From positions 434,001 through 498,000 of the forward strand of contig NZ_CP054051.1 in the NCBI RefSeq assembly GCF_013372265.1: 64,000 nt of DNA, written 5' to 3'. The first letter of the stretch is position 1. Each line of letters starts with the position of its first letter. A program made the translations under genes and the position numbers. Positions 1 through 64,000 of the stretch are shown piece after piece. A model generated the notes under the pieces. The model made no database searches. It was not told the origin of the DNA and saw only the letters and a program-made list of their open reading frames with translations. This stretch comes from Aliarcobacter cibarius (GTDB lineage Bacteria; Campylobacterota; Campylobacteria; Campylobacterales; Arcobacteraceae).

Positions 1-577
1 AGATAAAGATGTTCATGCCACAAAACAGGTATTTAATTGTGAAATACCATCTTATTGGACTGATTTAAAAAAATTCAAAACAATTTTAAATAAAAGAATA
101 AACCCAAGTATAAAAATACACAAAATTGAAAAAGTAAGTGATGATTTCCATTCTAGATTTAGTGCAAAAAGAAGAGTTTATCGATATTTAATTACTCAAA
201 AAGAGACAAATCCATTTAACCAAAAATATATTTTACATTGTAAAGAAATAGATGAAGATATAATTAAAGAAGCCATAAAAGAGTTTATAGGTGCTTATGA
301 TTTCAAATATTTCTTTAAAACAGGAAGTGAAAAAGAAAATACAAAAAGAGAGATTTTTAATGCAAAATTTTATAAATATAAAGATATTTATGTTTTTAGA
401 TTTGAAGCAAACTCTTATTTAAGATCTCAGATTAGACTCATGGTAGGATTTTTACTAGCAATAAATGAAAAAAAATTAACTATTACTGATTTAAAACAAC
501 AGCTAAATCTTCAAAATCATATCTTTAAAACACCTATTTTAGCAAATGGTCTTTATTTAGCACAAATAAAATATTAA
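1..577 (+). CDS. truA: tRNA pseudouridine synthase A, C-terminal part
   Basis: The gene starts before the window; about 191 C-terminal codons are visible, with frame from base 2 and TAA at 575-577. TruA makes pseudouridine at positions 38-40 of the tRNA anticodon arm in the cytoplasm. The visible part opens with DKDVHA, whose first Asp fits the catalytic Asp of the family RTDxxVHA motif. FHSRFSAKRRVYRY and YLRSQIRLMVG follow, matching the FHARFSAKxRxYxY and FLRxMVRxMVG blocks of TruA. The stop is 98 bases before hrcA, which has its own promoter, so the two are probably separate units. The family call is firm; the N-terminus cannot be judged. Confidence 0.9.
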   Translation, partial: DKDVHATKQVFNCEIPSYWTDLKKFKTILNKRINPSIKIHKIEKVSDDFHSRFSAKRRVYRYLITQKETNPFNQKYILHCKEIDEDIIKEAIKEFIGAYDFKYFFKTGSEKENTKREIFNAKFYKYKDIYVFRFEANSYLRSQIRLMVGFLLAINEKKLTITDLKQQLNLQNHIFKTPILANGLYLAQIKY

Positions 578-594
578 AAAATACTTACTAAGAC

Positions 595-624
595 TTGACA
601 AACATTGACTCAATAAGCTATAAT
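595..624 (+). promoter_or_regulatory. sigma70-type promoter of hrcA-grpE-dnaK
   Basis: A perfect TTGACA at 595-600 and a perfect TATAAT at 619-624 lie 18 bp apart, just upstream of the CIRCE operator. Most promoters in this window show only a -10 box, so a consensus -35 suggests a strong promoter that needs repression. Confidence 0.75.
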
Positions 625-627
625 TCT

Positions 628-654
628 TTAGCAGTTTAAGATATAGAGTGCTAA
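628..654 (+). promoter_or_regulatory. CIRCE operator (HrcA binding site)
   Basis: TTAGCAGTT (628-636), nine bases, then GAGTGCTAA (646-654). The family consensus is TTAGCACTC-N9-GAGTGCTAA: the right arm is perfect and the left arm differs at two inner bases. Outer bases extend the symmetry to a 10-bp perfect repeat (TTCTTTAGCA 624-633, TGCTAAAGAA 649-658). It sits directly after the -10 box, over the expected transcription start, and 22 bases before hrcA. That is the classic place for HrcA autorepression. Confidence 0.88.
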
Positions 655-675
655 AGAATAAAGAGAGTTGGATTT

Positions 676-1467
676 ATGATAGATAAAAAAGAGTTTTTAT
701 TACAATCTATTATTAAAGCATACATTGAACATCTTGAGCCAATTGGTTCAACGCAATTAAAGTCTATGTATGATTTAGAGTACTCAGCTGCAACAATCAG
801 AGGTTATTTTAAAAAGTTAGGAGAAGAGGGTTTTTTAGCTCAAGAGCATATAAGTAGTGGAAGAACTCCTACAAATGAAGCTTTAAAACAGTATTGGATA
901 GGAAAGTTAAATTTTAAACTATCTGGTATAAATATTAAAGCTTTAGAATATTTAGCTAATAAAATTGGATTAACGGTCTTTTTAAAAAAAGAGAAAAGTG
1001 AAATTTTACAAAACTTGATAAACGTTGAGAATAAATATATAATTTTAGAGTTTTCTAGTTTTGCTGTTAATATAAAATTTAGTTCAGCTTTATACAGATT
1101 TTTGAATGATTTGAAGCAAACTTCTTTAGAAGATATTTTAAAGGTCTCAAAAGATGTTGGAGCTTATGAACTTTATAGTGCTATAAATCAAACATTACAA
1201 AACAGTGATTTTGATATATTCAATTATAAAGAGTTTTTGAATCTTGCTTTAAACTATGATTTTGATGAGTTTACAATAAATAGATTTTTAAAAGGTAATA
1301 TTATGGATGAGCTAAAAGAAGGTTTGTACTTTGATGGCTTTTTACCAGAGAACTATATTGGAATATGTAAATTTTGCAAAATCAATAATGAAGATGTAAA
1401 GATGTTTATTATTGGTGAGTTATCAAAAGATTATGAATACTTTCTTGAACAAATTACAAATTTTTAG
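676..1467 (+). CDS. hrcA: heat-inducible transcription repressor HrcA
   Basis: HrcA represses chaperone genes by binding CIRCE, and such a site lies just upstream. The N-terminal winged helix is seen at about residues 1-75 (EPIGSTQLKSMY, SAATIRGYFKKLGEEGFL, ISSGRTPT), followed by the GAF-like and dimerisation part. At 263 residues it is shorter than the roughly 340 of Firmicutes HrcA but fits the short epsilonproteobacterial form. The ATG at 676 follows GAGAGTTGGA. grpE begins 8 bases after the stop and dnaK follows, so this is the first gene of an autoregulated heat-shock operon. Confidence 0.92.
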   Translation: MIDKKEFLLQSIIKAYIEHLEPIGSTQLKSMYDLEYSAATIRGYFKKLGEEGFLAQEHISSGRTPTNEALKQYWIGKLNFKLSGINIKALEYLANKIGLTVFLKKEKSEILQNLINVENKYIILEFSSFAVNIKFSSALYRFLNDLKQTSLEDILKVSKDVGAYELYSAINQTLQNSDFDIFNYKEFLNLALNYDFDEFTINRFLKGNIMDELKEGLYFDGFLPENYIGICKFCKINNEDVKMFIIGELSKDYEYFLEQITNF

Positions 1468-1475
1468 GAGAAAAA

Positions 1476-2039
1476 ATGAGCGAAAATATTAAAGAAGAAG
1501 TTATAACTGAAGAGATTGAAAATAATAAAGAGTGTTGCAATGAAGAAAAATGTTGTGAAGCAACAAAAGAAGAGAGCTTAGAAGATGTTATTGTTAGGCT
1601 TGAAGAAGAATTAAGACAAAGTGAAGAGAAATTTTTAAGAGTTCATGCAGATTTTGAGAATATTAAAAAAAGATTAGAGAGAGAAAAATATCAAGCGATA
1701 GATTATGCAAGTGAAAAGTTTGCAAAAGATTTATTAACACCTCTTGATACTTTAGAAATGGCATTAAAATCAGCTAGTGTTAATATGAGTGCAGATGAGC
1801 TTTTACCAAAGTTAAAAGAAGGAATAGAGCTTACTATTAAAAGTTTTATCACAACTTTCGAAAAACACAATATTACAAAAGTTGATACAGATGGGGAGTT
1901 TGATCCAAATGTGCACAATGCGGTTATGCAAGTAGATAGTTCAGATCATGAAACAGGTCAAATTGTAAGTGAATTACAAAAAGGTTATATGTTAAAAGAT
2001 AGGTTATTAAGACCTTCAATGGTTAGTATCGCTAACTAA
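1476..2039 (+). CDS. grpE: nucleotide exchange factor GrpE
   Basis: GrpE releases ADP from DnaK and drives the chaperone cycle. The 187-residue protein has a very acidic, Cys-containing N-terminal tail (about 1-35), a long coiled-coil helix (about 35-90) and the C-terminal beta domain. The C-terminus carries the family signature: HNAVMQVDSSDHETGQIV, GYMLKDRLLRPSMV. The ATG follows AGGAGAAAAA. It sits between hrcA (8-base gap) and dnaK (84-base gap). The unusual feature is the pair of CC motifs (ECCNEEKCCE, near residues 20-28) in the tail, which are not part of the classic GrpE function. Confidence 0.95.
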   Translation: MSENIKEEVITEEIENNKECCNEEKCCEATKEESLEDVIVRLEEELRQSEEKFLRVHADFENIKKRLEREKYQAIDYASEKFAKDLLTPLDTLEMALKSASVNMSADELLPKLKEGIELTIKSFITTFEKHNITKVDTDGEFDPNVHNAVMQVDSSDHETGQIVSELQKGYMLKDRLLRPSMVSIAN

Positions 2040-2044
2040 AAATA

Positions 2045-2071
2045 TTGACCGTAATGTCATTAAACTATAGA
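2045..2071 (+). promoter_or_regulatory. possible internal promoter before dnaK
   Basis: TTGACC (2045-2050) and TATAGA (2066-2071) lie 15 bp apart in the grpE-dnaK gap. The spacing is short and no second CIRCE is present, so this is a weak call. It could give constitutive dnaK transcription. Confidence 0.35.
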
Positions 2072-2123
2072 ATTTAAAATGATTTACAAATTTAAAAATG
2101 AAATTTAATAAAAGGATAAGAAA

Positions 2124-4007
2124 ATGAGTAAAGTTATAGGTATAGATTTAGGAACAACAAACTCTTGTGTTGCAGTTTATGAAAATGGTGAAGCAAAAAT
2201 TATCCCAAATAAAGAAGGGAAAAATACAACTCCATCAATAGTTGCATTTACAGATAAAGGTGAAATTTTAGTTGGAGATCCAGCAAAAAGACAAGCTATT
2301 ACAAACCCTGAAAAAACAATTTATTCTATTAAAAGAATTATGGGTCTAATGATGAATGAGCCAAATGCTAAAGCTGCTCAAAGTAAAGTAGGGTATAAAA
2401 TTGTTGATAGAAGTGGAGCTGCTGCAGTTGAAATCGGTGGAAAAGTTTATACTCCACAAGAAATTTCTGCAAAAATTTTAGGAAAATTAAAAGCTGATGC
2501 GGAAGAGTATTTAGGAGCAAAAGTTACAGATGCTGTTATTACAGTTCCTGCATACTTTAATGATGCACAAAGAAAAGCTACTCAAGAAGCTGGAACAATT
2601 GCTGGGTTAAATGTATTAAGAATTATTAACGAGCCAACTGCTGCTTCATTAGCGTATGGACTTGATAAAAAAGGTGAGGAAAAAGTTTTAGTTTATGATT
2701 TAGGTGGAGGAACTTTTGACGTTACTGTTTTAGAAATTGGTGATGGAACTTTTGAAGTTTTAAGTACGGATGGAAATGCTTTCTTAGGTGGAGATGACTT
2801 TGATAATAGAATTATTGATTGGTTAGCAAAAGAGTTCAAAGATGAAAATGGATTTGATGTTAAAAATGACAAAATGGCACTTCAAAGATTAAAAGATGCT
2901 GCTGAAAATGCTAAGAAAGAGTTGTCTTCTGCTGAATCAACAGAGATTAACTTACCATTTATCTCTATGGGACAAGCAGGACCAGTTCACCTAGTAAAAT
3001 CTTTAACAAGAGCAAAATTTGAGTCAATGACTGAAGATTTAATTGATGAAACATTAAGTCATATTAAAGTTGCTTTAAAAGAAGCTGGACTCGCAAAAGG
3101 TGATATTGATGAAGTTATTATGGTTGGTGGAAGTACAAGATTACCAAAAGCAAACCAAGTAGTTAAAGAGTTCTTTGGAAAAGATTTAAATAAAGGTGTA
3201 AATCCAGATGAAGTTGTTGCTGCTGGAGCCGCTGTTCAAGCTGGAGTTTTAAGAGGAGATGTTAAAGATGTTCTTTTATTGGACGTTACTCCATTATCTT
3301 TAGGAATTGAAACTTTAGGTGGAGTTATGACTAAACTTATTGAAAAAGGAACAACAATTCCAGTTAAAAAATCTCAAGTATTCTCTACAGCAGATGATAA
3401 TCAACCAGCTGTATCTATTCATGTATGTCAAGGAGAAAGAGAATTTGCAAAAGATAATAAATCTTTAGGTATGTTTGAACTTTCAGATATTCCAGCAGCT
3501 CCAAGAGGTGTTCCTCAAATTGAAGTAACATTTGATATTGATGCAAATGGTGTATTAAATGTAAGTGCAAAAGATAAAGGAACAGGGAAAGAGAACAAAA
3601 TTACAATCTCTGGAAGTTCTGGATTAAGTGATGATGAAATTGCAAAAATGGTTGCTGAAGCAGAAGCAAATAAAGAAACTGATGCTAAGAAAAAAGCTTT
3701 AATCGAAACAAGAAATCAAGCTGATGCTATGTTACATAGTACAAGAAAAACATTAGAAGAAAATGAAAATGCAATTTCTGAAGATGAGAAAAAAGCTATT
3801 ATTGATGCAGCAGCAGATTTAGAAGAATTATTAAAAGATGATAATGCAACAAAAGAGCAAATTGAAGAAAAACTAAAAGTTTTAACTGAAAAATCTCACA
3901 AATTAGCTGAAGCTATGTATAAAAAAGAGGGTGAGCAAGGAGCTGGTGCAGCAAATCAAAAAGCAAAAAAAGATGACGATGACGTTATTGATGCAGAGGT
4001 AGAGTAA
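2124..4007 (+). CDS. dnaK: molecular chaperone DnaK (Hsp70)
   Basis: This ATP-dependent Hsp70 folds and protects proteins in the cytoplasm with GrpE and a DnaJ that is not in this window. It has full length (627 residues). The N-terminal ATPase domain shows [13 protein letters not shown] at the start, the phosphate loop [10 protein letters not shown], and [10 protein letters not shown]. The linker [16 protein letters not shown] leads into the substrate-binding domain and a helical lid. The tail ends [11 protein letters not shown], matching the usual acidic EEV-type end. AAAGGATAAGAAA precedes the ATG. It is the third gene of the hrcA-grpE-dnaK operon. Confidence 0.98.
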
Positions 4008-4017
4008 AACTCTACCT
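3997..4017 (+). other. hairpin over the dnaK stop codon
   Basis: AGGTAGAGT (3997-4005) and ACTCTACCT (4009-4017) form a perfect 9-bp stem with a 3-base loop. It includes the dnaK TAA (4005-4007) and ends one base before the ATG of the next gene. No T-tract follows, so a standard Rho-independent terminator is unlikely. It may protect the mRNA 3' end or reduce translation of the next gene. Confidence 0.55.
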
Positions 4018-4018
4018 T

Positions 4019-4321
4019 ATGCAAACTCTTCTTTTCTTATTTTTAACTTTCCTTATAGTAGTATTACTAATATATATTTTTTTTAAATCAAAACAAAGTC
4101 GATTAGAAAAACTTTTAAATGGCACTTGTCCTAGTTGTCTAGAAACAAAAAAGAGTTTTTCCGATATGAATACAAATACAAAGTTTACTCAAGAAGTAAT
4201 TCAATCTAGAATCTTAAGAGATCATGGATGTTCAGGAGTAAAAGAGGTTGAATTCTCTTGTAAGAGTTGTGATTTAAAAGAGATACACTCTATAAATTCT
4301 CAAATGGGTTGCAGCATATGA
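4019..4321 (+). CDS. small membrane-anchored protein with two CxxC pairs
   Basis: I do not recognise this 100-residue protein. Residues 2-22 form one hydrophobic helix. The soluble part has two CxxC pairs (C37/C40 in CPSC and C81/C84 in CKSC), spaced like a zinc ribbon or small metal site, plus C71 and C98. The ATG at 4019 gives the membrane segment directly; there is no clear ribosome site except within the hairpin just upstream. Its TGA overlaps the ATG of mltA (ATGA at 4318-4321), which suggests translational coupling. A zinc-ribbon fold is inferred from the Cys spacing only. Confidence 0.7.
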   Translation: MQTLLFLFLTFLIVVLLIYIFFKSKQSRLEKLLNGTCPSCLETKKSFSDMNTNTKFTQEVIQSRILRDHGCSGVKEVEFSCKSCDLKEIHSINSQMGCSI

Positions 4322-5448
4322 AAAATTTGATACTTATAATTTTAGCTATATTTTTAGCAACTGGTTGTTCAAAAAAACAAGAACAAATTCCTCAAGCACC
4401 TATAGTAGAAAAAGATAAAGAAGTTGTAATCGAAGAACAAAATGAAAATTTAGAAAATGGAATGCAGAAAGTATCGTTTTTAGAAATTGATGGTTTTTTT
4501 GATGATGATTTAAATCATGCTTTAGAAGTTTTTAAGAAAGATTGTAAAAAATCAAAAAAATATGATGAATTCAGAAATGTTTGTAAGAAAGCAGAATTTG
4601 AAAAAGATGGAAGAAAATTTTTTATGTTAAATTTTGAACCATATAAACTTTTTGATAGTAAAGCTAAAGATGAAGGAACAATTACAGGTTATTATGAGCC
4701 ATTATTATATGGTAGCTTGAAAAAAAGTGCTAGATACAAATATCCTATTTATAAAACACCTAAAAATTTAATAATTACAGATAGACTAAATTCAAATGGA
4801 AGCAAAAGAGGAAAAATTGTAAAAAACAAAATTGTTCCTTATGATACAAGAGAACAAATAGAAAAGAATCCAAAAAATAAAAATTTAGAGCCAATTGCTT
4901 ATGTTGATGATAAATTTGATTTATTCTTTTTGCATATACAAGGTAGTGGGAAAATAAAACTTGATACAGGTGAAATTATAAATGTGGGATATGCAGAACA
5001 AAATGGTTGGCCATATCTTAGTATAGGTTCATATTTAATAGAAAAAAATTATATTACAAAAGACGAGATGAGTGTTCAAGCAATGAAGGATTTTTTTAAA
5101 GCTAATCCTAAAATAATGGATGAAGTTTTTAACTCAAATCCTAGTTATATATTTTTTAGAGTTTCACCAAATGGTGCAACAGGAGCTTTAAATACAGTTT
5201 TAACTGCTAAAAGAAATTTAGCTGTTGATAGAAGTTATATTCCTTTAGGGATGCCAGTATTCTTAAGTACAAAAAATCCTGTTACAAAAGAACCTTTAAA
5301 TCAATTAATGGTTGCAGCTGATGTCGGTGGGGCTATAAAAGGTGAGATTAGAGCGGATTTTTTCTGGGGATTTGGAGATGATGCCTTTCATTATGCTGGA
5401 AGAATGAAAGAAAAAGGCAAAATGTATATATTAAAGCCTAAATATTAA
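4318..5448 (+). CDS. mltA: membrane-bound lytic murein transglycosylase A, lipoprotein
   Basis: MltA cleaves peptidoglycan glycan strands and leaves 1,6-anhydromuramyl ends, acting from the outer membrane. I chose the ATG at 4318: it gives a lipoprotein signal, MKNLILIILAIFLATGC (lipid Cys at 17), and overlaps the preceding stop as ATGA. A TTG at 4309 is also in frame. The MltA core shows GTITGYYEP and FFLHIQGSGKI. The C-terminal 3D domain shows YIPLGMPVFL and VAADVGGAIKGEIRADFFWG, which carries the catalytic Asp. Length (376 residues) is normal. The hairpin after the stop also serves the convergent gene. Confidence 0.93.
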   Translation: MKNLILIILAIFLATGCSKKQEQIPQAPIVEKDKEVVIEEQNENLENGMQKVSFLEIDGFFDDDLNHALEVFKKDCKKSKKYDEFRNVCKKAEFEKDGRKFFMLNFEPYKLFDSKAKDEGTITGYYEPLLYGSLKKSARYKYPIYKTPKNLIITDRLNSNGSKRGKIVKNKIVPYDTREQIEKNPKNKNLEPIAYVDDKFDLFFLHIQGSGKIKLDTGEIINVGYAEQNGWPYLSIGSYLIEKNYITKDEMSVQAMKDFFKANPKIMDEVFNSNPSYIFFRVSPNGATGALNTVLTAKRNLAVDRSYIPLGMPVFLSTKNPVTKEPLNQLMVAADVGGAIKGEIRADFFWGFGDDAFHYAGRMKEKGKMYILKPKY

Positions 5449-5464
5449 TTAATCTATTTTAAGA

Positions 5465-5492
5465 TGGCTGTTGTATTTACATACAACAACCA
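5465..5492. terminator. bidirectional terminator-like hairpin
   Basis: TGGCTGTTGTAT (5465-5476) and ATACAACAACCA (5481-5492) pair with one mismatch around a 4-base loop, between convergent mltA and the Cys-rich gene. The arm at 5481-5492 is also coding for the C-terminus of the minus-strand gene. There is no strong T-tract. Confidence 0.5.
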
Positions 5493-5719
5493 TTTCCACA
5501 ACATGAATTTACTGGTTCATCCTTATAAAATTTAATAACTAAATTGTTAAACATTTCTTGAATTTGAAAATCATGTTTTCTACAAAATGTTTTATTCATT
5601 ATATTCTTCATTTCAATGGCTTTTAACATAGCATCATCTTTTGAAGAAAAATTTAAATCATTTTGTAAATTACTTCTTTTAAAACAACCACATTGGTCTT
5701 GTACAATAACTTTAAACAT
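5477..5719 (-). CDS. small cysteine-rich protein with CCGNGCCM tail
   Basis: I do not recognise this 80-residue protein. It has seven cysteines: C10 and C12 (CGC), C46 beside H49, and C73, C74, C78 and C79 in the terminal CCGNGCCM. There is no signal peptide or membrane helix, so it is probably cytoplasmic. The tail resembles the Cys-rich ends of metal-binding or metal-delivery proteins, but this is inference. The ATG at 5719 follows AAAGGTATTTTTT on the minus strand. It stands alone, convergent with mltA and divergent from psd. The consistent codon use and conserved-looking ends suggest a real gene. Confidence 0.72.
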   Translation of the reverse strand: MFKVIVQDQCGCFKRSNLQNDLNFSSKDDAMLKAIEMKNIMNKTFCRKHDFQIQEMFNNLVIKFYKDEPVNSCCGNGCCM

Positions 5720-5802
5720 AAAAAATACCTTTAAATAATAAAAATTAAAGGCAAAATATTATCTAAATTTACTTTTTAAAGCAAATAAATAAGAAAAAAG
5801 GG

Positions 5803-5808
5803 TATAAT
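5803..5808 (+). promoter_or_regulatory. -10 box of psd promoter
   Basis: A perfect TATAAT preceded by GGG lies 24 bases upstream of the psd ATG in an AT-rich stretch. No clear -35 is seen, as is usual for epsilonproteobacterial sigma70 promoters. Confidence 0.6.
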
Positions 5809-5832
5809 TTAGTTAAACTTTAAAGGAAAGCA

Positions 5833-6639
5833 ATGCATATAACAAATCTTCTATCACAATACTTTGGTAAATTTGCAAAGAGAAGGTTTCCATCTTTTAT
5901 TCAAAAAATTATAAATTCAAGTTATGTAAAGCTTATGAAGCTTGATATGACAGAGTTTAAAAACGCGAAACATTATAAAACTTTAAATGAACTTTTTACA
6001 AGAGAGTTACTTATAAATAGAGAAATTGATAGTTCACCAAATATTTTTATATCACCAACAGATAGTTTAATTACAGAATGTGGAAAATTAAAAAAAGATA
6101 TAGCTTTACAAATTAAAGGTATGTCTTATAGTGTTGAAGAACTTTTAACTTATTATTGTAGTTCAAATTTTAATAAATTAGAAGATGGTGAGTTTATGAA
6201 TTTTTATCTATCTCCAAAAGATTATCATAGATATCATGCCCCAATAGATTTTAGATTGAAAAAGTTGATTCATGTTCCAGGAAAACTTTATCCTGTAAAT
6301 TTAAAATATTTAAATAAAGAATTTGAACTTTTTGTACAAAATGAGAGAGTTATTTTAGAGTGTGAAGCTGAAGGTAAGTTGTTTTATATGGTTTTTGTAG
6401 GTGCGTTAAATGTAGGTCAAATGGTATTTGAATTTGAAAAATCTGTTGAAACAAATTGTGATACAAAAGAGATTAAAGTTTATAATTATGAAAATATTGA
6501 GATATCAAAAGCTGAGTGTTTAGGATACTTTAAAATGGGTTCTACTGTAGTTATGCTTTGGGAAAAAGATTTTGTAGAATTAGAAAATCTTTTAAATAAA
6601 AATGTTAGGTTTGGTCAAAAAATTTCAAATATAAGATAG
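5833..6639 (+). CDS. psd: phosphatidylserine decarboxylase proenzyme
   Basis: Psd converts phosphatidylserine to phosphatidylethanolamine at the inner membrane. It is a pyruvoyl enzyme that cleaves itself. The cleavage motif is seen as FKMGSTVV near the C-terminus (Ser237), in place of the commoner LGST; the Ser becomes the pyruvoyl group. Other family blocks are FFTREL-like LFTREL, YLSPKDYHRYHAP (with the conserved His residues) and VGALNVGQ. Length (268 residues) is normal for the short bacterial form. AAAGGAAAGCA precedes the ATG. A Cache-GGDEF-EAL gene starts 3 bases after its stop, so the two are probably co-transcribed. Confidence 0.94.
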   Translation: MHITNLLSQYFGKFAKRRFPSFIQKIINSSYVKLMKLDMTEFKNAKHYKTLNELFTRELLINREIDSSPNIFISPTDSLITECGKLKKDIALQIKGMSYSVEELLTYYCSSNFNKLEDGEFMNFYLSPKDYHRYHAPIDFRLKKLIHVPGKLYPVNLKYLNKEFELFVQNERVILECEAEGKLFYMVFVGALNVGQMVFEFEKSVETNCDTKEIKVYNYENIEISKAECLGYFKMGSTVVMLWEKDFVELENLLNKNVRFGQKISNIR

Positions 6640-6642
6640 AAA

Positions 6643-8685
6643 ATGAATACAAAACTTTTTTTCAAAATTGCATGGTTACTTGTTGTCAGTTTATTATTTT
6701 ATATCATATTTGTAATTTTCTTTTTATCTCCAAAAATAAATGATTATTTATCTAATATAGAGTTAGAAATATCAAAAGTACAATTTGAAAAAATTGCACA
6801 GGCAATAAATATTGAATCAAAAAAATATGAAGATGAAAATCAGTTAATTGAGCAAGTGAAATTAATAGTTTCTAGTTTAACATTAGGGAAAGCTGGTTAT
6901 ATTTTTATTTTTGATGCAAATGGAAAAGTTATTTTTGATCCAAGTGGAGAGTTTGCTTCTAAATCTTTAGAAGATGTAATAATTCCAGGGGTTGGCAAAA
7001 AGTATCTTTATGAAGAGATGAAAGCTCATGCTCTTGCTAAAGAGGCTTTAGAATACGAGTGGAATAGAATTTATGACCCGTATAATTATACTTATAAAAA
7101 AATATCATGGATTGTTCATAATGATAAATTTAATTGGTATATAGCTTCTAATGTATATAAAGAGAATTTTCATAATTTTACTGAAGGTGTTAATTCTTTA
7201 ATTTTAAATATTTCAATTCTTCTTTTCATGGTTTTAACTTTAATTGGAATATTTATTACAGTTAAAATAGTTTCACCTATTAATAAAATGTTGATGGAAG
7301 TAAATAAAATAAATGTTGTATCAAATTTAGATAAAACTGATAAAACAACTAAATCAAAAGATGAAATAGTTTATCTTTCTAAGCAGTTCAATACTTTGGT
7401 TGATGAAGTTGAAACAAATAGAAAAAATATTGAGATTCAAGAAAGAGTTTTTAAAGATAGACTTTACATAGATTCTTTAACTGGAATTAAAAATAGGGTA
7501 GCCTTAGAAGATGATATAAAAGAGTGTGAATTTGTATCTATTGTTTTAATAGATATAGACTCTTTTGCAGATATAAATGAACTTTATGGATTTAAAGTAG
7601 GAGATTTAGTATTAATTGAGACAGCAAAAATTTTGAATAATTTCTCAGAAAAATTTGGTGTAACTGCATACAGATTGTATGGAAATGTTTTTGCACTTGT
7701 AAATACTACAATGATGAATTTTTCTAAGTATGATGAGTTTATTAATGAAAGTTTAAAAGTATTTAAAGAGAATGCTTTATTTATTGAGGAAGAGAATTTA
7801 GAACTTTATATAAATGTTACATTAGGTATATCTATTGCTCAAGAAGAACCAATAAAAACTGCAACAATTGCACTAAATAGAGCAAAAAAATCTAGTAAAA
7901 GATTTTTTGTATATAACACAGAAATTGATACAAAAGAGTCAATTAAAAATTCTATTCATTGGAGAGAGAAAATAAAAGAGGCTATCAACAATGATTGTGT
8001 AGTACCATTTTTTCAACCAATATATAATACAGAAAATCAAATTATTAAGTATGAAGCATTAATGAGAATAAAAGATTTTGATATACATGGAAAAGAGATT
8101 TACCATTTACCATATCTATTTTTAGATACAGCATTTAAAACAAAACAGTATATATCACTTGCTAATCAAATGTTGGGAAAAATAATAGATCTTTTACCAA
8201 CTACGCAAAAATATATATCATTTAATATAAGTTTTGAAGATATTATGAATAATGATTTTATAGATATGTTAGATAAGTATATTGATAAATTAGATATTGA
8301 AAATAAAGCTAAATTAGTATTTGAAATTTTAGAAAGTAATTCTATAGGTGAATATCAAATTTTAGATGATTTTGTTAGTAAATACAGAAAACAGGGAATT
8401 AAAATAGCTATTGATGATTTCGGAACAGGATACTCAAATTTTGCACATATTTTAAAAATTAGACCTGATTTTATAAAAATTGATGGTTCCTTAATTAAAA
8501 ATATTACAACAGATAAAAACTCAAGTGAAATGGTTAAATCTATAATAGATTTTTCTAAAGCTTTAAACATAAAAATTACAGCAGAGTTTGTTCATAATGC
8601 AGAAGTTTATAAGAGATTATTGGATTTAAAAGTTGATGAATTCCAAGGTTTTTATTTAGGAAGACCTGAAGCAACTATTGAATAA
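6643..8685 (+). CDS. Cache-GGDEF-EAL cyclic-di-GMP phosphodiesterase
   Basis: This 680-residue membrane protein is a predicted c-di-GMP signalling protein. Order: a first membrane helix (about 7-29), an extracytoplasmic single-Cache sensor (about 35-180, with GKAGYIFIFDANGKVIFDP), a second helix (about 188-210), a HAMP-like linker, a GGDEF domain (about 275-415) and an EAL domain (about 435-675). The GGDEF active motif is replaced by RLYGNVFAL, so cyclase activity is unlikely. The EAL motifs are intact: YEALMRI, FNISFED, VFEILESN, IAIDDFGTGYSNF, KIDGSLIK, DEFQGFYLG. A phosphodiesterase with a sensory or GTP-binding GGDEF domain fits. It is tightly linked to psd. Confidence 0.9.
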   Translation: MNTKLFFKIAWLLVVSLLFYIIFVIFFLSPKINDYLSNIELEISKVQFEKIAQAINIESKKYEDENQLIEQVKLIVSSLTLGKAGYIFIFDANGKVIFDPSGEFASKSLEDVIIPGVGKKYLYEEMKAHALAKEALEYEWNRIYDPYNYTYKKISWIVHNDKFNWYIASNVYKENFHNFTEGVNSLILNISILLFMVLTLIGIFITVKIVSPINKMLMEVNKINVVSNLDKTDKTTKSKDEIVYLSKQFNTLVDEVETNRKNIEIQERVFKDRLYIDSLTGIKNRVALEDDIKECEFVSIVLIDIDSFADINELYGFKVGDLVLIETAKILNNFSEKFGVTAYRLYGNVFALVNTTMMNFSKYDEFINESLKVFKENALFIEEENLELYINVTLGISIAQEEPIKTATIALNRAKKSSKRFFVYNTEIDTKESIKNSIHWREKIKEAINNDCVVPFFQPIYNTENQIIKYEALMRIKDFDIHGKEIYHLPYLFLDTAFKTKQYISLANQMLGKIIDLLPTTQKYISFNISFEDIMNNDFIDMLDKYIDKLDIENKAKLVFEILESNSIGEYQILDDFVSKYRKQGIKIAIDDFGTGYSNFAHILKIRPDFIKIDGSLIKNITTDKNSSEMVKSIIDFSKALNIKITAEFVHNAEVYKRLLDLKVDEFQGFYLGRPEATIE

Positions 8686-8746
8686 TTTAATAGAATAAAA
8701 AGTAAATTTTAGTAAGAATTTATAAATCAAATACTAAGGAGAATTT

Positions 8747-8971
8747 ATGTCACAAACTACGAAAATAACTGAGCTTGAATTAGCTGGTACAAAACAAGGT
8801 AAGATTATTGTTTCAAATGTAGCAGAACCTTATGGAAAAGATACGGATGATGTTGTAAGTATTGCAATAGCATTAAATGGGGAAGATATTCAATGGAAAG
8901 CACATATTCCATATGAAAATATTGATGGTGTAATTCAAGCTTTACAAAAAGCAAAAGAGCTTAAAAAGTAA
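8747..8971 (+). CDS. small conserved-looking protein of unknown function
   Basis: I do not recognise this 74-residue soluble protein. It is mixed charged and hydrophobic without Cys, and looks like a small alpha/beta fold (strands near KIIVSNVAE and VSIAIALNGEDIQWKAHIP, then the helix NIDGVIQALQKAKELKK). AAGGAGAATTT precedes the ATG, a very good ribosome site. It lies 61 bases after the c-di-GMP protein and 48 before the RimB/RimK-like pair, which has its own -10 box. The ribosome site and clean ends support a real gene; the function is open. Confidence 0.7.
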   Translation: MSQTTKITELELAGTKQGKIIVSNVAEPYGKDTDDVVSIAIALNGEDIQWKAHIPYENIDGVIQALQKAKELKK

Positions 8972-8993
8972 TTTTAAAAATTCAATCTTGTGA

Positions 8994-8999
8994 TATAAT
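8994..8999 (+). promoter_or_regulatory. -10 box of the RimB/RimK-like pair
   Basis: A perfect TATAAT preceded by TGA lies 20 bases before the ATG at 9020. The mRNA leader would be short, about 14 bases. No -35 consensus is visible. Confidence 0.55.
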
Positions 9000-9019
9000 T
9001 AAGCAAAAAAAGGCTTATT

Positions 9020-9433
9020 ATGTCACAACTGTCTATAATAGGAAGAATTGAACCTATTTCAATTTTAGATTTAGAACTTTTTGATTTAGATGCAAAAATT
9101 GATACAGGTGCTTATTCAAATTCTCTACATTGTGATGATATAACTGTTGAAGATGGTTTTGTAACTTTTAGACTTTTGGATAAAGTACATCCTTCGTATC
9201 ATAATAAAAAAATAAAAATCCCACTTTATCAAGAAAAAAGAGTAAAGAGTTCAAATGGAATAATTCAAAAAAGGGCCTTTATTCAAGTAAATGTAAAATT
9301 TGCAAATAAAATTTATAAAACTGTTATTTCATTGACATCAAGAGCTGATATGAAGTACCCTATGTTAATAGGAAGAAAATTTCTAAAAAATCGTTTTTTA
9401 GTCGATGTTTCAAAAAAGAATTTATCTAAATAG
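9020..9433 (+). CDS. retropepsin-like protease partner of RimK (RimB-type)
   Basis: The protein belongs to the small family annotated as ATP-dependent zinc protease or retropepsin-like, which often sits beside rimK and is called RimB in Pseudomonas. It has 137 residues. The aspartyl-protease-like motif is seen as DAKIDTGAYSNSLHC (Asp28-Thr-Gly), and the second conserved block as YPMLIGRKFLKN near the C-terminus. The proposed role is control of, or partnership with, glutamate ligation by RimK; this is known only for relatives. The gene directly precedes rimK (8-base gap) and shares its promoter. The family call is good; the activity is inferred. Confidence 0.8.
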   Translation: MSQLSIIGRIEPISILDLELFDLDAKIDTGAYSNSLHCDDITVEDGFVTFRLLDKVHPSYHNKKIKIPLYQEKRVKSSNGIIQKRAFIQVNVKFANKIYKTVISLTSRADMKYPMLIGRKFLKNRFLVDVSKKNLSK

Positions 9434-9441
9434 GAAAAAAG

Positions 9442-10374
9442 ATGTTAGTTTATATTTTATCAAGAAATGAAGAGTTATATTCTACAAAAAGATTGTATGA
9501 GGAAGCGAATAATAAAGGTTGGGAAGTAAGAGTTATTGATTATTTGAAATGTACAATAGAGATAATGAAAAATGAGTTAGTTGTAAACTATGAAGGAGAG
9601 ATACTAAAAGTTCCAGATGCAATAATTCCAAGAATAGGTGCAAGTAGAACATTTTTTGGTGCTGCGATGGTAAGACACTTTGAAATGCAAAATGTTTTTT
9701 CAACTACTGGAAATTTAGCACTTACAAGAAGTAGAGATAAGTTAAGAAGTCTTCAAGTTCTTTCTAAAAATGGAGTAGATTTACCACGAACAGTTTTTGC
9801 TTCAAATAAATCAAATGCAAAAGATGTTATTGCTTTAAGTGGAGGAACACCTTTAATCTTAAAGATTTTAGAAGGTACGCAAGGTGTAGGTGTAGTTTTA
9901 GTTGATAGTAAAAAAGCTGCTAAGTCAGTTCTTGATGCATTTTATGGAATGGATGTAAATTTACTTGTACAAGAGTATATAGAAGAAGCAGGCGGAAGTG
10001 ATATTAGAGTTTTTGTAGTAGATGGAGAAGTTGTTGCAGCTATGAAAAGACAAGGTGCTGAAGGAGATTTTAGATCAAATCTTCATCAAGGTGGAAATGC
10101 TACAATTTATAAATTAAATAGAAAAGAAAAAGTAACAGCAATTGCCGCAGCAAAAGCAATGGGACTTGGAGTTTGTGGTGTTGATATGATAATTTCAAAA
10201 AGAGGTCCTCTTGTAATGGAAGTAAACTCATCTCCAGGTCTTGAGGGAATAGAAAAATCTACAAATATAAATGTAGCAGCTAAAATTATGGATTACATAG
10301 AAAAGAATATAAAACCTAGTGATTCAACAAGTACTGTAAAAAGAAAAATTAAAAAAGATACTATAGGCGCGTAA
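9442..10374 (+). CDS. rimK: RimK-type ATP-grasp glutamate ligase
   Basis: RimK adds glutamate residues to the C-terminus of ribosomal protein S6, using ATP, in the cytoplasm. The 310-residue protein shows the N-terminal preATP-grasp domain (IIPRIGASRTFFGAAMVRHFEM) and the ATP-grasp domain with LILKILEGTQGVGVVLV, VQEYIEEAGGSDIRVFVV, RSNLHQGGNA and the metal site VMEVNSSPGLEGIE. These are typical for RimK. AGGAAAAAAG precedes the ATG, 8 bases after the RimB-type gene. The target cannot be proved from here; relatives also modify other peptides. A terminator hairpin follows within 5 bases. Confidence 0.9.
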   Translation: MLVYILSRNEELYSTKRLYEEANNKGWEVRVIDYLKCTIEIMKNELVVNYEGEILKVPDAIIPRIGASRTFFGAAMVRHFEMQNVFSTTGNLALTRSRDKLRSLQVLSKNGVDLPRTVFASNKSNAKDVIALSGGTPLILKILEGTQGVGVVLVDSKKAAKSVLDAFYGMDVNLLVQEYIEEAGGSDIRVFVVDGEVVAAMKRQGAEGDFRSNLHQGGNATIYKLNRKEKVTAIAAAKAMGLGVCGVDMIISKRGPLVMEVNSSPGLEGIEKSTNINVAAKIMDYIEKNIKPSDSTSTVKRKIKKDTIGA

Positions 10375-10377
10375 AGT

Positions 10378-10408
10378 AGACTTTAGCTTTTTTTATAAGC
10401 TAAAGTCT
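10378..10408. terminator. bidirectional terminator between rimK and rhodanese gene
   Basis: AGACTTTAGCTT (10378-10389) and AAGCTAAAGTCT (10397-10408) form a perfect 12-bp stem with a T-rich 7-base loop. It covers the stop and last codons of the convergent rhodanese gene; CTCTTTT follows on the plus strand. Confidence 0.75.
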
Positions 10409-10745
10409 CTTTTCCTTCGTCTAACCAATATGCTATTCCACCATATAAATGTGATACGTTTGTATATCCTTGGTCTATTAAGAAATTTCCAATAGATCTT
10501 GTTCTATTTGCATGTGCACATATTAAAACAAATTCTTGATCTTTTGATTTTACATATTTTTGGAATTCATTCATCCAATTTTCTATATCGTAGTTACCAA
10601 AATCATCAAAAAATGTAAGAGGAATACTATTTTTTATAATTCCTGTACTATAAAATTCACTTTCTCTTCTTACATCTATCATTATAATATTTTTATCAAT
10701 AAGTTTTTCTACTTCATTTGGATACAAATTTATTAATTTATTCAC
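10383..10745 (-). CDS. single-domain rhodanese-like protein
   Basis: Rhodanese domains move sulfane sulfur through a catalytic Cys persulfide. This 120-residue cytoplasmic protein is a single domain. It shows MIDVRRESEFYSTGII (the CH2A-type block), the active-site loop CAHANR with Cys76, and LYGGIAYWLDEG at the C-terminus. The loop is six residues (C-A-H-A-N-R), the size seen in sulfurtransferase rhodaneses rather than in Cdc25-type phosphatases. AAAGGAGTATATTG precedes the ATG. The gene is a single unit facing rimK and sharing its terminator. The acceptor is unknown. Confidence 0.88.
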   Translation of the reverse strand: MNKLINLYPNEVEKLIDKNIIMIDVRRESEFYSTGIIKNSIPLTFFDDFGNYDIENWMNEFQKYVKSKDQEFVLICAHANRTRSIGNFLIDQGYTNVSHLYGGIAYWLDEGKETLAYKKS

Positions 10746-10846
10746 AATATACTCCTTTAAAAATGGAATATTATCATAAAAAATTATAATTTAATTAAAA
10801 TAAAATATAATAAATACTAATAAACGAATTCTTTACAAAAATTAAA

Positions 10847-10852
10847 TATAAT
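10847..10852 (+). promoter_or_regulatory. -10 box of the thioredoxin-dsbD pair
   Basis: A perfect TATAAT lies 27 bases upstream of the ATG at 10879 in a very AT-rich gap. No -35 consensus is seen. Confidence 0.5.
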
Positions 10853-10878
10853 AGGCAAAAATTTTAAAAGAGGATTAT

Positions 10879-11241
10879 ATGAGAAAATATTTTTTTGTAA
10901 CTTTGTTGACAATTACAGCATTGTTTTCTTACGAAGAATTAACAGCTGATAATTTTGACCAGAAAATAAAAGGTAAAAATGTGATTATTGACTTTTATGC
11001 ACCTTGGTGTCCACCTTGTAAAGTTCTGGCAAATAATTTAGAGGATTTTGAAATTCAAAAGCCAGATAATGTTGAAATATTTAAAGTAAATATTGATAAT
11101 GAGGTTTTGCTTGCAAAAAAATATAAAGTTAAAAAACTTCCAACTATAGTTTACTTTAAAGATGGAAAAGAGGTAAAACAAGAGTTTGGTATAAGAAGTG
11201 TTGAAGAACTTTTAGAAACAAGTAAAAAAGAGTTTAATTAA
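10879..11241 (+). CDS. exported thioredoxin-family protein
   Basis: The 120-residue protein has an N-terminal signal (MRKYFFVTLLTITALFSY, about 1-18) followed by one thioredoxin domain. The active site is APWCPPCK (Cys44/Cys47), and the cis-Pro region is KKLPTIVYFKDGK. It probably works in the periplasm as a reductant or in disulfide exchange. The gene lies 8 bases upstream of dsbD, which passes electrons across the inner membrane. DsbD reducing this protein is therefore the obvious model, though inferred. AAGAGGATTAT precedes the ATG. The CPPC centre differs from the CGPC of cytoplasmic TrxA at 57.7 kb. Confidence 0.88.
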   Translation: MRKYFFVTLLTITALFSYEELTADNFDQKIKGKNVIIDFYAPWCPPCKVLANNLEDFEIQKPDNVEIFKVNIDNEVLLAKKYKVKKLPTIVYFKDGKEVKQEFGIRSVEELLETSKKEFN

Positions 11242-11249
11242 GGATATTC

Positions 11250-13031
11250 ATGAAAAAAATCATTCTATTTTTAATGCTTTTTATCTATTCATTTTCATTG
11301 GAATTGAATAATAAAGTTCTTGAACCAGAAGAAGCATTTAAAGTAAATTTCACAAAAGAAGAAGATAGGTTAAATATTAAAATAAATTTGGGAAAAGATA
11401 TATATTTATATGATGATAAAATACAAATAAATATTACTAAGCCGAAAAAAGTTGAGCTTGTAAAAGAATTAACTTTACCAAAACCTGTTCCTTATGATGG
11501 TTTTATAGTACATTTTGATGATTTAAATGTTGATGTTCCATATAGCTTATTAAAATCTAAACTGGATTCAAATAAGTACGAAATTGAGATTAAATTCCAA
11601 GGTTGTTCAAAAGCAGGACTTTGTTATGCTCCAATGAGTGAAAAACAAGTTGTATTTTTTGAAGCTGATGTAAAAGAACAAGTTGTTGAACCTATTAAAG
11701 AAGATGCACAACAAAAAGATGAAGTTAATTTAAAATCAGAAAATGAAAATCTAAGTGAAACAGATAATATAGCTGCTGCATTAAAAGATTCTAGTACACT
11801 ATTAGTTCTTGCAACATTCTTTGGATTTGGTTTATTATTATCATTTACTCCTTGTGTTTTCCCAATGATTCCAATTTTATCTTCTATTATTGTAAAAGCT
11901 TCGCAAAATGAGACGATGAATGCAAAAAAAGGTTTCTTTATGTCTTTAATTTATGTGCTTGCTATGAGTGTTGCTTATACAATCGCTGGGGTTATTGCTG
12001 GAATTTTTGGAGCAAACTTACAAGCGTCTTTACAAAATCCTTATGTATTGGTAGCTTTCTCACTTATATTTGTAGCATTAGCTTTTTCAATGTTTGGATA
12101 TTTTGAAATTAGACTTCCAAGTGCAATCCAAACAAAAATAAATAAAACAACAGAAGGAAAAGAAAAACAAGGAGTATTAGGAATTGCAATTATGGGATTC
12201 TTATCTGCTTTAATTGTTGGTCCTTGTGTTGCACCACCATTAGCAGGTGCTTTAGTTTATATTGGACAAACTGGAGATGCAATTCTTGGAGGTATAGCTT
12301 TATTTGTTATGAGTTTAGGAATGGGAGTTCCTCTTTTAATAATTGGAGCTGGAGCTGGTAAATTTATGCCAAAACCAGGTGGCTGGATGGAAAGCGTAAC
12401 AAAAATCTTTGGATTAATTATGCTAGGTGTTGCTATTTGGTTACTTGATAGAGTAATAAATCCAACAGTAGCTATTTACTTATGGGCATTCTTATTATTG
12501 GGAACAGCTATTTATTTAAGAGTTTATAAACATATCATTTCACAGCTTATATCAACTGTAATATTTATTTTTGGTGTTATTATGATTGTTGGAGCAGTAA
12601 GTGGAGCAACAAATCCATTAAAACCACTTGATAAGTTTATAAATAATGGTGTATCATCTGTAAAACAAGATGAATTAAAATTTACAAAAATTCAAAATAT
12701 AACACAACTTGAAGATGCAATTTCAAAATCTTCAAAACCTGTAATTCTAGATTTTTGGGCAACTTGGTGTGTTTCATGTAAAGAGTTAGATGAAATTACT
12801 TTTAAAGACCCAGAAGTTATTAAAAAACTTCAAAATTTTACACTTTTAAAAGCAGATGTTACTCAAAATAGTGATGAAGATAAAGCGTTACAAAAAAGAT
12901 TTGGGATTGTTGGACCACCTGCATTAATTTTTTGGGATACAAATAAACAAGAGGTAAAAAGTGCAAAAATAGTTGGATATAAAAATCCAAAAGAGTTTTT
13001 AGAAGTTTTAGATAAAAACTTCAAGAATTAA
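11250..13031 (+). CDS. dsbD: thiol:disulfide interchange protein DsbD
   Basis: DsbD carries reducing power from cytoplasmic thioredoxin to periplasmic thiol proteins. All three domains are present in 593 residues. After a signal peptide comes the N-terminal domain with Cys119 and Cys125 (GCSKAGLCYAP). The membrane domain (about 182-455, eight helices) has the paired half-site cysteines TPCVFPMIP and GPCVAPPLAG. The C-terminal thioredoxin domain has WATWCVSCKEL (Cys507/Cys510). It follows the exported thioredoxin gene by 8 bases. TrxA and TrxB at 57.7-59.2 kb could supply the electrons. Confidence 0.96.
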   Translation: MKKIILFLMLFIYSFSLELNNKVLEPEEAFKVNFTKEEDRLNIKINLGKDIYLYDDKIQINITKPKKVELVKELTLPKPVPYDGFIVHFDDLNVDVPYSLLKSKLDSNKYEIEIKFQGCSKAGLCYAPMSEKQVVFFEADVKEQVVEPIKEDAQQKDEVNLKSENENLSETDNIAAALKDSSTLLVLATFFGFGLLLSFTPCVFPMIPILSSIIVKASQNETMNAKKGFFMSLIYVLAMSVAYTIAGVIAGIFGANLQASLQNPYVLVAFSLIFVALAFSMFGYFEIRLPSAIQTKINKTTEGKEKQGVLGIAIMGFLSALIVGPCVAPPLAGALVYIGQTGDAILGGIALFVMSLGMGVPLLIIGAGAGKFMPKPGGWMESVTKIFGLIMLGVAIWLLDRVINPTVAIYLWAFLLLGTAIYLRVYKHIISQLISTVIFIFGVIMIVGAVSGATNPLKPLDKFINNGVSSVKQDELKFTKIQNITQLEDAISKSSKPVILDFWATWCVSCKELDEITFKDPEVIKKLQNFTLLKADVTQNSDEDKALQKRFGIVGPPALIFWDTNKQEVKSAKIVGYKNPKEFLEVLDKNFKN

Positions 13032-13044
13032 ATATTTTTGATAT

Positions 13045-13073
13045 ATAATAAATCCTTTTTTAGGATTTATTAT
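13045..13073 (+). promoter_or_regulatory. hairpin covering -10 box, ribosome site and start codon of the TauE-type gene
   Basis: ATAATAAATCCT (13045-13056) and AGGATTTATTAT (13062-13073) form a perfect 12-bp stem with a five-T loop. The 3' arm contains AGGA (13062-13065), the only ribosome site, and the first two bases of the ATG (13072-13074). The 5' arm overlaps a TATAAT at 13044-13049. RNA read through from dsbD would fold and hide the start; RNA from the local promoter would begin near the loop and could not fold. No T-tract follows, so a terminator is less likely. The mechanism is inference. Confidence 0.55.
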
Positions 13074-13818
13074 GGAATTTACATTTGAATTTTTAGTTTT
13101 TGCTTCTATTGTCGTATTCTTATCTGCTTTAGTTCAAGCAACCATTGGATTTGGTTTTCCTATGATTGCAACTCCTCTTCTTGCCATGATGACTGACATG
13201 AAAACAGCTGTTATATATGTTGCTATCCCAACTTTGTTACTAAATATTAGCGCGTTAATTAGTGAAGGAAATTTTTTACAAACTATAAAAAGATTTTATC
13301 CTTTAGCTCTTATGGCAATGATTGGTAGTGCTATAGGTACTCAAATTTTACTTTATAGTAACTCTGAAATATTTAAATTTCTTTTAGCAGTCTCAATACT
13401 ATTTTATCTATTTAGCCAAAAAATATCTTTTGAAATGCCTTGGGTTAGGCAAAAACCTAATTTATCAACTTTTATTTTTGGTTTGAGTGCTGGAATTATT
13501 GGAGGATTAACAAATGTTATGGCATTGGTTTTAATTATCTATTCTTTAGAAGCAAGACATACTAAAAAAGAGATAATTCAATCTACAAATCTTTGTTTTA
13601 TGTTTGGAAAGATTATTCAAGTTATACTTTTTGCAGTTCATGGTTCTTTTACCCAAGAGATACTAGAAACATCTTTATATAATTTATTAATAGTTGCTAT
13701 TTGTATAATTATAGGATTTAATTTAAGAAAAAAGATAGCTTCCGAAAGTTATTTTAAAATGATTAAAGCTTTTTTACTTTTAATGGCATTAGCTTTGATT
13801 TACCAAACAATATTATAA
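13072..13818 (+). CDS. TauE/SafE-family membrane exporter
   Basis: The 248-residue protein has about seven to eight membrane helices and belongs to the TSUP (TauE/SafE) family, which moves sulfite, sulfoacetate or other organic anions across the inner membrane. The family features are the N-terminal QATIGFGFPMIATPLLAMM and the mirrored FGLSAGIIGGLTNVMALVLIIY block. The substrate cannot be told. The ATG at 13072 is fixed by AGGA at 13062-13065. It faces a DASS-type anion transporter that is broken by an insertion sequence. A strong hairpin after the stop ends both. Confidence 0.88.
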   Translation: MEFTFEFLVFASIVVFLSALVQATIGFGFPMIATPLLAMMTDMKTAVIYVAIPTLLLNISALISEGNFLQTIKRFYPLALMAMIGSAIGTQILLYSNSEIFKFLLAVSILFYLFSQKISFEMPWVRQKPNLSTFIFGLSAGIIGGLTNVMALVLIIYSLEARHTKKEIIQSTNLCFMFGKIIQVILFAVHGSFTQEILETSLYNLLIVAICIIIGFNLRKKIASESYFKMIKAFLLLMALALIYQTIL

Positions 13819-13822
13819 AATT

Positions 13823-13847
13823 GAAGATGGGTAATTAACCCATCTTC
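13823..13847. terminator. bidirectional terminator between the TauE-type and DASS genes
   Basis: GAAGATGGGT (13823-13832) and ACCCATCTTC (13838-13847) form a perfect 10-bp stem with a 5-base loop between convergent genes. TAATATTTTAC follows on the plus strand and CAATTTTATAA on the minus strand. Confidence 0.75.
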
Positions 13848-13854
13848 TAATATT

Positions 13855-14375
13855 TTACATAAATATAAATACTCCGATAATGATTGGAATTAAATAAATA
13901 AGACCAAAAATAGCTCCTAAAGCCCACCATTTACCTTGAGAAATATATCCTGCTCCATACCAAATAGGAGAAGGTCCTGTTCCATAAGGAGTAATAATTC
14001 CCATAACTCCCAAGCTTCCAGCTAAAAGAATAGTAAATGTAAGCAATTGATCTGCAGGTATAAATGTAGATGCAATAACCATAAATAACGGAACTAATGC
14101 AGTAACATGAGCTGTTGTACTAGCAAAAAAGTAGTGTAGTACATAGAACAACAGTATTAAAGCAATAATAAGTGATGTTAGACTTAAGTCAGCAAGCATT
14201 GATTGAGAATTTTTACCTATAAAATCTAATATACCTACTTTTTTTAAACCATCTGCTAGTGCAACTAAAGTAGCAAACCAAATAAATACATTGAATGCAG
14301 CTTTATCTGAAAGTAAATCATCCCAAGTAATAATACCTGATAAAATCATTATAGAAACAATACTAATTGCAGTTA
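13855..14375 (-). pseudogene. DASS-family anion transporter, C-terminal part cut off by the IS
   Basis: This is the 3' part of a divalent anion:sodium symporter (SLC13/CitT-like) gene. It carries the last helices, with TWDDLLSDKAAFNVFIWFATLV, the second Na+/substrate block GVMGIITPYGTGPSPIWYGAGY and a C-terminal helix. An IS630-family element splits the gene here. The open frame reads on into the IS up to a TTG at 14409, which is not a native start. Removing the element and one TA copy joins this piece in frame with 15510-16397 into a 468-residue protein. Without excision the protein is almost certainly not functional. Confidence 0.88.
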
Positions 14376-14406
14376 TTACTCCCCCAATAAACAGAGTTAA
14401 TTTTAT
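14376..14406 (+). repeat. IS terminal inverted repeat, left
   Basis: This 31-base end begins TTACTCCCCCAATAAA and abuts the TA at 14374-14375. It overlaps the first base of the transposase stop. It matches the other end at 22 of 31 positions. Confidence 0.85.
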
Positions 14407-15455
14407 CAACTAGCATATTTCACACTAGGATGTAAAAAGAAATTTGCAACTTTTTGTGGATTTCTTTGTAAACTCTCCATATAATTTTGTGTGTTTTCTT
14501 TCAATTCTTTTTGATTCTTTGGCAGACCATTTTTATGTACATTACTTTTATAATCTTGATTTAAATATTCATCTGGGTTAAATTCAGGAGAGTATGGTGG
14601 TAGATAAAATAGTTTTATTTTATCTTTATTCTCTTCTTCCCACTCTTTTACTTTTTTAGCATGATGTACTCTTAGGTTATCTACTATCATAAATACTTTT
14701 TTATCATTTGACTTTATTACTTTTTCTAAAAAATCTATAAAATTATCAGTAGCTATTGAATCATCATAAAGTGCAAACATTGATTTACCTGTATTAGTAA
14801 TAGCACTTATCATATTAACTTTAAACTTTTTAGCTGTATGAGTTAATATTGGTTTTATTTTACTTCCTATTGGTGCATATCCTTTTAGATTACTTGGCAA
14901 TGAAACACAAGCTGTTTCATCTGCCCACCAAACATCAGCATTATTTATTTTTGCTTCTTTTTTTATCTTTGGGTACTCTATTTCAAGCCAAGCTTTTGTA
15001 GCACTATCTTTTCTCTCATAAGCTCTTTTTATTGGCTTTTTAGATGTAAATTGCCATTTAGCTAAATAATCTCCAACAGTTGATATTGGCATATCAACAT
15101 CAAGTTCTCTCAAAATCAATTGTTTTACTGCTTCCCTTGTCCATAGGGCAAATTTAAATTTTAGCTGTTCTGGTGTTGTATCTATTAGCATACTAATAAT
15201 TCTTGATTCTTGTTCATCACTAAGGCGTTTACCACTCTTTTTTGGTCTACCTGTCTTTTGAACTTTAAGAGCTTTTTGTCCATCTTTTTTGTATTTACTA
15301 TACCATCTTGAAGTTGTAATTTTTGATAAACCTAAAATACTAGCTGTCTCAATATTACTAACACCACTCTCTCTTAATTTTATTGCTCTATCCCGAAGAT
15401 ATTGCAATGTTTTTGAATCTACTTTTCTTGCATCATTTTTATCTAATTTTTCCAT
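14406..15455 (-). CDS. IS630-family transposase
   Basis: This DDE transposase cuts and moves the element. N-terminal helix-turn-helix regions (about 15-100 with GVSNIETASILGLSKITTSRW and RPKKSGKRLSDEQ) bind the ends. The catalytic domain shows the three acidic residues in VWWADE, MIVDNLRVHHAKK and YLPPYSPEFNPDEYLNQ, the IS630 hallmark. I chose the ATG at 15455 (349 residues); a TTG at 15473 would add six residues. Neither has a clear ribosome site. The frame is intact, so the element may still be active. It is encoded in the same direction as the disrupted gene. Confidence 0.93.
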   Translation of the reverse strand: MEKLDKNDARKVDSKTLQYLRDRAIKLRESGVSNIETASILGLSKITTSRWYSKYKKDGQKALKVQKTGRPKKSGKRLSDEQESRIISMLIDTTPEQLKFKFALWTREAVKQLILRELDVDMPISTVGDYLAKWQFTSKKPIKRAYERKDSATKAWLEIEYPKIKKEAKINNADVWWADETACVSLPSNLKGYAPIGSKIKPILTHTAKKFKVNMISAITNTGKSMFALYDDSIATDNFIDFLEKVIKSNDKKVFMIVDNLRVHHAKKVKEWEEENKDKIKLFYLPPYSPEFNPDEYLNQDYKSNVHKNGLPKNQKELKENTQNYMESLQRNPQKVANFFLHPSVKYAS

Positions 15456-15478
15456 TAGAAATTGTACCAACAATATCC

Positions 15479-15509
15479 ATAATATTAGTTTAATTTATCG
15501 GTGTAGTAA
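15479..15509 (-). repeat. IS terminal inverted repeat, right
   Basis: On the minus strand this end begins TTACTACACCGATAAA and abuts the TA at 15510-15511. It pairs with 14376-14406 as an imperfect 31-base inverted repeat. Confidence 0.85.
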
Positions 15510-16397
15510 TATTGTTGAATCAACTCCTAGTTCTTTTCCAAATATCCAAAGAACTAAAGCAACAGTTGCAAGTCCAGCCATTAAATATTCTTTAAATGTA
15601 ACAGAACCTAATTTTTTTAATTCTTCTGCTGCCCAAGTTGGAGCTTCTGGAGATCTTTTTTGTGTTGGTGGATATAAAACATAAGTAAGCCAAGGTGTTA
15701 ATAAAAACATTGGAATCATTAATGGAAGCATTATTGTTGCCCATTCCATCCATGTTATAGCATGGCTAGTACTTTTTGCAATCAAATCAACTGCTAGTAA
15801 GTTCGGAGCAAGAGCTGTTAAAAACATTGAACTTGTTACACAAGTTGATGCAATTGCAACCCAAGATATATAAGCACCAATTTTTCTTGGTTCATTATCT
15901 GGTAAAGAGTTGAAAATTTGTGGAATATTAATAGCTACAGGATATATACTTCCTCCACTTCTTGCTGTATTGGATGGCATAAATGGAGCTAAAATTAAAT
16001 CAGAGAAAGCAACAGCATATCCTAATCCTAAAGTACTTTTTCCCATATATTTAACCATAAGTAATGATACTCTTTTTCCAAGACCTGTTTTTTTATAACC
16101 TTCTGCAAACATAAATGCTGCAAAAATTAGCCAAATAACACTATTTGAAAAACCACTTAGTGCCCATTTTACACTCTCTTTAGAATCTCCAACTAAACCT
16201 AAAAGTGCAACTACTGAAATGGCAGTAAATCCCACTAAAGCTGCTGGTACAGGCTCAAGAATTAACCCAATAACTACTCCTAAAAATATTGCTAAAAAAT
16301 GCCATGCATTTTGTGACAAACCTTCTGGAGCAGGTATAAACCATAAAACTAGAACTACTAGCACAGGTGCTAATAATTTTAAACTCCTTGTAGACAT
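15510..16397 (-). pseudogene. DASS-family anion transporter, N-terminal part cut off by the IS
   Basis: This 5' part encodes the first 296 residues of a divalent anion:sodium symporter, with about seven helices and the first conserved block FMPSNTARSGGSIYPVA, which is the family SNT/Na+ motif. After GVDSTI the frame runs five codons into the IS and stops. The ATG at 16397 follows AGGAGGATTT, a strong ribosome site, so a truncated protein is probably still made. Substrates of the family are citrate, succinate, sulfate or other dianions; the one here cannot be read. The rest of the gene is at 13855-14375. Confidence 0.9.
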
Positions 16398-16525
16398 AAA
16401 TCCTCCTAATAAAAATATTAAATTATTATAATATAATTTTCTAATAAATAATTTTAAGTTGATATTAAAAAATAGTTATTTAACAAATCTTTGATATACT
16501 TTATTAAAATTTATGGAGGGTAATA

Positions 16526-17140
16526 ATGAAAGTAATACTATTATTTTCTTTAATATTTATAGAATTATTTGCAAATGAATGGAAAATACAAAATGATCCA
16601 TATTATAAACATAAGGTCACACAATTTGAAATGTTAAAAGATAAAAGTGATGCTAAAATTGTGATGCTTGGAGACTCTATTACTGATGAGGGTGAATGGA
16701 GTGAGTTATGGGGTAAAGTTGTACAAAATAGGGGTATTAGTGGAGATACTACTAGTGGAGTTTTAGATAGACTTTATACAATTAGTCCAAGTATAGAAGA
16801 AGTTTATATAATGATAGGTGTTAATGATATTATGCGTGGTGCAAAAGCGCAAGATGTATATTTAAACTATGAAAAGATAGTTCAATTCTTCCAAAAAAAA
16901 GGTATTAAAGTAAATATTCAATCTACTTTATACATAGGTGAGAGTAGAAAAAAAGATTTCAATGTAGAAGTTGAAAAATTAAATGAAAAATTAAAACTAT
17001 TTGCTAAACAAAACAATATAAGATTTATAGATTTGAATCAAATTTTATCATCAAATAAAGTTTTGAAAGCAGATTTTACAAAAGATGATTTACATTTAAA
17101 TGGAGATGCTTATAAACTTTGGATAGCAGAGATAAAGTAG
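16526..17140 (+). CDS. exported SGNH/GDSL-family hydrolase
   Basis: The 204-residue protein has a signal peptide (MKVILLFSLIFIELFA) and the SGNH esterase blocks: MLGDSITDEG (nucleophile Ser51), NRGISGDTT (Gly), IGVNDIMRG (Asn) and DDLHLNGDAY (Asp187/His190). It is likely a periplasmic esterase or acylhydrolase; the substrate (lipid, acetylated sugar or peptidoglycan) is unknown. GGAGGGTAATA precedes the ATG. It starts a row of four same-strand genes with gaps of 1, 9 and 17 bases, probably one operon. Confidence 0.88.
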   Translation: MKVILLFSLIFIELFANEWKIQNDPYYKHKVTQFEMLKDKSDAKIVMLGDSITDEGEWSELWGKVVQNRGISGDTTSGVLDRLYTISPSIEEVYIMIGVNDIMRGAKAQDVYLNYEKIVQFFQKKGIKVNIQSTLYIGESRKKDFNVEVEKLNEKLKLFAKQNNIRFIDLNQILSSNKVLKADFTKDDLHLNGDAYKLWIAEIK

Positions 17141-17141
17141 T

Positions 17142-17747
17142 ATGTTAATAAAAAGTAGTGGTGTAAAATTTTTATCATTTTTTATATCATTTTTCTTCAT
17201 AATTTATCTACTCTACTTAATTTACATATCATTTTTTGTAGTTAAAAATCAGTTTATGGATATAGGAGACTCAACTTATGTAAATCAAGTTAGAGTTGAT
17301 GAATATACTAAAAATCTAAGTGATCATTTAACAAAAGATTGTAATAAAGATCAGGTTTGTGAAGTTAAAAATATATTAAACTTTGTAACAAATATACCAT
17401 ATAAAATAAATGATAGTATTGCAAGAACTCCAAAAAAAGTTGTAGAACAAAATTTTGGAGATTGTGATGATAAATCAAATTTGTTAATATCACTTTTAAG
17501 ACAAAAAGATTATGAAGCTTATTTTGTATTAGTTCCTGAACATATATTTGTCATAGTAAATCTTCAAAATATAAATTTAGGTAAACCAACTTTATATATT
17601 AATGATAAAAAATTTTATATTTTAGAAAGTACAGCAACAAATTCAGAAATTGGATTTGATTTGAAATATAAATTAGATGAAATTGAAGCTGTGATTGATC
17701 CATTTATAAATAAAAAATTGATTATAGATAAATTAGATTATAAGTAG
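17142..17747 (+). CDS. membrane-anchored transglutaminase-like protein
   Basis: The 201-residue protein has one N-terminal membrane helix (about 10-33) and an outer domain of the transglutaminase-like Cys protease fold. The likely triad is Cys108 in FGDCDDKS, His134 in VPEHIFVIV, and an acidic or polar residue in LESTATNSEIG (near 162). The pattern FGDCdDKs fits the family well. It starts 1 base after the SGNH gene, so expression is coupled. It may cut or cross-link envelope peptides, but no substrate is known. There is no strong ribosome site of its own. Confidence 0.82.
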   Translation: MLIKSSGVKFLSFFISFFFIIYLLYLIYISFFVVKNQFMDIGDSTYVNQVRVDEYTKNLSDHLTKDCNKDQVCEVKNILNFVTNIPYKINDSIARTPKKVVEQNFGDCDDKSNLLISLLRQKDYEAYFVLVPEHIFVIVNLQNINLGKPTLYINDKKFYILESTATNSEIGFDLKYKLDEIEAVIDPFINKKLIIDKLDYK

Positions 17748-17756
17748 AGGAAAAAA

Positions 17757-18443
17757 GTGAAAACTATTATAATAACTGGTGCTTCAAATGGTATTGGGAA
17801 AGTTTTAGCTGAGAAATTAAGAAATAAGTATCATATTATAAATATTGATATTATTGAAAATAATATAGATAAAGTTGCTTTTCACAAATGTGATTTATCA
17901 AATAAGTTTGAGCTTTTAGAAACTATAAAAAAAATAAAAAATAGTATAGATTCTCTTTATGCAATTATAAATAATGCAGCAAAATTTACACAAAAAAATA
18001 TAAGCGAACAAAGTATAGAAGAGTGGGAAAATATAATTTCTATAAATTTAACGGCACCTTATATACTATCAAAAGAGTTTGCAGAACTTTTAAAAAAATC
18101 AAAAGGACATATCATAAATATCTCTTCAACTAGAGCAATTATGAGTGAAGAGGGTACAGAAGCTTATAGTGCTTCAAAAGGAGGTATTAGTTCATTAACT
18201 CATTCTTTAGCGATATCCTTATCTCCTGAAATAAAGGTAAATTCAATAACTCCTGGATGGATAAATGTTGATAAAAATTATAAACCAACAAAACTAGATA
18301 ATGAACAGCATCCTACAAATAGAGTAGGTGATGCACAAGATATTTTAGATGTAGTTAATTTTTTATTGAAAAATAGAGGTTTTATAACTGCTAGTAATTT
18401 TGTTGTTGATGGTGGAATGACAAAAAAAATGATTTATGTTTAA
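17757..18443 (+). CDS. short-chain dehydrogenase/reductase
   Basis: This is a classical SDR of 228 residues. It has the cofactor loop TGASNGIGK near the N-terminus, NNAA at about 72-75, the catalytic Ser123/124, and YSASK (Tyr137, Lys141). The acidic DI after the second strand suggests NAD(H) rather than NADP(H). The start is GTG at 17757 with AGAGGAAAAAA just upstream. The substrate is unknown. The protein ends DGGMTKKMIYV, where many SDRs have a DGG motif. It sits in a row with the SGNH and transglutaminase-like genes, though it is cytoplasmic. Confidence 0.9.
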   Translation: MKTIIITGASNGIGKVLAEKLRNKYHIINIDIIENNIDKVAFHKCDLSNKFELLETIKKIKNSIDSLYAIINNAAKFTQKNISEQSIEEWENIISINLTAPYILSKEFAELLKKSKGHIINISSTRAIMSEEGTEAYSASKGGISSLTHSLAISLSPEIKVNSITPGWINVDKNYKPTKLDNEQHPTNRVGDAQDILDVVNFLLKNRGFITASNFVVDGGMTKKMIYV

Positions 18444-18460
18444 TTTTATAAAGGTAATAG

Positions 18461-18886
18461 ATGACTTATGAAGAGTGGTTTTTAAAACAAGGAGAATTGC
18501 ATGCAAATGTAATGAAAAAATTGGAAGGGAATACTAAACAAGAGATAATTGAATATTTTAGATTTGAAAATATGGTTAAGAATGAACCAGATTTTTGTCC
18601 TTTGTATAAAGATAATAAGAAATGCCATGATATGGAAGATTTAAATTGTTATTTATGTGCTTGCCCTCATTTTAGATTTGATGATAATGGATTTAAAAAA
18701 AATCCTGATGGAAAAGTACTTTATTCAGTTTGTAGCATAAATTCTAAAAAAGGAAGTGAATATGTGGGTGATAACTATATTCATCAAAATTGTTCAGATT
18801 GTATAGTTCCACATAAAAGAAAATATATAGAAAAGAATTTTCATAGAAATTGGTTTGAAATTATGAAAGATGTTAGAAGTAAATAA
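18461..18886 (+). CDS. cysteine-rich cytoplasmic protein, unknown function
   Basis: I do not recognise this 141-residue protein. It has eight cysteines: C46, C55, C63, C66 and C68 (CYLCAC), C91, C111 and C114 (CSDC), with nearby His residues. There is no signal peptide. Such spacing suggests a zinc or Fe-S site. The N-terminal third is helical (EEWFLKQGELHANVMKKL). AAAGGTAATAG precedes the ATG. It is the last gene of the SGNH-transglutaminase-SDR row and its stop abuts the end of the convergent histidine kinase gene with no gap and no visible terminator. Confidence 0.75.
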   Translation: MTYEEWFLKQGELHANVMKKLEGNTKQEIIEYFRFENMVKNEPDFCPLYKDNKKCHDMEDLNCYLCACPHFRFDDNGFKKNPDGKVLYSVCSINSKKGSEYVGDNYIHQNCSDCIVPHKRKYIEKNFHRNWFEIMKDVRSK

Positions 18887-20110
18887 CTATTTTTCCATAT
18901 CTATTATAAAGTAATTGTATCCATCTTTATGTTTATAAACTAATTTATATTTATGAAGATTTACAATTGCTTTAACAATATAAAGTCCTAGTCCAAATCC
19001 ATTACTTCTTTTTTCTTCTTGATAGAATGCATCAGTATAATAATCTAAACTATTTTTAAGGGCTTCTCCTTTTGAAGCAACTTTTATACTTTTGTTGTTG
19101 GCTTCAATTTTCGCTTTTTTATCTGTACTAAATTTTAGTGCATTGTCTATTAAGTTTTTTAGAGCAATAGACATCATATAAATATCAACATTGAATGTGA
19201 AATTTTCTATATTTTTTTCAATATTGTTAGGATTAATTAGCATTAAATCTATAGTTTTATCAAATATTGTAAGAAAATCAACATCTTCTTTATAAATCAT
19301 GGTGTTTTTTGAAGTAAGTTTTTCTACAGTTGCTAACTCTTTTATAATATCATCCATTCTTCTAAAAGCTTTTTGAAGATTATCTCTAGTTTTTTCATTT
19401 TCTAAGGTTTCTGCTATGAACATAGCCTTTGTTATAGGAGTTTTTAACTCATGCATCATATTTCTCATAAATAAATCTTTTGATTTTGATTGATTATTTA
19501 TAATATTTATAGCTTCATTAAAACTTCTTGCAATTGTTCCAATTTCATCATTTCCAGTATAATTTAGCTTTATATCTTTATTACCTTTTGAAAATTCAAT
19601 AATTTGTCTATTTAGAATTTTAAGTGGTTTTAGTTTTCTAGTTAAAATTTCATACAAAATTAAAAATATTAAAAGTGCTAAAATAAATCCAGCTGATATA
19701 AAAGCAATACTATAATTATGATATTTTGTATCTTTTAGCATAATATTGTAACCATATTGTTGTACATAAATATAAAATGTTTCATCATATTTATAAACTC
19801 TATATGTACCCAAATAATTTTGCGTAATAGTTAATTCTTGAGCATTATTTATAATTTCTAATATTCTGTCTCTATTATCAATAGGTCTAATATTAAACTT
19901 TTTATATAAATCTACGAGTCTCTCTTTTGTTGGATGATCTTGGAAAAGTATTAAGAAATTTTCAGCAATCATCTCATATCTATTTTGTAAATTAGAATCA
20001 TGTCTTTCTTTATCATATCTTATAAACATTGCAAATGTAACAAAGATAGATATAAAAGCCAGAGTAAAGATAATATTTACAAAAGTATTGATAGAGATAT
20101 TTTTTATCAT
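18887..20110 (-). CDS. cprS: sensor histidine kinase, CprS-like
   Basis: This 407-residue inner-membrane kinase has two helices (about 9-30 and 133-153) around a periplasmic sensor of about 100 residues. A HAMP domain (about 155-205), HisKA with MRNMMHELKTPI (His220) and a HATPase domain (LKNLIDNALKFS, FGLGLYIVKAIV) follow. It overlaps the response regulator by 4 bases. In Campylobacter jejuni a pair called CprRS lies beside htrA in the same order and controls envelope and biofilm traits. The name here rests on that context and on domain type. The ATP-lid glycine motif is reduced to NGFGLGL. Confidence 0.85.
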   Translation of the reverse strand: MIKNISINTFVNIIFTLAFISIFVTFAMFIRYDKERHDSNLQNRYEMIAENFLILFQDHPTKERLVDLYKKFNIRPIDNRDRILEIINNAQELTITQNYLGTYRVYKYDETFYIYVQQYGYNIMLKDTKYHNYSIAFISAGFILALLIFLILYEILTRKLKPLKILNRQIIEFSKGNKDIKLNYTGNDEIGTIARSFNEAINIINNQSKSKDLFMRNMMHELKTPITKAMFIAETLENEKTRDNLQKAFRRMDDIIKELATVEKLTSKNTMIYKEDVDFLTIFDKTIDLMLINPNNIEKNIENFTFNVDIYMMSIALKNLIDNALKFSTDKKAKIEANNKSIKVASKGEALKNSLDYYTDAFYQEEKRSNGFGLGLYIVKAIVNLHKYKLVYKHKDGYNYFIIDMEK

Positions 20111-20781
20111 ATTAGTTGATAACCAATACCTCTAACTGATCTAATATATTGTCTGCTATCATCAATATTTGATAATTTTGTTCTTATTCTAGAAATTATT
20201 ACATCGATATTTTTTAAAGATGAATCATCTTCTATATTATCACTTGTGTAAATAAAATCTTCTCTTGATACAACACCATGATTTCTTTGAATTAAAAGTT
20301 TTAAAATATCATACTCCGCCAGAGTCAAATTTAATGCAACATTTTTGAATATGATTTGTAAGTCACTCTCTCTTAGTTCAAAAATTTGATCCTCTTGATT
20401 TTTATTACTATTTGATTTCGAATCAACTCTTTTTAAAATAGTTTTAATTCTAGCTTGAAGTTCTCTTGGATTGTAAGGTTTTGGTAAATAATCATCAGCT
20501 CCACGCTCTAATCCCATAACTTTATCTAAGATGTCATCTCTTGCAGAGCTTATTATTATAGGAATATTTGATTTTTCTCTAATTTTTGGAATCAATTCTA
20601 ATCCATCTATTTCAGGAAGAGTTAAATCCAGAATTAATAATTCATAATCTTTGTTTAAATCAAGCATAGATAACCCATTATAAGGGCTATCTGTAGTTGT
20701 AACATCTATATCAAATGATCTTAAATAATCCGTAATGATTTGAGCTAATTCTAAATCATCTTCTATCATAAGTATTTTAAT
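20107..20781 (-). CDS. cprR: OmpR-type response regulator, CprR-like, probable ATT start
   Basis: The receiver domain shows IEDD at the first strand and the phospho-acceptor Asp in LLILDLTLPE, then the Thr/Ser and Lys positions (ISSA, LPKPY). The C-terminal winged helix follows (LTLAEYDILKLLI, SRIRTKLS, VRGIGYQLI). The first ATG (20769) would remove half of the first beta strand and has no ribosome site. Upstream in frame, ATC ATT AAA ATA CTT gives the normal IKILMIEDD, and AAGGA lies at 20791-20795. I therefore place the start at ATT 20781 (ATC 20784 is equally possible). The gene sits between htrA and the kinase. Confidence 0.85.
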   Translation of the reverse strand: MKILMIEDDLELAQIITDYLRSFDIDVTTTDSPYNGLSMLDLNKDYELLILDLTLPEIDGLELIPKIREKSNIPIIISSARDDILDKVMGLERGADDYLPKPYNPRELQARIKTILKRVDSKSNSNKNQEDQIFELRESDLQIIFKNVALNLTLAEYDILKLLIQRNHGVVSREDFIYTSDNIEDDSSLKNIDVIISRIRTKLSNIDDSRQYIRSVRGIGYQLI

Positions 20782-20796
20782 GATGATATATCCTTT

Positions 20797-22218
20797 TTAT
20801 TTAATTACAAACATTATAGTTTGTCCATATCTATTTACATAAATTCTTTTATGTTTATCATTGTATTTTTTAAGTGCTGTTTCAATATTTGTGAAGTTTT
20901 TAACCTCTACATCTTCTATTTGTATAATTATATCTCCAGCTAAGAAACCAGCCTTTTCAGCTTTAGATTTCGGTTCTACATCTGTTATTAAAACACCACT
21001 AGCATCTGGAGAAAGTCTATACTTCTTTATAACTTCATTAGTTATATTATTTAGCTTTAATCCACCAAGCAAAGTATTAACTTCAGTTTGAACTCCAACC
21101 AAGCTAGTTCTATCTCCTAAAATTATATCTAAACTTATATCTTTTCCATCTCTTTCAATTTCTAAATTGATTTTTTCATTTGGTTTAAATGATGCAATTG
21201 TATTTTGTAATGCATTTCTATCTTTTATTGATTTACCATTTATAGAGTAGATTAAATCTCCTCTTTTTAAACCATATTTAGCAGCTGGTGTATCACTAGA
21301 TATATCTAAAACAACAGCTCCTTCTTTTCTTTTATATACTAGTTTAGAATCTTTTTCAAGTTCACCTATCGCAACTCCTAAATAACCTCTTACAACTTTA
21401 CCATCTACTACAAGTTTAGTTACTACATCTTTTACCATATCAACAGGAATTGCAAATCCTATTCCATCATTTCCACCACTTTTTGATAAAATTGCAGTAT
21501 TTATTCCTATTAGTGCCCCTCTACTATCTACTAATGCTCCACCACTATTTCCAGGATTTATAGATGCATCAGTTTGAATGTAGTTTTCATATTTATTAAT
21601 TCCTACTTTATCTTTATTTAAAGCGGAGATAATACCCATTGTTACAGTATTACCAACACCAAAAGGATTTCCAATAGCAAAAGTTACATCTCCGATTTGA
21701 AGAGAGTTAGAATCTGCTAATTTTATAGGAGTTAGTGGTTTACTAGAATCAATTTTTATTACAGCAATATCGCTATCCCCATCTTTTCCAATTAATTTTG
21801 CAGAATATTCTGTAGGATCATCCCCAATTGTTACGCTTATTTCATCTGCATTTTCAACAACGTGGTTATTTGTTACAATGTATCCATCTTTTGTAACAAT
21901 AACTCCAGAACCAAGTGATCTTTGAACTCTATTTTGTTTAAATTGATTTGAGAACTCTTCTCCAAAAAATTTTCTAAAAAATGGGTCATCGAACATTTGC
22001 ATAGGAAGATTATCAATATTTGAATCTACACTTCTTTTTGCTGAGATATTAACAATAGAATTTACGGATGATTTTATACTATTATTAAAAGATAAAATTT
22101 CAGAAGTAGAGTTTGGGGCTATTCTCTGTGGACTTTTATCCACCTCTTCAAATTCAATAGTTTTTGCAAAAAGTGAAGTAGCCAATACAATAGATGTAAA
22201 AAATAGTTTTTTATTCAA
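20797..22218 (-). CDS. htrA: periplasmic serine protease/chaperone HtrA (DegP)
   Basis: HtrA degrades and refolds damaged periplasmic proteins. The 473-residue protein has a signal peptide (MNKKLFFTSIVLATSLFA), a trypsin-like domain with the triad His119 (TNNHVV), Asp150 (DSDIAV) and Ser225 (NPGNSGGAL), and two PDZ domains (about 275-365 and 385-470). AAGGATTCTAATTTG precedes the ATG. The response regulator starts about 15 bases after the stop, its ribosome site being in the gap. An htrA-regulator-kinase operon suggests feedback between envelope stress and the two-component system. Confidence 0.96.
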   Translation of the reverse strand: MNKKLFFTSIVLATSLFAKTIEFEEVDKSPQRIAPNSTSEILSFNNSIKSSVNSIVNISAKRSVDSNIDNLPMQMFDDPFFRKFFGEEFSNQFKQNRVQRSLGSGVIVTKDGYIVTNNHVVENADEISVTIGDDPTEYSAKLIGKDGDSDIAVIKIDSSKPLTPIKLADSNSLQIGDVTFAIGNPFGVGNTVTMGIISALNKDKVGINKYENYIQTDASINPGNSGGALVDSRGALIGINTAILSKSGGNDGIGFAIPVDMVKDVVTKLVVDGKVVRGYLGVAIGELEKDSKLVYKRKEGAVVLDISSDTPAAKYGLKRGDLIYSINGKSIKDRNALQNTIASFKPNEKINLEIERDGKDISLDIILGDRTSLVGVQTEVNTLLGGLKLNNITNEVIKKYRLSPDASGVLITDVEPKSKAEKAGFLAGDIIIQIEDVEVKNFTNIETALKKYNDKHKRIYVNRYGQTIMFVIK

Positions 22219-22307
22219 ATTAGAATCCTTAAATATAAAAATTTATAATACAAGAAATATAGCAAATCAATGTAAACTATTTTACAATAAAAAGTTAATC
22301 AAGAGTA

Positions 22308-22340
22308 AATTTAAAATAGGCAAAAAGCCTATTTTAAATT
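22308..22340 (-). terminator. hairpin at the end of ilvD
   Basis: AATTTAAAATAGGC (22308-22321) and GCCTATTTTAAATT (22327-22340) form a perfect 14-bp stem with a five-base loop. It overlaps the ilvD stop codon. On the minus strand the T-run is in the loop (TTTTT) and not after the stem, so it may be a terminator or an RNA-stabilising hairpin. Confidence 0.6.
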
Positions 22341-24027
22341 ACAGATCAGTTTTTAAAATAGCACCACTACTTGCATTTGTAACTAAAGCTCTATATTGTC
22401 CTAACCATGAAGATTTAATTGGTTTTTTAACAGGTACAAATTCGTCTCTTCTTTGAGCAATTTCTTCAAATGTTAAATTTACACTTAAAATATATTTGTC
22501 AACATCGATATGAATTTCATCACCGTCTTTTAATAAACCAATCATTCCACCCTCTGCAGCCTCTGGAGAAACGTGACCAATAGATGCTCCTCTTGTAGCA
22601 CCACTAAATCTTCCATCAGTTATAAGTGCAACTTTATCTCCTAGACCCATTCCCATAATAAGACTTGTAGGAGCTAGCATCTCTTGCATTCCAGGACCAC
22701 CTTTTGGACCTTCATATCTAATAACTACAACATCTCCAGCTTTTACTTTACCACTTATAATTCCTTTAATAGCTTCAGGTTGCCCATCAAAACAAACAGC
22801 TTTCCCAGTAAATACTCTACTTCCTGTAATACCAGCAGTTTTAATAACTGCTCCTTGTTCAGCCAAATTACCATATAAAATTGCTAATCCACCAACTTCT
22901 GAATATGGATTGTCTATAGTATGAATTATGTTAGTATCTTTTATGTAAGCATCTTTTATTCTTTCTAAAAGACTTTCACCTGTAATTGTAAGATTGTCTA
23001 AAAGAATATCATCTCCTCTTTTTGACATCTCTTTCATAACAGCATTTACTCCACCAGCTTTATTTATATCTTCCATATGTACAGTGCTTAGAGAAGGAGA
23101 AATTTTTGCAATATGTGAAACTCTTTTTGAAATCTTATTTATGTCTTCAAGATTGAAATTTACACCAGCTTCTTTTGCAATAGCAAGCATATGTAAAACT
23201 GTATTTGAGCTTCCACCCATTGCCATATCTACAGCAAAAGCATTTCTTACAGCTTTTTCATTTAAAATATTTTTTAATTTAAATTTTTCTAATGATGCTC
23301 TATCAAGAGCGATTTCACAAATTCTTCTTGCAGCTTTTCTATATAACTCTTCTCTTTCTTTTGTTAAAGCTAAAATAGTTCCATTTCCTGGTAAAGCAAT
23401 ACCCATGGCCTCCATTAAAGTATTCATAGAGTTAGCAGTAAACATACCAGAACATGAACCTCCACTTGGACAAGCATTACACTCAATATCTTTTAACTCT
23501 TCTTCACTAATATCACCTGCTTCAAATTTTCCAACAGCTTCAAAAGCAGTAGCCAAATCTATTGGAGTACCATCTTTTGTATAACCTTTTTGCATAGCTC
23601 CACCACTTACGAAAACTGTTGGAACATTTACTCTTAATGCTCCCATAATCATACCTGGAACAATTTTATCACAGTTTGGAATAGCGATCATAGCATCTAA
23701 TTTATGTGCATTCATTACAGTTTCAATAGAGTTTGCAATTAACTCTCTACTTGGTAGTGAAAATAACATTCCATCATGTCCCATAGCAATTCCATCATCA
23801 ACACCAATAGTATTGAATTCGAAAGGAACACATCCATTTTTTCTAATTTCATCTTTTATAATAGTTGATACTTTATCTAAGAAAAAATGTCCAGGAATTA
23901 ACTCAATAAATGAATTTGCAACACCAATAAACGGTTTATTAAAATCTTCATCTTTTAATCCAGTTGCTCTAAGTAAAGATCTATGGGGAGTTCTATCAAA
24001 CCCTTTTTTTATCTCATCACTTCTCAT
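22339..24027 (-). CDS. ilvD: dihydroxy-acid dehydratase
   Basis: IlvD dehydrates 2,3-dihydroxy acids to 2-oxo acids in isoleucine and valine synthesis, using an Fe-S cluster. The 562-residue protein is full length. Cluster ligands are seen in NCDKIVPGM and [14 protein letters not shown], and other family blocks in [37 protein letters not shown] and the [13 protein letters not shown] loop. It stands alone on the minus strand; other ilv genes are not in this window. Upstream lies the tRNA cluster promoter on the other strand. No leader peptide or T-box was seen. Confidence 0.97.
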
Positions 24028-24139
24028 ATTAGTCCTTATAAAAATTTAAAAAAATACTTTTTGATTATACAAATATTCATTTTCAGATTACATTAAAAAT
24101 AGAGTAATTTTATAATTTCAAAAAAAAATTAAAAAACTC

Positions 24140-24168
24140 TTGACAAATATAAAAAAAGCCACTATAAT
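24140..24168 (+). promoter_or_regulatory. consensus sigma70 promoter of the tRNA cluster
   Basis: A perfect TTGACA (24140-24145), 17 bases, then a perfect TATAAT (24163-24168). It lies 46 bases upstream of tRNA-Leu. Full consensus with ideal spacing fits a very strong stable-RNA promoter. Confidence 0.85.
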
Positions 24169-24214
24169 TCCAGTCCAATTTAAGTAAAAACTTAAAAGGG
24201 TTCTTAACAAAAAT

Positions 24215-24301
24215 GCGAGTGTGGCGGAATAGGTAGACGCGCGGGACTTAAAATCCCGTTCCGGTTTCGGAGTGTGAGTTCGATTCTCACCATTCGCACC
24301 A
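24215..24301 (+). tRNA. tRNA-Leu (anticodon TAA)
   Basis: The acceptor arms GCGAGTG (24215-24221) and CATTCGC (24291-24297) pair, with discriminator A and an encoded CCA (24299-24301). The anticodon arm is CGGGA-CTTAAAA-TCCCG, with TAA at 24249-24251. The T arm GTGAG-TTCGATT-CTCAC is clear. A variable arm of class II type precedes it, as expected for Leu. It is the first of three tRNAs from one strong promoter. Confidence 0.96.
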
Positions 24302-24309
24302 CTAAGAGT

Positions 24310-24398
24310 AGAGGATTGACAGAGTTGGTCGATTGTACCGGTTTTGAAAACCGGCGAGGTTCACGCCTCCGAGGGTTCGAATCCCTTGTCCTCTGCCA
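24310..24398 (+). tRNA. tRNA-Ser (anticodon TGA)
   Basis: The acceptor arms AGAGGAT (24310-24316) and GTCCTCT (24388-24394) pair, followed by discriminator G and an encoded CCA. The anticodon arm is CCGGT-TTTGAAA-ACCGG with TGA at 24345-24347. A long variable arm (GAGGTTCACGCCTC) marks class II, and the T arm is GAGGG-TTCGAAT-CCCTT. It lies 8 bases after tRNA-Leu. Confidence 0.95.
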
Positions 24399-24438
24399 CT
24401 TAAATAATCAAATTTTACTTTTTTGATTTGTCTTTGTT

Positions 24439-24514
24439 GGAGGTATAGCAAAGCTGGTAATGCCTCGGATTGCAAATCCGACATGCGTTGGTTCGAGTCC
24501 GACTACCTCCTCCA
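24439..24514 (+). tRNA. tRNA-Cys (anticodon GCA)
   Basis: The acceptor arms GGAGGTA (24439-24445) and TACCTCC (24504-24510) pair, followed by TCCA. The anticodon arm is TCGGA-TTGCAAA-TCCGA with GCA at 24472-24474. The T arm is GTTGG-TTCGAGT-CCGAC, and the variable loop is short. It is the last tRNA of the cluster. Confidence 0.96.
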
Positions 24515-24627
24515 ATCTATTTAATTTTCTTCAAGTTAGACTTTCACAACAATTATTTCACGATTAATTTGGTATTATTCCGCACTTTATTTCAAAAGAA
24601 TAAAATATTACAAAAAAGGAACGCAAA

Positions 24628-24870
24628 ATGAAAAAAATTTTATTAGCATCAGCTGTAGCAGTGGCATTATTTACAGGTTGTACAGAAGATAAAAAACCAG
24701 CAGAAACAAAAGTGGAAGCTCCTAAAACAGAAACTGCAAAAGCAGTAGAAGCTGTAAAAGAAGCAACAGCAGAAGTAAAACAAGAAGCTAAAGAAGCAAC
24801 AACTGCAGTTAAAGATGCTGCTCAAGAAGTAAAAGAAGCAGTAACTGCTCCTGCAGAAGATAAAAAATAA
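24628..24870 (+). CDS. small lipoprotein with Ala/Glu/Lys heptad-like repeats
   Basis: I do not recognise a function. The 80-residue precursor has a lipoprotein signal (MKKILLASAVAVALFTGC, lipid Cys at 18). The mature part is almost only A, E, K, V, T and P, in short repeats such as VKEA-TAEVKQEAKEA-TTAVKDAAQEVKEA. This should form a long amphipathic helix or coiled coil, as in Lpp-like or LEA-like proteins. AAAAAAGGAACGCAAA precedes the ATG. It is a single gene with a strong terminator. A cell-envelope structural or stress role is a guess. Confidence 0.8.
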   Translation: MKKILLASAVAVALFTGCTEDKKPAETKVEAPKTETAKAVEAVKEATAEVKQEAKEATTAVKDAAQEVKEAVTAPAEDKK

Positions 24871-24874
24871 TTAA

Positions 24875-24900
24875 ATAAATCCGTGTTTTCACGGATTTAT
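24875..24900. terminator. bidirectional Rho-independent terminator
   Basis: ATAAATCCGTG (24875-24885) and CACGGATTTAT (24890-24900) form a perfect 11-bp stem with a TTTT loop. It lies between the lipoprotein gene and the convergent Cys-motif membrane gene, whose stop (24897-24899) is inside the stem. Confidence 0.8.
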
Positions 24901-25877
24901 AATAAAACTCCATTTAAAATATAGTATCTTGCAACATAAAAACTAACCAATAATACAAATATTGAATTAAAGATTAAAGACAATTTGTAGATTTTCCCCT
25001 TATTTAATCCTTCAAATTTTGAAAAAATATTTGTACAGATAGAAAAGAAGAGTCCTAAAAACAAACTACTCCATATAAAGTATCCAATAAAATTATACTC
25101 AGTTTGTAGCATACAAAAAGGACATTGATGAGTTGGAAGTTCGTAAATGTATGTTGAAAAAAAGTAAGTTACACTAAAATAAGCTAAATAAGTAAATAAA
25201 ATATTAGAAAATAGAAGTAAAAGAGACTTTTTTTGTAAGCTTGAAATAACAGTTAGTATGTATAATAAATAAAAAATTGTGATTAAATTTGGAATATTTA
25301 AATTAAAAGGAATATTCGTAGATACACTACTTACTCCAAATATTATAGAACAGCATTCTACAGGCTCTTTAGTTGGTATATTTATTAAAAAATATAAATC
25401 TAAAATGAGTTCTACACTAAAAAGAACAAATATTATAATAAAAAAAGAAAATTTTAATTTTGTGTATTTATAATCTTTTTGCTTTAAATCTAAATAGTTA
25501 AGAATAATCCAAAATCCAATGAAAAATAGATTTATTACTTTTAAAACAAGAGAAAAATTCCCAAAATCATTTGAAGAAAAAATTCCTGCAGCACACATTG
25601 CTCCATGAACTAAAAAAGTTAAAGAATCTATACTATATATAAAGTAGAAAAAAGTGAATATTTTTGAAAAAAGAGCAAATGAAATTATTAATATAACTAA
25701 ATAGGCTTTTTTTTCTAGATTGTATTGTAAAGAATTACTTTTAGTATAATCCCAATTCTTAAGAATTTGAATAGAAATAAAAAAAGATATAAAAAGTAAA
25801 AAATAAATCACTATTTGAGAAAAAAGTAGAATAATAATTTCGTTTGATAAAAATAAATTATTCATGAATAGTTCCAT
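24897..25877 (-). CDS. polytopic membrane protein with Cys motifs, ABC operon partner
   Basis: I do not recognise this 326-residue protein. It has about eight hydrophobic helices and three Cys sites: HGAMCAAG (near residue 93), PVECCSIIFG (near 173) and THQCPFCMLQTEY (near 251). The CPFC resembles redox or metal sites of VKOR/DsbB-like enzymes, but the overall sequence does not clearly match them. The start may be ATG 25877, overlapping the ATPase stop by 20 bases, or ATG 25865. It is the last gene of a four-gene operon with an FtsX-type ABC exporter. Metal, heme or thiol handling is speculative. Confidence 0.75.
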   Translation of the reverse strand: MELFMNNLFLSNEIIILLFSQIVIYFLLFISFFISIQILKNWDYTKSNSLQYNLEKKAYLVILIISFALFSKIFTFFYFIYSIDSLTFLVHGAMCAAGIFSSNDFGNFSLVLKVINLFFIGFWIILNYLDLKQKDYKYTKLKFSFFIIIFVLFSVELILDLYFLINIPTKEPVECCSIIFGVSSVSTNIPFNLNIPNLITIFYLLYILTVISSLQKKSLLLLFSNILFTYLAYFSVTYFFSTYIYELPTHQCPFCMLQTEYNFIGYFIWSSLFLGLFFSICTNIFSKFEGLNKGKIYKLSLIFNSIFVLLVSFYVARYYILNGVLL

Positions 25878-26529
25878 TTTTTAGTTCTATTTCTAAATCA
25901 ACAAAATTTTGGTTAAAAAATATAGGGTCATGACTAGCAATAATTATAGTTTTTCCTAAATCTTTGAGATTTTTAATAATATTTATAAAATTTTGTGAGT
26001 TATCATAATCCAAAGATGCTGTTGGTTCATCGCATAAAATAAGTTCACCTTCATTAACTAAAGCTCTTGCAATTGCACATCTTTGTTTTTCTCCACCTGA
26101 AAGATTAAAAATTAGTTCATCTTTTTTATGATAAATATTCGCTAGTTTTAAAGCCGATTCAACTTTAATATCAATCTCTTTTTGGGAGAATCCTAAAGGA
26201 ATTAATGGAATTGATACATTGTCTCTTACATTAAATTCATTAAAAAGATTAAAAAATTGAAAAATAAATCCTATATTTTTTGCTCTAAAATTACTTGAAT
26301 GAATATCTGGAAATTTAGAGATTAGTTCATCTTTATAATATACTTCACCACTTGTTGGTTTTTGCATAGTTGATATTATTGATAAAAGAGTTGATTTACC
26401 ACTTCCACTAACACCTTTTAGAACTGTACAAGAACCTTTCTTTATCTCTAAATTTATATCTTTTAGCGAATAAAACTCTTTATTTGTATTTTTATAAAAT
26501 ATTTTATTTAGATTTACTATTTTTATCAT
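25858..26529 (-). CDS. ABC transporter ATPase, LolD/MacB type
   Basis: The 223-residue ATPase has Walker A GVSGSGKST (about 39-47), the signature LSGGEKQR, Walker B LILCDEPTASLD and the switch His in IIASHD. The length and the LSGGEKQRxAIARAL pattern fit the LolD/FtsE/MacB group that works with FtsX-type permeases. It overlaps the permease stop by 4 bases (ATGA). It should power mechanical transmission or extraction at the inner membrane. The partner permease has a single copy, so a dimer is expected. The substrate is unknown. Confidence 0.9.
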   Translation of the reverse strand: MIKIVNLNKIFYKNTNKEFYSLKDINLEIKKGSCTVLKGVSGSGKSTLLSIISTMQKPTSGEVYYKDELISKFPDIHSSNFRAKNIGFIFQFFNLFNEFNVRDNVSIPLIPLGFSQKEIDIKVESALKLANIYHKKDELIFNLSGGEKQRCAIARALVNEGELILCDEPTASLDYDNSQNFINIIKNLKDLGKTIIIASHDPIFFNQNFVDLEIELKNGTIHE

Positions 26530-27623
26530 TTTAAACTTTCAAATGGATTTATTGCTGATGTTTTCCATGCAGGTATTAAAACTGCACTTAAAAAAGGAAT
26601 CATAAAGAATAAAAATATAGTAAATATTGATGAAACATTAAAGTAAGTATCTAATAGAAAATTATTTTCTAAATTGTTAAATCCAATAAAAATATATTTT
26701 AAAACAGGAGCCTGTAAAATAAAAACAAAAATAAATGCAAAAATAGTCCCTAAGATAAATGCAACAAATGAGATTATAAAATTTTCAGTGAATTTTAATT
26801 TGATAATATCTTTTATGCTAAATCCCAAAGCTTTTAATATAGCAATCTGTTTTTTTTCATTTGAGCTAATTTGAGAATATACTTGAAAAATGATTAAGCT
26901 TAAAGTAAAAATTACAACTATAAATAGTGTTAGAAAAAATCCGCCTTTATAGTTAAAAATATTTTCATAATTCTTTTTTATTTCAGCTTTTTCTATAACT
27001 TTTATATTATTGTCTAATCTATAAACTTTTTCTCTTATATTATCTCTTTCTAGTTCATTCTTTACATTAAAAGTTATATCTGTAGCATGATTATTTTCTA
27101 TTTGTAAAATTTGTTTAGCTAAATTTATATCCATTATTATTAAATCATTTGCAACTAAATTTTCTTCACCTTTAAGGCTTTTTTGGATTTTGAAAATTTT
27201 ATTTTCTATTATAAATTCATTTATGAATTGATATTTTTCAAGAAGTTTTTTTACTCCTTGACCAACAATAATTGAATCTTTTTCTAAATCTTTACTAGAA
27301 ATTCCAACAATTGTAAAATAGATATTGTCACTTATAAATTTATATTGTCCATAAACTCTTTCTTCAATATTTGAAATTCCTCTTATAGTTTCTAATTTTT
27401 TTATAATTTCCAAATCTATATTTTTATTAAATTTATTTTGAATTATAAAATCACTATGATTTTCTAATGTTTTAAAAAGACTATTTTGTAAAGAGTCTTT
27501 TATAAAAAGTGTAGAACAACAAAGAAATACAATAAATATTGAAAGAATAAATATTGCTAGATGTCTAGATTTATGTTTATAAATTTGTAGAAAAACAAAA
27601 TTAAGAAAAACACTAGTTTGCAT
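26526..27623 (-). CDS. FtsX/MacB-type ABC transporter permease
   Basis: The 365-residue protein has an N-terminal helix (about 15-37), a periplasmic domain of about 190 residues and three C-terminal helices, the FtsX/MacB layout. The motif SSNEKKQIAILKALGFSIKD before helix 3 is typical of the coupling helix region. I chose ATG 27623, which overlaps the stop of the small upstream gene (TAG at 27613-27615); a TTG at 27629 would add two residues. It pairs with the following ATPase. The family is clear; whether it moves lipoproteins, peptides or other molecules is not. Confidence 0.87.
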   Translation of the reverse strand: MQTSVFLNFVFLQIYKHKSRHLAIFILSIFIVFLCCSTLFIKDSLQNSLFKTLENHSDFIIQNKFNKNIDLEIIKKLETIRGISNIEERVYGQYKFISDNIYFTIVGISSKDLEKDSIIVGQGVKKLLEKYQFINEFIIENKIFKIQKSLKGEENLVANDLIIMDINLAKQILQIENNHATDITFNVKNELERDNIREKVYRLDNNIKVIEKAEIKKNYENIFNYKGGFFLTLFIVVIFTLSLIIFQVYSQISSNEKKQIAILKALGFSIKDIIKLKFTENFIISFVAFILGTIFAFIFVFILQAPVLKYIFIGFNNLENNFLLDTYFNVSSIFTIFLFFMIPFLSAVLIPAWKTSAINPFESLK

Positions 27624-27858
27624 AGACAAAATCCATATAGTTACTTTTAAAATTTAAGTCGCTTAACTCTTTTTTTGAAATTGTATAGTCTTTAAATCTT
27701 TGATTATAATCTTTAGTAGAATATGCAAAATTTGAAAGTTTTGTCATCTCTAAAGTTTTATATTGATTAGGATAATTTTTATAAACGAATAGTAAAAATG
27801 TAAGAAATATTAAAAAACTTACAATGGTAACTATTGAAAAAAGTGTATAAGCTCTAAT
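27613..27858 (-). CDS. small single-helix membrane protein, probable ATT start
   Basis: This gene is easy to miss because it has no ATG, GTG or TTG at its front. AAGGAG (27865-27870, minus strand) is followed after 6 bases by ATT AGA GCT at 27858. The frame then runs 81 codons to TAG, overlapping the permease ATG by 11 bases. The product has one strong membrane helix (about 3-28, with TLFSIVTIVSFLIFLTFLLFV) and a polar tail ending SNYMDFVYAN. The ribosome site, overlap and hydrophobic profile all support it. It is the first gene of the ABC operon. Its function is unknown. Confidence 0.62.
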   Translation of the reverse strand: MRAYTLFSIVTIVSFLIFLTFLLFVYKNYPNQYKTLEMTKLSNFAYSTKDYNQRFKDYTISKKELSDLNFKSNYMDFVYAN

Positions 27859-27922
27859 AATAGACTCCTTATGAAATATAATAATTTTAGCAATTTTAAG
27901 TTAAGTAACTATTAAAAAAGGG

Positions 27923-27928
27923 TATAAT
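27923..27928 (+). promoter_or_regulatory. -10 box of dksA
   Basis: A perfect TATAAT after GGG lies 25 bases before the dksA ATG. No consensus -35 is seen. Confidence 0.55.
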
Positions 27929-27952
27929 CGCACGAATTTTTAAGGAGAGTTT

Positions 27953-28324
27953 ATGGCAAATAAGAATCAAATTGATGAATTAAAAACAATTTTACTTCAA
28001 AGAAAAGATAGTCTTTCACAAAATATACATAGTAGTATTGATAGTATTGATCAGTTAAAAGATCAAGATATTAATGATGACCTTGACTATGCAGATTTTG
28101 TGAGTGATTCATTTACTGAAGGGATGATTGCAAATCACCAATTAGATGAGCTAAAACAAATTGAAGAGGCTCTAAAGAAGATAAAAGAAGGAACTTACGG
28201 TATTTGTGATATGTGTGGAATTAATATTCCAATAGGAAGATTAAAAGCAAAACCTTTTGCAAGATTTTGTACAGAGTGTAGAACTGTATTTGAGCAAGAG
28301 AATTCAAAAAGAGCAAAAGCTTGA
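27953..28324 (+). CDS. dksA: DksA/TraR-family RNA polymerase regulator
   Basis: DksA binds RNA polymerase and, with ppGpp, adjusts transcription in the stringent response. The 123-residue protein has a helical coiled coil with an acidic tip (NDDLDYADFVSD) and the C-terminal zinc finger CDMCG-x17-CTEC. A four-Cys finger is normal. AAGGAGAGTTT precedes the ATG. truD starts at the overlapping TTG (TTGA at 28321-28324), so the two are coupled. Epsilonproteobacterial DksA proteins are of this short length. Confidence 0.92.
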   Translation: MANKNQIDELKTILLQRKDSLSQNIHSSIDSIDQLKDQDINDDLDYADFVSDSFTEGMIANHQLDELKQIEEALKKIKEGTYGICDMCGINIPIGRLKAKPFARFCTECRTVFEQENSKRAKA

Positions 28325-29319
28325 TAAGAAGAGTTTATCCATTAAATGATAAAACTTTAAACTTTAAATTTTTACAAAATGAAGAAGATTTTATAGTAGA
28401 AGAGCAACCTATAAAGTTCTCAAATTCTGGGAACTTTGTAGTTTTAGAGATAAAAAAACAAAATTGTGATACTTGGGAATTATTAGATAGATTATCTAAA
28501 TTTTTAGGTGTATTTTCAAATGAAATAGGTTATGCTGGTCTTAAAGATAAGAGAGCAACGACAATTCAATATATTACTATTCCAAAAAAATATTCAAAAG
28601 AATTAAAAAATTTTAAATCAAAAAAAATTGAAATAAAAGAACTTTGTTTGCATAATAAAAAATTAAACATTGGTGATTTAGAAGGTAATAGATTTAAAAT
28701 TAATTTACATGAAGTTGAAAAAGCTGATATTTTTCATATAGAAAAAATACTAAAAATTATTTCAAAATTTGGTATGCCAAACTATTTTGGTTATCAAAGA
28801 TTTGGAAAAGATGTAAAAGATAACCTAGAAAAAGCCAAAGAATTACTTTTCGGAGATGGAAAAGTAAAAGATAAAAAAGTTGCGAAAATGTTAATGAGTG
28901 CATATCAAAGTACTTTTTTTAATGCTTGGTTAGTTGAGAGATTGAAATTAGATAAAAATAGTTTTAAACTTTTAAATGGTGATATTTTTTATGATATAAA
29001 AAATGATAAACTTTTTACTCCAAAATCTATAAGCGAAAAAGTTTTAGCTGATTTTAAAGAGCATTTAATAACTCCAACTGGATTACTTCCTGGACGAGAT
29101 GTTTATAAAGCAAGAGAAGAAGCATTAAAAATAGAACAAAAATATGATGACAGTGCAATTAGTGAAAAAGGATATAGAAGAGAAGCTATAATTTTTCCCA
29201 AAAATATAACTTGTAAATATGATTTAGAGAAAAAGATGTGTAGTTTAGATTTTACTCTACCAAAAGGATCATATGCAACAGTTTTAGTTGAATTCTTAGC
29301 TAATAGAAATTTTTCTTAA
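28321..29319 (+). CDS. truD: tRNA pseudouridine(13) synthase TruD
   Basis: TruD makes pseudouridine 13 in tRNA-Glu. The 332-residue protein shows GYAGLKDKRATT (catalytic Asp76), MPNYFGYQRFG and the helical insert followed by the second half of the core (RREAIIFP, DFTLPKGSYATVLVEFL). These are family hallmarks. The start is TTG at 28321, overlapping the dksA stop; there is no ATG near the front and the N-terminus fits. It is thus translationally coupled to dksA. A hairpin after the stop ends the unit. Confidence 0.93.
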   Translation: MIRRVYPLNDKTLNFKFLQNEEDFIVEEQPIKFSNSGNFVVLEIKKQNCDTWELLDRLSKFLGVFSNEIGYAGLKDKRATTIQYITIPKKYSKELKNFKSKKIEIKELCLHNKKLNIGDLEGNRFKINLHEVEKADIFHIEKILKIISKFGMPNYFGYQRFGKDVKDNLEKAKELLFGDGKVKDKKVAKMLMSAYQSTFFNAWLVERLKLDKNSFKLLNGDIFYDIKNDKLFTPKSISEKVLADFKEHLITPTGLLPGRDVYKAREEALKIEQKYDDSAISEKGYRREAIIFPKNITCKYDLEKKMCSLDFTLPKGSYATVLVEFLANRNFS

Positions 29320-29330
29320 TGTAGAGGTTT

Positions 29331-29364
29331 TAGATTTAATGAGAACATAGTCTCACTAAATCTA
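29331..29364. terminator. bidirectional terminator after truD
   Basis: TAGATTTAATGAGA (29331-29344) and TCTCACTAAATCTA (29351-29364) pair over 14 bp with one mismatch and a 6-base loop; AATTAATTTTTT follows on the plus strand. It lies between convergent truD and the beta-propeller lipoprotein gene. Confidence 0.75.
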
Positions 29365-29374
29365 AATTAATTTT

Positions 29375-30358
29375 TTAAGGAAGTATTATTTTATCTGAAC
29401 CGTAGTAAATTGTATTTCCGATAGCTATCATTCTTTCTTCATTATCGAAACTAAAATCATAAACTGTATCTTTTTTAAAGTCTTTATCAATATTTATTAA
29501 GAAACCTTGAGATTCAACAGCATATAAAGAATTTGTAAATGCTAAAGTATGGAATTTAGCGTACTTATATTTTTTCTTAGCAACTTCTTCTAAACTAGAA
29601 GATAATTTTATTAATTGACCATCTATTGTTGCAACATAAATATCTTTTCCTGAAACAACAACATCTCTTATTCTATAGTTTTTTGATAAAATCTCTTTTG
29701 GAGATATTGATACTATTTTATTTGAACTAGCAACAATTAATGTTTGTTCATTTTCAATTACACCTAACTCAATTATATTATTTATCTCATGTTCATGATC
29801 AACAGCTATATTTTTAATTTGTTCATTATTTGTTGAAGAAACTATTAAAACTCTACCATTTAAAGTTGGGAATAATATAAGGTTTCCAAAAAATAATGGA
29901 TTTGCAATTCTTGTATCATTCGCTAAAGATATTGGTAAATATTCTTTGAAAAGGGTTTTATTACTAGTTAAATCAATTAATTCCATAGTATTATTTGAAT
30001 GAATAACTGCCAATTTATTGTTTTTAACTGAAGCTGCAACAATTGGATCTTTCATTGGTTTTTCTTCGTTACCAATTAAAATCTTATCAATATAATTTGT
30101 TGCAATAATTTTACCATCTTCTGTTGTATTTAAAAATTGAAATCCTTCTGGAAGTTCAGTATTTGAAACACCTGCTTTTGTAATAAACTTATTGTCTTCT
30201 AACGTTCCACCAATTCTATTAAATGATTTAATAGATGAACCAATTGAGCTTTTGTTTAGTTCAATGTCGTCACTTGTTTCTTTTGGTTCATAATATTTTT
30301 TACCAGAACAAGCTGTAAATAAAACTAAAGCTAGAGTTGAAATTAATATAGATTTCAT
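29375..30358 (-). CDS. beta-propeller lipoprotein, BamB-like
   Basis: The 327-residue precursor has a lipoprotein signal (MKSILISTLALVLFTAC, Cys17) and a series of about 40-residue beta repeats of PQQ-propeller type (for example IVAASVKNNKLAVIHSNN, VVVSGKDIYVATIDGQLIKL, LAFTNSLYAVESQGFLINI). It follows a gene for a membrane-anchored TPR-like protein by 8 bases. In E. coli the same order is yfgM-bamB, and BamB is the propeller lipoprotein of the outer-membrane assembly machine. A BamB-like role is inferred from fold, lipidation and this context. Direct sequence similarity looks low. Confidence 0.78.
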   Translation of the reverse strand: MKSILISTLALVLFTACSGKKYYEPKETSDDIELNKSSIGSSIKSFNRIGGTLEDNKFITKAGVSNTELPEGFQFLNTTEDGKIIATNYIDKILIGNEEKPMKDPIVAASVKNNKLAVIHSNNTMELIDLTSNKTLFKEYLPISLANDTRIANPLFFGNLILFPTLNGRVLIVSSTNNEQIKNIAVDHEHEINNIIELGVIENEQTLIVASSNKIVSISPKEILSKNYRIRDVVVSGKDIYVATIDGQLIKLSSSLEEVAKKKYKYAKFHTLAFTNSLYAVESQGFLINIDKDFKKDTVYDFSFDNEERMIAIGNTIYYGSDKIILP

Positions 30359-30366
30359 GTTTTTCC

Positions 30367-30945
30367 TTATTTTGTAAGTAGATAGTGGTTTAATAAATTA
30401 ACTAATTCAATAGTTCTTGAATCATTTGATATTTTTGCTAATGTATCTTTAGCTTCTTGATATTTTTTTTCATTAGTTAAAATAAGAGCTTTGTTAAAAA
30501 GTGCATAATCTTTTAGTAAAAAATCACCTTTCATGCTTAGCTTGTCTAAAGCTTCAAGATTACTATCTTTTTTAGCAAGTTCAAATTCTAAAAGTTCTTT
30601 TAAAATAGGTAAAGATATTTCAACTGATTTTTCATCTTTTTTCGCTTTTAAATACAAAGCAACTTCATAAAGATTTTTATTTTTATTTTTTAAATCTTCA
30701 AGTGCTTTTTCATCACCCTTTTCTAAGTAACTATTTAAAAGTAAATTTGATTCATATTTGTTTGATTCATCAAAACTTTTTTTAACAACATAAAAAATCG
30801 AACCAAGAACAATAGCTACAACCAAAGCAATAAGTAGATTTTTATATTTCTTAAAAAATCTCTCACTTTTTACAAAACCTTCAAGAAGTTTTTCTTCACT
30901 ACTTAATTCAGATTTTATATAATCAACATTCTCTTTTATGCTCAT
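30367..30945 (-). CDS. membrane-anchored TPR-like protein, YfgM-like
   Basis: The 192-residue protein has a short cytoplasmic head (about 1-34), one membrane helix (about 36-54, LLIALVVAIVLGSIFYVV) and a helical repeat domain outside with Leu/Ala/Tyr spacing of TPR type (NKALILTNEKKYQEAKDTLAKI). This layout is that of YfgM, a partner of SecYEG and of periplasmic chaperones in E. coli. The next gene, 8 bases away, is a propeller lipoprotein, as bamB follows yfgM in E. coli. The family call is by layout and neighbours. Confidence 0.78.
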   Translation of the reverse strand: MSIKENVDYIKSELSSEEKLLEGFVKSERFFKKYKNLLIALVVAIVLGSIFYVVKKSFDESNKYESNLLLNSYLEKGDEKALEDLKNKNKNLYEVALYLKAKKDEKSVEISLPILKELLEFELAKKDSNLEALDKLSMKGDFLLKDYALFNKALILTNEKKYQEAKDTLAKISNDSRTIELVNLLNHYLLTK

Positions 30946-31020
30946 TTAATTAACCTTTTTTAAAACTAACTGATATATTACAAAATTTTTAATAAAATAA
31001 TACTTTTATGAAATTTTTTG

Positions 31021-31026
31021 TATAAT
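31021..31026 (+). promoter_or_regulatory. -10 box of the ctpA operon
   Basis: A perfect TATAAT with TTTTTTG just before it, 34 bases upstream of the ctpA ATG. Confidence 0.5.
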
Positions 31027-31059
31027 AATGGGCTATAAATTTTAAAGGTTGAAAAAATT

Positions 31060-32358
31060 ATGAATAGATTATTAGTTGCTACTTCTATTGCATTTGTGTT
31101 AAGTTCAAGCTTATTTGCAAAAGAAAAAGTAGAGGAACCTACACAAACAAGATTTGAATCATTGTCAAAATTAACAAAAGTTATTGGAACAGTTGAAAAA
31201 TACTATGTTGATGATATAAAATTACAAGAAATTGTTGATAAAGCATTAAAAGGTTTAATGCAAGAATTAGATGCCCATTCTAGTTATTTAGATAAAAAAG
31301 CTAGTAAAGAAATGAGTATTCAAACTCAAGGGGAGTTTGGTGGTTTAGGGATTACTGTTGGAATGAGAGATGGTGCGTTAACTGTTATTTCTCCAATTGA
31401 TGATACACCAGCTTTTAAAGCAGGAGTTAAATCACTTGATATTATTTTAAAGATAAATGAAACTTCGACTATTGGAATGACATTGGATGAAGCTGTAAAT
31501 ATGATGAGAGGAGAGCCTAATACTGATATAAAGCTAACTCTTGTTAGAAAAGGTGACCCAAAACCAATCGAAGTAAAAATGAAAAGAGATGTTATAAAAG
31601 TTCAATCTGTTTTTGCAAAAAAACTTGAAGGTGAAAATATTTTATATCTTAGAATCTCAAGTTTTGATACAAAAGTTGCAACTGAGCTAGAAAAAGCAAT
31701 CAAAGAAAATAAAGATGCAAAAGGTATTATTTTAGATTTAAGAAATAATCCTGGAGGACTCCTAAATCAAGCAATTAGCGTTGTTGATATGTTTGTTAAA
31801 AATGGAGTTATAGTTTCTCAAAAAGGAAGAGATGTTGCAGATGAGGAAAAATTTGAAGCGAATAAATTAGGATTTAAGACAGATTTACCTTTAGTTGTTC
31901 TTGTTAATGAAGGTTCAGCATCGGCATCAGAAATTGTAAGTGGTTCTTTACAAGATCACAAAAGAGCAGTTGTTATAGGAGAAAAAACTTTTGGAAAAGG
32001 TTCAGTTCAAGCTGTACTTCCAATAGATAATGAAAAAACAGAAAATATCAAACTTACAATTGCAAAATATTATTTACCAAGTGGAAGAACAATTCAAGCT
32101 GAGGGAGTAACACCTGATATTATTGCAAGTGCGGGTAAAGTTACAAAAAGTGATGAGAATACTATAAAAATTAAAGAAGCAGACCTTAAAAAACATTTAG
32201 AAGGTGAGTTAAATAAGGTTGATGAAAAAATTAAAGCAGAAGAAAAAGCTATAAAAGATGAGAATAAAAAAGTTATTTCAAAAGATGATTTGATGGAAGA
32301 TAATCAATTAAATACATCTTTAGCAATTTTAAAAAGTTTAATAATAATGAATAAATAA
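31060..32358 (+). CDS. ctpA: C-terminal processing peptidase (S41)
   Basis: CtpA-type proteases trim or degrade periplasmic proteins, often peptidoglycan hydrolases. The 432-residue protein has a signal peptide (MNRLLVATSIAFVLSSSLFA), a PDZ domain (about 90-170, GEFGGLGITVGMRDG) and the S41 domain with LRNNPGGLL, catalytic Ser in EGSASASEIVSG and Lys in GEKTFGKGSVQ. The C-terminus is a charged Lys/Glu helix. It leads a run with purC, purS and purQ (12-base gap to purC). The same neighbours occur in C. jejuni as I recall. MltA and the NlpC/P60 enzymes here are possible substrates, but that is speculation. Confidence 0.94.
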   Translation: MNRLLVATSIAFVLSSSLFAKEKVEEPTQTRFESLSKLTKVIGTVEKYYVDDIKLQEIVDKALKGLMQELDAHSSYLDKKASKEMSIQTQGEFGGLGITVGMRDGALTVISPIDDTPAFKAGVKSLDIILKINETSTIGMTLDEAVNMMRGEPNTDIKLTLVRKGDPKPIEVKMKRDVIKVQSVFAKKLEGENILYLRISSFDTKVATELEKAIKENKDAKGIILDLRNNPGGLLNQAISVVDMFVKNGVIVSQKGRDVADEEKFEANKLGFKTDLPLVVLVNEGSASASEIVSGSLQDHKRAVVIGEKTFGKGSVQAVLPIDNEKTENIKLTIAKYYLPSGRTIQAEGVTPDIIASAGKVTKSDENTIKIKEADLKKHLEGELNKVDEKIKAEEKAIKDENKKVISKDDLMEDNQLNTSLAILKSLIIMNK

Positions 32359-32370
32359 TAGGAAGAATAG

Positions 32371-33324
32371 ATGAATATTGAAAACATTAAAGCTTTAGGA
32401 CTTTGGCCAGATAGTAAAAAAACAACAACAAATAAAGGTTTAGCAGAACTTGAAAATTTAGGTTATAACCTTTTTTACATAGGTAAAAATGCTGATTTAT
32501 ATAGTTGTCCAGGAGATGAAGCAAAAGTATTACTTGTAAGAAGTGATAGAACTTCTGTATTTGATATACCACTAAATTTAGAAATAGAAGGTAAAGGAAA
32601 AATTCAAACTGCTATTTCAAATTTTGGTGCAAGTTTTGCAAAAAAAGCTGGTATAAGAACTGCAATTTTAGATGAGAATGTTTCAAGTGATGTAGAGGAA
32701 TTTGAAAGATGTCAAATGATGGAACTATGTAAACCTTTAGAGGCTGAAATTGAAGGTGAAGTAGTTCAATTTGAATTAATCTTTAGAAATTATTTAACAG
32801 GTTCTTTATTTGAAGCTATTAAAAATGGTTTAGATCCTTATGGATTAAATTTACCTTCAAATTTAACTGAATGGCATAAATTTGATAGTGCTATTTTTAC
32901 TCCTACAACTAAAGGTATTAAAGACGAGCCATTAAAAACTAGTAGTGTAAAAGAAAAATTTCCTGAAATTATTTCAAGTTTAGAAAAACTATTTAATGAT
33001 TTTACAGCTTTTGCAAAAACAAGAGGTATTGTTGTTGTTGATACAAAGTTTGAAATATTTGTAGATAAAAATGGTTCATGGGTTTTAGGTGATGAAGTTT
33101 TAACTCCAGAAAGTTCAAGATTTATTGCCTTAGAAGATTTTGAAAAAGGCAATTTTATCTCTATGGATAAACAAATTTTAAGAGATTTTGGTAAAAAAGA
33201 GAATTGGAAAGAACAATCAAAATCTTTAAAAGCTGGAGAAAAACTTCAAGTAAATGTACCACAAGAGATAAAAGATAAAATTTTAAATGGATACAAGACT
33301 ATTTTAGAAAGATTAAGCAAATAA
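32371..33324 (+). CDS. purC: SAICAR synthase, long form
   Basis: PurC joins aspartate to CAIR in purine synthesis using ATP. Family blocks are seen: SDRTSVFD near residue 59, GKGKIQTAIS, RNYLTGSLFEA, FTPTTKGIKDEPL, KTRGIVVVDTKFEIF and GDEVLTPESSRFI. At 317 residues it is clearly longer than the usual bacterial form (about 240); the extra length is at the N-terminus and in the middle. AGGAAGAATAG precedes the ATG. It sits between ctpA and purS-purQ. Confidence 0.93.
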   Translation: MNIENIKALGLWPDSKKTTTNKGLAELENLGYNLFYIGKNADLYSCPGDEAKVLLVRSDRTSVFDIPLNLEIEGKGKIQTAISNFGASFAKKAGIRTAILDENVSSDVEEFERCQMMELCKPLEAEIEGEVVQFELIFRNYLTGSLFEAIKNGLDPYGLNLPSNLTEWHKFDSAIFTPTTKGIKDEPLKTSSVKEKFPEIISSLEKLFNDFTAFAKTRGIVVVDTKFEIFVDKNGSWVLGDEVLTPESSRFIALEDFEKGNFISMDKQILRDFGKKENWKEQSKSLKAGEKLQVNVPQEIKDKILNGYKTILERLSK

Positions 33325-33333
33325 ATTTTTAGA

Positions 33334-33339
33334 TATAAT
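33334..33339 (+). promoter_or_regulatory. -10 box before purS
   Basis: A perfect TATAAT lies 32 bases upstream of the purS start, inside the short purC-purS gap. It would let purS-purQ be made apart from purC. Confidence 0.45.
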
Positions 33340-33371
33340 CAGCAAAAAATATAATAAAAGGTATGGAAAAT

Positions 33372-33617
33372 ATGAAAGCAGTTGTAAATGTTGGATTAAA
33401 AAAAGGTGTTCTAGACGATCAAGGAAAAGCTATTAATCATGCTTTAGGAACTTTAGGATTTAAAGATTTGATTTCTGATGTTAGAGTTGGTAAACAAATT
33501 ATTATTGAGCTTAATTCAACAGACAAAGAAAAAGCTAAAGAAGAAGTTATAAAAATGTGTGAGAAACTTCTTGCCAACACTGTTATCGAAGATTATAGTG
33601 TTGAAATAGTAGGTTAA
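33372..33617 (+). CDS. purS: phosphoribosylformylglycinamidine synthase subunit PurS
   Basis: PurS is the small structural subunit that links PurQ and PurL to make FGAM. The product is 81 residues with the usual opening MKAVVNVGLKKGVLDDQGKAI and the block VGKQIIIELNS. I chose ATG 33372: AAAAGG ends at 33362, a good distance, while the ATG at 33363 lies directly against it. The gene ends 1 base before purQ. purL is not in the window. Confidence 0.92.
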   Translation: MKAVVNVGLKKGVLDDQGKAINHALGTLGFKDLISDVRVGKQIIIELNSTDKEKAKEEVIKMCEKLLANTVIEDYSVEIVG

Positions 33618-33618
33618 T

Positions 33619-34290
33619 ATGAAAGTAGCAGTATTACAATTTCCAGGAACAAACTGTGAATTTGATGCAAAGTATGCATTTTCAAAATTAGGTTGTGATG
33701 TAGAAGTTGTTTGGCATAAAGAAGGTAAGCTTCCTGAAGGTACAGATTTAGTTGTTGTTCCAGGTGGTTTTTCTTATGGCGATTATTTAAGAAGTGGAGC
33801 TATTGCTAGATTTGCAGCTATTATGGAAGATGTAAAGAAATTTGCATCAAATGGTGGAAAAGTTATAGGAATTTGTAATGGATTCCAAATTTTACTTGAA
33901 GCTGGACTTCTTCCAGGTGCAATGAAAAGAAATGATACATTACATTTTATTTCAAAATATCATCACCTAAAGGTTATAGATAATAATAATGATTTTTTAA
34001 AACTTTTAAATGTTGGTGATGTTGTAAATATACCTGTTGCACACCATGATGGAAATTATTATATTGATGATGCTGGATTAAAAGAGCTTGAAAAGAATAA
34101 CCAAATTTTATTAAAATATTGTTCAAAAGATGGAGAATTAGTTAGCATGAATGGAAGTGTTTCTAATATTGCTGGAATTTGTAATAAAGAGAAAAATGTT
34201 TTTGGTTTAATGCCACATCCAGAACGTGCTATTGAAGACATTTTAGGTTCAACTGATGGTGTTAATATGTTGAAAGGATTTTTAAAATAG
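33619..34290 (+). CDS. purQ: phosphoribosylformylglycinamidine synthase subunit PurQ
   Basis: PurQ is the glutaminase subunit that supplies ammonia to PurL. The 223-residue class I amidotransferase shows VVVPGGFSYGDYLRSGAIA, the nucleophile in IGICNGFQIL, and the His/Glu pair in MPHPERA near the C-terminus. It starts 1 base after purS. A hairpin overlapping the stop separates it from the next gene. Confidence 0.96.
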   Translation: MKVAVLQFPGTNCEFDAKYAFSKLGCDVEVVWHKEGKLPEGTDLVVVPGGFSYGDYLRSGAIARFAAIMEDVKKFASNGGKVIGICNGFQILLEAGLLPGAMKRNDTLHFISKYHHLKVIDNNNDFLKLLNVGDVVNIPVAHHDGNYYIDDAGLKELEKNNQILLKYCSKDGELVSMNGSVSNIAGICNKEKNVFGLMPHPERAIEDILGSTDGVNMLKGFLK

Positions 34291-34309
34291 AAGTACTCTT
34301 CTATTTTAA
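34282..34309 (+). terminator. hairpin over the purQ stop codon
   Basis: TTAAAATAGAAG (34282-34293) and CTTCTATTTTAA (34298-34309) form a perfect 12-bp stem with a 4-base loop that includes the purQ TAG. The 3' arm has TTTT but no T-run follows, so read-through into the next gene (ATG 34315) is likely. It could act as an attenuator. Confidence 0.55.
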
Positions 34310-34314
34310 GTAAA

Positions 34315-35385
34315 ATGAAAAAAGTAATATTACTTTTAATATCAATAGTAACAGTTTTTGCAGTTAATTTGTTTGCAGCAAAAAATCTATATCTAAGTAT
34401 CCTAAAAGAACCTACAAGTGTACATAAAAATCAAAAATTTGAAGTAAAAGTTAAAGCTTTAGTTACAACTACTGATTTTACTTCTCTTACAACAAATTTT
34501 TCAAATCAATCAAATATTACTGTTATGAATCCAAGTTCACCTTGGAAAAAGATTTCAGATGATACTTATGAAAATAGTTTTTATTTTAAGGTAAAATCTT
34601 CAAATTTCAAATTACCTATTATTGAGGTAAAGCTTTGGAATTCTAATTCTCTTATTGATATTAGCACAATTGAAACTGGAAATATAGGTTTTTCAAATAT
34701 TGGAAAAAATGATGATAGATTTTCTAAAGTTATTGCTGATAATATAATACTAAAAGCATATAAAACAAAACAGTATAACAATCAAGAAGCATTGACAATA
34801 ATTGATATTGATGCAGTTAATTCTAATTTAGAAGATTTTAATTTAGACAATGTAGTTGAACAAGGTGTTTCAAGTATTAAAGAGTGGGAAAATATTCAAA
34901 ATTTAGTTTATTATGTTGTAACACCAATTTACGATAAGAATCTTACTTTTACATACTTTAATTCATTATCAAACTCATTTAAAGAAGTAAGAGTTCCTTT
35001 AATATTACAAAATGAGCTTGTAAGTACACAAACAGATTTAAATCCAAATGATTCAACATTTGAAAAATATAAAAAAGTAGCGTCTACAATAGTTTGTATA
35101 TTTTTATTGATTCTGTTTATTTGGAAAAGAAAAAAATATTTAATACCATTTGTTGTAATAACATTTATTTTTGCCTTAATATACAATCTTCCAAATGATA
35201 AAGGGAAAATACAAACAGATTCTTTTGTATATATTTTACCGACAAAAAATTCAACAGTATTTTTTAAAGCAGATAAAGAGTTAGAAGTTGAAGTGTTGGA
35301 AAAAAAAGGACAATTTATTAAAGTTTTAGGTGTTGAAGATGGATTTATAGGTTGGATAAAGGAGGATAGTTTTGAGAAAAATTAG
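34315..35385 (+). CDS. exported membrane protein with C-terminal SH3 domain
   Basis: I do not know the function of this 356-residue protein. It has a signal peptide (MKKVILLLISIVTVFAVNLFAA), a beta-rich outer domain (about 25-240) that resembles the BatD-type fold only loosely, two close helices (about 258-290) and a C-terminal bacterial SH3-like domain (VYILPTKNSTVFF, GFIGWIKEDSF). SH3b domains often bind peptidoglycan or proteins. It precedes plsC, overlapping it by 14 bases. The order purQ-X-plsC-crcB is also found in C. jejuni as I recall, so X is conserved there. Confidence 0.75.
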   Translation: MKKVILLLISIVTVFAVNLFAAKNLYLSILKEPTSVHKNQKFEVKVKALVTTTDFTSLTTNFSNQSNITVMNPSSPWKKISDDTYENSFYFKVKSSNFKLPIIEVKLWNSNSLIDISTIETGNIGFSNIGKNDDRFSKVIADNIILKAYKTKQYNNQEALTIIDIDAVNSNLEDFNLDNVVEQGVSSIKEWENIQNLVYYVVTPIYDKNLTFTYFNSLSNSFKEVRVPLILQNELVSTQTDLNPNDSTFEKYKKVASTIVCIFLLILFIWKRKKYLIPFVVITFIFALIYNLPNDKGKIQTDSFVYILPTKNSTVFFKADKELEVEVLEKKGQFIKVLGVEDGFIGWIKEDSFEKN

Positions 35386-36058
35386 AGGAATTTTTGTATT
35401 TATTCAATTTTCAATAACTGTTGCAATTGTTGTTTTTTTTATGTATCTATTTAGAAATCATGCACATAAAGTAATAAAAATTTGGATGAAAGTTCAAATG
35501 TTTTTTTTAGGAATAAAATTAGAAGTTGAAGGAAAATTAGATGAGAGTTGTGATTTAATAATAATTAATCATCAATCTCTTCTTGATATTATAATAATGG
35601 AACATATTCATAGTAGAAATATTGCTTGGGTTGCAAAAAAAGAGATTGCAGATCTATTTTTCTTTGGACATATAATAAAAGCTCCAAGAATGATAAGTGT
35701 AGATAGAGAAAATAAAGCAGGATTAATTAAACTTTTATCTGATGTGAAAAATAGATTAGAAATTGGTCGACCAATAGCAATGTTCCCAGAAGGAACAAGA
35801 AGTGATGGAACTTATATGGGAGAATTTAAAGCTGGAGCTAAAATGGTTGGAAATAAATTTAACTTAAAAGTTCAACCAGTAGTTATGTTTAATACTAGAA
35901 ATATAGTAAATTCACAAAAAGCTGAAGCTGCACCAGGTGTTGTTAAAGTTGTTTATTTAGAACCAGTTCAAGCTAGTAAAGATACTTCATGGTATGAAGA
36001 TACAGAAAAAAATATGAGAGAAGTTTTCGAAAAAGAGTATAAAAATTATGTCAAATAA
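35372..36058 (+). CDS. plsC: 1-acyl-sn-glycerol-3-phosphate acyltransferase
   Basis: PlsC makes phosphatidic acid from lysophosphatidic acid at the inner membrane. The 228-residue protein has an N-terminal helix, the NHQSLLD catalytic motif (HX4D), the IDRE-like SVDREN block and FPEGTRSDG. The start is TTG at 35372, supported by a very strong AAAGGAGG at 35358-35365, 6 bases upstream; no ATG fits. It overlaps the upstream gene by 14 bases and crcB by 11 bases, so all three are coupled. Confidence 0.93.
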   Translation: MRKIRGIFVFIQFSITVAIVVFFMYLFRNHAHKVIKIWMKVQMFFLGIKLEVEGKLDESCDLIIINHQSLLDIIIMEHIHSRNIAWVAKKEIADLFFFGHIIKAPRMISVDRENKAGLIKLLSDVKNRLEIGRPIAMFPEGTRSDGTYMGEFKAGAKMVGNKFNLKVQPVVMFNTRNIVNSQKAEAAPGVVKVVYLEPVQASKDTSWYEDTEKNMREVFEKEYKNYVK

Positions 36059-36434
36059 TTTGCAGATTATTTTTTCAGTTGGTTTAGGTGGAGCACTTGG
36101 ATCAATATTGAGATTTTATGCTGTAGATTATATACATAAACTAGGAATAAATAGTTTTCCAATAGGAATACTATTTGTAAATTTAGTAGGTTCATTAATA
36201 ATAGGCATATTATATGCATATTTTTCAACTCAAGAAATCTCAACAGCGGTTAAAGCATTTTTAGTTGCTGGATTTTTGGGAGGATTAACTACATTTTCAA
36301 CTTTTGCATTAGATACTTATTTACTGTTTAATAGTTCGTTAAATTTCGCAATATTAAATATAGCTTTGAATCTATTTGGATCAATATTTTTAGTTATGAT
36401 TGGTTTCAAGATAACTCTGCTTTTTATGAAATGA
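36048..36434 (+). CDS. crcB: fluoride channel CrcB/Fluc
   Basis: Fluc channels export fluoride as dual-topology dimers. The 128-residue protein has four helices and the family motifs GGALGSILRFY and GFLGGLTTFSTFALDTY. One copy is present, so a homodimer is expected. Its ATG lies inside the end of plsC. No fluoride riboswitch is upstream. Confidence 0.94.
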   Translation: MSNNLQIIFSVGLGGALGSILRFYAVDYIHKLGINSFPIGILFVNLVGSLIIGILYAYFSTQEISTAVKAFLVAGFLGGLTTFSTFALDTYLLFNSSLNFAILNIALNLFGSIFLVMIGFKITLLFMK

Positions 36435-36465
36435 CCTTAGTCAAAATTTTTTAAGTTTTTTTAGT

Positions 36466-36471
36466 TATAAT
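36466..36471 (+). promoter_or_regulatory. -10 box of the tatA pair
   Basis: A perfect TATAAT lies 28 bases before the first tatA start, after a T-rich run. No -35 consensus is clear. Confidence 0.5.
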
Positions 36472-36499
36472 AATTTTCATATCAAAAAAAGGATAGATG

Positions 36500-36721
36500 A
36501 TGGGTATGCCAAGCGGTATGCAGTTATTGGTGATTGTTTTAATTGTTTTAATTCTATTTGGTGGTAAAAAAATACCAGAATTAGCAAAGGGTTTAGGTAG
36601 TAGTATTAAAAACTTCAAAAAAGCTGTAAAAGAAGATGAAGAAGAAGTTGCGACTGCATCTAAAATTGAAGATAATGAAAAAAAAGCTGATTCAAAAGTA
36701 AGTGAAACAAAAAAGGTTTAA
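36500..36721 (+). CDS. tatA: Tat translocase subunit TatA, copy 1
   Basis: TatA forms the protein-conducting assembly of the twin-arginine pathway in the inner membrane. The 73-residue product has one helix ([17 protein letters not shown]), the [23 protein letters not shown] hinge and amphipathic helix split here as [14 protein letters not shown] and [11 protein letters not shown], and an acidic tail. I chose the second ATG (36500): AAGGA at 36489-36493 is 6 bases away, and the result aligns with copy 2. A second tatA follows after 22 bases. TatB and TatC are not here. Confidence 0.93.
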
Positions 36722-36743
36722 TTTTAATAAATAAAGGATTTTT

Positions 36744-36968
36744 ATGAGTATGCCAAGCGGTATGGAATTATTAATAATAGTTCTAATTGTTTTAATTTTA
36801 TTTGGTGGTAAAAAGATTCCAGAACTTGCAAAAGGGTTAGGAAGTGGTATTAGAAACTTCAAAAAAGCTGTGAAAGAAGATGAAGAAGAAGTGGTTGCTA
36901 AAAAAAGTGATGAAATAGAAAAAAAACCTGAAGCACCTGTACAAAATCAAGAAATAAAAAATTCATAA
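36744..36968 (+). CDS. tatA2: Tat translocase subunit TatA, copy 2
   Basis: This 74-residue protein is a close tandem paralogue of copy 1. The first 50 residues differ at only a few sites ([26 protein letters not shown] for KNFKKA), while the tails diverge ([17 protein letters not shown]). AAAGGATTTTT precedes the ATG. The pair probably comes from a local duplication. Copy 2 could be a TatA/E-like spare or be tuned to other substrates. argS starts 10 bases later. Confidence 0.92.
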
Positions 36969-36978
36969 GAGAAATAAA

Positions 36979-38568
36979 TTGCAGAATATTATTAAAGAGT
37001 ATATAGAAAAGATATTAAATAGAGATATCGTTTTGGAAAAACCAAAAGATGTCTCTTTAGGACATTTTGCTACTCCAGCTGCTTTTTCATTAGCTAAAGA
37101 ACTTAAAAAATCTCCAATGCAAATAGCCGAAGATTTGGTTTTAAAACTAGAAAATAAAGATTTATTTGAAAAAGTAGAAGCTGTAAAAGGTTTCATTAAT
37201 TTTACTCTTTCAAATACTTTTATAGAAAAACTTGCAAATGTGGCTTTAGAAGCAAAAGATGATTTTGCAAAAGGTAATATAAAGAATGAGAAAATTCTTT
37301 TAGAATATGTAAGTGCTAACCCAACTGGACCACTTCATATTGGGCATGCAAGAGGTGCTGTATTTGGAGACACTTTATATAAAGTTGGAAAATACTTAGG
37401 TTATGATATTACAACGGAGTACTATATAAACGATGCTGGTGCTCAAATGCAACTTCTTGGAGTTTCAGTTAGTTTAGCTGCAAGAGATTTTATTTTTAAT
37501 GAAAGTGTAGAATATCCAGAGAGTTATTATAGAGGTGAATATTTAATTGATATTGCCAAAAAAGTTATAGAAAAATATGGAAAAGATATAATCTATGATG
37601 AGTCTAGATTTGAAGAGATGGCTATTTTTGCAAAAGACATAGTAATGGAAATTATAGTTAAAGACTTAGCTGATTTAGGAATAACTTTTGATAATTTTGT
37701 TTCTGAAAAGTCATTATATGGTTCTTGGAATGATACTAAAGCTGTATTAGAAAAAAATGGCTCTTTGTATCCTAAAGATGATAAAATTTATTTAAAATCT
37801 ACACAATTTGGCGATGATAGTGATAGAGTTGTTGTAAGAGATAATGGAATCCCAACATATCTTGCAGGAGATATCATTTACCATAAAAATAAATTTGATA
37901 GAGATTTTGATAAGTATATAAATATTTGGGGAGCTGATCACCATGGATATATTACTAGAGTTAAAGCTGCTATTGAATTTTTAGGTAATGATTCATCAAA
38001 GTTAGAAGTAATTTTATCACAAATGGTACAGCTTTTAAAAGGTGGACAACCATACAAGATGAGTAAAAGAGCCGGTAATGTTATTCTTATGTCTGATATT
38101 ACAGCTGAAATAGGAAGTGATGCTCTAAGATTTGTATTCTTAACTAAAAAAAGTGATACTCACTTAGAATTTGATATAGATATGTTAAAAAATCAAGATT
38201 CTTCGAATCCAATTTTTTATATAAATTATGCACATGCAAGAATAAATCAACTTTTTATTAAATCAGAGCAAAAATTTGATGATATAGTAAATGTAAGTTT
38301 TGATAACTTAAATAGTGAAGCTTTAAATTTAGTTTATGAATCACTTTTATTAGAATCTATTTTAAATGAAGCATTTACAAAAAGAGATATGCAAAAAATT
38401 ACAGAATATTTATATAATTTAGCTTCTAGTGTACATAAGTTCTATAATGAACATAAAATTATAGGAAGCAGTGAAGAAAAAAGTTATCTAAAAGTTTTAA
38501 GTATTGCTAAATTAAGTTTAAGGGTAGGATTGAAACTTCTGGGAATAGAAGCAAAAGAGATTATGTAA
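36979..38568 (+). CDS. argS: arginyl-tRNA synthetase
   Basis: ArgS charges tRNA-Arg. The class I motifs are seen as PTGPLHIGHARG (HIGH) and YKMSKRAGNV (KMSK). The N-terminal Add1 domain (about 1-90) and the C-terminal DALR anticodon domain (YINYAHARINQL onward) are present. Length is 529 residues. The start is TTG at 36979; AAGAGAAATAAA is a weak ribosome site, and the nearby tatA genes may couple translation. No nearer ATG gives a full Add1 domain. Confidence 0.96.
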   Translation: MQNIIKEYIEKILNRDIVLEKPKDVSLGHFATPAAFSLAKELKKSPMQIAEDLVLKLENKDLFEKVEAVKGFINFTLSNTFIEKLANVALEAKDDFAKGNIKNEKILLEYVSANPTGPLHIGHARGAVFGDTLYKVGKYLGYDITTEYYINDAGAQMQLLGVSVSLAARDFIFNESVEYPESYYRGEYLIDIAKKVIEKYGKDIIYDESRFEEMAIFAKDIVMEIIVKDLADLGITFDNFVSEKSLYGSWNDTKAVLEKNGSLYPKDDKIYLKSTQFGDDSDRVVVRDNGIPTYLAGDIIYHKNKFDRDFDKYINIWGADHHGYITRVKAAIEFLGNDSSKLEVILSQMVQLLKGGQPYKMSKRAGNVILMSDITAEIGSDALRFVFLTKKSDTHLEFDIDMLKNQDSSNPIFYINYAHARINQLFIKSEQKFDDIVNVSFDNLNSEALNLVYESLLLESILNEAFTKRDMQKITEYLYNLASSVHKFYNEHKIIGSSEEKSYLKVLSIAKLSLRVGLKLLGIEAKEIM

Positions 38569-38577
38569 TCTCTTTTG
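38552..38577. terminator. bidirectional terminator between argS and rsfS
   Basis: CAAAAGAGATTA (38552-38563) and TAATCTCTTTTG (38566-38577) form a perfect 12-bp stem. It includes the argS stop (38566-38568) and lies between convergent genes. Confidence 0.7.
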
Positions 38578-38587
38578 AAATTATGAA

Positions 38588-38914
38588 TTAACTTTTTACT
38601 TTTTGAAAGCTTTCTAAAAATTCTTCTATATTATATTTTTCTCTATATTTTTCACTCATTAAATGAACAAAAATATCACCTAAATCAATTACAGTCCAAT
38701 TATCATCTTCATCAACTCTTAAAAATTCTTCACCTTTAGGTTTTAAATCAATTTTTAAATGATCCAATAATGCATTTGCATGTTTAGGATTTAGTGTTGA
38801 AGCAATTACAACATAATCAACTAAATAATCTTTAGATGTTAAATCAAATATTTCAACGTTATCAGCTTTCTTATCTTCTAAAATAGTTTTAATGTTTTCT
38901 ATTCTACTATTCAA
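38588..38914 (-). CDS. rsfS: ribosome silencing factor RsfS
   Basis: RsfS binds ribosomal protein uL14 and blocks subunit joining when nutrients are low. The 108-residue protein has the family pattern KADNVEIFDL, DYVVIASTLNPKHANALLDHL and WTVIDLGDIFVHLMSEKYREKYNIEEF. It overlaps nadD by 8 bases, the common nadD-rsfS pairing in bacteria. Confidence 0.94.
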   Translation of the reverse strand: MNSRIENIKTILEDKKADNVEIFDLTSKDYLVDYVVIASTLNPKHANALLDHLKIDLKPKGEEFLRVDEDDNWTVIDLGDIFVHLMSEKYREKYNIEEFLESFQKVKS

Positions 38915-39455
38915 ATTTTTCCTTTTTTTGTAAATTTATTAAATCTTCCCAAATATTTTTTGGTACAAAATTTAAATCTAGTTTTTCTCTTAGTCTAGTA
39001 GAGCTAATATCTATATTTACTTCAAGAGTTTTATATTCATTAGTTGCTAGATTATAACCTTCCCTTTTAGCGACAATAAATTCTAAACTAGATTTTAGTT
39101 CTTCAATATTATGCCACCTATGAAGAGATTTGAGGTTGTCCTCACCTATTATAAAATAAATTTTACAAGGTTTATGTAATGACTTAATATATCTTATTGT
39201 TTCATAAGTATAGCTTAGTTTTTTTTGATTTATTTCGAAATCACTAATTTCTATTTTAGGATTGTCTTCAAAAACCTTTTTTAACAGTGCAAATCTAATT
39301 TCTGGTTCAAATAAAAAATCTTTTTTTAAGGGATTTAAATAAGTTGGAACTATTATTAGTTTATCTATATCAAGTTCTTTTAAAGCTTTTTCAACTATAG
39401 CTTTATGTGCTATATGTACAGGATCAAAACTGCCACCAAAAACTGCAATTTTCAA
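38907..39455 (-). CDS. nadD: nicotinate-nucleotide adenylyltransferase
   Basis: NadD adenylylates nicotinate mononucleotide in NAD synthesis. The 182-residue nucleotidyltransferase shows GGSFDPVHIAHKAIVEKAL (the HxxH motif), FIIGEDNLKSLHRWHNIEEL and the C-terminal ISSTRLREK (the ISSTxxR motif). It overlaps rsfS and is divergent from the gapA operon with about 90 bases between. The family and function are clear. Confidence 0.95.
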   Translation of the reverse strand: MKIAVFGGSFDPVHIAHKAIVEKALKELDIDKLIIVPTYLNPLKKDFLFEPEIRFALLKKVFEDNPKIEISDFEINQKKLSYTYETIRYIKSLHKPCKIYFIIGEDNLKSLHRWHNIEELKSSLEFIVAKREGYNLATNEYKTLEVNIDISSTRLREKLDLNFVPKNIWEDLINLQKKEKFE

Positions 39456-39474
39456 TTATTTTGCACCTTTATTT

Positions 39475-39480
39475 TATAAT
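39475..39480 (+). promoter_or_regulatory. possible -10 box before gapA
   Basis: A TATAAT lies 65 bases before gapA. Between it and the gene is the imperfect palindrome ATAGCAA (39492-39498) ... TTGCTAT (39515-39521), which could be an operator. Both are weak calls. Confidence 0.35.
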
Positions 39481-39545
39481 TAAATATTATTATAGCAATT
39501 TTTGGATAAAATATTTGCTATTTTAGATTTATATAAAGGGAATAA

Positions 39546-40544
39546 ATGGCTATTAAAGTTGCAATAAACGGATTTGGAAGAATAGGAAGATGTGTAGCTA
39601 GAATTATTGCTAATAGAGATGATGTTGAATTAGTTGCAATAAATGATACAGCAAAACCAGATATGCTTGAGTATATTACAAAATACGATACTGTTCATGG
39701 AACTTTTGAAGGTGATGTAAAAGTTGAAAATGGTTTCTTAAAAATGGGGAAAATAAATGCTAAATTATATTCAACTAGAGATGCTAATGAACTAAGTTTT
39801 ACGAAAGATTGTGGAGCTGAAGTAGTTTTAGAGTGTACAGGAGCTTATTTAACAAAAGAATCTTGCGAAGTTCATATTAAAAACGGTGCTAAAAAAGTTG
39901 TTATGAGTGCACCTGCAAAAGATGATACAAAAACTTATGTTGTTGGGGTAAATGAACATACTTATGATGGTGAGAAAATAATTTCAAATGCATCTTGTAC
40001 AACAAACTGTTTAGGACCTGTAGCAAAAATTATTGATGATGCATTTGGAATAGAAAAAGGTTTAATGACTACAATTCATTCATATACAAATGACCAAAAT
40101 ATTCTAGATGTAAAACATAAATCTGATAAAAGAAGAGCAAGAGCTGGTGCTCAAAACATGATACCTACAAGTACTGGTGCAGCTAAAGCTATGAAATTAA
40201 TTATGCCTCAACTTGAAGGTAAATTACATGGACAAAGTGTAAGAGTCCCAACTCCAAATGTTTCAATGGTAGATGTTAATTTCGTAGTTAAAAAAGATAC
40301 AACAAAAGAAGAAATAAATGCACTATTTACTCAAAAATCAAAAGAGTTAGCTGGAATAGTGGCAGTTGATAATGATATGTTAGTTTCAAGTGATATTATA
40401 GGAAACACAAATTCAACAATTATTGCTACAGATTTAACTCAAGTAATTGGTGGAAATATGATAAAAATTATGAGCTGGTATGACAATGAGTGGGGATATT
40501 CAGCTAGACTTGTTGATTTAGCTGCTTATGTAGCTAAAAAATAA
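39546..40544 (+). CDS. gapA: glyceraldehyde-3-phosphate dehydrogenase
   Basis: GapA interconverts glyceraldehyde 3-phosphate and 1,3-bisphosphoglycerate with NAD(P). The 332-residue protein shows [12 protein letters not shown], the catalytic Cys in [13 protein letters not shown], and the C-terminal [15 protein letters not shown]. An Asp at the end of the second strand (INDTAKPD) fits NAD use. It starts the gapA-pgk-tpiA-fabI run, with gaps of 10 and then overlaps. In a non-sugar-using epsilonproteobacterium the flow is probably gluconeogenic. Confidence 0.97.
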
Positions 40545-40554
40545 GGGGAACTAT

Positions 40555-41756
40555 ATGAAACTTCAAGAGATAAAAAATATTGATATTGCTGGTAAAAAAG
40601 TATTTATAAGATGTGATTTTAACGTTCCAGTTGATGAATATAATAATATAACAGACGATAGAAGAATAAGAAGTGCTTTAAATACTATTAGATATTGTAT
40701 TGATAATGATTGTTCAGTAATATTGGCTAGTCACTTTGGAAGACCAAAAGGTGGATTTGAAGAGAAATATTCTTTAGAGCCAATTGCAAAAAGATTACAT
40801 ATACTATTAAAACAAGATATAAAATTAGCTCCAAGTGTTGTTTGTGACCAAACTTTAAAAATGGCAAAAGAACTAAAAGCTGGTGAAATTATGCTTTTAG
40901 AGAATATGAGATTTGAAGCTGGTGAAACAAAAAATGATGAAGAACTTAGTAAAAAATTAGCTTCTATGGCAGATGTTTATATAAATGATGCCTTTGGTGT
41001 TTCTCATAGAGCTCACTCATCTGTTGAAGGAATTGCAAAATATTTTGATGAAAATCATAAAGCAGCTGGATTTTTACTTGCAAAAGAGATTAAATTTTTT
41101 CATCATATAGTTGAAAATCCAAAAAGACCTTTTGTATCAATTGTTGGTGGTTCTAAAGTATCAGGAAAACTTGAAGCTTTATATAATTTAGTTCCAAAAG
41201 TTGATAAAATAGTTATCGGTGGAGGAATGGCATTTACATTCTTAAAAGCATTAGGACATGAAATTGGTAAATCATTAGTTGAAGAAGATTTAATTCCTGA
41301 AGCTTTAAAAATAATGGATTTAGCAAAACAAAAAGGTGTAAAATTATACTTACCTGTTGATATTGTTGCTGCTGAAGCATTTGATTCTGAAGCGATTGCT
41401 AAAATTGTTCCGGTTCAAGAGATGCCAAAATCTTGGATGGGATTAGACATAGGTCCTGCAACAGCTCTTTTATTTAGTGAAGTTTTAAGTGATGCAAATA
41501 CAATTTTATGGAATGGACCAATGGGTGTTTATGAAATGGAAAAATTTGCAAAAGGTAGTACAAAAATATCTCATGCAGTAGCAAGTTCATATGCAACAAC
41601 AGTTGTAGGTGGGGGAGATACGGCAGACTTAGTAAGAATTACTGGAGATGAAGCTGATATGACATTTATTAGTACTGGTGGAGGAGCTTCTTTAGAATTA
41701 ATAGAAGGAAAAATTTTACCAGGTGTTAAAGCATTAGTTATCGAGGAAGATAACTA

Positions 41757-41757
<1 letters not shown>
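40555..41757 (+). CDS. pgk: phosphoglycerate kinase
   Basis: Pgk transfers phosphate between 1,3-bisphosphoglycerate and ADP. The 400-residue protein has both lobes: [20 protein letters not shown] and the C-terminal nucleotide lobe with [21 protein letters not shown] and [11 protein letters not shown]. It lies 10 bases after gapA and shares its last base with the tpiA ATG (TAATG). The length is usual. Confidence 0.97.
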
Positions 41758-43291
<1,534 letters not shown>

Positions 43292-43298
43292 GTTTTAG

Positions 43299-43328
43299 AA
43301 AGATAAGAATTTTTTCTTATCTTTTTTT
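43299..43328 (+). terminator. Rho-independent terminator after fabI
   Basis: AAAGATAAGAA (43299-43309) and TTCTTATCTTT (43314-43324) form an 11-bp perfect stem with a TTTT loop, then four more T. It ends the gapA-pgk-tpiA-fabI unit. Confidence 0.85.
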
Positions 43329-43394
43329 ATATAAAATTTTAGATTTAAACTTAATAAGAGTTTAAATTTAAAATTTTAACAAGAGGATTATTAA

Positions 43395-44603
43395 ATGAAT
43401 ATAGATTTTAAAGAACTGGCAAATAAATATCAAACACCTTATTATGTTTATGATTTTGATCATATTACAGCGCAATATACAGAACTAAAAGAGTCTTTCA
43501 GAGCAAGAAAATCATTAATTGCTTATGCCGTTAAAGCTAATTCAAATTTAAGCGTTATAAAACATCTTGCAACTCTTGGTGCAGGTGCAGATTGTGTAAG
43601 TATAGGAGAAGTTAAAAGAGCTTTAAAAGTAGGAATCCCTTCATATAAAATAATTTTTTCAGGTGTTGGAAAAAGTGATGATGAGATTAGAGAAGCTTTA
43701 AAATTAGATATATTACTTATAAATGTTGAAAGTGCTGAAGAGTTAAATAGAGTTGAACTAATAGCAAAAGAATTAAATAAAATTGCAAGAATTTCAATAA
43801 GAGTAAATCCAAATATTGATCCAAAAACACATCCTTATATTTCAACAGGGCTTCATGAAAACAAATTTGGTGTAGATATTGATACTGCTAAAAGAATGTA
43901 TATCCAATGTAAAAATAGTGAATTTTTAGAACCAACAGGAATTCATTGTCATATAGGTTCACAACTTACTCAACTTCAACCAATTAAAGATGCTATAAAA
44001 ATAGTTGCGGATTTAGTTAGAAATTTAAAAGCAATAAAAATAGAGTTATCATTTATGGACGTTGGTGGAGGATTAGGAATAGTTTACAAAGATGAAACAC
44101 TAATTAATACATATGAATATGCACAATCTATTTTAGATACTATGTTTGGACTTGATTTAACAGTTATTTGTGAACCAGGAAGATTTATTGTGGGAAATTC
44201 TGGAGTTTTTGTAACAAAAGTTTTATATGAAAAAGTAAATGGTAATAAAAGATTTGTTATTGTAGATGGTGCAATGAATGATTTGATTAGACCAGCTTTA
44301 TATAATGCTTATCATAGAATTGAAGTGTTAAATGATAATAAAGAGTTTAGTGATTGTAATATTGTAGGACCTGTTTGCGAAAGTGGAGATTTTTTTGCAA
44401 AGAATATCGAATTACCAAAAACTACTCACAACGATTTAGTTGCAATTTATAGTGCAGGAGCTTATGGTTTCACAATGGCAAGTAACTATAATACAAGAGG
44501 AAGAGTTGCTGAAATTGCTGTTGAGAATGGGATTGATAGATTAATTAGAAGAAGAGAAACTTTTGAAGATTTAATTGCTTTAGAAGAAGAGTTCATTAAA
44601 TAA
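43395..44603 (+). CDS. lysA: diaminopimelate decarboxylase
   Basis: LysA makes lysine from meso-diaminopimelate with PLP. The 402-residue protein shows YAVKANSNLSV (PLP Lys), HCHIGSQ-like IHCHIGSQL, the Gly-rich DVGGGLGI, CEPGRF, the Cys in GPVCESGDF, and SAGAYGFTMASNYN. AGAGGATTATTAA precedes the ATG. It leads the lysA-pheA-hisC-dxs run with gaps of 11, 10 and 8 bases. Confidence 0.96.
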   Translation: MNIDFKELANKYQTPYYVYDFDHITAQYTELKESFRARKSLIAYAVKANSNLSVIKHLATLGAGADCVSIGEVKRALKVGIPSYKIIFSGVGKSDDEIREALKLDILLINVESAEELNRVELIAKELNKIARISIRVNPNIDPKTHPYISTGLHENKFGVDIDTAKRMYIQCKNSEFLEPTGIHCHIGSQLTQLQPIKDAIKIVADLVRNLKAIKIELSFMDVGGGLGIVYKDETLINTYEYAQSILDTMFGLDLTVICEPGRFIVGNSGVFVTKVLYEKVNGNKRFVIVDGAMNDLIRPALYNAYHRIEVLNDNKEFSDCNIVGPVCESGDFFAKNIELPKTTHNDLVAIYSAGAYGFTMASNYNTRGRVAEIAVENGIDRLIRRRETFEDLIALEEEFIK

Positions 44604-44614
44604 GGTAAGTTTAT

Positions 44615-45694
44615 ATGGCAAATGAAGATGGATTATTAGAACTAAGAGAACAATTAGATAGTATTGATAACAAAATTCTAGATCTACTAAATAATAGAAT
44701 GAAATTGGTTCATAAAGTAGGCGCTCTAAAAGCAAAAAGTGGTGGAGCTATTTACAGACCTGAAAGAGAAAAATCAATTATTGATAGATTAGAAAAAATA
44801 AATAATGAAAAAAATGGTCTATTAAATAGAAATGCTATTGAAGCATTATTTTTAGAGATTTTTGCAATATCAAGAAATATAGAGTTACCAGAAAATATTG
44901 GATATCTTGGTCCTCAAGGAAGTTTTACACATCAAGCAGCAGAAGCTAGATTTGGCGCTATGAGTTCTTATGTTTCAATTAGTTCTATTAAAGGAATCTT
45001 CAAAGAATTAGAATTAAAAAAGATAAAATACGGTGTTGTTCCTATAGAAAATTCGTCTAATGGAATAGTAAACGATACTATAAATGGGTTTTCAAATTTT
45101 AATTCAAAAATTATTGCTGAAGTTGTTTTAAATATTCATCATACATTAGCAACAACTTGTGATAAAATTTCTGATATAAAGAAAATATATTCAAAAGATA
45201 TAGCTTTTGATCAATGTAGAAAGTTTTTAACGAATTTTGGATTAGATGAAGTAGAATTAATTCCTGTTGAATCTACTACCAAAGCTGCAAAATTATCAGC
45301 AATTGAACCAAATAGTGCAGCAATTTGTCCTCATGTTGCTGCAAAATTGTATAATCTTCCAATATTATTTGAAAATATTGAAGATAAAGACAATAATAAA
45401 ACTAGATTTTTTATATTAAGTGATTTTGAAAACACTCCAAGTGGAAATGATAAGACTTCAATTTTAGTAAATCTTCCAGATGAACAAGGATCTCTAGTGA
45501 AGTTTTTAAATGATTTTAATGATGCAGGAATAAATTTAACAAAAATAAAATCTCATATAGTAGAAGGAAATTCTATATTTTTTATAGATTTTGATGGACA
45601 CAAAGATGATGAAAATGTTAAAAAAGTTTTAGAAAAACATAAATCAAGTATTAAGATTTTAGGATCTTACGTTAAAGAGATAAAAGATATTTAA
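44615..45694 (+). CDS. pheA: bifunctional chorismate mutase/prephenate dehydratase
   Basis: PheA makes phenylpyruvate from chorismate. Three parts are visible in 359 residues: an AroQ chorismate mutase (about 1-90, [20 protein letters not shown]), the dehydratase (about 97-270, [26 protein letters not shown], the TRF motif in NKTRFFIL) and a C-terminal ACT domain (about 280-355) for phenylalanine feedback. AGGTAAGTTTAT precedes the ATG. It lies between lysA and hisC. Confidence 0.96.
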
Positions 45695-45704
45695 AGGAAA
45701 AATT

Positions 45705-46808
45705 ATGAAATTTAATAAAGTATTGAAAAATTTATCAACTTATGAAGCTGGAAAACCAATTGAATTAGTTGTAAGAGAATATGGTATAGATCCAAAAGAG
45801 GTTGTAAAATTAGCTTCTAATGAAAATCCATATGGAACAAGTCCTAAAGTTGTTGCAAAAATAGAGAGTTTGGCAAAAAATATGTATTTATATCCAGATG
45901 ATTCTATGTTTGAATTAAAAGAAGCATTAGCAAATAAATTTGATTTAGAAAGTAAAAATGTAATTATTGGTTCAGGAAGTGATCAAATTTTAGAGTTTTG
46001 CATCCATGCAAAATGTAAAAAGAAATCAAATGTTTTAATGGCAAAAACTACATTTGCAATGTATGAAATTTATTCAAAACAAGTTGGAGCAAATGTTATA
46101 AAAACAGAAAGTAGCCAACATAATTTAAAAGAGCTTTCAAAATTATATAAAAAACATGGGGCAGATGTAATTTTTCTTTGTATTCCTAATAATCCATTAG
46201 GTGAATGTTTAGACAAAGATGAAGTTTATGAATTTTTAAAAACTATTGATAAAAATACATTAGTTGTAGTTGATGGTGCTTATCAAGAATATGCAAGTTT
46301 TAAAGATGAGAAAAAAAGAATTTGTCCAAAAGATTTAATCTCTAAATTTCCAAATGCAATTTATTTAGGAACTTTTTCAAAAGCTTATGCTCTTGGAGGA
46401 ATGAGAGTTGGTTATGGTTTAGCTCAACCTGAAATTATTTCAACTTTCTATAAAATTAGAGCACCTTTTAATATTACAACTTTAAGTTTAGCAGCTGCAA
46501 TTGAAGCTTTAAAAGATGAAGATTTTGTAAAAGAGTGTATTGCAAAAAACTTTATTGAAATGAAAAGATACGAAGAGTATGCATCTAAAAAAGGATTTGA
46601 ATATATACCTTCATATACAAATTTTATTACAATATTATTCAAAGATTTTGTTTCAAAAACAGTTGCTCAAAAACTTCTTGAAAGAGGAATGATTGTAAGA
46701 GATTTAACAGGGTATGGTTTAAATGCAATAAGAGTTACTATTGGAACAAATGATCAAAATACAAAGTTGTTTAAATTATTAGATGAAGTTTTAGAAGGGT
46801 TAAAATAG
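45705..46808 (+). CDS. hisC: histidinol-phosphate aminotransferase
   Basis: HisC is a PLP aminotransferase of histidine synthesis that in many bacteria also acts on phenylpyruvate, which suits its place after pheA. The 367-residue class I/II protein shows [10 protein letters not shown], the NNPLGE motif, VVDGAYQEY, the PLP Lys in [15 protein letters not shown] and the Arg in IRVTIGT. AAAGGAAAAATT precedes the ATG. dxs follows after 8 bases. Confidence 0.95.
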
Positions 46809-46816
46809 TAGATATT

Positions 46817-48625
46817 ATGGAAATAAAAGGAAAATCAGTAGAAGAATTAGAAGAGGTAGCTTCTAAAATTAGGGAGAGAATTATTGATGTGGTATCAAGA
46901 AAAGGTGGTCACTTCTCTTCAACTTTAGGAGCTGTTGAACTAACTCTTGGAATGCATTATGTATTTGATGTAAATAGTGATCCTTTTATTTTTGATGTTT
47001 CTCATCAATGTTATGCTCATAAACTTTTGACAAATAGATGGGAAGAATTTGAAACTATAAGACAGTTTGGTGGATTATGTGGATTTACTAAACCAAATGA
47101 AAGCAATGCAGATTATTTTGTTGCAGGTCATAGTTCTACTTCAATTTCTCTTGCTGTTGGTGCTGCAAAATCAATAAAACTAAAAAATCAAGATAGAGTA
47201 CCTGTTGTTATGATAGGTGATGGTTCTATGAGTGCTGGTATGGTATATGAAGCCTTAAATGAACTAGGAGATTTAAAACTTCCTGTCGTGATAATTTTAA
47301 ATGATAATGAAATGAGTATTGCAAAGCCAATAGGCGCAATATCAAAATATTTATCAAAAATTCTTGCAGGAAAATTTTATCAAAGTTTTAAAGCAAGAGT
47401 AGATAAATTTATTAGAAATAATATGCCTGAAGGTACAACATATTTAGCAAAAAGATTAGAAAGTTCAATTAAGTTAATAACTCCTGGAATATTGTTTGAA
47501 GAGATGGGAATAGATTATATTGGACCAATTGATGGTCATGATATTGAAGAGATAATTGATACTTTAAATATTGCAAAATCTATGCAAAAACCTGTTATTG
47601 TACACGCAAAAACAGTAAAAGGTAAAGGTTATAAAATAGCTGAAGGTCAACATGAACATTGGCATGGAGTAGGTCCTTTTAATGTAGAAGATGGTGAATT
47701 TATTAAAAAATCTACACAAAAAAGTGCAACATCAGTTTATTCGTATAGTCTTTTAAATCTTGCAAAAAAATATGAAAATGTAGTTGGTGTAACTGCTGCA
47801 ATGCCAAGTGGTACAGGGGTAGATAAATTGATTGAAGCTTATCCTAATAGATTTTGGGATGTTGCAATTGCAGAGCAACATGCAGTTACTTCAATGGCTG
47901 CTATGGCAAAAGAAGGATTTAAACCTTTTATAACTATTTATTCTACTTTTTTACAAAGAGGATTTGATCAAATAATTCATGATGTATCTATTATGAATCT
48001 ACCTGTTGTATTTGCTATGGATAGAGCAGGAATTGTAGGTAATGATGGTGAAACACATCAAGGGGCTTTTGATATAAATTTTCTAAGGTTTATCCCAAAC
48101 ATGATTTTATTTGCTCCTAGAGATAATGAAACATTAGAAAATTCATTGGAATTTGCTTATACTTTAAGTAGTCCTTGTGCTATTAGATATCCAAGAGGTT
48201 CTTTTAAAGAACTAGATTTTAAAGCTACTAATTTTGAATTAGGTAAAGCAGAATTATTAAAAGATGGTAACTCAAATAAACTTTTTATAGGATATGGAAA
48301 TGGTGTATCAAAAGCAATAGATGTAGAGAAACTTCATGAAGAAGATATTGCTATTTTAGATTTAAGATTTATAAAACCAATTGATAAAAATATATTAAAA
48401 ACTCTTAGTGATAAATATGATAGTTGGTATGTGTTTAGTGATTCTCAAAAACAAGGCGGTGTTGCAAGTGCAATAATGGAAGCTTTAAGTGAATTAGAAA
48501 TTACAAATATAAATATAAAATCTTTTGAATATGAAGATAGTTTTATTGAGCATGGAGATACAACTAAAGTTGAAGAATCTTTAGGACTTTTAGCTAAACA
48601 ATTAGTCTTATTAGTCGATAAATAG
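46817..48625 (+). CDS. dxs: 1-deoxy-D-xylulose-5-phosphate synthase
   Basis: Dxs condenses pyruvate and glyceraldehyde 3-phosphate, the first step of the MEP isoprenoid route, with thiamine diphosphate. The 602-residue protein shows the His of the N-terminal GGHFSST, the ThDP motif GDGSMSAGMVYEALNE...NDNEMS, YIGPIDGHD, and the transketolase domain with EQHAVTSMAAMAKEG and MDRAGIVGNDGETHQG. It is slightly shorter than E. coli Dxs (620). The ATG has only GTAGATATT upstream, so coupling to hisC is likely. Confidence 0.95.
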   Translation: MEIKGKSVEELEEVASKIRERIIDVVSRKGGHFSSTLGAVELTLGMHYVFDVNSDPFIFDVSHQCYAHKLLTNRWEEFETIRQFGGLCGFTKPNESNADYFVAGHSSTSISLAVGAAKSIKLKNQDRVPVVMIGDGSMSAGMVYEALNELGDLKLPVVIILNDNEMSIAKPIGAISKYLSKILAGKFYQSFKARVDKFIRNNMPEGTTYLAKRLESSIKLITPGILFEEMGIDYIGPIDGHDIEEIIDTLNIAKSMQKPVIVHAKTVKGKGYKIAEGQHEHWHGVGPFNVEDGEFIKKSTQKSATSVYSYSLLNLAKKYENVVGVTAAMPSGTGVDKLIEAYPNRFWDVAIAEQHAVTSMAAMAKEGFKPFITIYSTFLQRGFDQIIHDVSIMNLPVVFAMDRAGIVGNDGETHQGAFDINFLRFIPNMILFAPRDNETLENSLEFAYTLSSPCAIRYPRGSFKELDFKATNFELGKAELLKDGNSNKLFIGYGNGVSKAIDVEKLHEEDIAILDLRFIKPIDKNILKTLSDKYDSWYVFSDSQKQGGVASAIMEALSELEITNINIKSFEYEDSFIEHGDTTKVEESLGLLAKQLVLLVDK

Positions 48626-48646
48626 GACAAATAGTATCCTATTTTT
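48620..48646 (+). terminator. terminator at the end of dxs
   Basis: AAATAGGA (48620-48627) and TCCTATTT (48637-48644) form an 8-bp stem with a 9-base loop, followed by TT. The stem includes the dxs TAG (48623-48625). A second T-run lies at 48652-48658. Confidence 0.6.
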
Positions 48647-48748
48647 ATATGTTTTTTTATTATTTTATTCAAAAATAACTATTAATTTAACTTTCATTTA
48701 ATAATTTTTATCCTAAGATTAATAAAATCAAATAGGAGGATTTTAATT

Positions 48749-49771
48749 ATGAAACTAAAAATTTCTTTAGTAGTACTTTTAGGTGCAAGTAGTTTATTTG
48801 CTAGCAGTGAATTGGTTACGAAAGCGAAAAATGCTGGTTTAGAGCCAATACCAAGTTCAAAACCAGAGCTTATGAAATTAATTGATGATAAAAAAGACCC
48901 AATTACGGATGCAAAAGTAGAGTTAGGGAAAAAACTATATTTTGATCCAAGATTATCTAGAAGTAATTTAATCTCTTGTAATACATGTCATAACCTTGGA
49001 CTTGGTGGAGCTGATGGAGTTCCAGCAGCAATTGGACATGGATGGACAGCAAATCCACATCATTTAAACTCACCAACAGTTTATAACTCAGTGTTCTTTA
49101 AAGCACAATTTTGGGATGGAAGAAGTCCACATTTAGCTGATCAAGCACAAGGTCCAGTTCAAGCAGGTCCAGAAATGGCAGCACCACCAGCATTAGTTGA
49201 GGAAAGAATTAATTCAATTCCAGCTTATGTTGATGAATTTAAAAATGCTTATGGAAAAGATGTAAAAGTTGATTTTGCAAAAATTACTGAAACTATTGCA
49301 ACTTTTGAAAAAACTCTTGTTACTCCATCAAGATTTGATAAATTCTTAAGTGGTGATTCAAAAGCTTTAACTAAAGAAGAACAAGAAGGGCTAACTACAT
49401 TTATAGATAAAGGTTGTACAGCTTGTCATACAGGAATTGCTCTTGGTGGAACAATGCAACCATTCCAAGTTGCTCAACAATATAAATTCACAAATGTAGG
49501 TGATTTTAAAGGTGATAAAAATGGAATGGTTAAAACTCCAACTCTAAGAAATATTACTGAAACAGCACCATACTTCCATAATGGACAAATTTGGTCATTA
49601 AATGATGCAGTAAAAGAGATGGGTTCTGTACAATTAGGAATAACTATTACAGATGCAGATGCAGCTAAAATAGTAACATTCTTAAAAGCATTAAAAGGTG
49701 ATAAACCAGCTATAGTTTATCCACAACTACCAGAGTCTACTGATAAAACTCCAAAACCATCTTTTGATTAA
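48749..49771 (+). CDS. di-heme cytochrome c peroxidase
   Basis: The enzyme reduces hydrogen peroxide to water in the periplasm with electrons from cytochrome c. The 340-residue protein has a signal peptide (MKLKISLVVLLGASSLFA) and two heme c sites: CNTCH (Cys77/Cys80/His81) and CTACH (Cys223/Cys226/His227). Other family blocks are LGKKLYFDPRLS, FWDGRSPHLADQA, VPTSRFDKFL-like VTPSRFDKFL and TPTLRNITETAPYFHNG. AGGAGGATTTTAATT precedes the ATG, a very strong ribosome site. It is a single gene. Confidence 0.95.
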   Translation: MKLKISLVVLLGASSLFASSELVTKAKNAGLEPIPSSKPELMKLIDDKKDPITDAKVELGKKLYFDPRLSRSNLISCNTCHNLGLGGADGVPAAIGHGWTANPHHLNSPTVYNSVFFKAQFWDGRSPHLADQAQGPVQAGPEMAAPPALVEERINSIPAYVDEFKNAYGKDVKVDFAKITETIATFEKTLVTPSRFDKFLSGDSKALTKEEQEGLTTFIDKGCTACHTGIALGGTMQPFQVAQQYKFTNVGDFKGDKNGMVKTPTLRNITETAPYFHNGQIWSLNDAVKEMGSVQLGITITDADAAKIVTFLKALKGDKPAIVYPQLPESTDKTPKPSFD

Positions 49772-49798
49772 AGGCTAGGGAAAATTCCCTAGTCTTTT
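49771..49798 (+). terminator. Rho-independent terminator after cytochrome c peroxidase
   Basis: CTAGGGAA (49775-49782) and TTCCCTAG (49785-49792) form a GC-richer stem, extended by AAGG/TCTT, and TCTTTT follows. It starts at the stop codon. Confidence 0.8.
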
Positions 49799-49835
49799 AA
49801 TATTAATAATAAATAATATTTAATCTTAGTAAAAT

Positions 49836-50384
49836 CTATATTTTTAGAAAAGGAATTAATTTTTCAATACTAAGTCCCATAGCTGTACTTTCAAGTCCAG
49901 TAATACTTTTTATATAAGGTTTACAAAAGTCTTCAACCATAATAGCACCCGCTTTACCAAAACACTTTCCACTATCTAAATAATTTATCATATCTTTTTC
50001 ATCAAATTTACTAAATTCATAAGCTGTAATTGAAATATCTATAAGTTCTATATTAAGGCTTTTATAAATCATACAAGTAATTACAGATGTTTTATTAGAA
50101 CTTTGAAGTTCTAGCATATATTTTGCATCTTGGTAATCTTTTGCTTTTCTTAAAAGTCTTCCTTCACAAGTTACAACACTATCTGCAACTAATAAAGGTA
50201 TTTCAATGCCGTAAGTGCTATATAATTCATTAAATTTACCTTTTGTTGCTAAGTAACAAAATTCTTTTGGATTTGTTGTTTTTATACTATCTTCATCGAA
50301 GCAACCACCACTTTGAATAAAATCTATTTTAAAATCTTTTAAGATTTTAGCTCTTGTCGGTGAATTTGAACCAAGTCTTATCAC
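49836..50384 (-). CDS. maf: Maf-family nucleotide pyrophosphatase
   Basis: Maf proteins hydrolyse non-canonical or pyrimidine nucleoside triphosphates and affect septum formation. The 182-residue protein opens with IRLGSNSPTRAKILKDF (the usual LASxSxxRxxxL), and has the Asp/Ser site VADSVVTCEGR and the end block GLESTAMGLSIEKL (the GxxxxxxGLP-like region). It is a little more divergent than classic Maf. It is divergent from the next membrane gene. Confidence 0.85.
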   Translation of the reverse strand: MIRLGSNSPTRAKILKDFKIDFIQSGGCFDEDSIKTTNPKEFCYLATKGKFNELYSTYGIEIPLLVADSVVTCEGRLLRKAKDYQDAKYMLELQSSNKTSVITCMIYKSLNIELIDISITAYEFSKFDEKDMINYLDSGKCFGKAGAIMVEDFCKPYIKSITGLESTAMGLSIEKLIPFLKI

Positions 50385-50423
50385 TAAGCATCCTTTTTTT
50401 CGTTGAATTATACTAAGTTTTTA

Positions 50424-50429
50424 TATAAT
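50424..50429 (+). promoter_or_regulatory. -10 box before the membrane protein gene
   Basis: A TATAAT lies 26 bases before the ATG at 50455 in the maf-divergent gap. No -35 consensus. Confidence 0.45.
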
Positions 50430-50454
50430 ACGATTTTAATAAATTAGGATTATC

Positions 50455-51735
50455 ATGATACTTCTTTCCAGATTCTCAGGACTTTTGATATTTTTGAGTT
50501 TTATTTTTGCAATTTATTCATATTTTATTGATGATAGCTTTAAAATATATTCTGTAAGTACTATTTGGATTGCTTCAGCTATACTTTTTTTTACAATAAA
50601 ATCAAAAAAACTAATTTTAATACTACTTTCTTTATCATTGCTATCTTTTTTATATAGTTATATAAAAGGATATAGTATAGATTTTATAAAAGCACTAAGT
50701 GTAAATTTATATCTACTTACACTTTTAATTTCTGTAGGTTTTTTAAAGCTTATAGCAACCCCTAGAAGAGATAAAGATGATTTACCAAATGGTAAGTCAT
50801 CTTTTATAAAAACATATATAGGAATTCATTTATTTGGTTCTATTATAAATCTATCAGCATTGCTTTTAGTAGCAGATAAAATGTATAAAAAAGCTAAATT
50901 GACACCTTTACAAATTATTGTGTTGACACGTTCATTTGCAAGTGATGCTTATTGGTCACCATTTTTTGTTGCCTTTGCCGCAGCTTTAACATATGCACCA
51001 AATTTAAACACTTATTCAATAATTTCATTTGGAATAGTTTTAGCATTTTTAGCATTTTTAATAACATATTTCGATGCTAGCAGAAATTTTGATTTAGATA
51101 ATTTTTATGGATATCCATTATCTTTACAAACTTTATATCTACCATTGATTTTATCTTTCTTTGTTTTAATAACACACAACTATTTTAAAGATTTAAAAAT
51201 CATTTTACTTATATCACTTTTTGCTTTTTTATTAACGATTTTGATTTTACCAATTAAAAAAGGTATCAAAGAAAGTATCAACATTCTAAAATTTCATATA
51301 ATAGATGAGTTACCAAAAATGAAAAGTGAAATTTCACTTTTCTTAGTAGCAGGACTATTTGGTATATTAGCTAGCAGTGTGTTAATAGGAATTAACTTTA
51401 AATTACCATTTCTTATTTTTGATTATAAAGTTGCATCTATTGTTTTATTTATTTTCATTCTTTTGGCATTTATAGGAATTCATCCAATTATATCAATATC
51501 TATTTTAGGTGATTTTTTTCAAAGTGCAAATCATACACTTCTGGCAATGACATTTTTAATGGCATGGGCAACAACAGTTTCGACATCACCAATTTCAGGT
51601 TTAAATCTTACAATGAGTGCTAGATATAATTGTGATCCAAAAGAAATATTTAAATTGAATATATTTTATGCAATAAAGATGTATTTAATATGCGTAATCT
51701 TGCTATTTTTTATGTCAAAATTTTTAGGTATTTAA
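50455..51735 (+). CDS. polytopic inner-membrane protein, possible transporter
   Basis: I do not recognise this 426-residue protein beyond its layout. It has about eleven to twelve hydrophobic helices with short loops. The patterns ASDAYWSPFFVAFAAAL and MAWATTVSTSPISGLNLTMSARY sit in corresponding parts of the two halves and carry polar residues within helices, as in ion-transporter-superfamily carriers. Its ATG follows TTAGGATTATC. It is a single gene with a terminator shared with the convergent NlpC/P60 gene. The substrate is unknown. Confidence 0.78.
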   Translation: MILLSRFSGLLIFLSFIFAIYSYFIDDSFKIYSVSTIWIASAILFFTIKSKKLILILLSLSLLSFLYSYIKGYSIDFIKALSVNLYLLTLLISVGFLKLIATPRRDKDDLPNGKSSFIKTYIGIHLFGSIINLSALLLVADKMYKKAKLTPLQIIVLTRSFASDAYWSPFFVAFAAALTYAPNLNTYSIISFGIVLAFLAFLITYFDASRNFDLDNFYGYPLSLQTLYLPLILSFFVLITHNYFKDLKIILLISLFAFLLTILILPIKKGIKESINILKFHIIDELPKMKSEISLFLVAGLFGILASSVLIGINFKLPFLIFDYKVASIVLFIFILLAFIGIHPIISISILGDFFQSANHTLLAMTFLMAWATTVSTSPISGLNLTMSARYNCDPKEIFKLNIFYAIKMYLICVILLFFMSKFLGI

Positions 51736-51746
51736 AAAGTTATATC

Positions 51747-51772
51747 AGAAGAGTTTAGTTTATAACTCTTCT
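51747..51772. terminator. bidirectional terminator hairpin
   Basis: AGAAGAGTT (51747-51755) and AACTCTTCT (51764-51772) form a perfect 9-bp stem with an 8-base loop, between convergent genes. It overlaps the end of the NlpC/P60 gene. Confidence 0.6.
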
Positions 51773-52474
51773 TGCAGTCCAGTAAGAATCTTTGTAAAAT
51801 GGTTTATCAAGTTTTGTATATTGTATACCTTTAATTGAAGCATGTAAGAATTCACCATTTCCTGTATAAACACCAACATGTTTATCTACTTTACTTGTTT
51901 TAAAGAATACTAAATCACCTGGTTGAAGTTCAGATTTTTTAACTTCAATTCCTTCATTAACTTGAGTTATTGTTGATCTAGAAAGTGTGTAATCAAATTT
52001 TTCTTTAAACATTTTCTGAATGAATGCAGAACAATCTATCCCATTTTTACCTGTTCCACCCATTCTGTATTTAATATGTTTTGTTTCGTTGTAAAATTCA
52101 TTAAATACTTTTACTTTCTCATTTTTATTTAAATATGCGTAGCTATTTGAATAATTGTTTTCACTTTTTTGATTTTTGTTTACTTTTGCAATTTTTTGCA
52201 ATTTTGTATTTTTATTTTTAGCTACTTTATTGTTAGTTTTAACAATCTTTTTATTTTCTACTTTATTTTTTGTAATTTTATTTTGCTGAGTAGATTTTGA
52301 TTTTTTATCTGTTTTAGTTTTTGTATTTTTACTTTGAATATTTTGTTTTTTTTGTTGAGGTTTTTGTTTTTCTATTTTAGATGAATTTTTACTACTTTGA
52401 TTCGCATACAAGTTACCCTGTATAGAAAAAAATAATAAAAATAACGTGGTTATGATTGAAATTTTCTTTAACAT
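51755..52474 (-). CDS. exported NlpC/P60 hydrolase with Lys/Asn-rich linker
   Basis: NlpC/P60 domains cut peptide stems of peptidoglycan. The 239-residue protein has a signal peptide (MLKKISIITTLFLLFFSIQGNLYA), a basic, low-complexity linker of about 90 residues rich in Lys, Asn, Gln and Thr, and a C-terminal domain with NGIDCSAF (catalytic Cys), KHVGVYTGNG (His) and FLHAS (third residue). The linker may bind the glycan layer or nucleic acid-like polyanions, but that is inference. It follows a paralogous lipoprotein gene by 12 bases. Confidence 0.88.
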   Translation of the reverse strand: MLKKISIITTLFLLFFSIQGNLYANQSSKNSSKIEKQKPQQKKQNIQSKNTKTKTDKKSKSTQQNKITKNKVENKKIVKTNNKVAKNKNTKLQKIAKVNKNQKSENNYSNSYAYLNKNEKVKVFNEFYNETKHIKYRMGGTGKNGIDCSAFIQKMFKEKFDYTLSRSTITQVNEGIEVKKSELQPGDLVFFKTSKVDKHVGVYTGNGEFLHASIKGIQYTKLDKPFYKDSYWTARRVIN

Positions 52475-52486
52475 TAATTTACCTTA

Positions 52487-53080
52487 CTATTTGAATACTC
52501 TTTGAGCTTTCCAATAATTTTTTGCGAAGTAATCACTTTCTAATTCTGAAATTGTTACTCCAATTTTTGTTGAAGCATGCATAAATTTTCCATCTTCAAT
52601 ATATATACCAACATGATTTGTTCTACCCGTTTTGAAAAATACTAAATCACCCATTTGAAGCTCAGATTTTTTTATTGGTTTTCCAATTCTTGCTTGCTCT
52701 CCAGTACTTCTTGGAAGAGTCAAATTAAACTTTTCTTTTAAAGCTTTTTGTACAAAACCAGAACAATCAATTCCATTCTTTGATGTTCCTCCCATTTTGT
52801 ATCTTACACCTTCCCAATTATTGTAAAAATCAAATAAATTGTTATTGATTTTTACTTGTTTTGAAGTATAGTCACTTTTTGTATTAAAAACATCAATATT
52901 TTTAGCTTTATTCACATTTAACTTATTGTTAGGAAATGTTGCCTTTTGATGTATAGAGACCTGTTTTTCAGTATTTTGATACTTCGAAATATCCACTTTC
53001 TCTTCAGTTGTTTTATAAGAACAACCTGTGAAAAACAGGGTACTAAGCAGTGTAATAACAAATATTTTACCGGCTTTCAT
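52487..53080 (-). CDS. NlpC/P60 hydrolase lipoprotein
   Basis: This 197-residue paralogue has a lipoprotein signal (MKAGKIFVITLLSTLFFTGC, Cys20) and a shorter linker (about 21-95). The domain shows NGIDCSGFVQKAL (Cys), NHVGIYIEDG (His) and FMHAS. It resembles the Spr/MepS type that trims cross-links for cell-wall growth. AGGGGAGTTAAACTAT precedes the ATG. It is upstream of the second NlpC/P60 gene in one unit; the two domains are similar, so they come from duplication. Confidence 0.9.
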   Translation of the reverse strand: MKAGKIFVITLLSTLFFTGCSYKTTEEKVDISKYQNTEKQVSIHQKATFPNNKLNVNKAKNIDVFNTKSDYTSKQVKINNNLFDFYNNWEGVRYKMGGTSKNGIDCSGFVQKALKEKFNLTLPRSTGEQARIGKPIKKSELQMGDLVFFKTGRTNHVGIYIEDGKFMHASTKIGVTISELESDYFAKNYWKAQRVFK

Positions 53081-53197
53081 ATAGTTTAACTCCCCTTTTT
53101 TTAGTGAAAAAATTTCTTTATCTTAGTTAAAAATTGTAAATATGTCAAGTCTAAAAATTTAAATAGTATAATGAACTTTTATTTTATGGGGGCTAAA

Positions 53198-53752
53198 ATG
53201 TTTAAAATTTTAAAAATCTTACCATTAATTTTTGTATTAAATTCTTGTATTTCTTCAAAAAATGTTTCATTTAATAATAATTTTAGTAATCTTAAAAAGC
53301 AAAATACATATGACTATTGTTCAAAATTTTCATATATTGCAAATGTTGAAGATATCAAATATAAAAAATTGTTTATTGAGTATATAAATCTTGATCAAAA
53401 TTGTAAATGGAATGGACTAGCAAGTGGATTCTTTATATCATTATTTAAAGATAATTTAAAAGTTAAATCTTTTGAATATGTAGAGAAATATGATTTTAAA
53501 AATATTGAAATACTTACATATATAATAGATGATATATATTATGTAGATTTTATAAATGAATTTGGTGTTTTTGATGATAAATTAATTATTGATTATAGTG
53601 GTATATATACAGATGAAATTTTGAGAAAAAATGGTAAGATTAATAACTATAAAGATTATCCTAGGCTTGATTTTAATTATGATAAAAGCTTAGTTAGGTT
53701 TAACTTTATAAATAACTATTTTTCAAGAGATAGTGAAAATTTTAGAAATTAA
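53198..53752 (+). CDS. lipoprotein of unknown function
   Basis: I do not recognise this 184-residue protein. Starting at ATG 53198 it has a clear lipoprotein signal (MFKILKILPLIFVLNSC, Cys17), with GGGGGC 5-10 bases upstream; an in-frame ATG at 53171 would spoil the signal. The mature part is rich in Asn, Lys, Tyr, Phe and Asp, of mixed alpha/beta type, with Cys in DYCSKFSY and LDQNCKWNG. It lies 9 bases before the SIMPL-domain gene, so the two are probably co-expressed. Confidence 0.75.
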   Translation: MFKILKILPLIFVLNSCISSKNVSFNNNFSNLKKQNTYDYCSKFSYIANVEDIKYKKLFIEYINLDQNCKWNGLASGFFISLFKDNLKVKSFEYVEKYDFKNIEILTYIIDDIYYVDFINEFGVFDDKLIIDYSGIYTDEILRKNGKINNYKDYPRLDFNYDKSLVRFNFINNYFSRDSENFRN

Positions 53753-53761
53753 AGGATATAT

Positions 53762-54478
53762 ATGGATAAAGTAAGAATTTTACCAACATTTATTTTAGGA
53801 TTTTTTATTTTTATTGGTTTGCTAAGCTTAGGATATTTTATATCAGATGCTTTTTTAAAATCAAAAGATTTAGAAAGAACAGTTGTTGTAAAAGGTTTAT
53901 CAGAGAAAGAAGTTTTGGCTGATGTAGTTATTATGCCTATAAAAATTACTCAGACAAGTAATGATTTAGAATCTTTAATTCAAAAAATTGATTTGGATAC
54001 AAAAGAGATAATTAAATTTCTGAATGATAATGGTCTAAAAGATCAAGATATTACACTTGGTGCAGTATCAATAGTTGATAAAATGGCAAACGAATTTTCA
54101 AATCAAGAATTTTCTATGAGATATTTAGCTTCAAAAGTTATAAATATTTATAGTAACGAAGTTGAAAAAATTAGAGCATTGAATGGAAAATTATCAGAAT
54201 TATCGCAAAAAGGTATTTTATTTAAAACAGATGATTATGATACGAAAATAGAGTATATATATACAAATTTAAATGATATAAAACCAAATATGATAGAAGA
54301 AGCTACTTCAAATGCAAGGACTGTTGCACAAAAATTTGCTCAAGATTCTAATAGTAAATTAGGAAAAATTAAAAAAGCTACTCAAGGTCAGTTTGAGGTT
54401 GTTAGTCGTGATAAAAATAGTGAACATATAAAGAAGGTTAGAATAGTATCTACAATAGAGTACTATTTAGCAGATTAA
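53762..54478 (+). CDS. SIMPL-domain (DUF541) envelope protein
   Basis: The 238-residue protein has one N-terminal membrane helix (about 9-32) and a SIMPL domain: RTVVVKGLSEKEVLADVVIMPI at the front (shown in part), DLESLIQKIDLDTKEIIKFL, and EEATSNARTVAQKFAQDSNSK near the end. Members are periplasmic or surface proteins, some linked to oxidative stress, with no settled function. AAAGGATATAT precedes the ATG. It follows the small lipoprotein gene, a probable partner, and ends in a shared terminator. Confidence 0.87.
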   Translation: MDKVRILPTFILGFFIFIGLLSLGYFISDAFLKSKDLERTVVVKGLSEKEVLADVVIMPIKITQTSNDLESLIQKIDLDTKEIIKFLNDNGLKDQDITLGAVSIVDKMANEFSNQEFSMRYLASKVINIYSNEVEKIRALNGKLSELSQKGILFKTDDYDTKIEYIYTNLNDIKPNMIEEATSNARTVAQKFAQDSNSKLGKIKKATQGQFEVVSRDKNSEHIKKVRIVSTIEYYLAD

Positions 54479-54501
54479 GAGGAGTTATAACCCTCTTAAT
54501 C
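54473..54501. terminator. bidirectional terminator between convergent genes
   Basis: GATTAAGAGG (54473-54482) and CCTCTTAATC (54492-54501) form a perfect 10-bp stem; the loop GTT/AAC can pair further. It spans both stop codons of the SIMPL gene and the membrane gene on the other strand. Confidence 0.75.
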
Positions 54502-54964
54502 TTATTCCTAGAACTAAAGCTAAAAGACCTAAAATGATGTTTGTTGGAATAAGATATTTTGCTAATGGATTTAATTGATTTTTTGCTGTTAAAAAATCAC
54601 CATTATTAAAAGCATTTTGAGCTTTTTCTCTTTTAACATATATAACTACAAAAATAATGGACATAATTGTCCAAATAATTTCTTTTATAACAACAAATTT
54701 ATAAAGCTCCCCATTTTTAAATTCTAAGGCTAAAATCATAGTAATAGCTGTAATTAAAAGTATAACTATTGATGGAATAACCATAGAAAAAAATCTTTTT
54801 AAGTTTTCTAAAGTTCTTCCTAATTTTATTTTTGGCTCTTCAATAGCTTGCATAGAGTAGTGAACTGCAAATCTAATCACAATCATCCCACCAATCCAAA
54901 TTATAGCAGATAATACATGTAAAAAAATAATTAAAGTTGAGAAATTATTAAAAAATTCACTCAA
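54485..54964 (-). CDS. four-helix membrane protein, CopD/DUF2269-like
   Basis: The 159-residue protein has four helices. The first holds LHVLSAIIWIGGMIVIRF, a motif of CopD-like and related heme or copper membrane proteins (His and WxGG). The other helices lack obvious ligand motifs. The function is unknown; heme or copper binding is only suggested by the first helix. It lies 9 bases downstream of alaS on the same strand, so it may be read from the alaS mRNA. Confidence 0.75.
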   Translation of the reverse strand: MSEFFNNFSTLIIFLHVLSAIIWIGGMIVIRFAVHYSMQAIEEPKIKLGRTLENLKRFFSMVIPSIVILLITAITMILALEFKNGELYKFVVIKEIIWTIMSIIFVVIYVKREKAQNAFNNGDFLTAKNQLNPLAKYLIPTNIILGLLALVLGIRLRGL

Positions 54965-54973
54965 TTTTAAACC

Positions 54974-57529
54974 TTATAAATTCTCTTTTGCATAGTTTAA
55001 CGCTGCAATTCTTGCTTCTTCAATTTTTGTTATATCTTTTCCACCAGCAGTTGCGAAGTCAGGTCTTCCACCACCACCACCACCAACTATTGGTGCAATA
55101 TTTTTAATCCAATCACCAGCTTTGATAGATGTATTTTTGCTTCCTGCAACTATCATTACTTTATCATCTTTTGCTTGTAAAAGTAAAATTGCAAGTTTTT
55201 CAGTCGCATTTTTCATATCATCAACTATTTTCTTTAAATCACCATTTTCTATAACACTAACTACTACTTTTGTATCATCAATCATTTCTTCATTTATAGG
55301 AGAAATAGTTTTGCTTTGTACATTTTTTATTTCGTTTTTAAGTTCTTTTATCTCATTTTTAAGTTTTTTTATTCCACTTATTAAATCATTTGATTTAATT
55401 TCAGTTTGAATCATAGATAGTTTACTTAATTGCTCTTTTATATATTTAAACGCACTAGCTCCAACAACTGCTTCAATTCTTCTAATACCTGCGCTTACAC
55501 CAGATTCTTTTACTATATAAAAGCTTCCTATATCAGCTGTATTTTTTACGTGAGTTCCTCCACAGAATTCAATAGAAACATCTCCACCAAAACTAACAAC
55601 TCGTACAACTTCACCATATTTTTCTCCAAACATAGCAATTGCACCTTTATTTTTAGCAATTTCAAGAGGTAATTCTTCTACAACTCCATTTAGACCTCTA
55701 GTAATCATAGAGTTTACTAAGTCTTCAACTTCGTTAATTTGTTCATTTGTCATAGCTTTAGGATACGTAAAATCAAATCTAAGTTTAGACGAATCATTAA
55801 ATGAACCTGCTTGAGAAACACTGTCTCCTAAAACCATTTTTAAAGCACTTTGTAATAAGTGAGTAGCACTATGATGTTTTGCTACTTCATATCTGTTTAT
55901 AACAACCGCTTCTATAACTTGATTTTGTGAAAGTTTTGTACCTTGAGTATCAACTTTTGATAAGTTAAGATTATGAAATTTTGAAGTTTCAAGAACTAAA
56001 GCATTTTTTCCATCAAATTCTATTGCTCCAATATCACCATTTTGTCCACCACTTGTAGCATAAAATGGCGTTGAATCTAGTAGTACCCAACCTATCTGAT
56101 TTTCTAAATTCTTTACTTCTTTAAAATTTTCATCAAGAAGTGCCAAAATTTTTGAAGTGTATGTAGTATTTGTATAACCTACGAATTTATTTTCTCCATA
56201 TTTTTCAAGTAAAGTTTTAAAATCTCCTTCATTTGAGGCATCTCCACTACCTTTCCATGCAGCTTTTGCCATAGATTTTTGATTTGCCATTAATTCATCA
56301 AATTTTTCTATGTCTACTTTTAATCCTTTATCTTTTAACATATCTTCTGTTAAATCTAAAGGGAATCCATATGTATCATATAGTTTAAATGCAACTTCAC
56401 CACTAAAGATAGTTTTTGTATTTTCTAACTCTTCACTAAATAAACTCATTCCTAAATCTATAGTCTTAAAGAATCTTTCTTCTTCTAGTGTTAATTGCTC
56501 TTTTATATAATTTGAATTTTCTTTTAGTTCTACATAATGTTCACCCATAATGCCAACTAAAGTATCTACTAGTTTTGACATAAATGGTTTTCTAAGTCCT
56601 ATTAGGTAACCGTGTCTTATTGCTCTTCTTAAAATTCTTCTAAGAACATAAGGTCTTCCCTCATTTCCAAATAAAATCCCTTGAGATAGCATAAATGATG
56701 TGGCTCTAAGGTGATCTGCAATTACTCTATATGAACCAATACTATCATTTGTAGCTTTTTTATTAGCAATTTTTTCAAGAGCTTCAATAATTGGTTTAAA
56801 GTTTGAAGAGTCAAAATTGTTTAAAACTCCTTCTTTAATTGCAATTACTCTTTCTAGTCCCATTCCTGTATCAATTGAAGGTTTTGGAAGAGGAATTAAT
56901 TCACCATCTTTTGTTCTTTCATATTGCATAAATACAAGATTCCAAATCTCTAAAAATCTGTCTCCATCTCCACCCATTTTGTCTTCAGGTCCATTAAAGT
57001 TCTCTTCACCTTGGTCATAGAAAATCTCACTGCAAGGTCCACAAGCACCAGTGTCTCCCATTGACCAGAAGTTATCTTTATCTCCAAATCTCATTATTCT
57101 TGAAGGATCTATGTACTTTGTCCAAATATTAAATGCTTCATCATCACTTGTATGAACTGTAACCCAAAGTTTTTCAATAGGAAGTGAAAGATTAACTGTT
57201 ACAAATTCCCAAGCATATGCTATTGCATCTTCTTTAAAATAATCACCAAAAGAAAAGTTTCCAAGCATTTCAAAAAGTGTATGGTGTCTTGCTGTATAAC
57301 CTACATTTTCTAAATCATTATGTTTTCCACCAGCTCTTACACAAAGTTGGCAAGATGTAGCTCTTTTATTTTCTGGAGCAGGTATATTTCCTGTAAAAAT
57401 ATCTTTAAACTGTACCATTCCAGCATTTGTAAACATTAAAGTTGGGTCATCAGGAACCAATGGCATTGATGATATAACAGCATGCCCTTTACTTTTAAAG
57501 AATTCTAAATACTCTTTTCTAATATCCAT
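54974..57529 (-). CDS. alaS: alanyl-tRNA synthetase
   Basis: AlaS charges tRNA-Ala and edits Ser and Gly. The 851-residue protein has the class II catalytic domain ([20 protein letters not shown]-type [20 protein letters not shown] region near 60, [20 protein letters not shown]), the editing domain with [12 protein letters not shown] and FCGGTHV, and the C-terminal Gly-rich domain ([18 protein letters not shown]). Length is slightly short of E. coli (876). It begins at ATG 57529 and is divergent from trxA with 187 bases between. Confidence 0.97.
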
Positions 57530-57595
57530 ATAATTTTTTCCGTTTTATGAAATTTTTCTTATTTTATCAAAATTATTATTTACTCTAGATTAGTG

Positions 57596-57631
57596 AAAAA
57601 ACTTAAGAATAAAAGAAGATTTAAGTTTTTT
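57596..57631. other. hairpin in the alaS-trxA divergent gap
   Basis: AAAAAACTTAA (57596-57606) and TTAAGTTTTTT (57621-57631) form a perfect 11-bp inverted repeat with 14 bases between. It lies between divergent genes, so a normal terminator role is not expected. It may be an operator or a leader structure; the AT-rich content makes chance possible. Confidence 0.35.
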
Positions 57632-57716
57632 ATCGCTAAAATAAAATCACTTTAATTGTACACATTTACAATAAAGTTTTGAGTAATTTAAAAAATTTAA
57701 TAAATAAGGACTAAAA

Positions 57717-58034
57717 ATGGGTAAATATATTGAATTAACAACGGCAAATTTTGATGAAATAACAAGTAAAGGTGTATCAATGGTTGACTTTTGGGCTCCA
57801 TGGTGTGGTCCTTGTAGAATGATTGCTCCTGTTATTGATGAATTAGCAGGTGATTTTGAAGGAAAAGCTAATATTTGTAAAGTAAATACAGATGAAGAGC
57901 AAGATTTAGCAGTAAAATATGGAATCAGATCAATTCCTACAATTATCTTTATGAAAGATGGACAAGTTGTTGATCAAATGATAGGTGCTTCTTCAAAACA
58001 AGCATTCACTGATAAAATAAACTCTTTACTATAA
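57717..58034 (+). CDS. trxA: thioredoxin
   Basis: TrxA is the main cytoplasmic dithiol reductant. The 105-residue protein is of classic type with FWAPWCGPCRM and the cis-Pro block IRSIPTIIFMKDG. There is no signal peptide. AAGGACTAAAA precedes the ATG. TrxB, its reductase, is 165 bases downstream after a terminator. It could feed electrons to DsbD at 11.2-13 kb. Confidence 0.97.
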   Translation: MGKYIELTTANFDEITSKGVSMVDFWAPWCGPCRMIAPVIDELAGDFEGKANICKVNTDEEQDLAVKYGIRSIPTIIFMKDGQVVDQMIGASSKQAFTDKINSLL

Positions 58035-58055
58035 TCTGCAAAGGGAAAAGTTTTT

Positions 58056-58086
58056 AAAGGAAGGTGTTTTTCATCTTCCTTTTTTT
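58056..58086 (+). terminator. Rho-independent terminator after trxA
   Basis: AAAGGAAGGTG (58056-58066) and CATCTTCCTTT (58072-58082) pair over 11 bp with one G-T pair and a TTTTT loop, then four T. A classic terminator. Confidence 0.88.
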
Positions 58087-58160
58087 AATTAAACATAATT
58101 AAGATAAATATAAAATATTAAATGATAAAATTTTTCCTCTAAAATATATTATGTTTAATT
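58087..58160. repeat. long-range 13-bp inverted repeat upstream of trxB
   Basis: AATTAAACATAAT (58087-58099) and ATTATGTTTAATT (58148-58160) are perfect inverted copies, 48 bases apart, in the trxA-trxB gap. They could form a cruciform, bracket a promoter, or be two half-sites for a regulator. The AT-rich sequence limits confidence. Confidence 0.4.
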
Positions 58161-58232
58161 TTAACTTTTAGGTATTTTAGTATCATCTAAAATTTGTAGA
58201 TGAATTTATATAAAAATAAAAAAGGAGTCAAG

Positions 58233-59162
58233 ATGTTGGATTTAGCTATTATTGGTGGTGGACCTGCTGGTCTTACGGCTGGTTTATATGCAACAAGAGG
58301 TGGTTTAAATAACGTTGTTATGTTCGAAATGGGAATGCCAGGTGGACAAATTACTGGATCTTCAGAAATAGAAAATTACCCAGGTCAAGGTCCTGTTATG
58401 AGTGGTATGGATTTAATGGCATCATGGCCTGAACAATGTCAGAAGTTCGGTTTAAAACACGAAATGGCAGAAATCTCAAAAGTTGAAAAAATTGGTGACA
58501 ATTTTAAACTTGTGACTAGTGACAATAAAGAATTTGAAGCAAGATCCGTACTTATTGCAACAGGTTCTGTTCCTAGAAGAGCAGGATTTAAAGGAGAAAA
58601 CGAATTCTTTGGGAGGGGTGTTTCAACTTGTGCTACTTGTGATGGATTCTTTTATAGAGGAAAAGAAGTTGCTGTTATTGGTGGAGGAGATTCAGCTTTA
58701 GAAGAAGCTTATTACTTATCAAAAATGTGTAAAAAAGTATATCTTGTGCATAGAAGAGATACTTATAGAGCAGCTCCAAGTACTATAGCTCATGTTAAAA
58801 ATACAGAAAATATTGAAGAAGTAACTAATGTTAGTGTTGAAGAAGTATTTGGTGATGCTAGTGGAGTATTAGGATTAAGAGTAAAATGTAATAAAACAGG
58901 TGAAGTTAGAGAATTACCAACACCAGGTGTTTTTGTTTTTGTTGGTAGAAATGTTTTAAATGCACCATTAAAACAAGCTGATGGAACATTCTTATGTAAC
59001 ATGAGTGAAAATGGTGAAGTTATAGTTGATTTAAAAATGAGAACAAATGTAAAAGGACTTTACGCTGCAGGTGATATTAGAATTGATGCAGCAAAACAAG
59101 TTGTTTGTGCTGCTGCAGATGGTGCAACGGCAGCTGTTGATATAATTGAATACTTAGGATAA
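58233..59162 (+). CDS. trxB: thioredoxin reductase
   Basis: TrxB reduces thioredoxin with NADPH and FAD. The product is 309 residues: FAD site [19 protein letters not shown], active site [13 protein letters not shown] site [16 protein letters not shown], and the C-terminal FAD block [16 protein letters not shown] chose ATG 58233: AAGGAG at 58222-58227 lies 5 bases upstream, while ATG 58200 would add 11 charged residues. It follows trxA behind a terminator, so it has its own promoter. dapB starts 3 bases after the stop. Confidence 0.96.
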
Positions 59163-59165
59163 TAA

Positions 59166-59939
59166 ATGATAAAAATAGGCATTTTGGGAAGTACAGGAAG
59201 AGTTGGAAGTTTATTAATTGATGATTTAAAAAATGATCAAGAAGCTAAATTGGCTTGTGTTCATGTTTTAGATAAAATTGAGAAAATTTTACCTCAAGAT
59301 ACAGTTGTTACAAATGATATAAATGTATTATTTGATGAGAGTGATGTTATTATTGATTTTTCAAGTCCTGTAGGTACGGAATCTCTTTTAACTGCTGTTG
59401 TTGAAGGTGGTAAAAGAAAAGCTTTAGTAGTTGCAACTACGGGCTTAAATAAACATCAACAAAACTTGCTTCTTGAAGCTAGTAAGCTAGTGCCTATTTT
59501 ATATGCTACAAATATGAGTTTAGGAGTTGCAGTTTTAAATAAACTTGTAACTCTTGCTGCTAAGACTTTAAAAGATTTTGATATTGAAATTGTTGAACAA
59601 CATCATAGACATAAAGTTGATTCACCATCTGGTACAGCATTAACATTGGCAGAGCATGCTGCAAGTGCAAGAAATTTAAATCTTGATAGTGTTAGAATTT
59701 CTGGAAGAGATGGACAAATTGGTGCTAGAACAAAAGATGAAATTGCAGTTATGGCATTAAGAGGTGGAGATATTGTGGGTCGACACACTGTTGGATTATA
59801 CAATGATGGGGAATTTTTAGAGTTAAACCATACAGCAACTGCTAGAAATACTTTTTCAAAAGGTGCTATAAAAGTTGCAAAATGGATAGTGACAAAAGAT
59901 GCAAATCTATACTCTATAAATGATGCTCTAGGGCTATAA
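59166..59939 (+). CDS. dapB: 4-hydroxy-tetrahydrodipicolinate reductase
   Basis: DapB makes tetrahydrodipicolinate for lysine and diaminopimelate. The 257-residue protein has the nucleotide site GILGSTGRVGSLL, DFSSPVGT, ATTGL and the active site EQHHRHKVDSPSGTALTLAE. It lies 3 bases after trxB with TAATAA before the ATG and 13 bases before purF. lysA, the last step of the same route, is at 43.4 kb. Confidence 0.95.
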   Translation: MIKIGILGSTGRVGSLLIDDLKNDQEAKLACVHVLDKIEKILPQDTVVTNDINVLFDESDVIIDFSSPVGTESLLTAVVEGGKRKALVVATTGLNKHQQNLLLEASKLVPILYATNMSLGVAVLNKLVTLAAKTLKDFDIEIVEQHHRHKVDSPSGTALTLAEHAASARNLNLDSVRISGRDGQIGARTKDEIAVMALRGGDIVGRHTVGLYNDGEFLELNHTATARNTFSKGAIKVAKWIVTKDANLYSINDALGL

Positions 59940-59952
59940 TAAAGGATAAAAT

Positions 59953-61299
59953 ATGTGTGCGATAGTAGGAATTTTTGGTAATGATAATGCAGCTAGATTA
60001 GCGTCTGTTTCGCTTTTTGCAATGCAACATAGAGGACAAGAAGCAACTGGTATTTCATCATCATGTGATGGAAAAATATATACAAAAAAAGATAGAGGTT
60101 TAGTTTCTGAGGTGTTTAACGAAGAAGCATTAGCATATTTAAAAGGTAATATGGCTATAGGTCACAATAGATATGCAACTGCTGGTAGTGATTCTGTTTT
60201 AGACGCACAACCTGTTTATGCAAAATATAAACTAGGTGAAATTTCAATTGTTCATAATGGTAACCTAATAAATAAAGATGAAGTAAGAAAAGATTTAATT
60301 GATAAAGGTGCAATTTTTCAAACAGGGATGGACACTGAAAATTTAATTCATCTAATTGCTAAAAATACAAAAGATAGTTTAAGAGATAGAATTATTGAAG
60401 CACTTACTAGAACGATTGGAGCTTATTGTTTTATAGTTCAAAGTAGAAGTAAGCAGTTTGCAATAAGAGATAGATACGGAATTAGACCTCTGTCTTTAGG
60501 GAAACTTAAAAGTGGTGGATATATAGTTGCTAGTGAAACTTGTGCTTTTGATTTAGTTGGAGCAGAATTTATAAGAGATGTAAAACCGGGTGAAATGCTA
60601 ATATTTAGTGAATCTGAAGAACCAGAATCAGTTCAACTATTTGAACCAGAATTTAGACCATGTGCTTTTGAATATGTATATTTTGCAAGACCGGATTCTG
60701 TAATAGATGGTAAAAATGTTTATACAACAAGAGAAAATATGGGTAAAGCTTTAGCTAGAAATGATGCTAATAGCAAAATAAAATATGATATGGTTGTTCC
60801 TGTTCCAGACAGTGGAGTACCTGCTGCATTAGGATATTCAGCAGAAAGTGGAATACCTTTTAAATATGGAATTATAAGAAATCATTACGTTGGTAGAACA
60901 TTTATAGAACCTACTCAAGAGATGAGAAACTTAAAAGTAAGAATGAAATTAAGTCCAATGGGTTCATTAATTAAAGGTAAATCATTATTAGTAATTGATG
61001 ATTCAATTGTAAGAGGAACTACTTCAAAAAGAATTGTAAAAATGTTAAAAGAAGCAGGTGCGAAAGAAGTACACTTTAGAGTTGCTAGTCCTGAGATAAA
61101 ATTCCCATGTTTCTATGGTATTGATACGCCAACAAAAGAAGAGTTAATATCTACTAGAATGACAAAAGATGAGGTTTGTAAGTTTATAGAAGCTGATAGT
61201 TTAGAGTATTTATCAATTGAAGATCTAGTAAATGCAATTGGAAATGATAGACATTATGCTCTTGAAAGTTTTGATGGAGACTATTTCGTAAAAGCATAA
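59953..61299 (+). CDS. purF: amidophosphoribosyltransferase
   Basis: PurF starts purine synthesis by making phosphoribosylamine from PRPP and glutamine. The 448-residue protein begins MCAIVGIFG, so Cys2 is the nucleophile after Met removal, with no propeptide. It shows HNRYATAG, HNGNLIN, and the PRPP loop VIDDSIVRGTTSKRIV. AAAGGATAAAAT precedes the ATG. The last base of its stop is the first base of the next ATG (TAATG). Confidence 0.96.
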   Translation: MCAIVGIFGNDNAARLASVSLFAMQHRGQEATGISSSCDGKIYTKKDRGLVSEVFNEEALAYLKGNMAIGHNRYATAGSDSVLDAQPVYAKYKLGEISIVHNGNLINKDEVRKDLIDKGAIFQTGMDTENLIHLIAKNTKDSLRDRIIEALTRTIGAYCFIVQSRSKQFAIRDRYGIRPLSLGKLKSGGYIVASETCAFDLVGAEFIRDVKPGEMLIFSESEEPESVQLFEPEFRPCAFEYVYFARPDSVIDGKNVYTTRENMGKALARNDANSKIKYDMVVPVPDSGVPAALGYSAESGIPFKYGIIRNHYVGRTFIEPTQEMRNLKVRMKLSPMGSLIKGKSLLVIDDSIVRGTTSKRIVKMLKEAGAKEVHFRVASPEIKFPCFYGIDTPTKEELISTRMTKDEVCKFIEADSLEYLSIEDLVNAIGNDRHYALESFDGDYFVKA

Positions 61300-62264
61300 T
61301 GAGAGAAAAATTAAAAGAAGTATTGACTATTGGTCGGTACTTCAAAAAAAAGTTTGGGGAAAAAGTATATAAAATCCCTATTTCAATTTCAGGTTTTACA
61401 TGTCCAAATATAGATGGAACAAAAGCTCATGGTGGATGCTCATTTTGTGAAAATGACTCTTTTAGCCCAAATCTACAAGAAAAAAAAACTAAGTTTAAAT
61501 TAAATCCAAATATAGAATATAACCCCTTTTTAGATAATCAATTAAAGCAATTAGAAATGCAATTTTTAGCAACAAAAAAAAGATTAGAAAATAAATTTGG
61601 TGCTAAAAAGTTTATAGTTTATTTTCAATCTTTTACAAATACTTATGCACCATTTTCAACGCTTAAAGCACTTTATGAAAAAGCACTTAGTTTTGATGGT
61701 GTATTAGGATTAAGTATTGGTACTAGAACAGATTGTGTTACAGATGAGATTTTAGACTTTTTAGTTGAAAAATCTAAAAACAAAGAGATTTGGATAGAGT
61801 ATGGAATACAAAGTTTTTTTCAAACTACACTAGATAAAATAAATCGTGCTGATAGTATTGGAAATATGGAATATTGGATTAAAAGAACTAAAGAAAAAAG
61901 TTTAAATGTTTGTGGACATTTGATTTATGGATTACCTGATGAAACTCAAGAGATGATGCTAGAAACATTTAGAAAGACTATTAGTTTAAATGTTGATTCT
62001 ATAAAATTTCATCCTTTATATGTAGTAAAAAATACTCTTTTAACAAATGAGTACAAAAAAGGAAAGTTTGAACCAATAAGTGAAGAACTGTATATAGATA
62101 CAGTGGTAAAATCAATTATTAACCTACCTAATAATGTAGTTGTTCAAAGAGTAACTGCTGGAATAGATGATGATACACTATTGGCGCCTATGTGGTGTAA
62201 AGATAAACACAAACAAATAAAAAAAATAAGAGAAGCTTTGTTCCTAGAAGGTTTAGATTATTAG
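61299..62264 (+). CDS. radical SAM protein, YhcC-like
   Basis: The 321-residue protein belongs to the YhcC/TIGR01212-type radical SAM group. The cluster motif is GFTCPNIDGTKAHGGCSFC, with Cys35, Cys47 and Cys50 (a longer spacing than CxxxCxxC, as usual for this group). It also shows YFQSFTNTYAP, IGTRTDCV and GHLIYGLPDE. Relatives are Elp3-like in the core but lack an acetyltransferase domain; the substrate is not known. Its ATG overlaps the purF stop by one base. Confidence 0.9.
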   Translation: MREKLKEVLTIGRYFKKKFGEKVYKIPISISGFTCPNIDGTKAHGGCSFCENDSFSPNLQEKKTKFKLNPNIEYNPFLDNQLKQLEMQFLATKKRLENKFGAKKFIVYFQSFTNTYAPFSTLKALYEKALSFDGVLGLSIGTRTDCVTDEILDFLVEKSKNKEIWIEYGIQSFFQTTLDKINRADSIGNMEYWIKRTKEKSLNVCGHLIYGLPDETQEMMLETFRKTISLNVDSIKFHPLYVVKNTLLTNEYKKGKFEPISEELYIDTVVKSIINLPNNVVVQRVTAGIDDDTLLAPMWCKDKHKQIKKIREALFLEGLDY

Positions 62265-62273
62265 TAGAATCAG

Positions 62274-62295
62274 AAAGGGATTTTTATATCCCTTT
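62274..62295. terminator. bidirectional terminator hairpin
   Basis: AAAGGGAT (62274-62281) and ATCCCTTT (62288-62295) form a perfect 8-bp stem with a T-rich loop, between the radical SAM gene and the convergent LysR gene. ATTAC follows instead of a long T-run. Confidence 0.6.
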
Positions 62296-62296
62296 A

Positions 62297-63193
62297 TTAC
62301 TTCATTTTTAATAAGTAGTCAACAACATTTTCTATAAATGCGTCGTGTTTTCTATCTTTTCTATATGCAATATATAGTTTTCTAATCATTTTTTGATTAC
62401 CAATTCGAGATTCATATAAAGCCCCAGCTTTTAGTAATGATTCAATAGCATTTCTTGATACAATTGAAACAGTAGGAGTATCATTTTTATCTGAATGAAG
62501 AACTGTTTGAACAATTGTAGTTGCACTTGTAACTTCGCTTGTTACATTGAATGTGTCACAATCTGGATAATTTGCTTTTTCTAAAGAATCTTTAAATAAT
62601 AATCTTGTGTTAGATTCAGGATTTCTGCAAACCCATTTGTATGATAATAAATCCTCTGCTTTAGCTTTTGTTGGAAGTTTTTGATTAGAAAAAATAACTA
62701 TTTCATCTTCCATCCATTCTCTATAAATAATATCATCATTTGAAATATAGTTTTCTACTAATGCAATATCTATTTTTTTATCAAGTAAATCTTCTATTGC
62801 TTCATGAGATACAGAGACATTAATTGATACATCATTTCTAATATTTTCTTTAAGATTATTTAGAAATCTAGGAAGTATATAGTTACCAATAATAAAACTA
62901 GCACCAAATACAAATGTAGTACTTTTATTCATAATTTTTAATAGATCTTTTTCAGCATTACTAACGCATTTTTCAATTTTTAAAGCAATAGAATGAAGAA
63001 TTTGTCCCTCTTTTGTGAGTTTTATACCATTTTTCTTTCTATCTACAATTTGAACATCTAAGTAATCTTCAATAAATTTCATCTGCTGAGTAACAGCTGG
63101 TTGTGAAATTCCAAGTTTTGCTGATGCTTTTGAAAAAGACTTCTCTCTTACAACAGTTAAAAAAGTCTCTAATTTAGCAAAATCATTAAGCAT
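62297..63193 (-). CDS. LysR-family transcription regulator
   Basis: The 298-residue protein has the N-terminal helix-turn-helix (FAKLETFLTVVREKSFSKAS, AKLGISQPAVTQQMKFIE) and a periplasmic-binding-protein-like effector domain (about 90-298). I chose ATG 63193, with GGAGACCTTA just upstream; a TTG at 63205 is also in frame. It is divergent from the helicase gene, with no operon partner here. The inducer and targets cannot be told; CysB- or CbbR-like roles are possible but not supported. Confidence 0.92.
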   Translation of the reverse strand: MLNDFAKLETFLTVVREKSFSKASAKLGISQPAVTQQMKFIEDYLDVQIVDRKKNGIKLTKEGQILHSIALKIEKCVSNAEKDLLKIMNKSTTFVFGASFIIGNYILPRFLNNLKENIRNDVSINVSVSHEAIEDLLDKKIDIALVENYISNDDIIYREWMEDEIVIFSNQKLPTKAKAEDLLSYKWVCRNPESNTRLLFKDSLEKANYPDCDTFNVTSEVTSATTIVQTVLHSDKNDTPTVSIVSRNAIESLLKAGALYESRIGNQKMIRKLYIAYRKDRKHDAFIENVVDYLLKMK

Positions 63194-63282
63194 TAAGGTC
63201 TCCAAAAATAAATTGGCAAAATAATAACATTTATTTATATATAGAATAATTAAGAGAAATAATCAATTTATGAAAGTTATGG

Positions 63283-63288
63283 TATAAT
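63283..63288 (+). promoter_or_regulatory. -10 box of the UvrD-type helicase gene
   Basis: A perfect TATAAT, preceded by GG, lies 20 bases before the ATG at 63309, in the gap divergent from the LysR gene. Confidence 0.55.
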
Positions 63289-63308
63289 CTACATTTATTG
63301 GAGAAAAA

Positions 63309-64000
63309 ATGTCTGAAAATTTATTAAGCTCGTTAAACAAATCTCAACAAGATGCAGCACAACATATTGATGGACCACTTTTAATTCTTGCAGGAGCTGG
63401 AAGTGGAAAGACTAAAACAATCACAACTAGATTGGCTTTTTTAATATCTATTGGAATAGATCCAAAATCAATTTTAACTTTAACATTTACTAATAAAGCA
63501 GCAAATGAGATGAGAGAAAGAGCTTATTCTCTTTTGAATTCAGAGGAACTAAATACGCCACCTCTTTTGTGTACTTTTCATAAATTTGGATTGTTGTTTT
63601 TAAAGTTTCATATAAGTGAGTTGGACAGAAAAAATAATTTTATAATCATAGATAGTGATGATAAGAGAAGGGTTTTAAAATCTATTAATAAAGATATACC
63701 ATCAGCACTTTTATCAAGTGAAATATCAAAATATAAAAATTCAATAATGTCTCCAATTGAAGTAAAGGCACAAGCACAAGGCAAATTATATACAGAAATT
63801 GCAGATATATATGCTTTATATGAAGAGCATTTATTAAAAAATAATTTAGTTGATTTTGATGATTTATTACTTCTCCCATATAAAATATTAAAGAATAATG
63901 AAAAATTAGCAAAAGATATTAGTAAAAAATATCAATATATTATGGTAGATGAGTATCAAGATACAAATGAGTTACAATATAGGCTATTAAGATTATTGTG
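63309..64000 (+). CDS. UvrD/PcrA-family DNA helicase, N-terminal part
   Basis: The first 230 codons of a superfamily 1 helicase are visible; the gene runs off the window. Seen are the Q motif (LNKSQQDAAQH), Walker A GAGSGKTKTI, motif Ia (LTFTNKAANEM), TFHKFG and Walker B VDEYQDTNELQY. These fit UvrD, PcrA or Rep, which unwind DNA in repair and replication restart; the exact one cannot be settled without the C-terminus. GGAGAAAAA precedes the ATG. Confidence 0.92.
   Translation, partial: MSENLLSSLNKSQQDAAQHIDGPLLILAGAGSGKTKTITTRLAFLISIGIDPKSILTLTFTNKAANEMRERAYSLLNSEELNTPPLLCTFHKFGLLFLKFHISELDRKNNFIIIDSDDKRRVLKSINKDIPSALLSSEISKYKNSIMSPIEVKAQAQGKLYTEIADIYALYEEHLLKNNLVDFDDLLLLPYKILKNNEKLAKDISKKYQYIMVDEYQDTNELQYRLLRLL

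Follow-up and report, generated by a model that had tools for sequence, protein, structure and literature searches.

The metallation of periplasmic copper enzymes is understood for few systems, and NosL is regarded as dedicated to nitrous oxide reductase. For the general idea of an ABC machine working together with NosL as chaperone, NosDFYL is the precedent, and members of the MacB superfamily pass conformational change across the membrane. NosL itself is a Cu(I) chaperone with a CxM motif, required under copper limitation (PMC6530538). In the nos cluster of Sulfurospirillum cavolei, an unnamed five-gene insertion that includes an ABC permease and an ATPase lies between nosL and nosY (PMC4794192). 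Here we describe an ABC operon, conserved across Campylobacterota, whose occurrence follows that of NosL-type chaperones, including in genomes without NosZ; in some genomes it adjoins nos genes or an mcc-like cluster. This distribution suggests a NosL-based copper pathway of more general use, with a bearing on both N2O and sulfite respiration.

The window, by which we mean the whole stretch of 64,000 nucleotides that was analysed (G000:C1:434001-498000), comes from a genome of 2.34 Mb. All four operon genes, for a small membrane protein, a permease, an ATPase and a Cys protein, are carried on its minus strand:

27870-27865, minus strand: Shine-Dalgarno sequence AAGGAG of the leader gene
27613..27858, minus strand: small single-TM leader protein, 81 aa; an open frame with a TM helix, with same-position homologues in Arcobacteraceae
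26526..27623, minus strand: FtsX/MacB-type ABC permease, 365 aa from ATG; PF02687, model matches LolE and MacB
25858..26529, minus strand: ABC ATPase, 223 aa; PF00005, 117.9 bits
24897..25877, minus strand: eight-TM Cys protein, 326 aa; probable start Met5 at 25865
25593..25607, minus strand: HGAMC motif, residues 91-95; Met94 and Cys95 invariant
25350..25358, minus strand: ECC motif, residues 174-176; Cys175 and Cys176 invariant
25113..25133, minus strand: THQCPFC motif, residues 249-255; His250, Cys252 and Cys255 invariant
24875..24900, minus strand: intrinsic terminator-like hairpin of 11 pairs followed by a T-rich tail, closing the operon

An earlier sequence-only reading of this DNA had described successive overlaps of 11, 4 and 20 bases between the four genes, and the motifs HGAMC, ECC and THQCPFC in the last protein; both descriptions are exact. 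Most homologues of the Cys protein begin near Met5 of the window protein, so the last overlap, between the ATPase and Cys protein genes, is probably 8 bases. The mechanical open reading frame of the permease begins at a TTG (27629), and the ATG-based gene runs from 27623 to 26526. A divergent dksA-like gene lies upstream of the operon, and a promoter scan found a number of sites not above that in shuffled sequences. Convergent with the operon is a gene for a short Ala/Lys/Glu-rich lipoprotein (24628-24870); some relatives in the Arcobacteraceae (L027, L028, L029) have similar short lipoproteins beside the operon. Elsewhere in the window (13855-16397), a DASS-type anion transporter gene appears, by eye, to be split by an IS630-like transposase gene, with all three pieces on the minus strand: the N-terminal part (15495-16397), the transposase (14406-15473) and the C-terminal part (13855-14409).

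The apparent start codon of the leader gene is ATT (27858-27856, minus strand). Neither in the window nor in the Arcobacteraceae loci with a traceable frame does an in-frame ATG, GTG or TTG lie at a suitable spacing from the Shine-Dalgarno sequence, and an ATT or ATC first codon is conserved in the leader genes of this family (L026-L030, L059-L075). A known case of a non-canonical start codon is infC, and the conserved codons suggest that translation of the leader likewise starts weakly or under regulation.

The assignment of the two transporter genes to an FtsX-type permease and its ATPase, made by the earlier reading, is borne out by their domains. The permease scores 55.4 bits against the PF02687 cut-off of 25.5, and its structural model (pLDDT 82) has TM helices at 20-56, 214-252, 272-304 and 332-359, with a mixed alpha/beta domain of periplasmic type (61-213) between TM1 and TM2. 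Foldseek searches with this model give LolE as the closest fold (2.3e-14), MacB at 3e-12, and also structures of YbbAP, HrtBA and FtsX. The NCBIfam models nearest to the ATPase are those of bacteriocin-export, LolD and FtsE ATPases, each of which it matches below the cut-off: it reaches 182.7 against 307.75 for LolD and 172.8 against 264.85 for FtsE, and its score is also under the MacB cut-off. The permease stays far below the LolCE equivalog cut-off, at 32.5 against 362.45. As for MacAB-TolC, the ATPase and permease here are on separate genes, and the operon holds no MacA-like gene. Our conclusion from these comparisons is that the permease belongs to the MacB superfamily (type VII ABC) and is none of its named members.

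By comparison with Pfam, NCBIfam, PDB and Foldseek, the Cys protein constitutes a new family of membrane proteins. Single-sequence and profile searches of the first three returned no family or relative for the 326-residue protein, so that the match to a characterised family which the sequence-only reading had named as a refutation did not turn up, and the fold search with its model gave no Foldseek match with E < 0.9. VKOR, DsbB and DsbD, among the proteins compared, gave neither a sequence match nor a convincing fold match. The model (pLDDT 88, pTM 0.85) consists of eight long helices and places the motif sites in the TM2-3, TM4-5 and TM6-7 loops, thus all on one side of the membrane. In an alignment of 97 distinct homologues, which share 33-78% identity with the window protein, C95, C175, C176, C252, C255, M94 and H250 are invariant in 97/97, and the sole remaining cysteine, C281, is not conserved. 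The CPxC pair is located at the start of a TM helix. Mean Lys/Arg counts are 0.6, 1.2 and 1.1 in the motif loops, and mostly higher in the loops of the opposite side (1.9, 3.7, 1.1 and 2.3 for TM1-2, 3-4, 5-6 and 7-8); from this, by the positive-inside rule, we infer that the cysteines face the periplasm. To judge from its composition, the invariant Cys/Met/His set would suit Cu(I).

The Cys protein is present in 37/60 near relatives and in 64/200 genomes drawn evenly from the phylum, and its named close relatives are from Aliarcobacter/Arcobacter in the Campylobacterota. We found 98 loci that encode it, 88 of which have at least 2.2 kb of upstream sequence and count as testable. In 79 of these 88 Campylobacterota loci the ATPase gene is adjacent and the permease gene in order, so that the expectation that the gene set would stay together in other genomes holds in a neighbourhood survey. 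The kept gene order (79/88) and the five cysteines retained in every homologue, down to 33% identity, place the operon far beyond chance. A contig scan across all species returned almost only Campylobacterota among the best 80 of 358 loci. Two loci, L116 (titled Krumholzibacteriia) and L128 (titled only 'bacterium'), carry a NosL-permease-ATPase-Cys run and may be mis-binned or reflect transfer.

Outside the Arcobacteraceae the operon typically reads NosL-like gene, small TM protein, permease, ATPase, Cys protein and NosL2, often with a PF13386 protein at the end. The first NosL-like product has one or two domains with CxxCGM, and NosL2 has CxM, a motif lost in some NosL2 proteins; lipoprotein-like sequences occur among the linked NosL-type proteins. 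A same-strand NosL-type gene lies within a few kb at 48/71 testable loci, and the 23 loci that have no linked NosL-type gene are nearly all from Arcobacteraceae. It is because the NosL genes lie elsewhere in Arcobacteraceae genomes that the NosL link is invisible from the window sequence. In the window genome an unlinked NosL gene is found at G000:C1:1628346-1628867 (PF05573, 111 bits, CPVCGM; no lipobox by eye), and a diverged CxM NosL-like gene, NosL2, at about 1496800-1497324, beside a PF13386 gene with which it spans about 1496090-1497324.

Across the 200 genomes of the phylum, NosL (PF05573) occurs in 64/64 carriers of the Cys protein against 14/136 non-carriers (Fisher p = 6e-39, shared ancestry ignored). 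Among the 60 near relatives NosL2 also travels with the operon (table 34/3/3/20, p = 6e-10, shared ancestry ignored). In five genomes of the same genus (G002, G008, G019, G023 and G027) the operon, NosL and NosL2 are all absent and the PF13386 gene is kept; in G002 this gene lies in the same neighbourhood as in the window genome, without NosL2. Since it is kept in relatives that have no operon, we rule out the PF13386 gene as a dedicated partner. Two genomes are discordant: G056 has the Cys protein, with NosL and NosL2 not detected, and G036 has NosL and NosL2 with the operon absent. In G036 (L055:6972-12854) two NosL-like genes adjoin, by eye, SoxB-, SoxA-, SoxZ- and SoxY-like genes. A two-domain NosL gene is also found beside, and divergent from, a second ccoN copy (G029:C1:992550-995406), a possible hint of a link between NosL and cbb3 oxidase.

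Copper enzymes are encoded beside the operon in some genomes. NosY is found in the fetched flanks of 12 operon loci, where a nos cluster is presumably present. In the Campylobacteraceae-like genome G045, the NosL-ABC-Cys set directly follows genes for an octahaem cytochrome and for FKBP-like, Fe-S, NrfD-like and CcsBA proteins. The octahaem cytochrome has seven CXXCH sites and one CX15CH, the signature of MccA, and the cluster appears mcc-like, with the gene order and make-up of the mcc sulfite reductase cluster and the set at its distal end. MccA, a haem-copper enzyme, is counted among the cuproenzymes (PMC7558416), and a description of its CX15CH site is available (PMC6976685). In G055 (L146) an mcc-type cluster seems to have lost MccA and part of the Fe-S gene, near IS21-like genes; the NosL-ABC-Cys genes are retained, and a genome search found no MccA.

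NosZ as the sole client is rejected, since it is absent from 23/37 carriers, and the operon does not track nosZ (present in 14/37 carriers, p = 0.15, shared ancestry ignored). MccA as a general client is clear in only 1/60 relatives, and multicopper oxidase shows no association (p = 0.53, shared ancestry ignored). We also set aside a paper on Shewanella SirA as an experimental precedent, as it mentions neither copper, NosL nor an ABC transporter. In the window genome, searches for NosZ, MccA and multicopper oxidase found none of them, and cbb3 oxidase is the one copper enzyme found. It occurs in operon-less relatives too, so that it is rejected as an obligate client and no client is identified in this genome.

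Given that the operon travels with NosL across the phylum and sometimes has copper-enzyme genes as neighbours, its most likely role is that of an ATP-driven copper-loading helper for periplasmic enzymes. We judge it probable that the operon encodes a NosL-linked system for loading copper, driven by ATP and with a MacB-type transporter taking the place of NosDFY. The earlier reading had left the substrate among a metal, haem, a thiol compound and a redox-gated signal, with export as one possible function; NosL and the nos- and mcc-like context favour the metal, and specifically copper, and we see nothing specific for export.

The main rival to copper loading is a thiol-redox system, in which the Cys protein would be a membrane thiol oxidoreductase, like DsbB or VKOR in function, and the ABC transporter would move a thiol or drive thiol exchange, keeping the cysteines of NosL, of cytochromes or of copper sites reduced. 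Five invariant cysteines, among them a CPxC pair where a TM helix begins, are what such an enzyme might have, CcsBA adjoins the set in mcc-type clusters, and the gene often found at the operon end is of the DsbD_2 family (PF13386). That gene, however, is the one kept in relatives without the operon, the co-occurrence with NosL points to copper, and the comparisons with VKOR, DsbB and DsbD, though not conclusive, gave no sequence or fold match. We therefore regard a thiol-redox role as unlikely.

Two further explanations seem to us less probable still. With LolE as the closest fold to the permease, and with lipoprotein-like proteins among the linked NosL types, the operon could be a LolCDE-like paralogue serving to release or sort a few lipoproteins, such as those of NosL type, with the Cys protein as an adaptor. 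Yet both transporter proteins score far under the LolC/E and LolD cut-offs, the NosL of the window genome has no lipobox by eye, and lipoprotein release does not need five invariant cysteines, making this very unlikely. Another conceivable role is the supply of sulfide or persulfide to copper-sulfur sites, a task once suggested for NosDFY as well (PMC6530538). The copper centre of NosZ contains sulfide, and 12 operon loci have nos genes adjoining. We think this most unlikely, given that many genomes with the operon have no NosZ and that the operon contains nothing specific to sulfur.

If the operon does load copper, it might work as follows. In the transporter formed by the permease and ATPase, ATP hydrolysis in the cytoplasm would move the periplasmic domains, with no substrate crossing the membrane. 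A Cu(I)-thiolate site or relay on the periplasmic side of the Cys protein would be made up of Met94-Cys95, Cys175-Cys176 and His250-x-Cys252-Pro-x-Cys255, and NosL-type proteins (CxxCxM, CxM) would ferry Cu(I) to or from the Cys protein. The ATP-driven stroke would then strip copper from this site or hand it on to an apo-enzyme. In this way periplasmic copper enzymes could be metallated under copper scarcity: NosZ or MccA where they are present, and some other client in the window genome.

A broader proposal, which we put forward tentatively and would not bet on at even odds, is that the operon represents a second type of machine for inserting copper at the expense of ATP. Between NosL chaperones and several cuproenzymes of the periplasm that are unrelated to one another (NosZ, MccA and a further client in Arcobacteraceae), Cu(I) would travel by way of a Cys5/Met/His protein and a MacB-type mechanotransmitter, as a phylum-wide, general form of metallation, not an enzyme-specific one. 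The operon lends itself to tests of these proposals, with its defined set of genes, its invariant residues and relatives that have lost it naturally.

Our search found no published description of the operon; the literature on the Wolinella mcc cluster, a possible source of gene names, was not covered. The five-gene insertion of Sulfurospirillum cavolei (PMC4794192), neither analysed nor named in that paper, is probably the same system as the window operon. The cluster of G045 resembles the mcc cluster of Wolinella succinogenes and its relatives in that the set forms the distal part of an MccA-like/FKBP-like/Fe-S/NrfD-like/CcsBA cluster; the window operon, in contrast, stands alone, in a genome where MccA was not found. 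With LolCDE, MacAB, FtsEX, YbbAP and HrtBA the operon shares its permease fold and type of ATPase, but it falls below every reported equivalog cut-off, has a single permease and neither MacA nor LolA, and has as its partner the Cys protein and, by context, NosL.

The closest likeness is to NosDFYL, in which an ABC ATPase and permease likewise act on the periplasmic side together with NosL as Cu(I) chaperone, a function that for the window operon would follow from context; operons of the window type adjoin nos genes in a minority of genomes. Unlike NosDFYL, however, the operon has a permease of FtsX/MacB type, not of NosY type, and no NosD-like product is seen in the window operon or its neighbourhood by eye. 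It has an additional eight-helix Cys protein, it occurs in genomes without NosZ, and in nos-bearing genomes a separate NosF/NosY coexists with it. What is new here, then, is the different transporter class, the new membrane protein family and the reach into genomes that have no NosZ.
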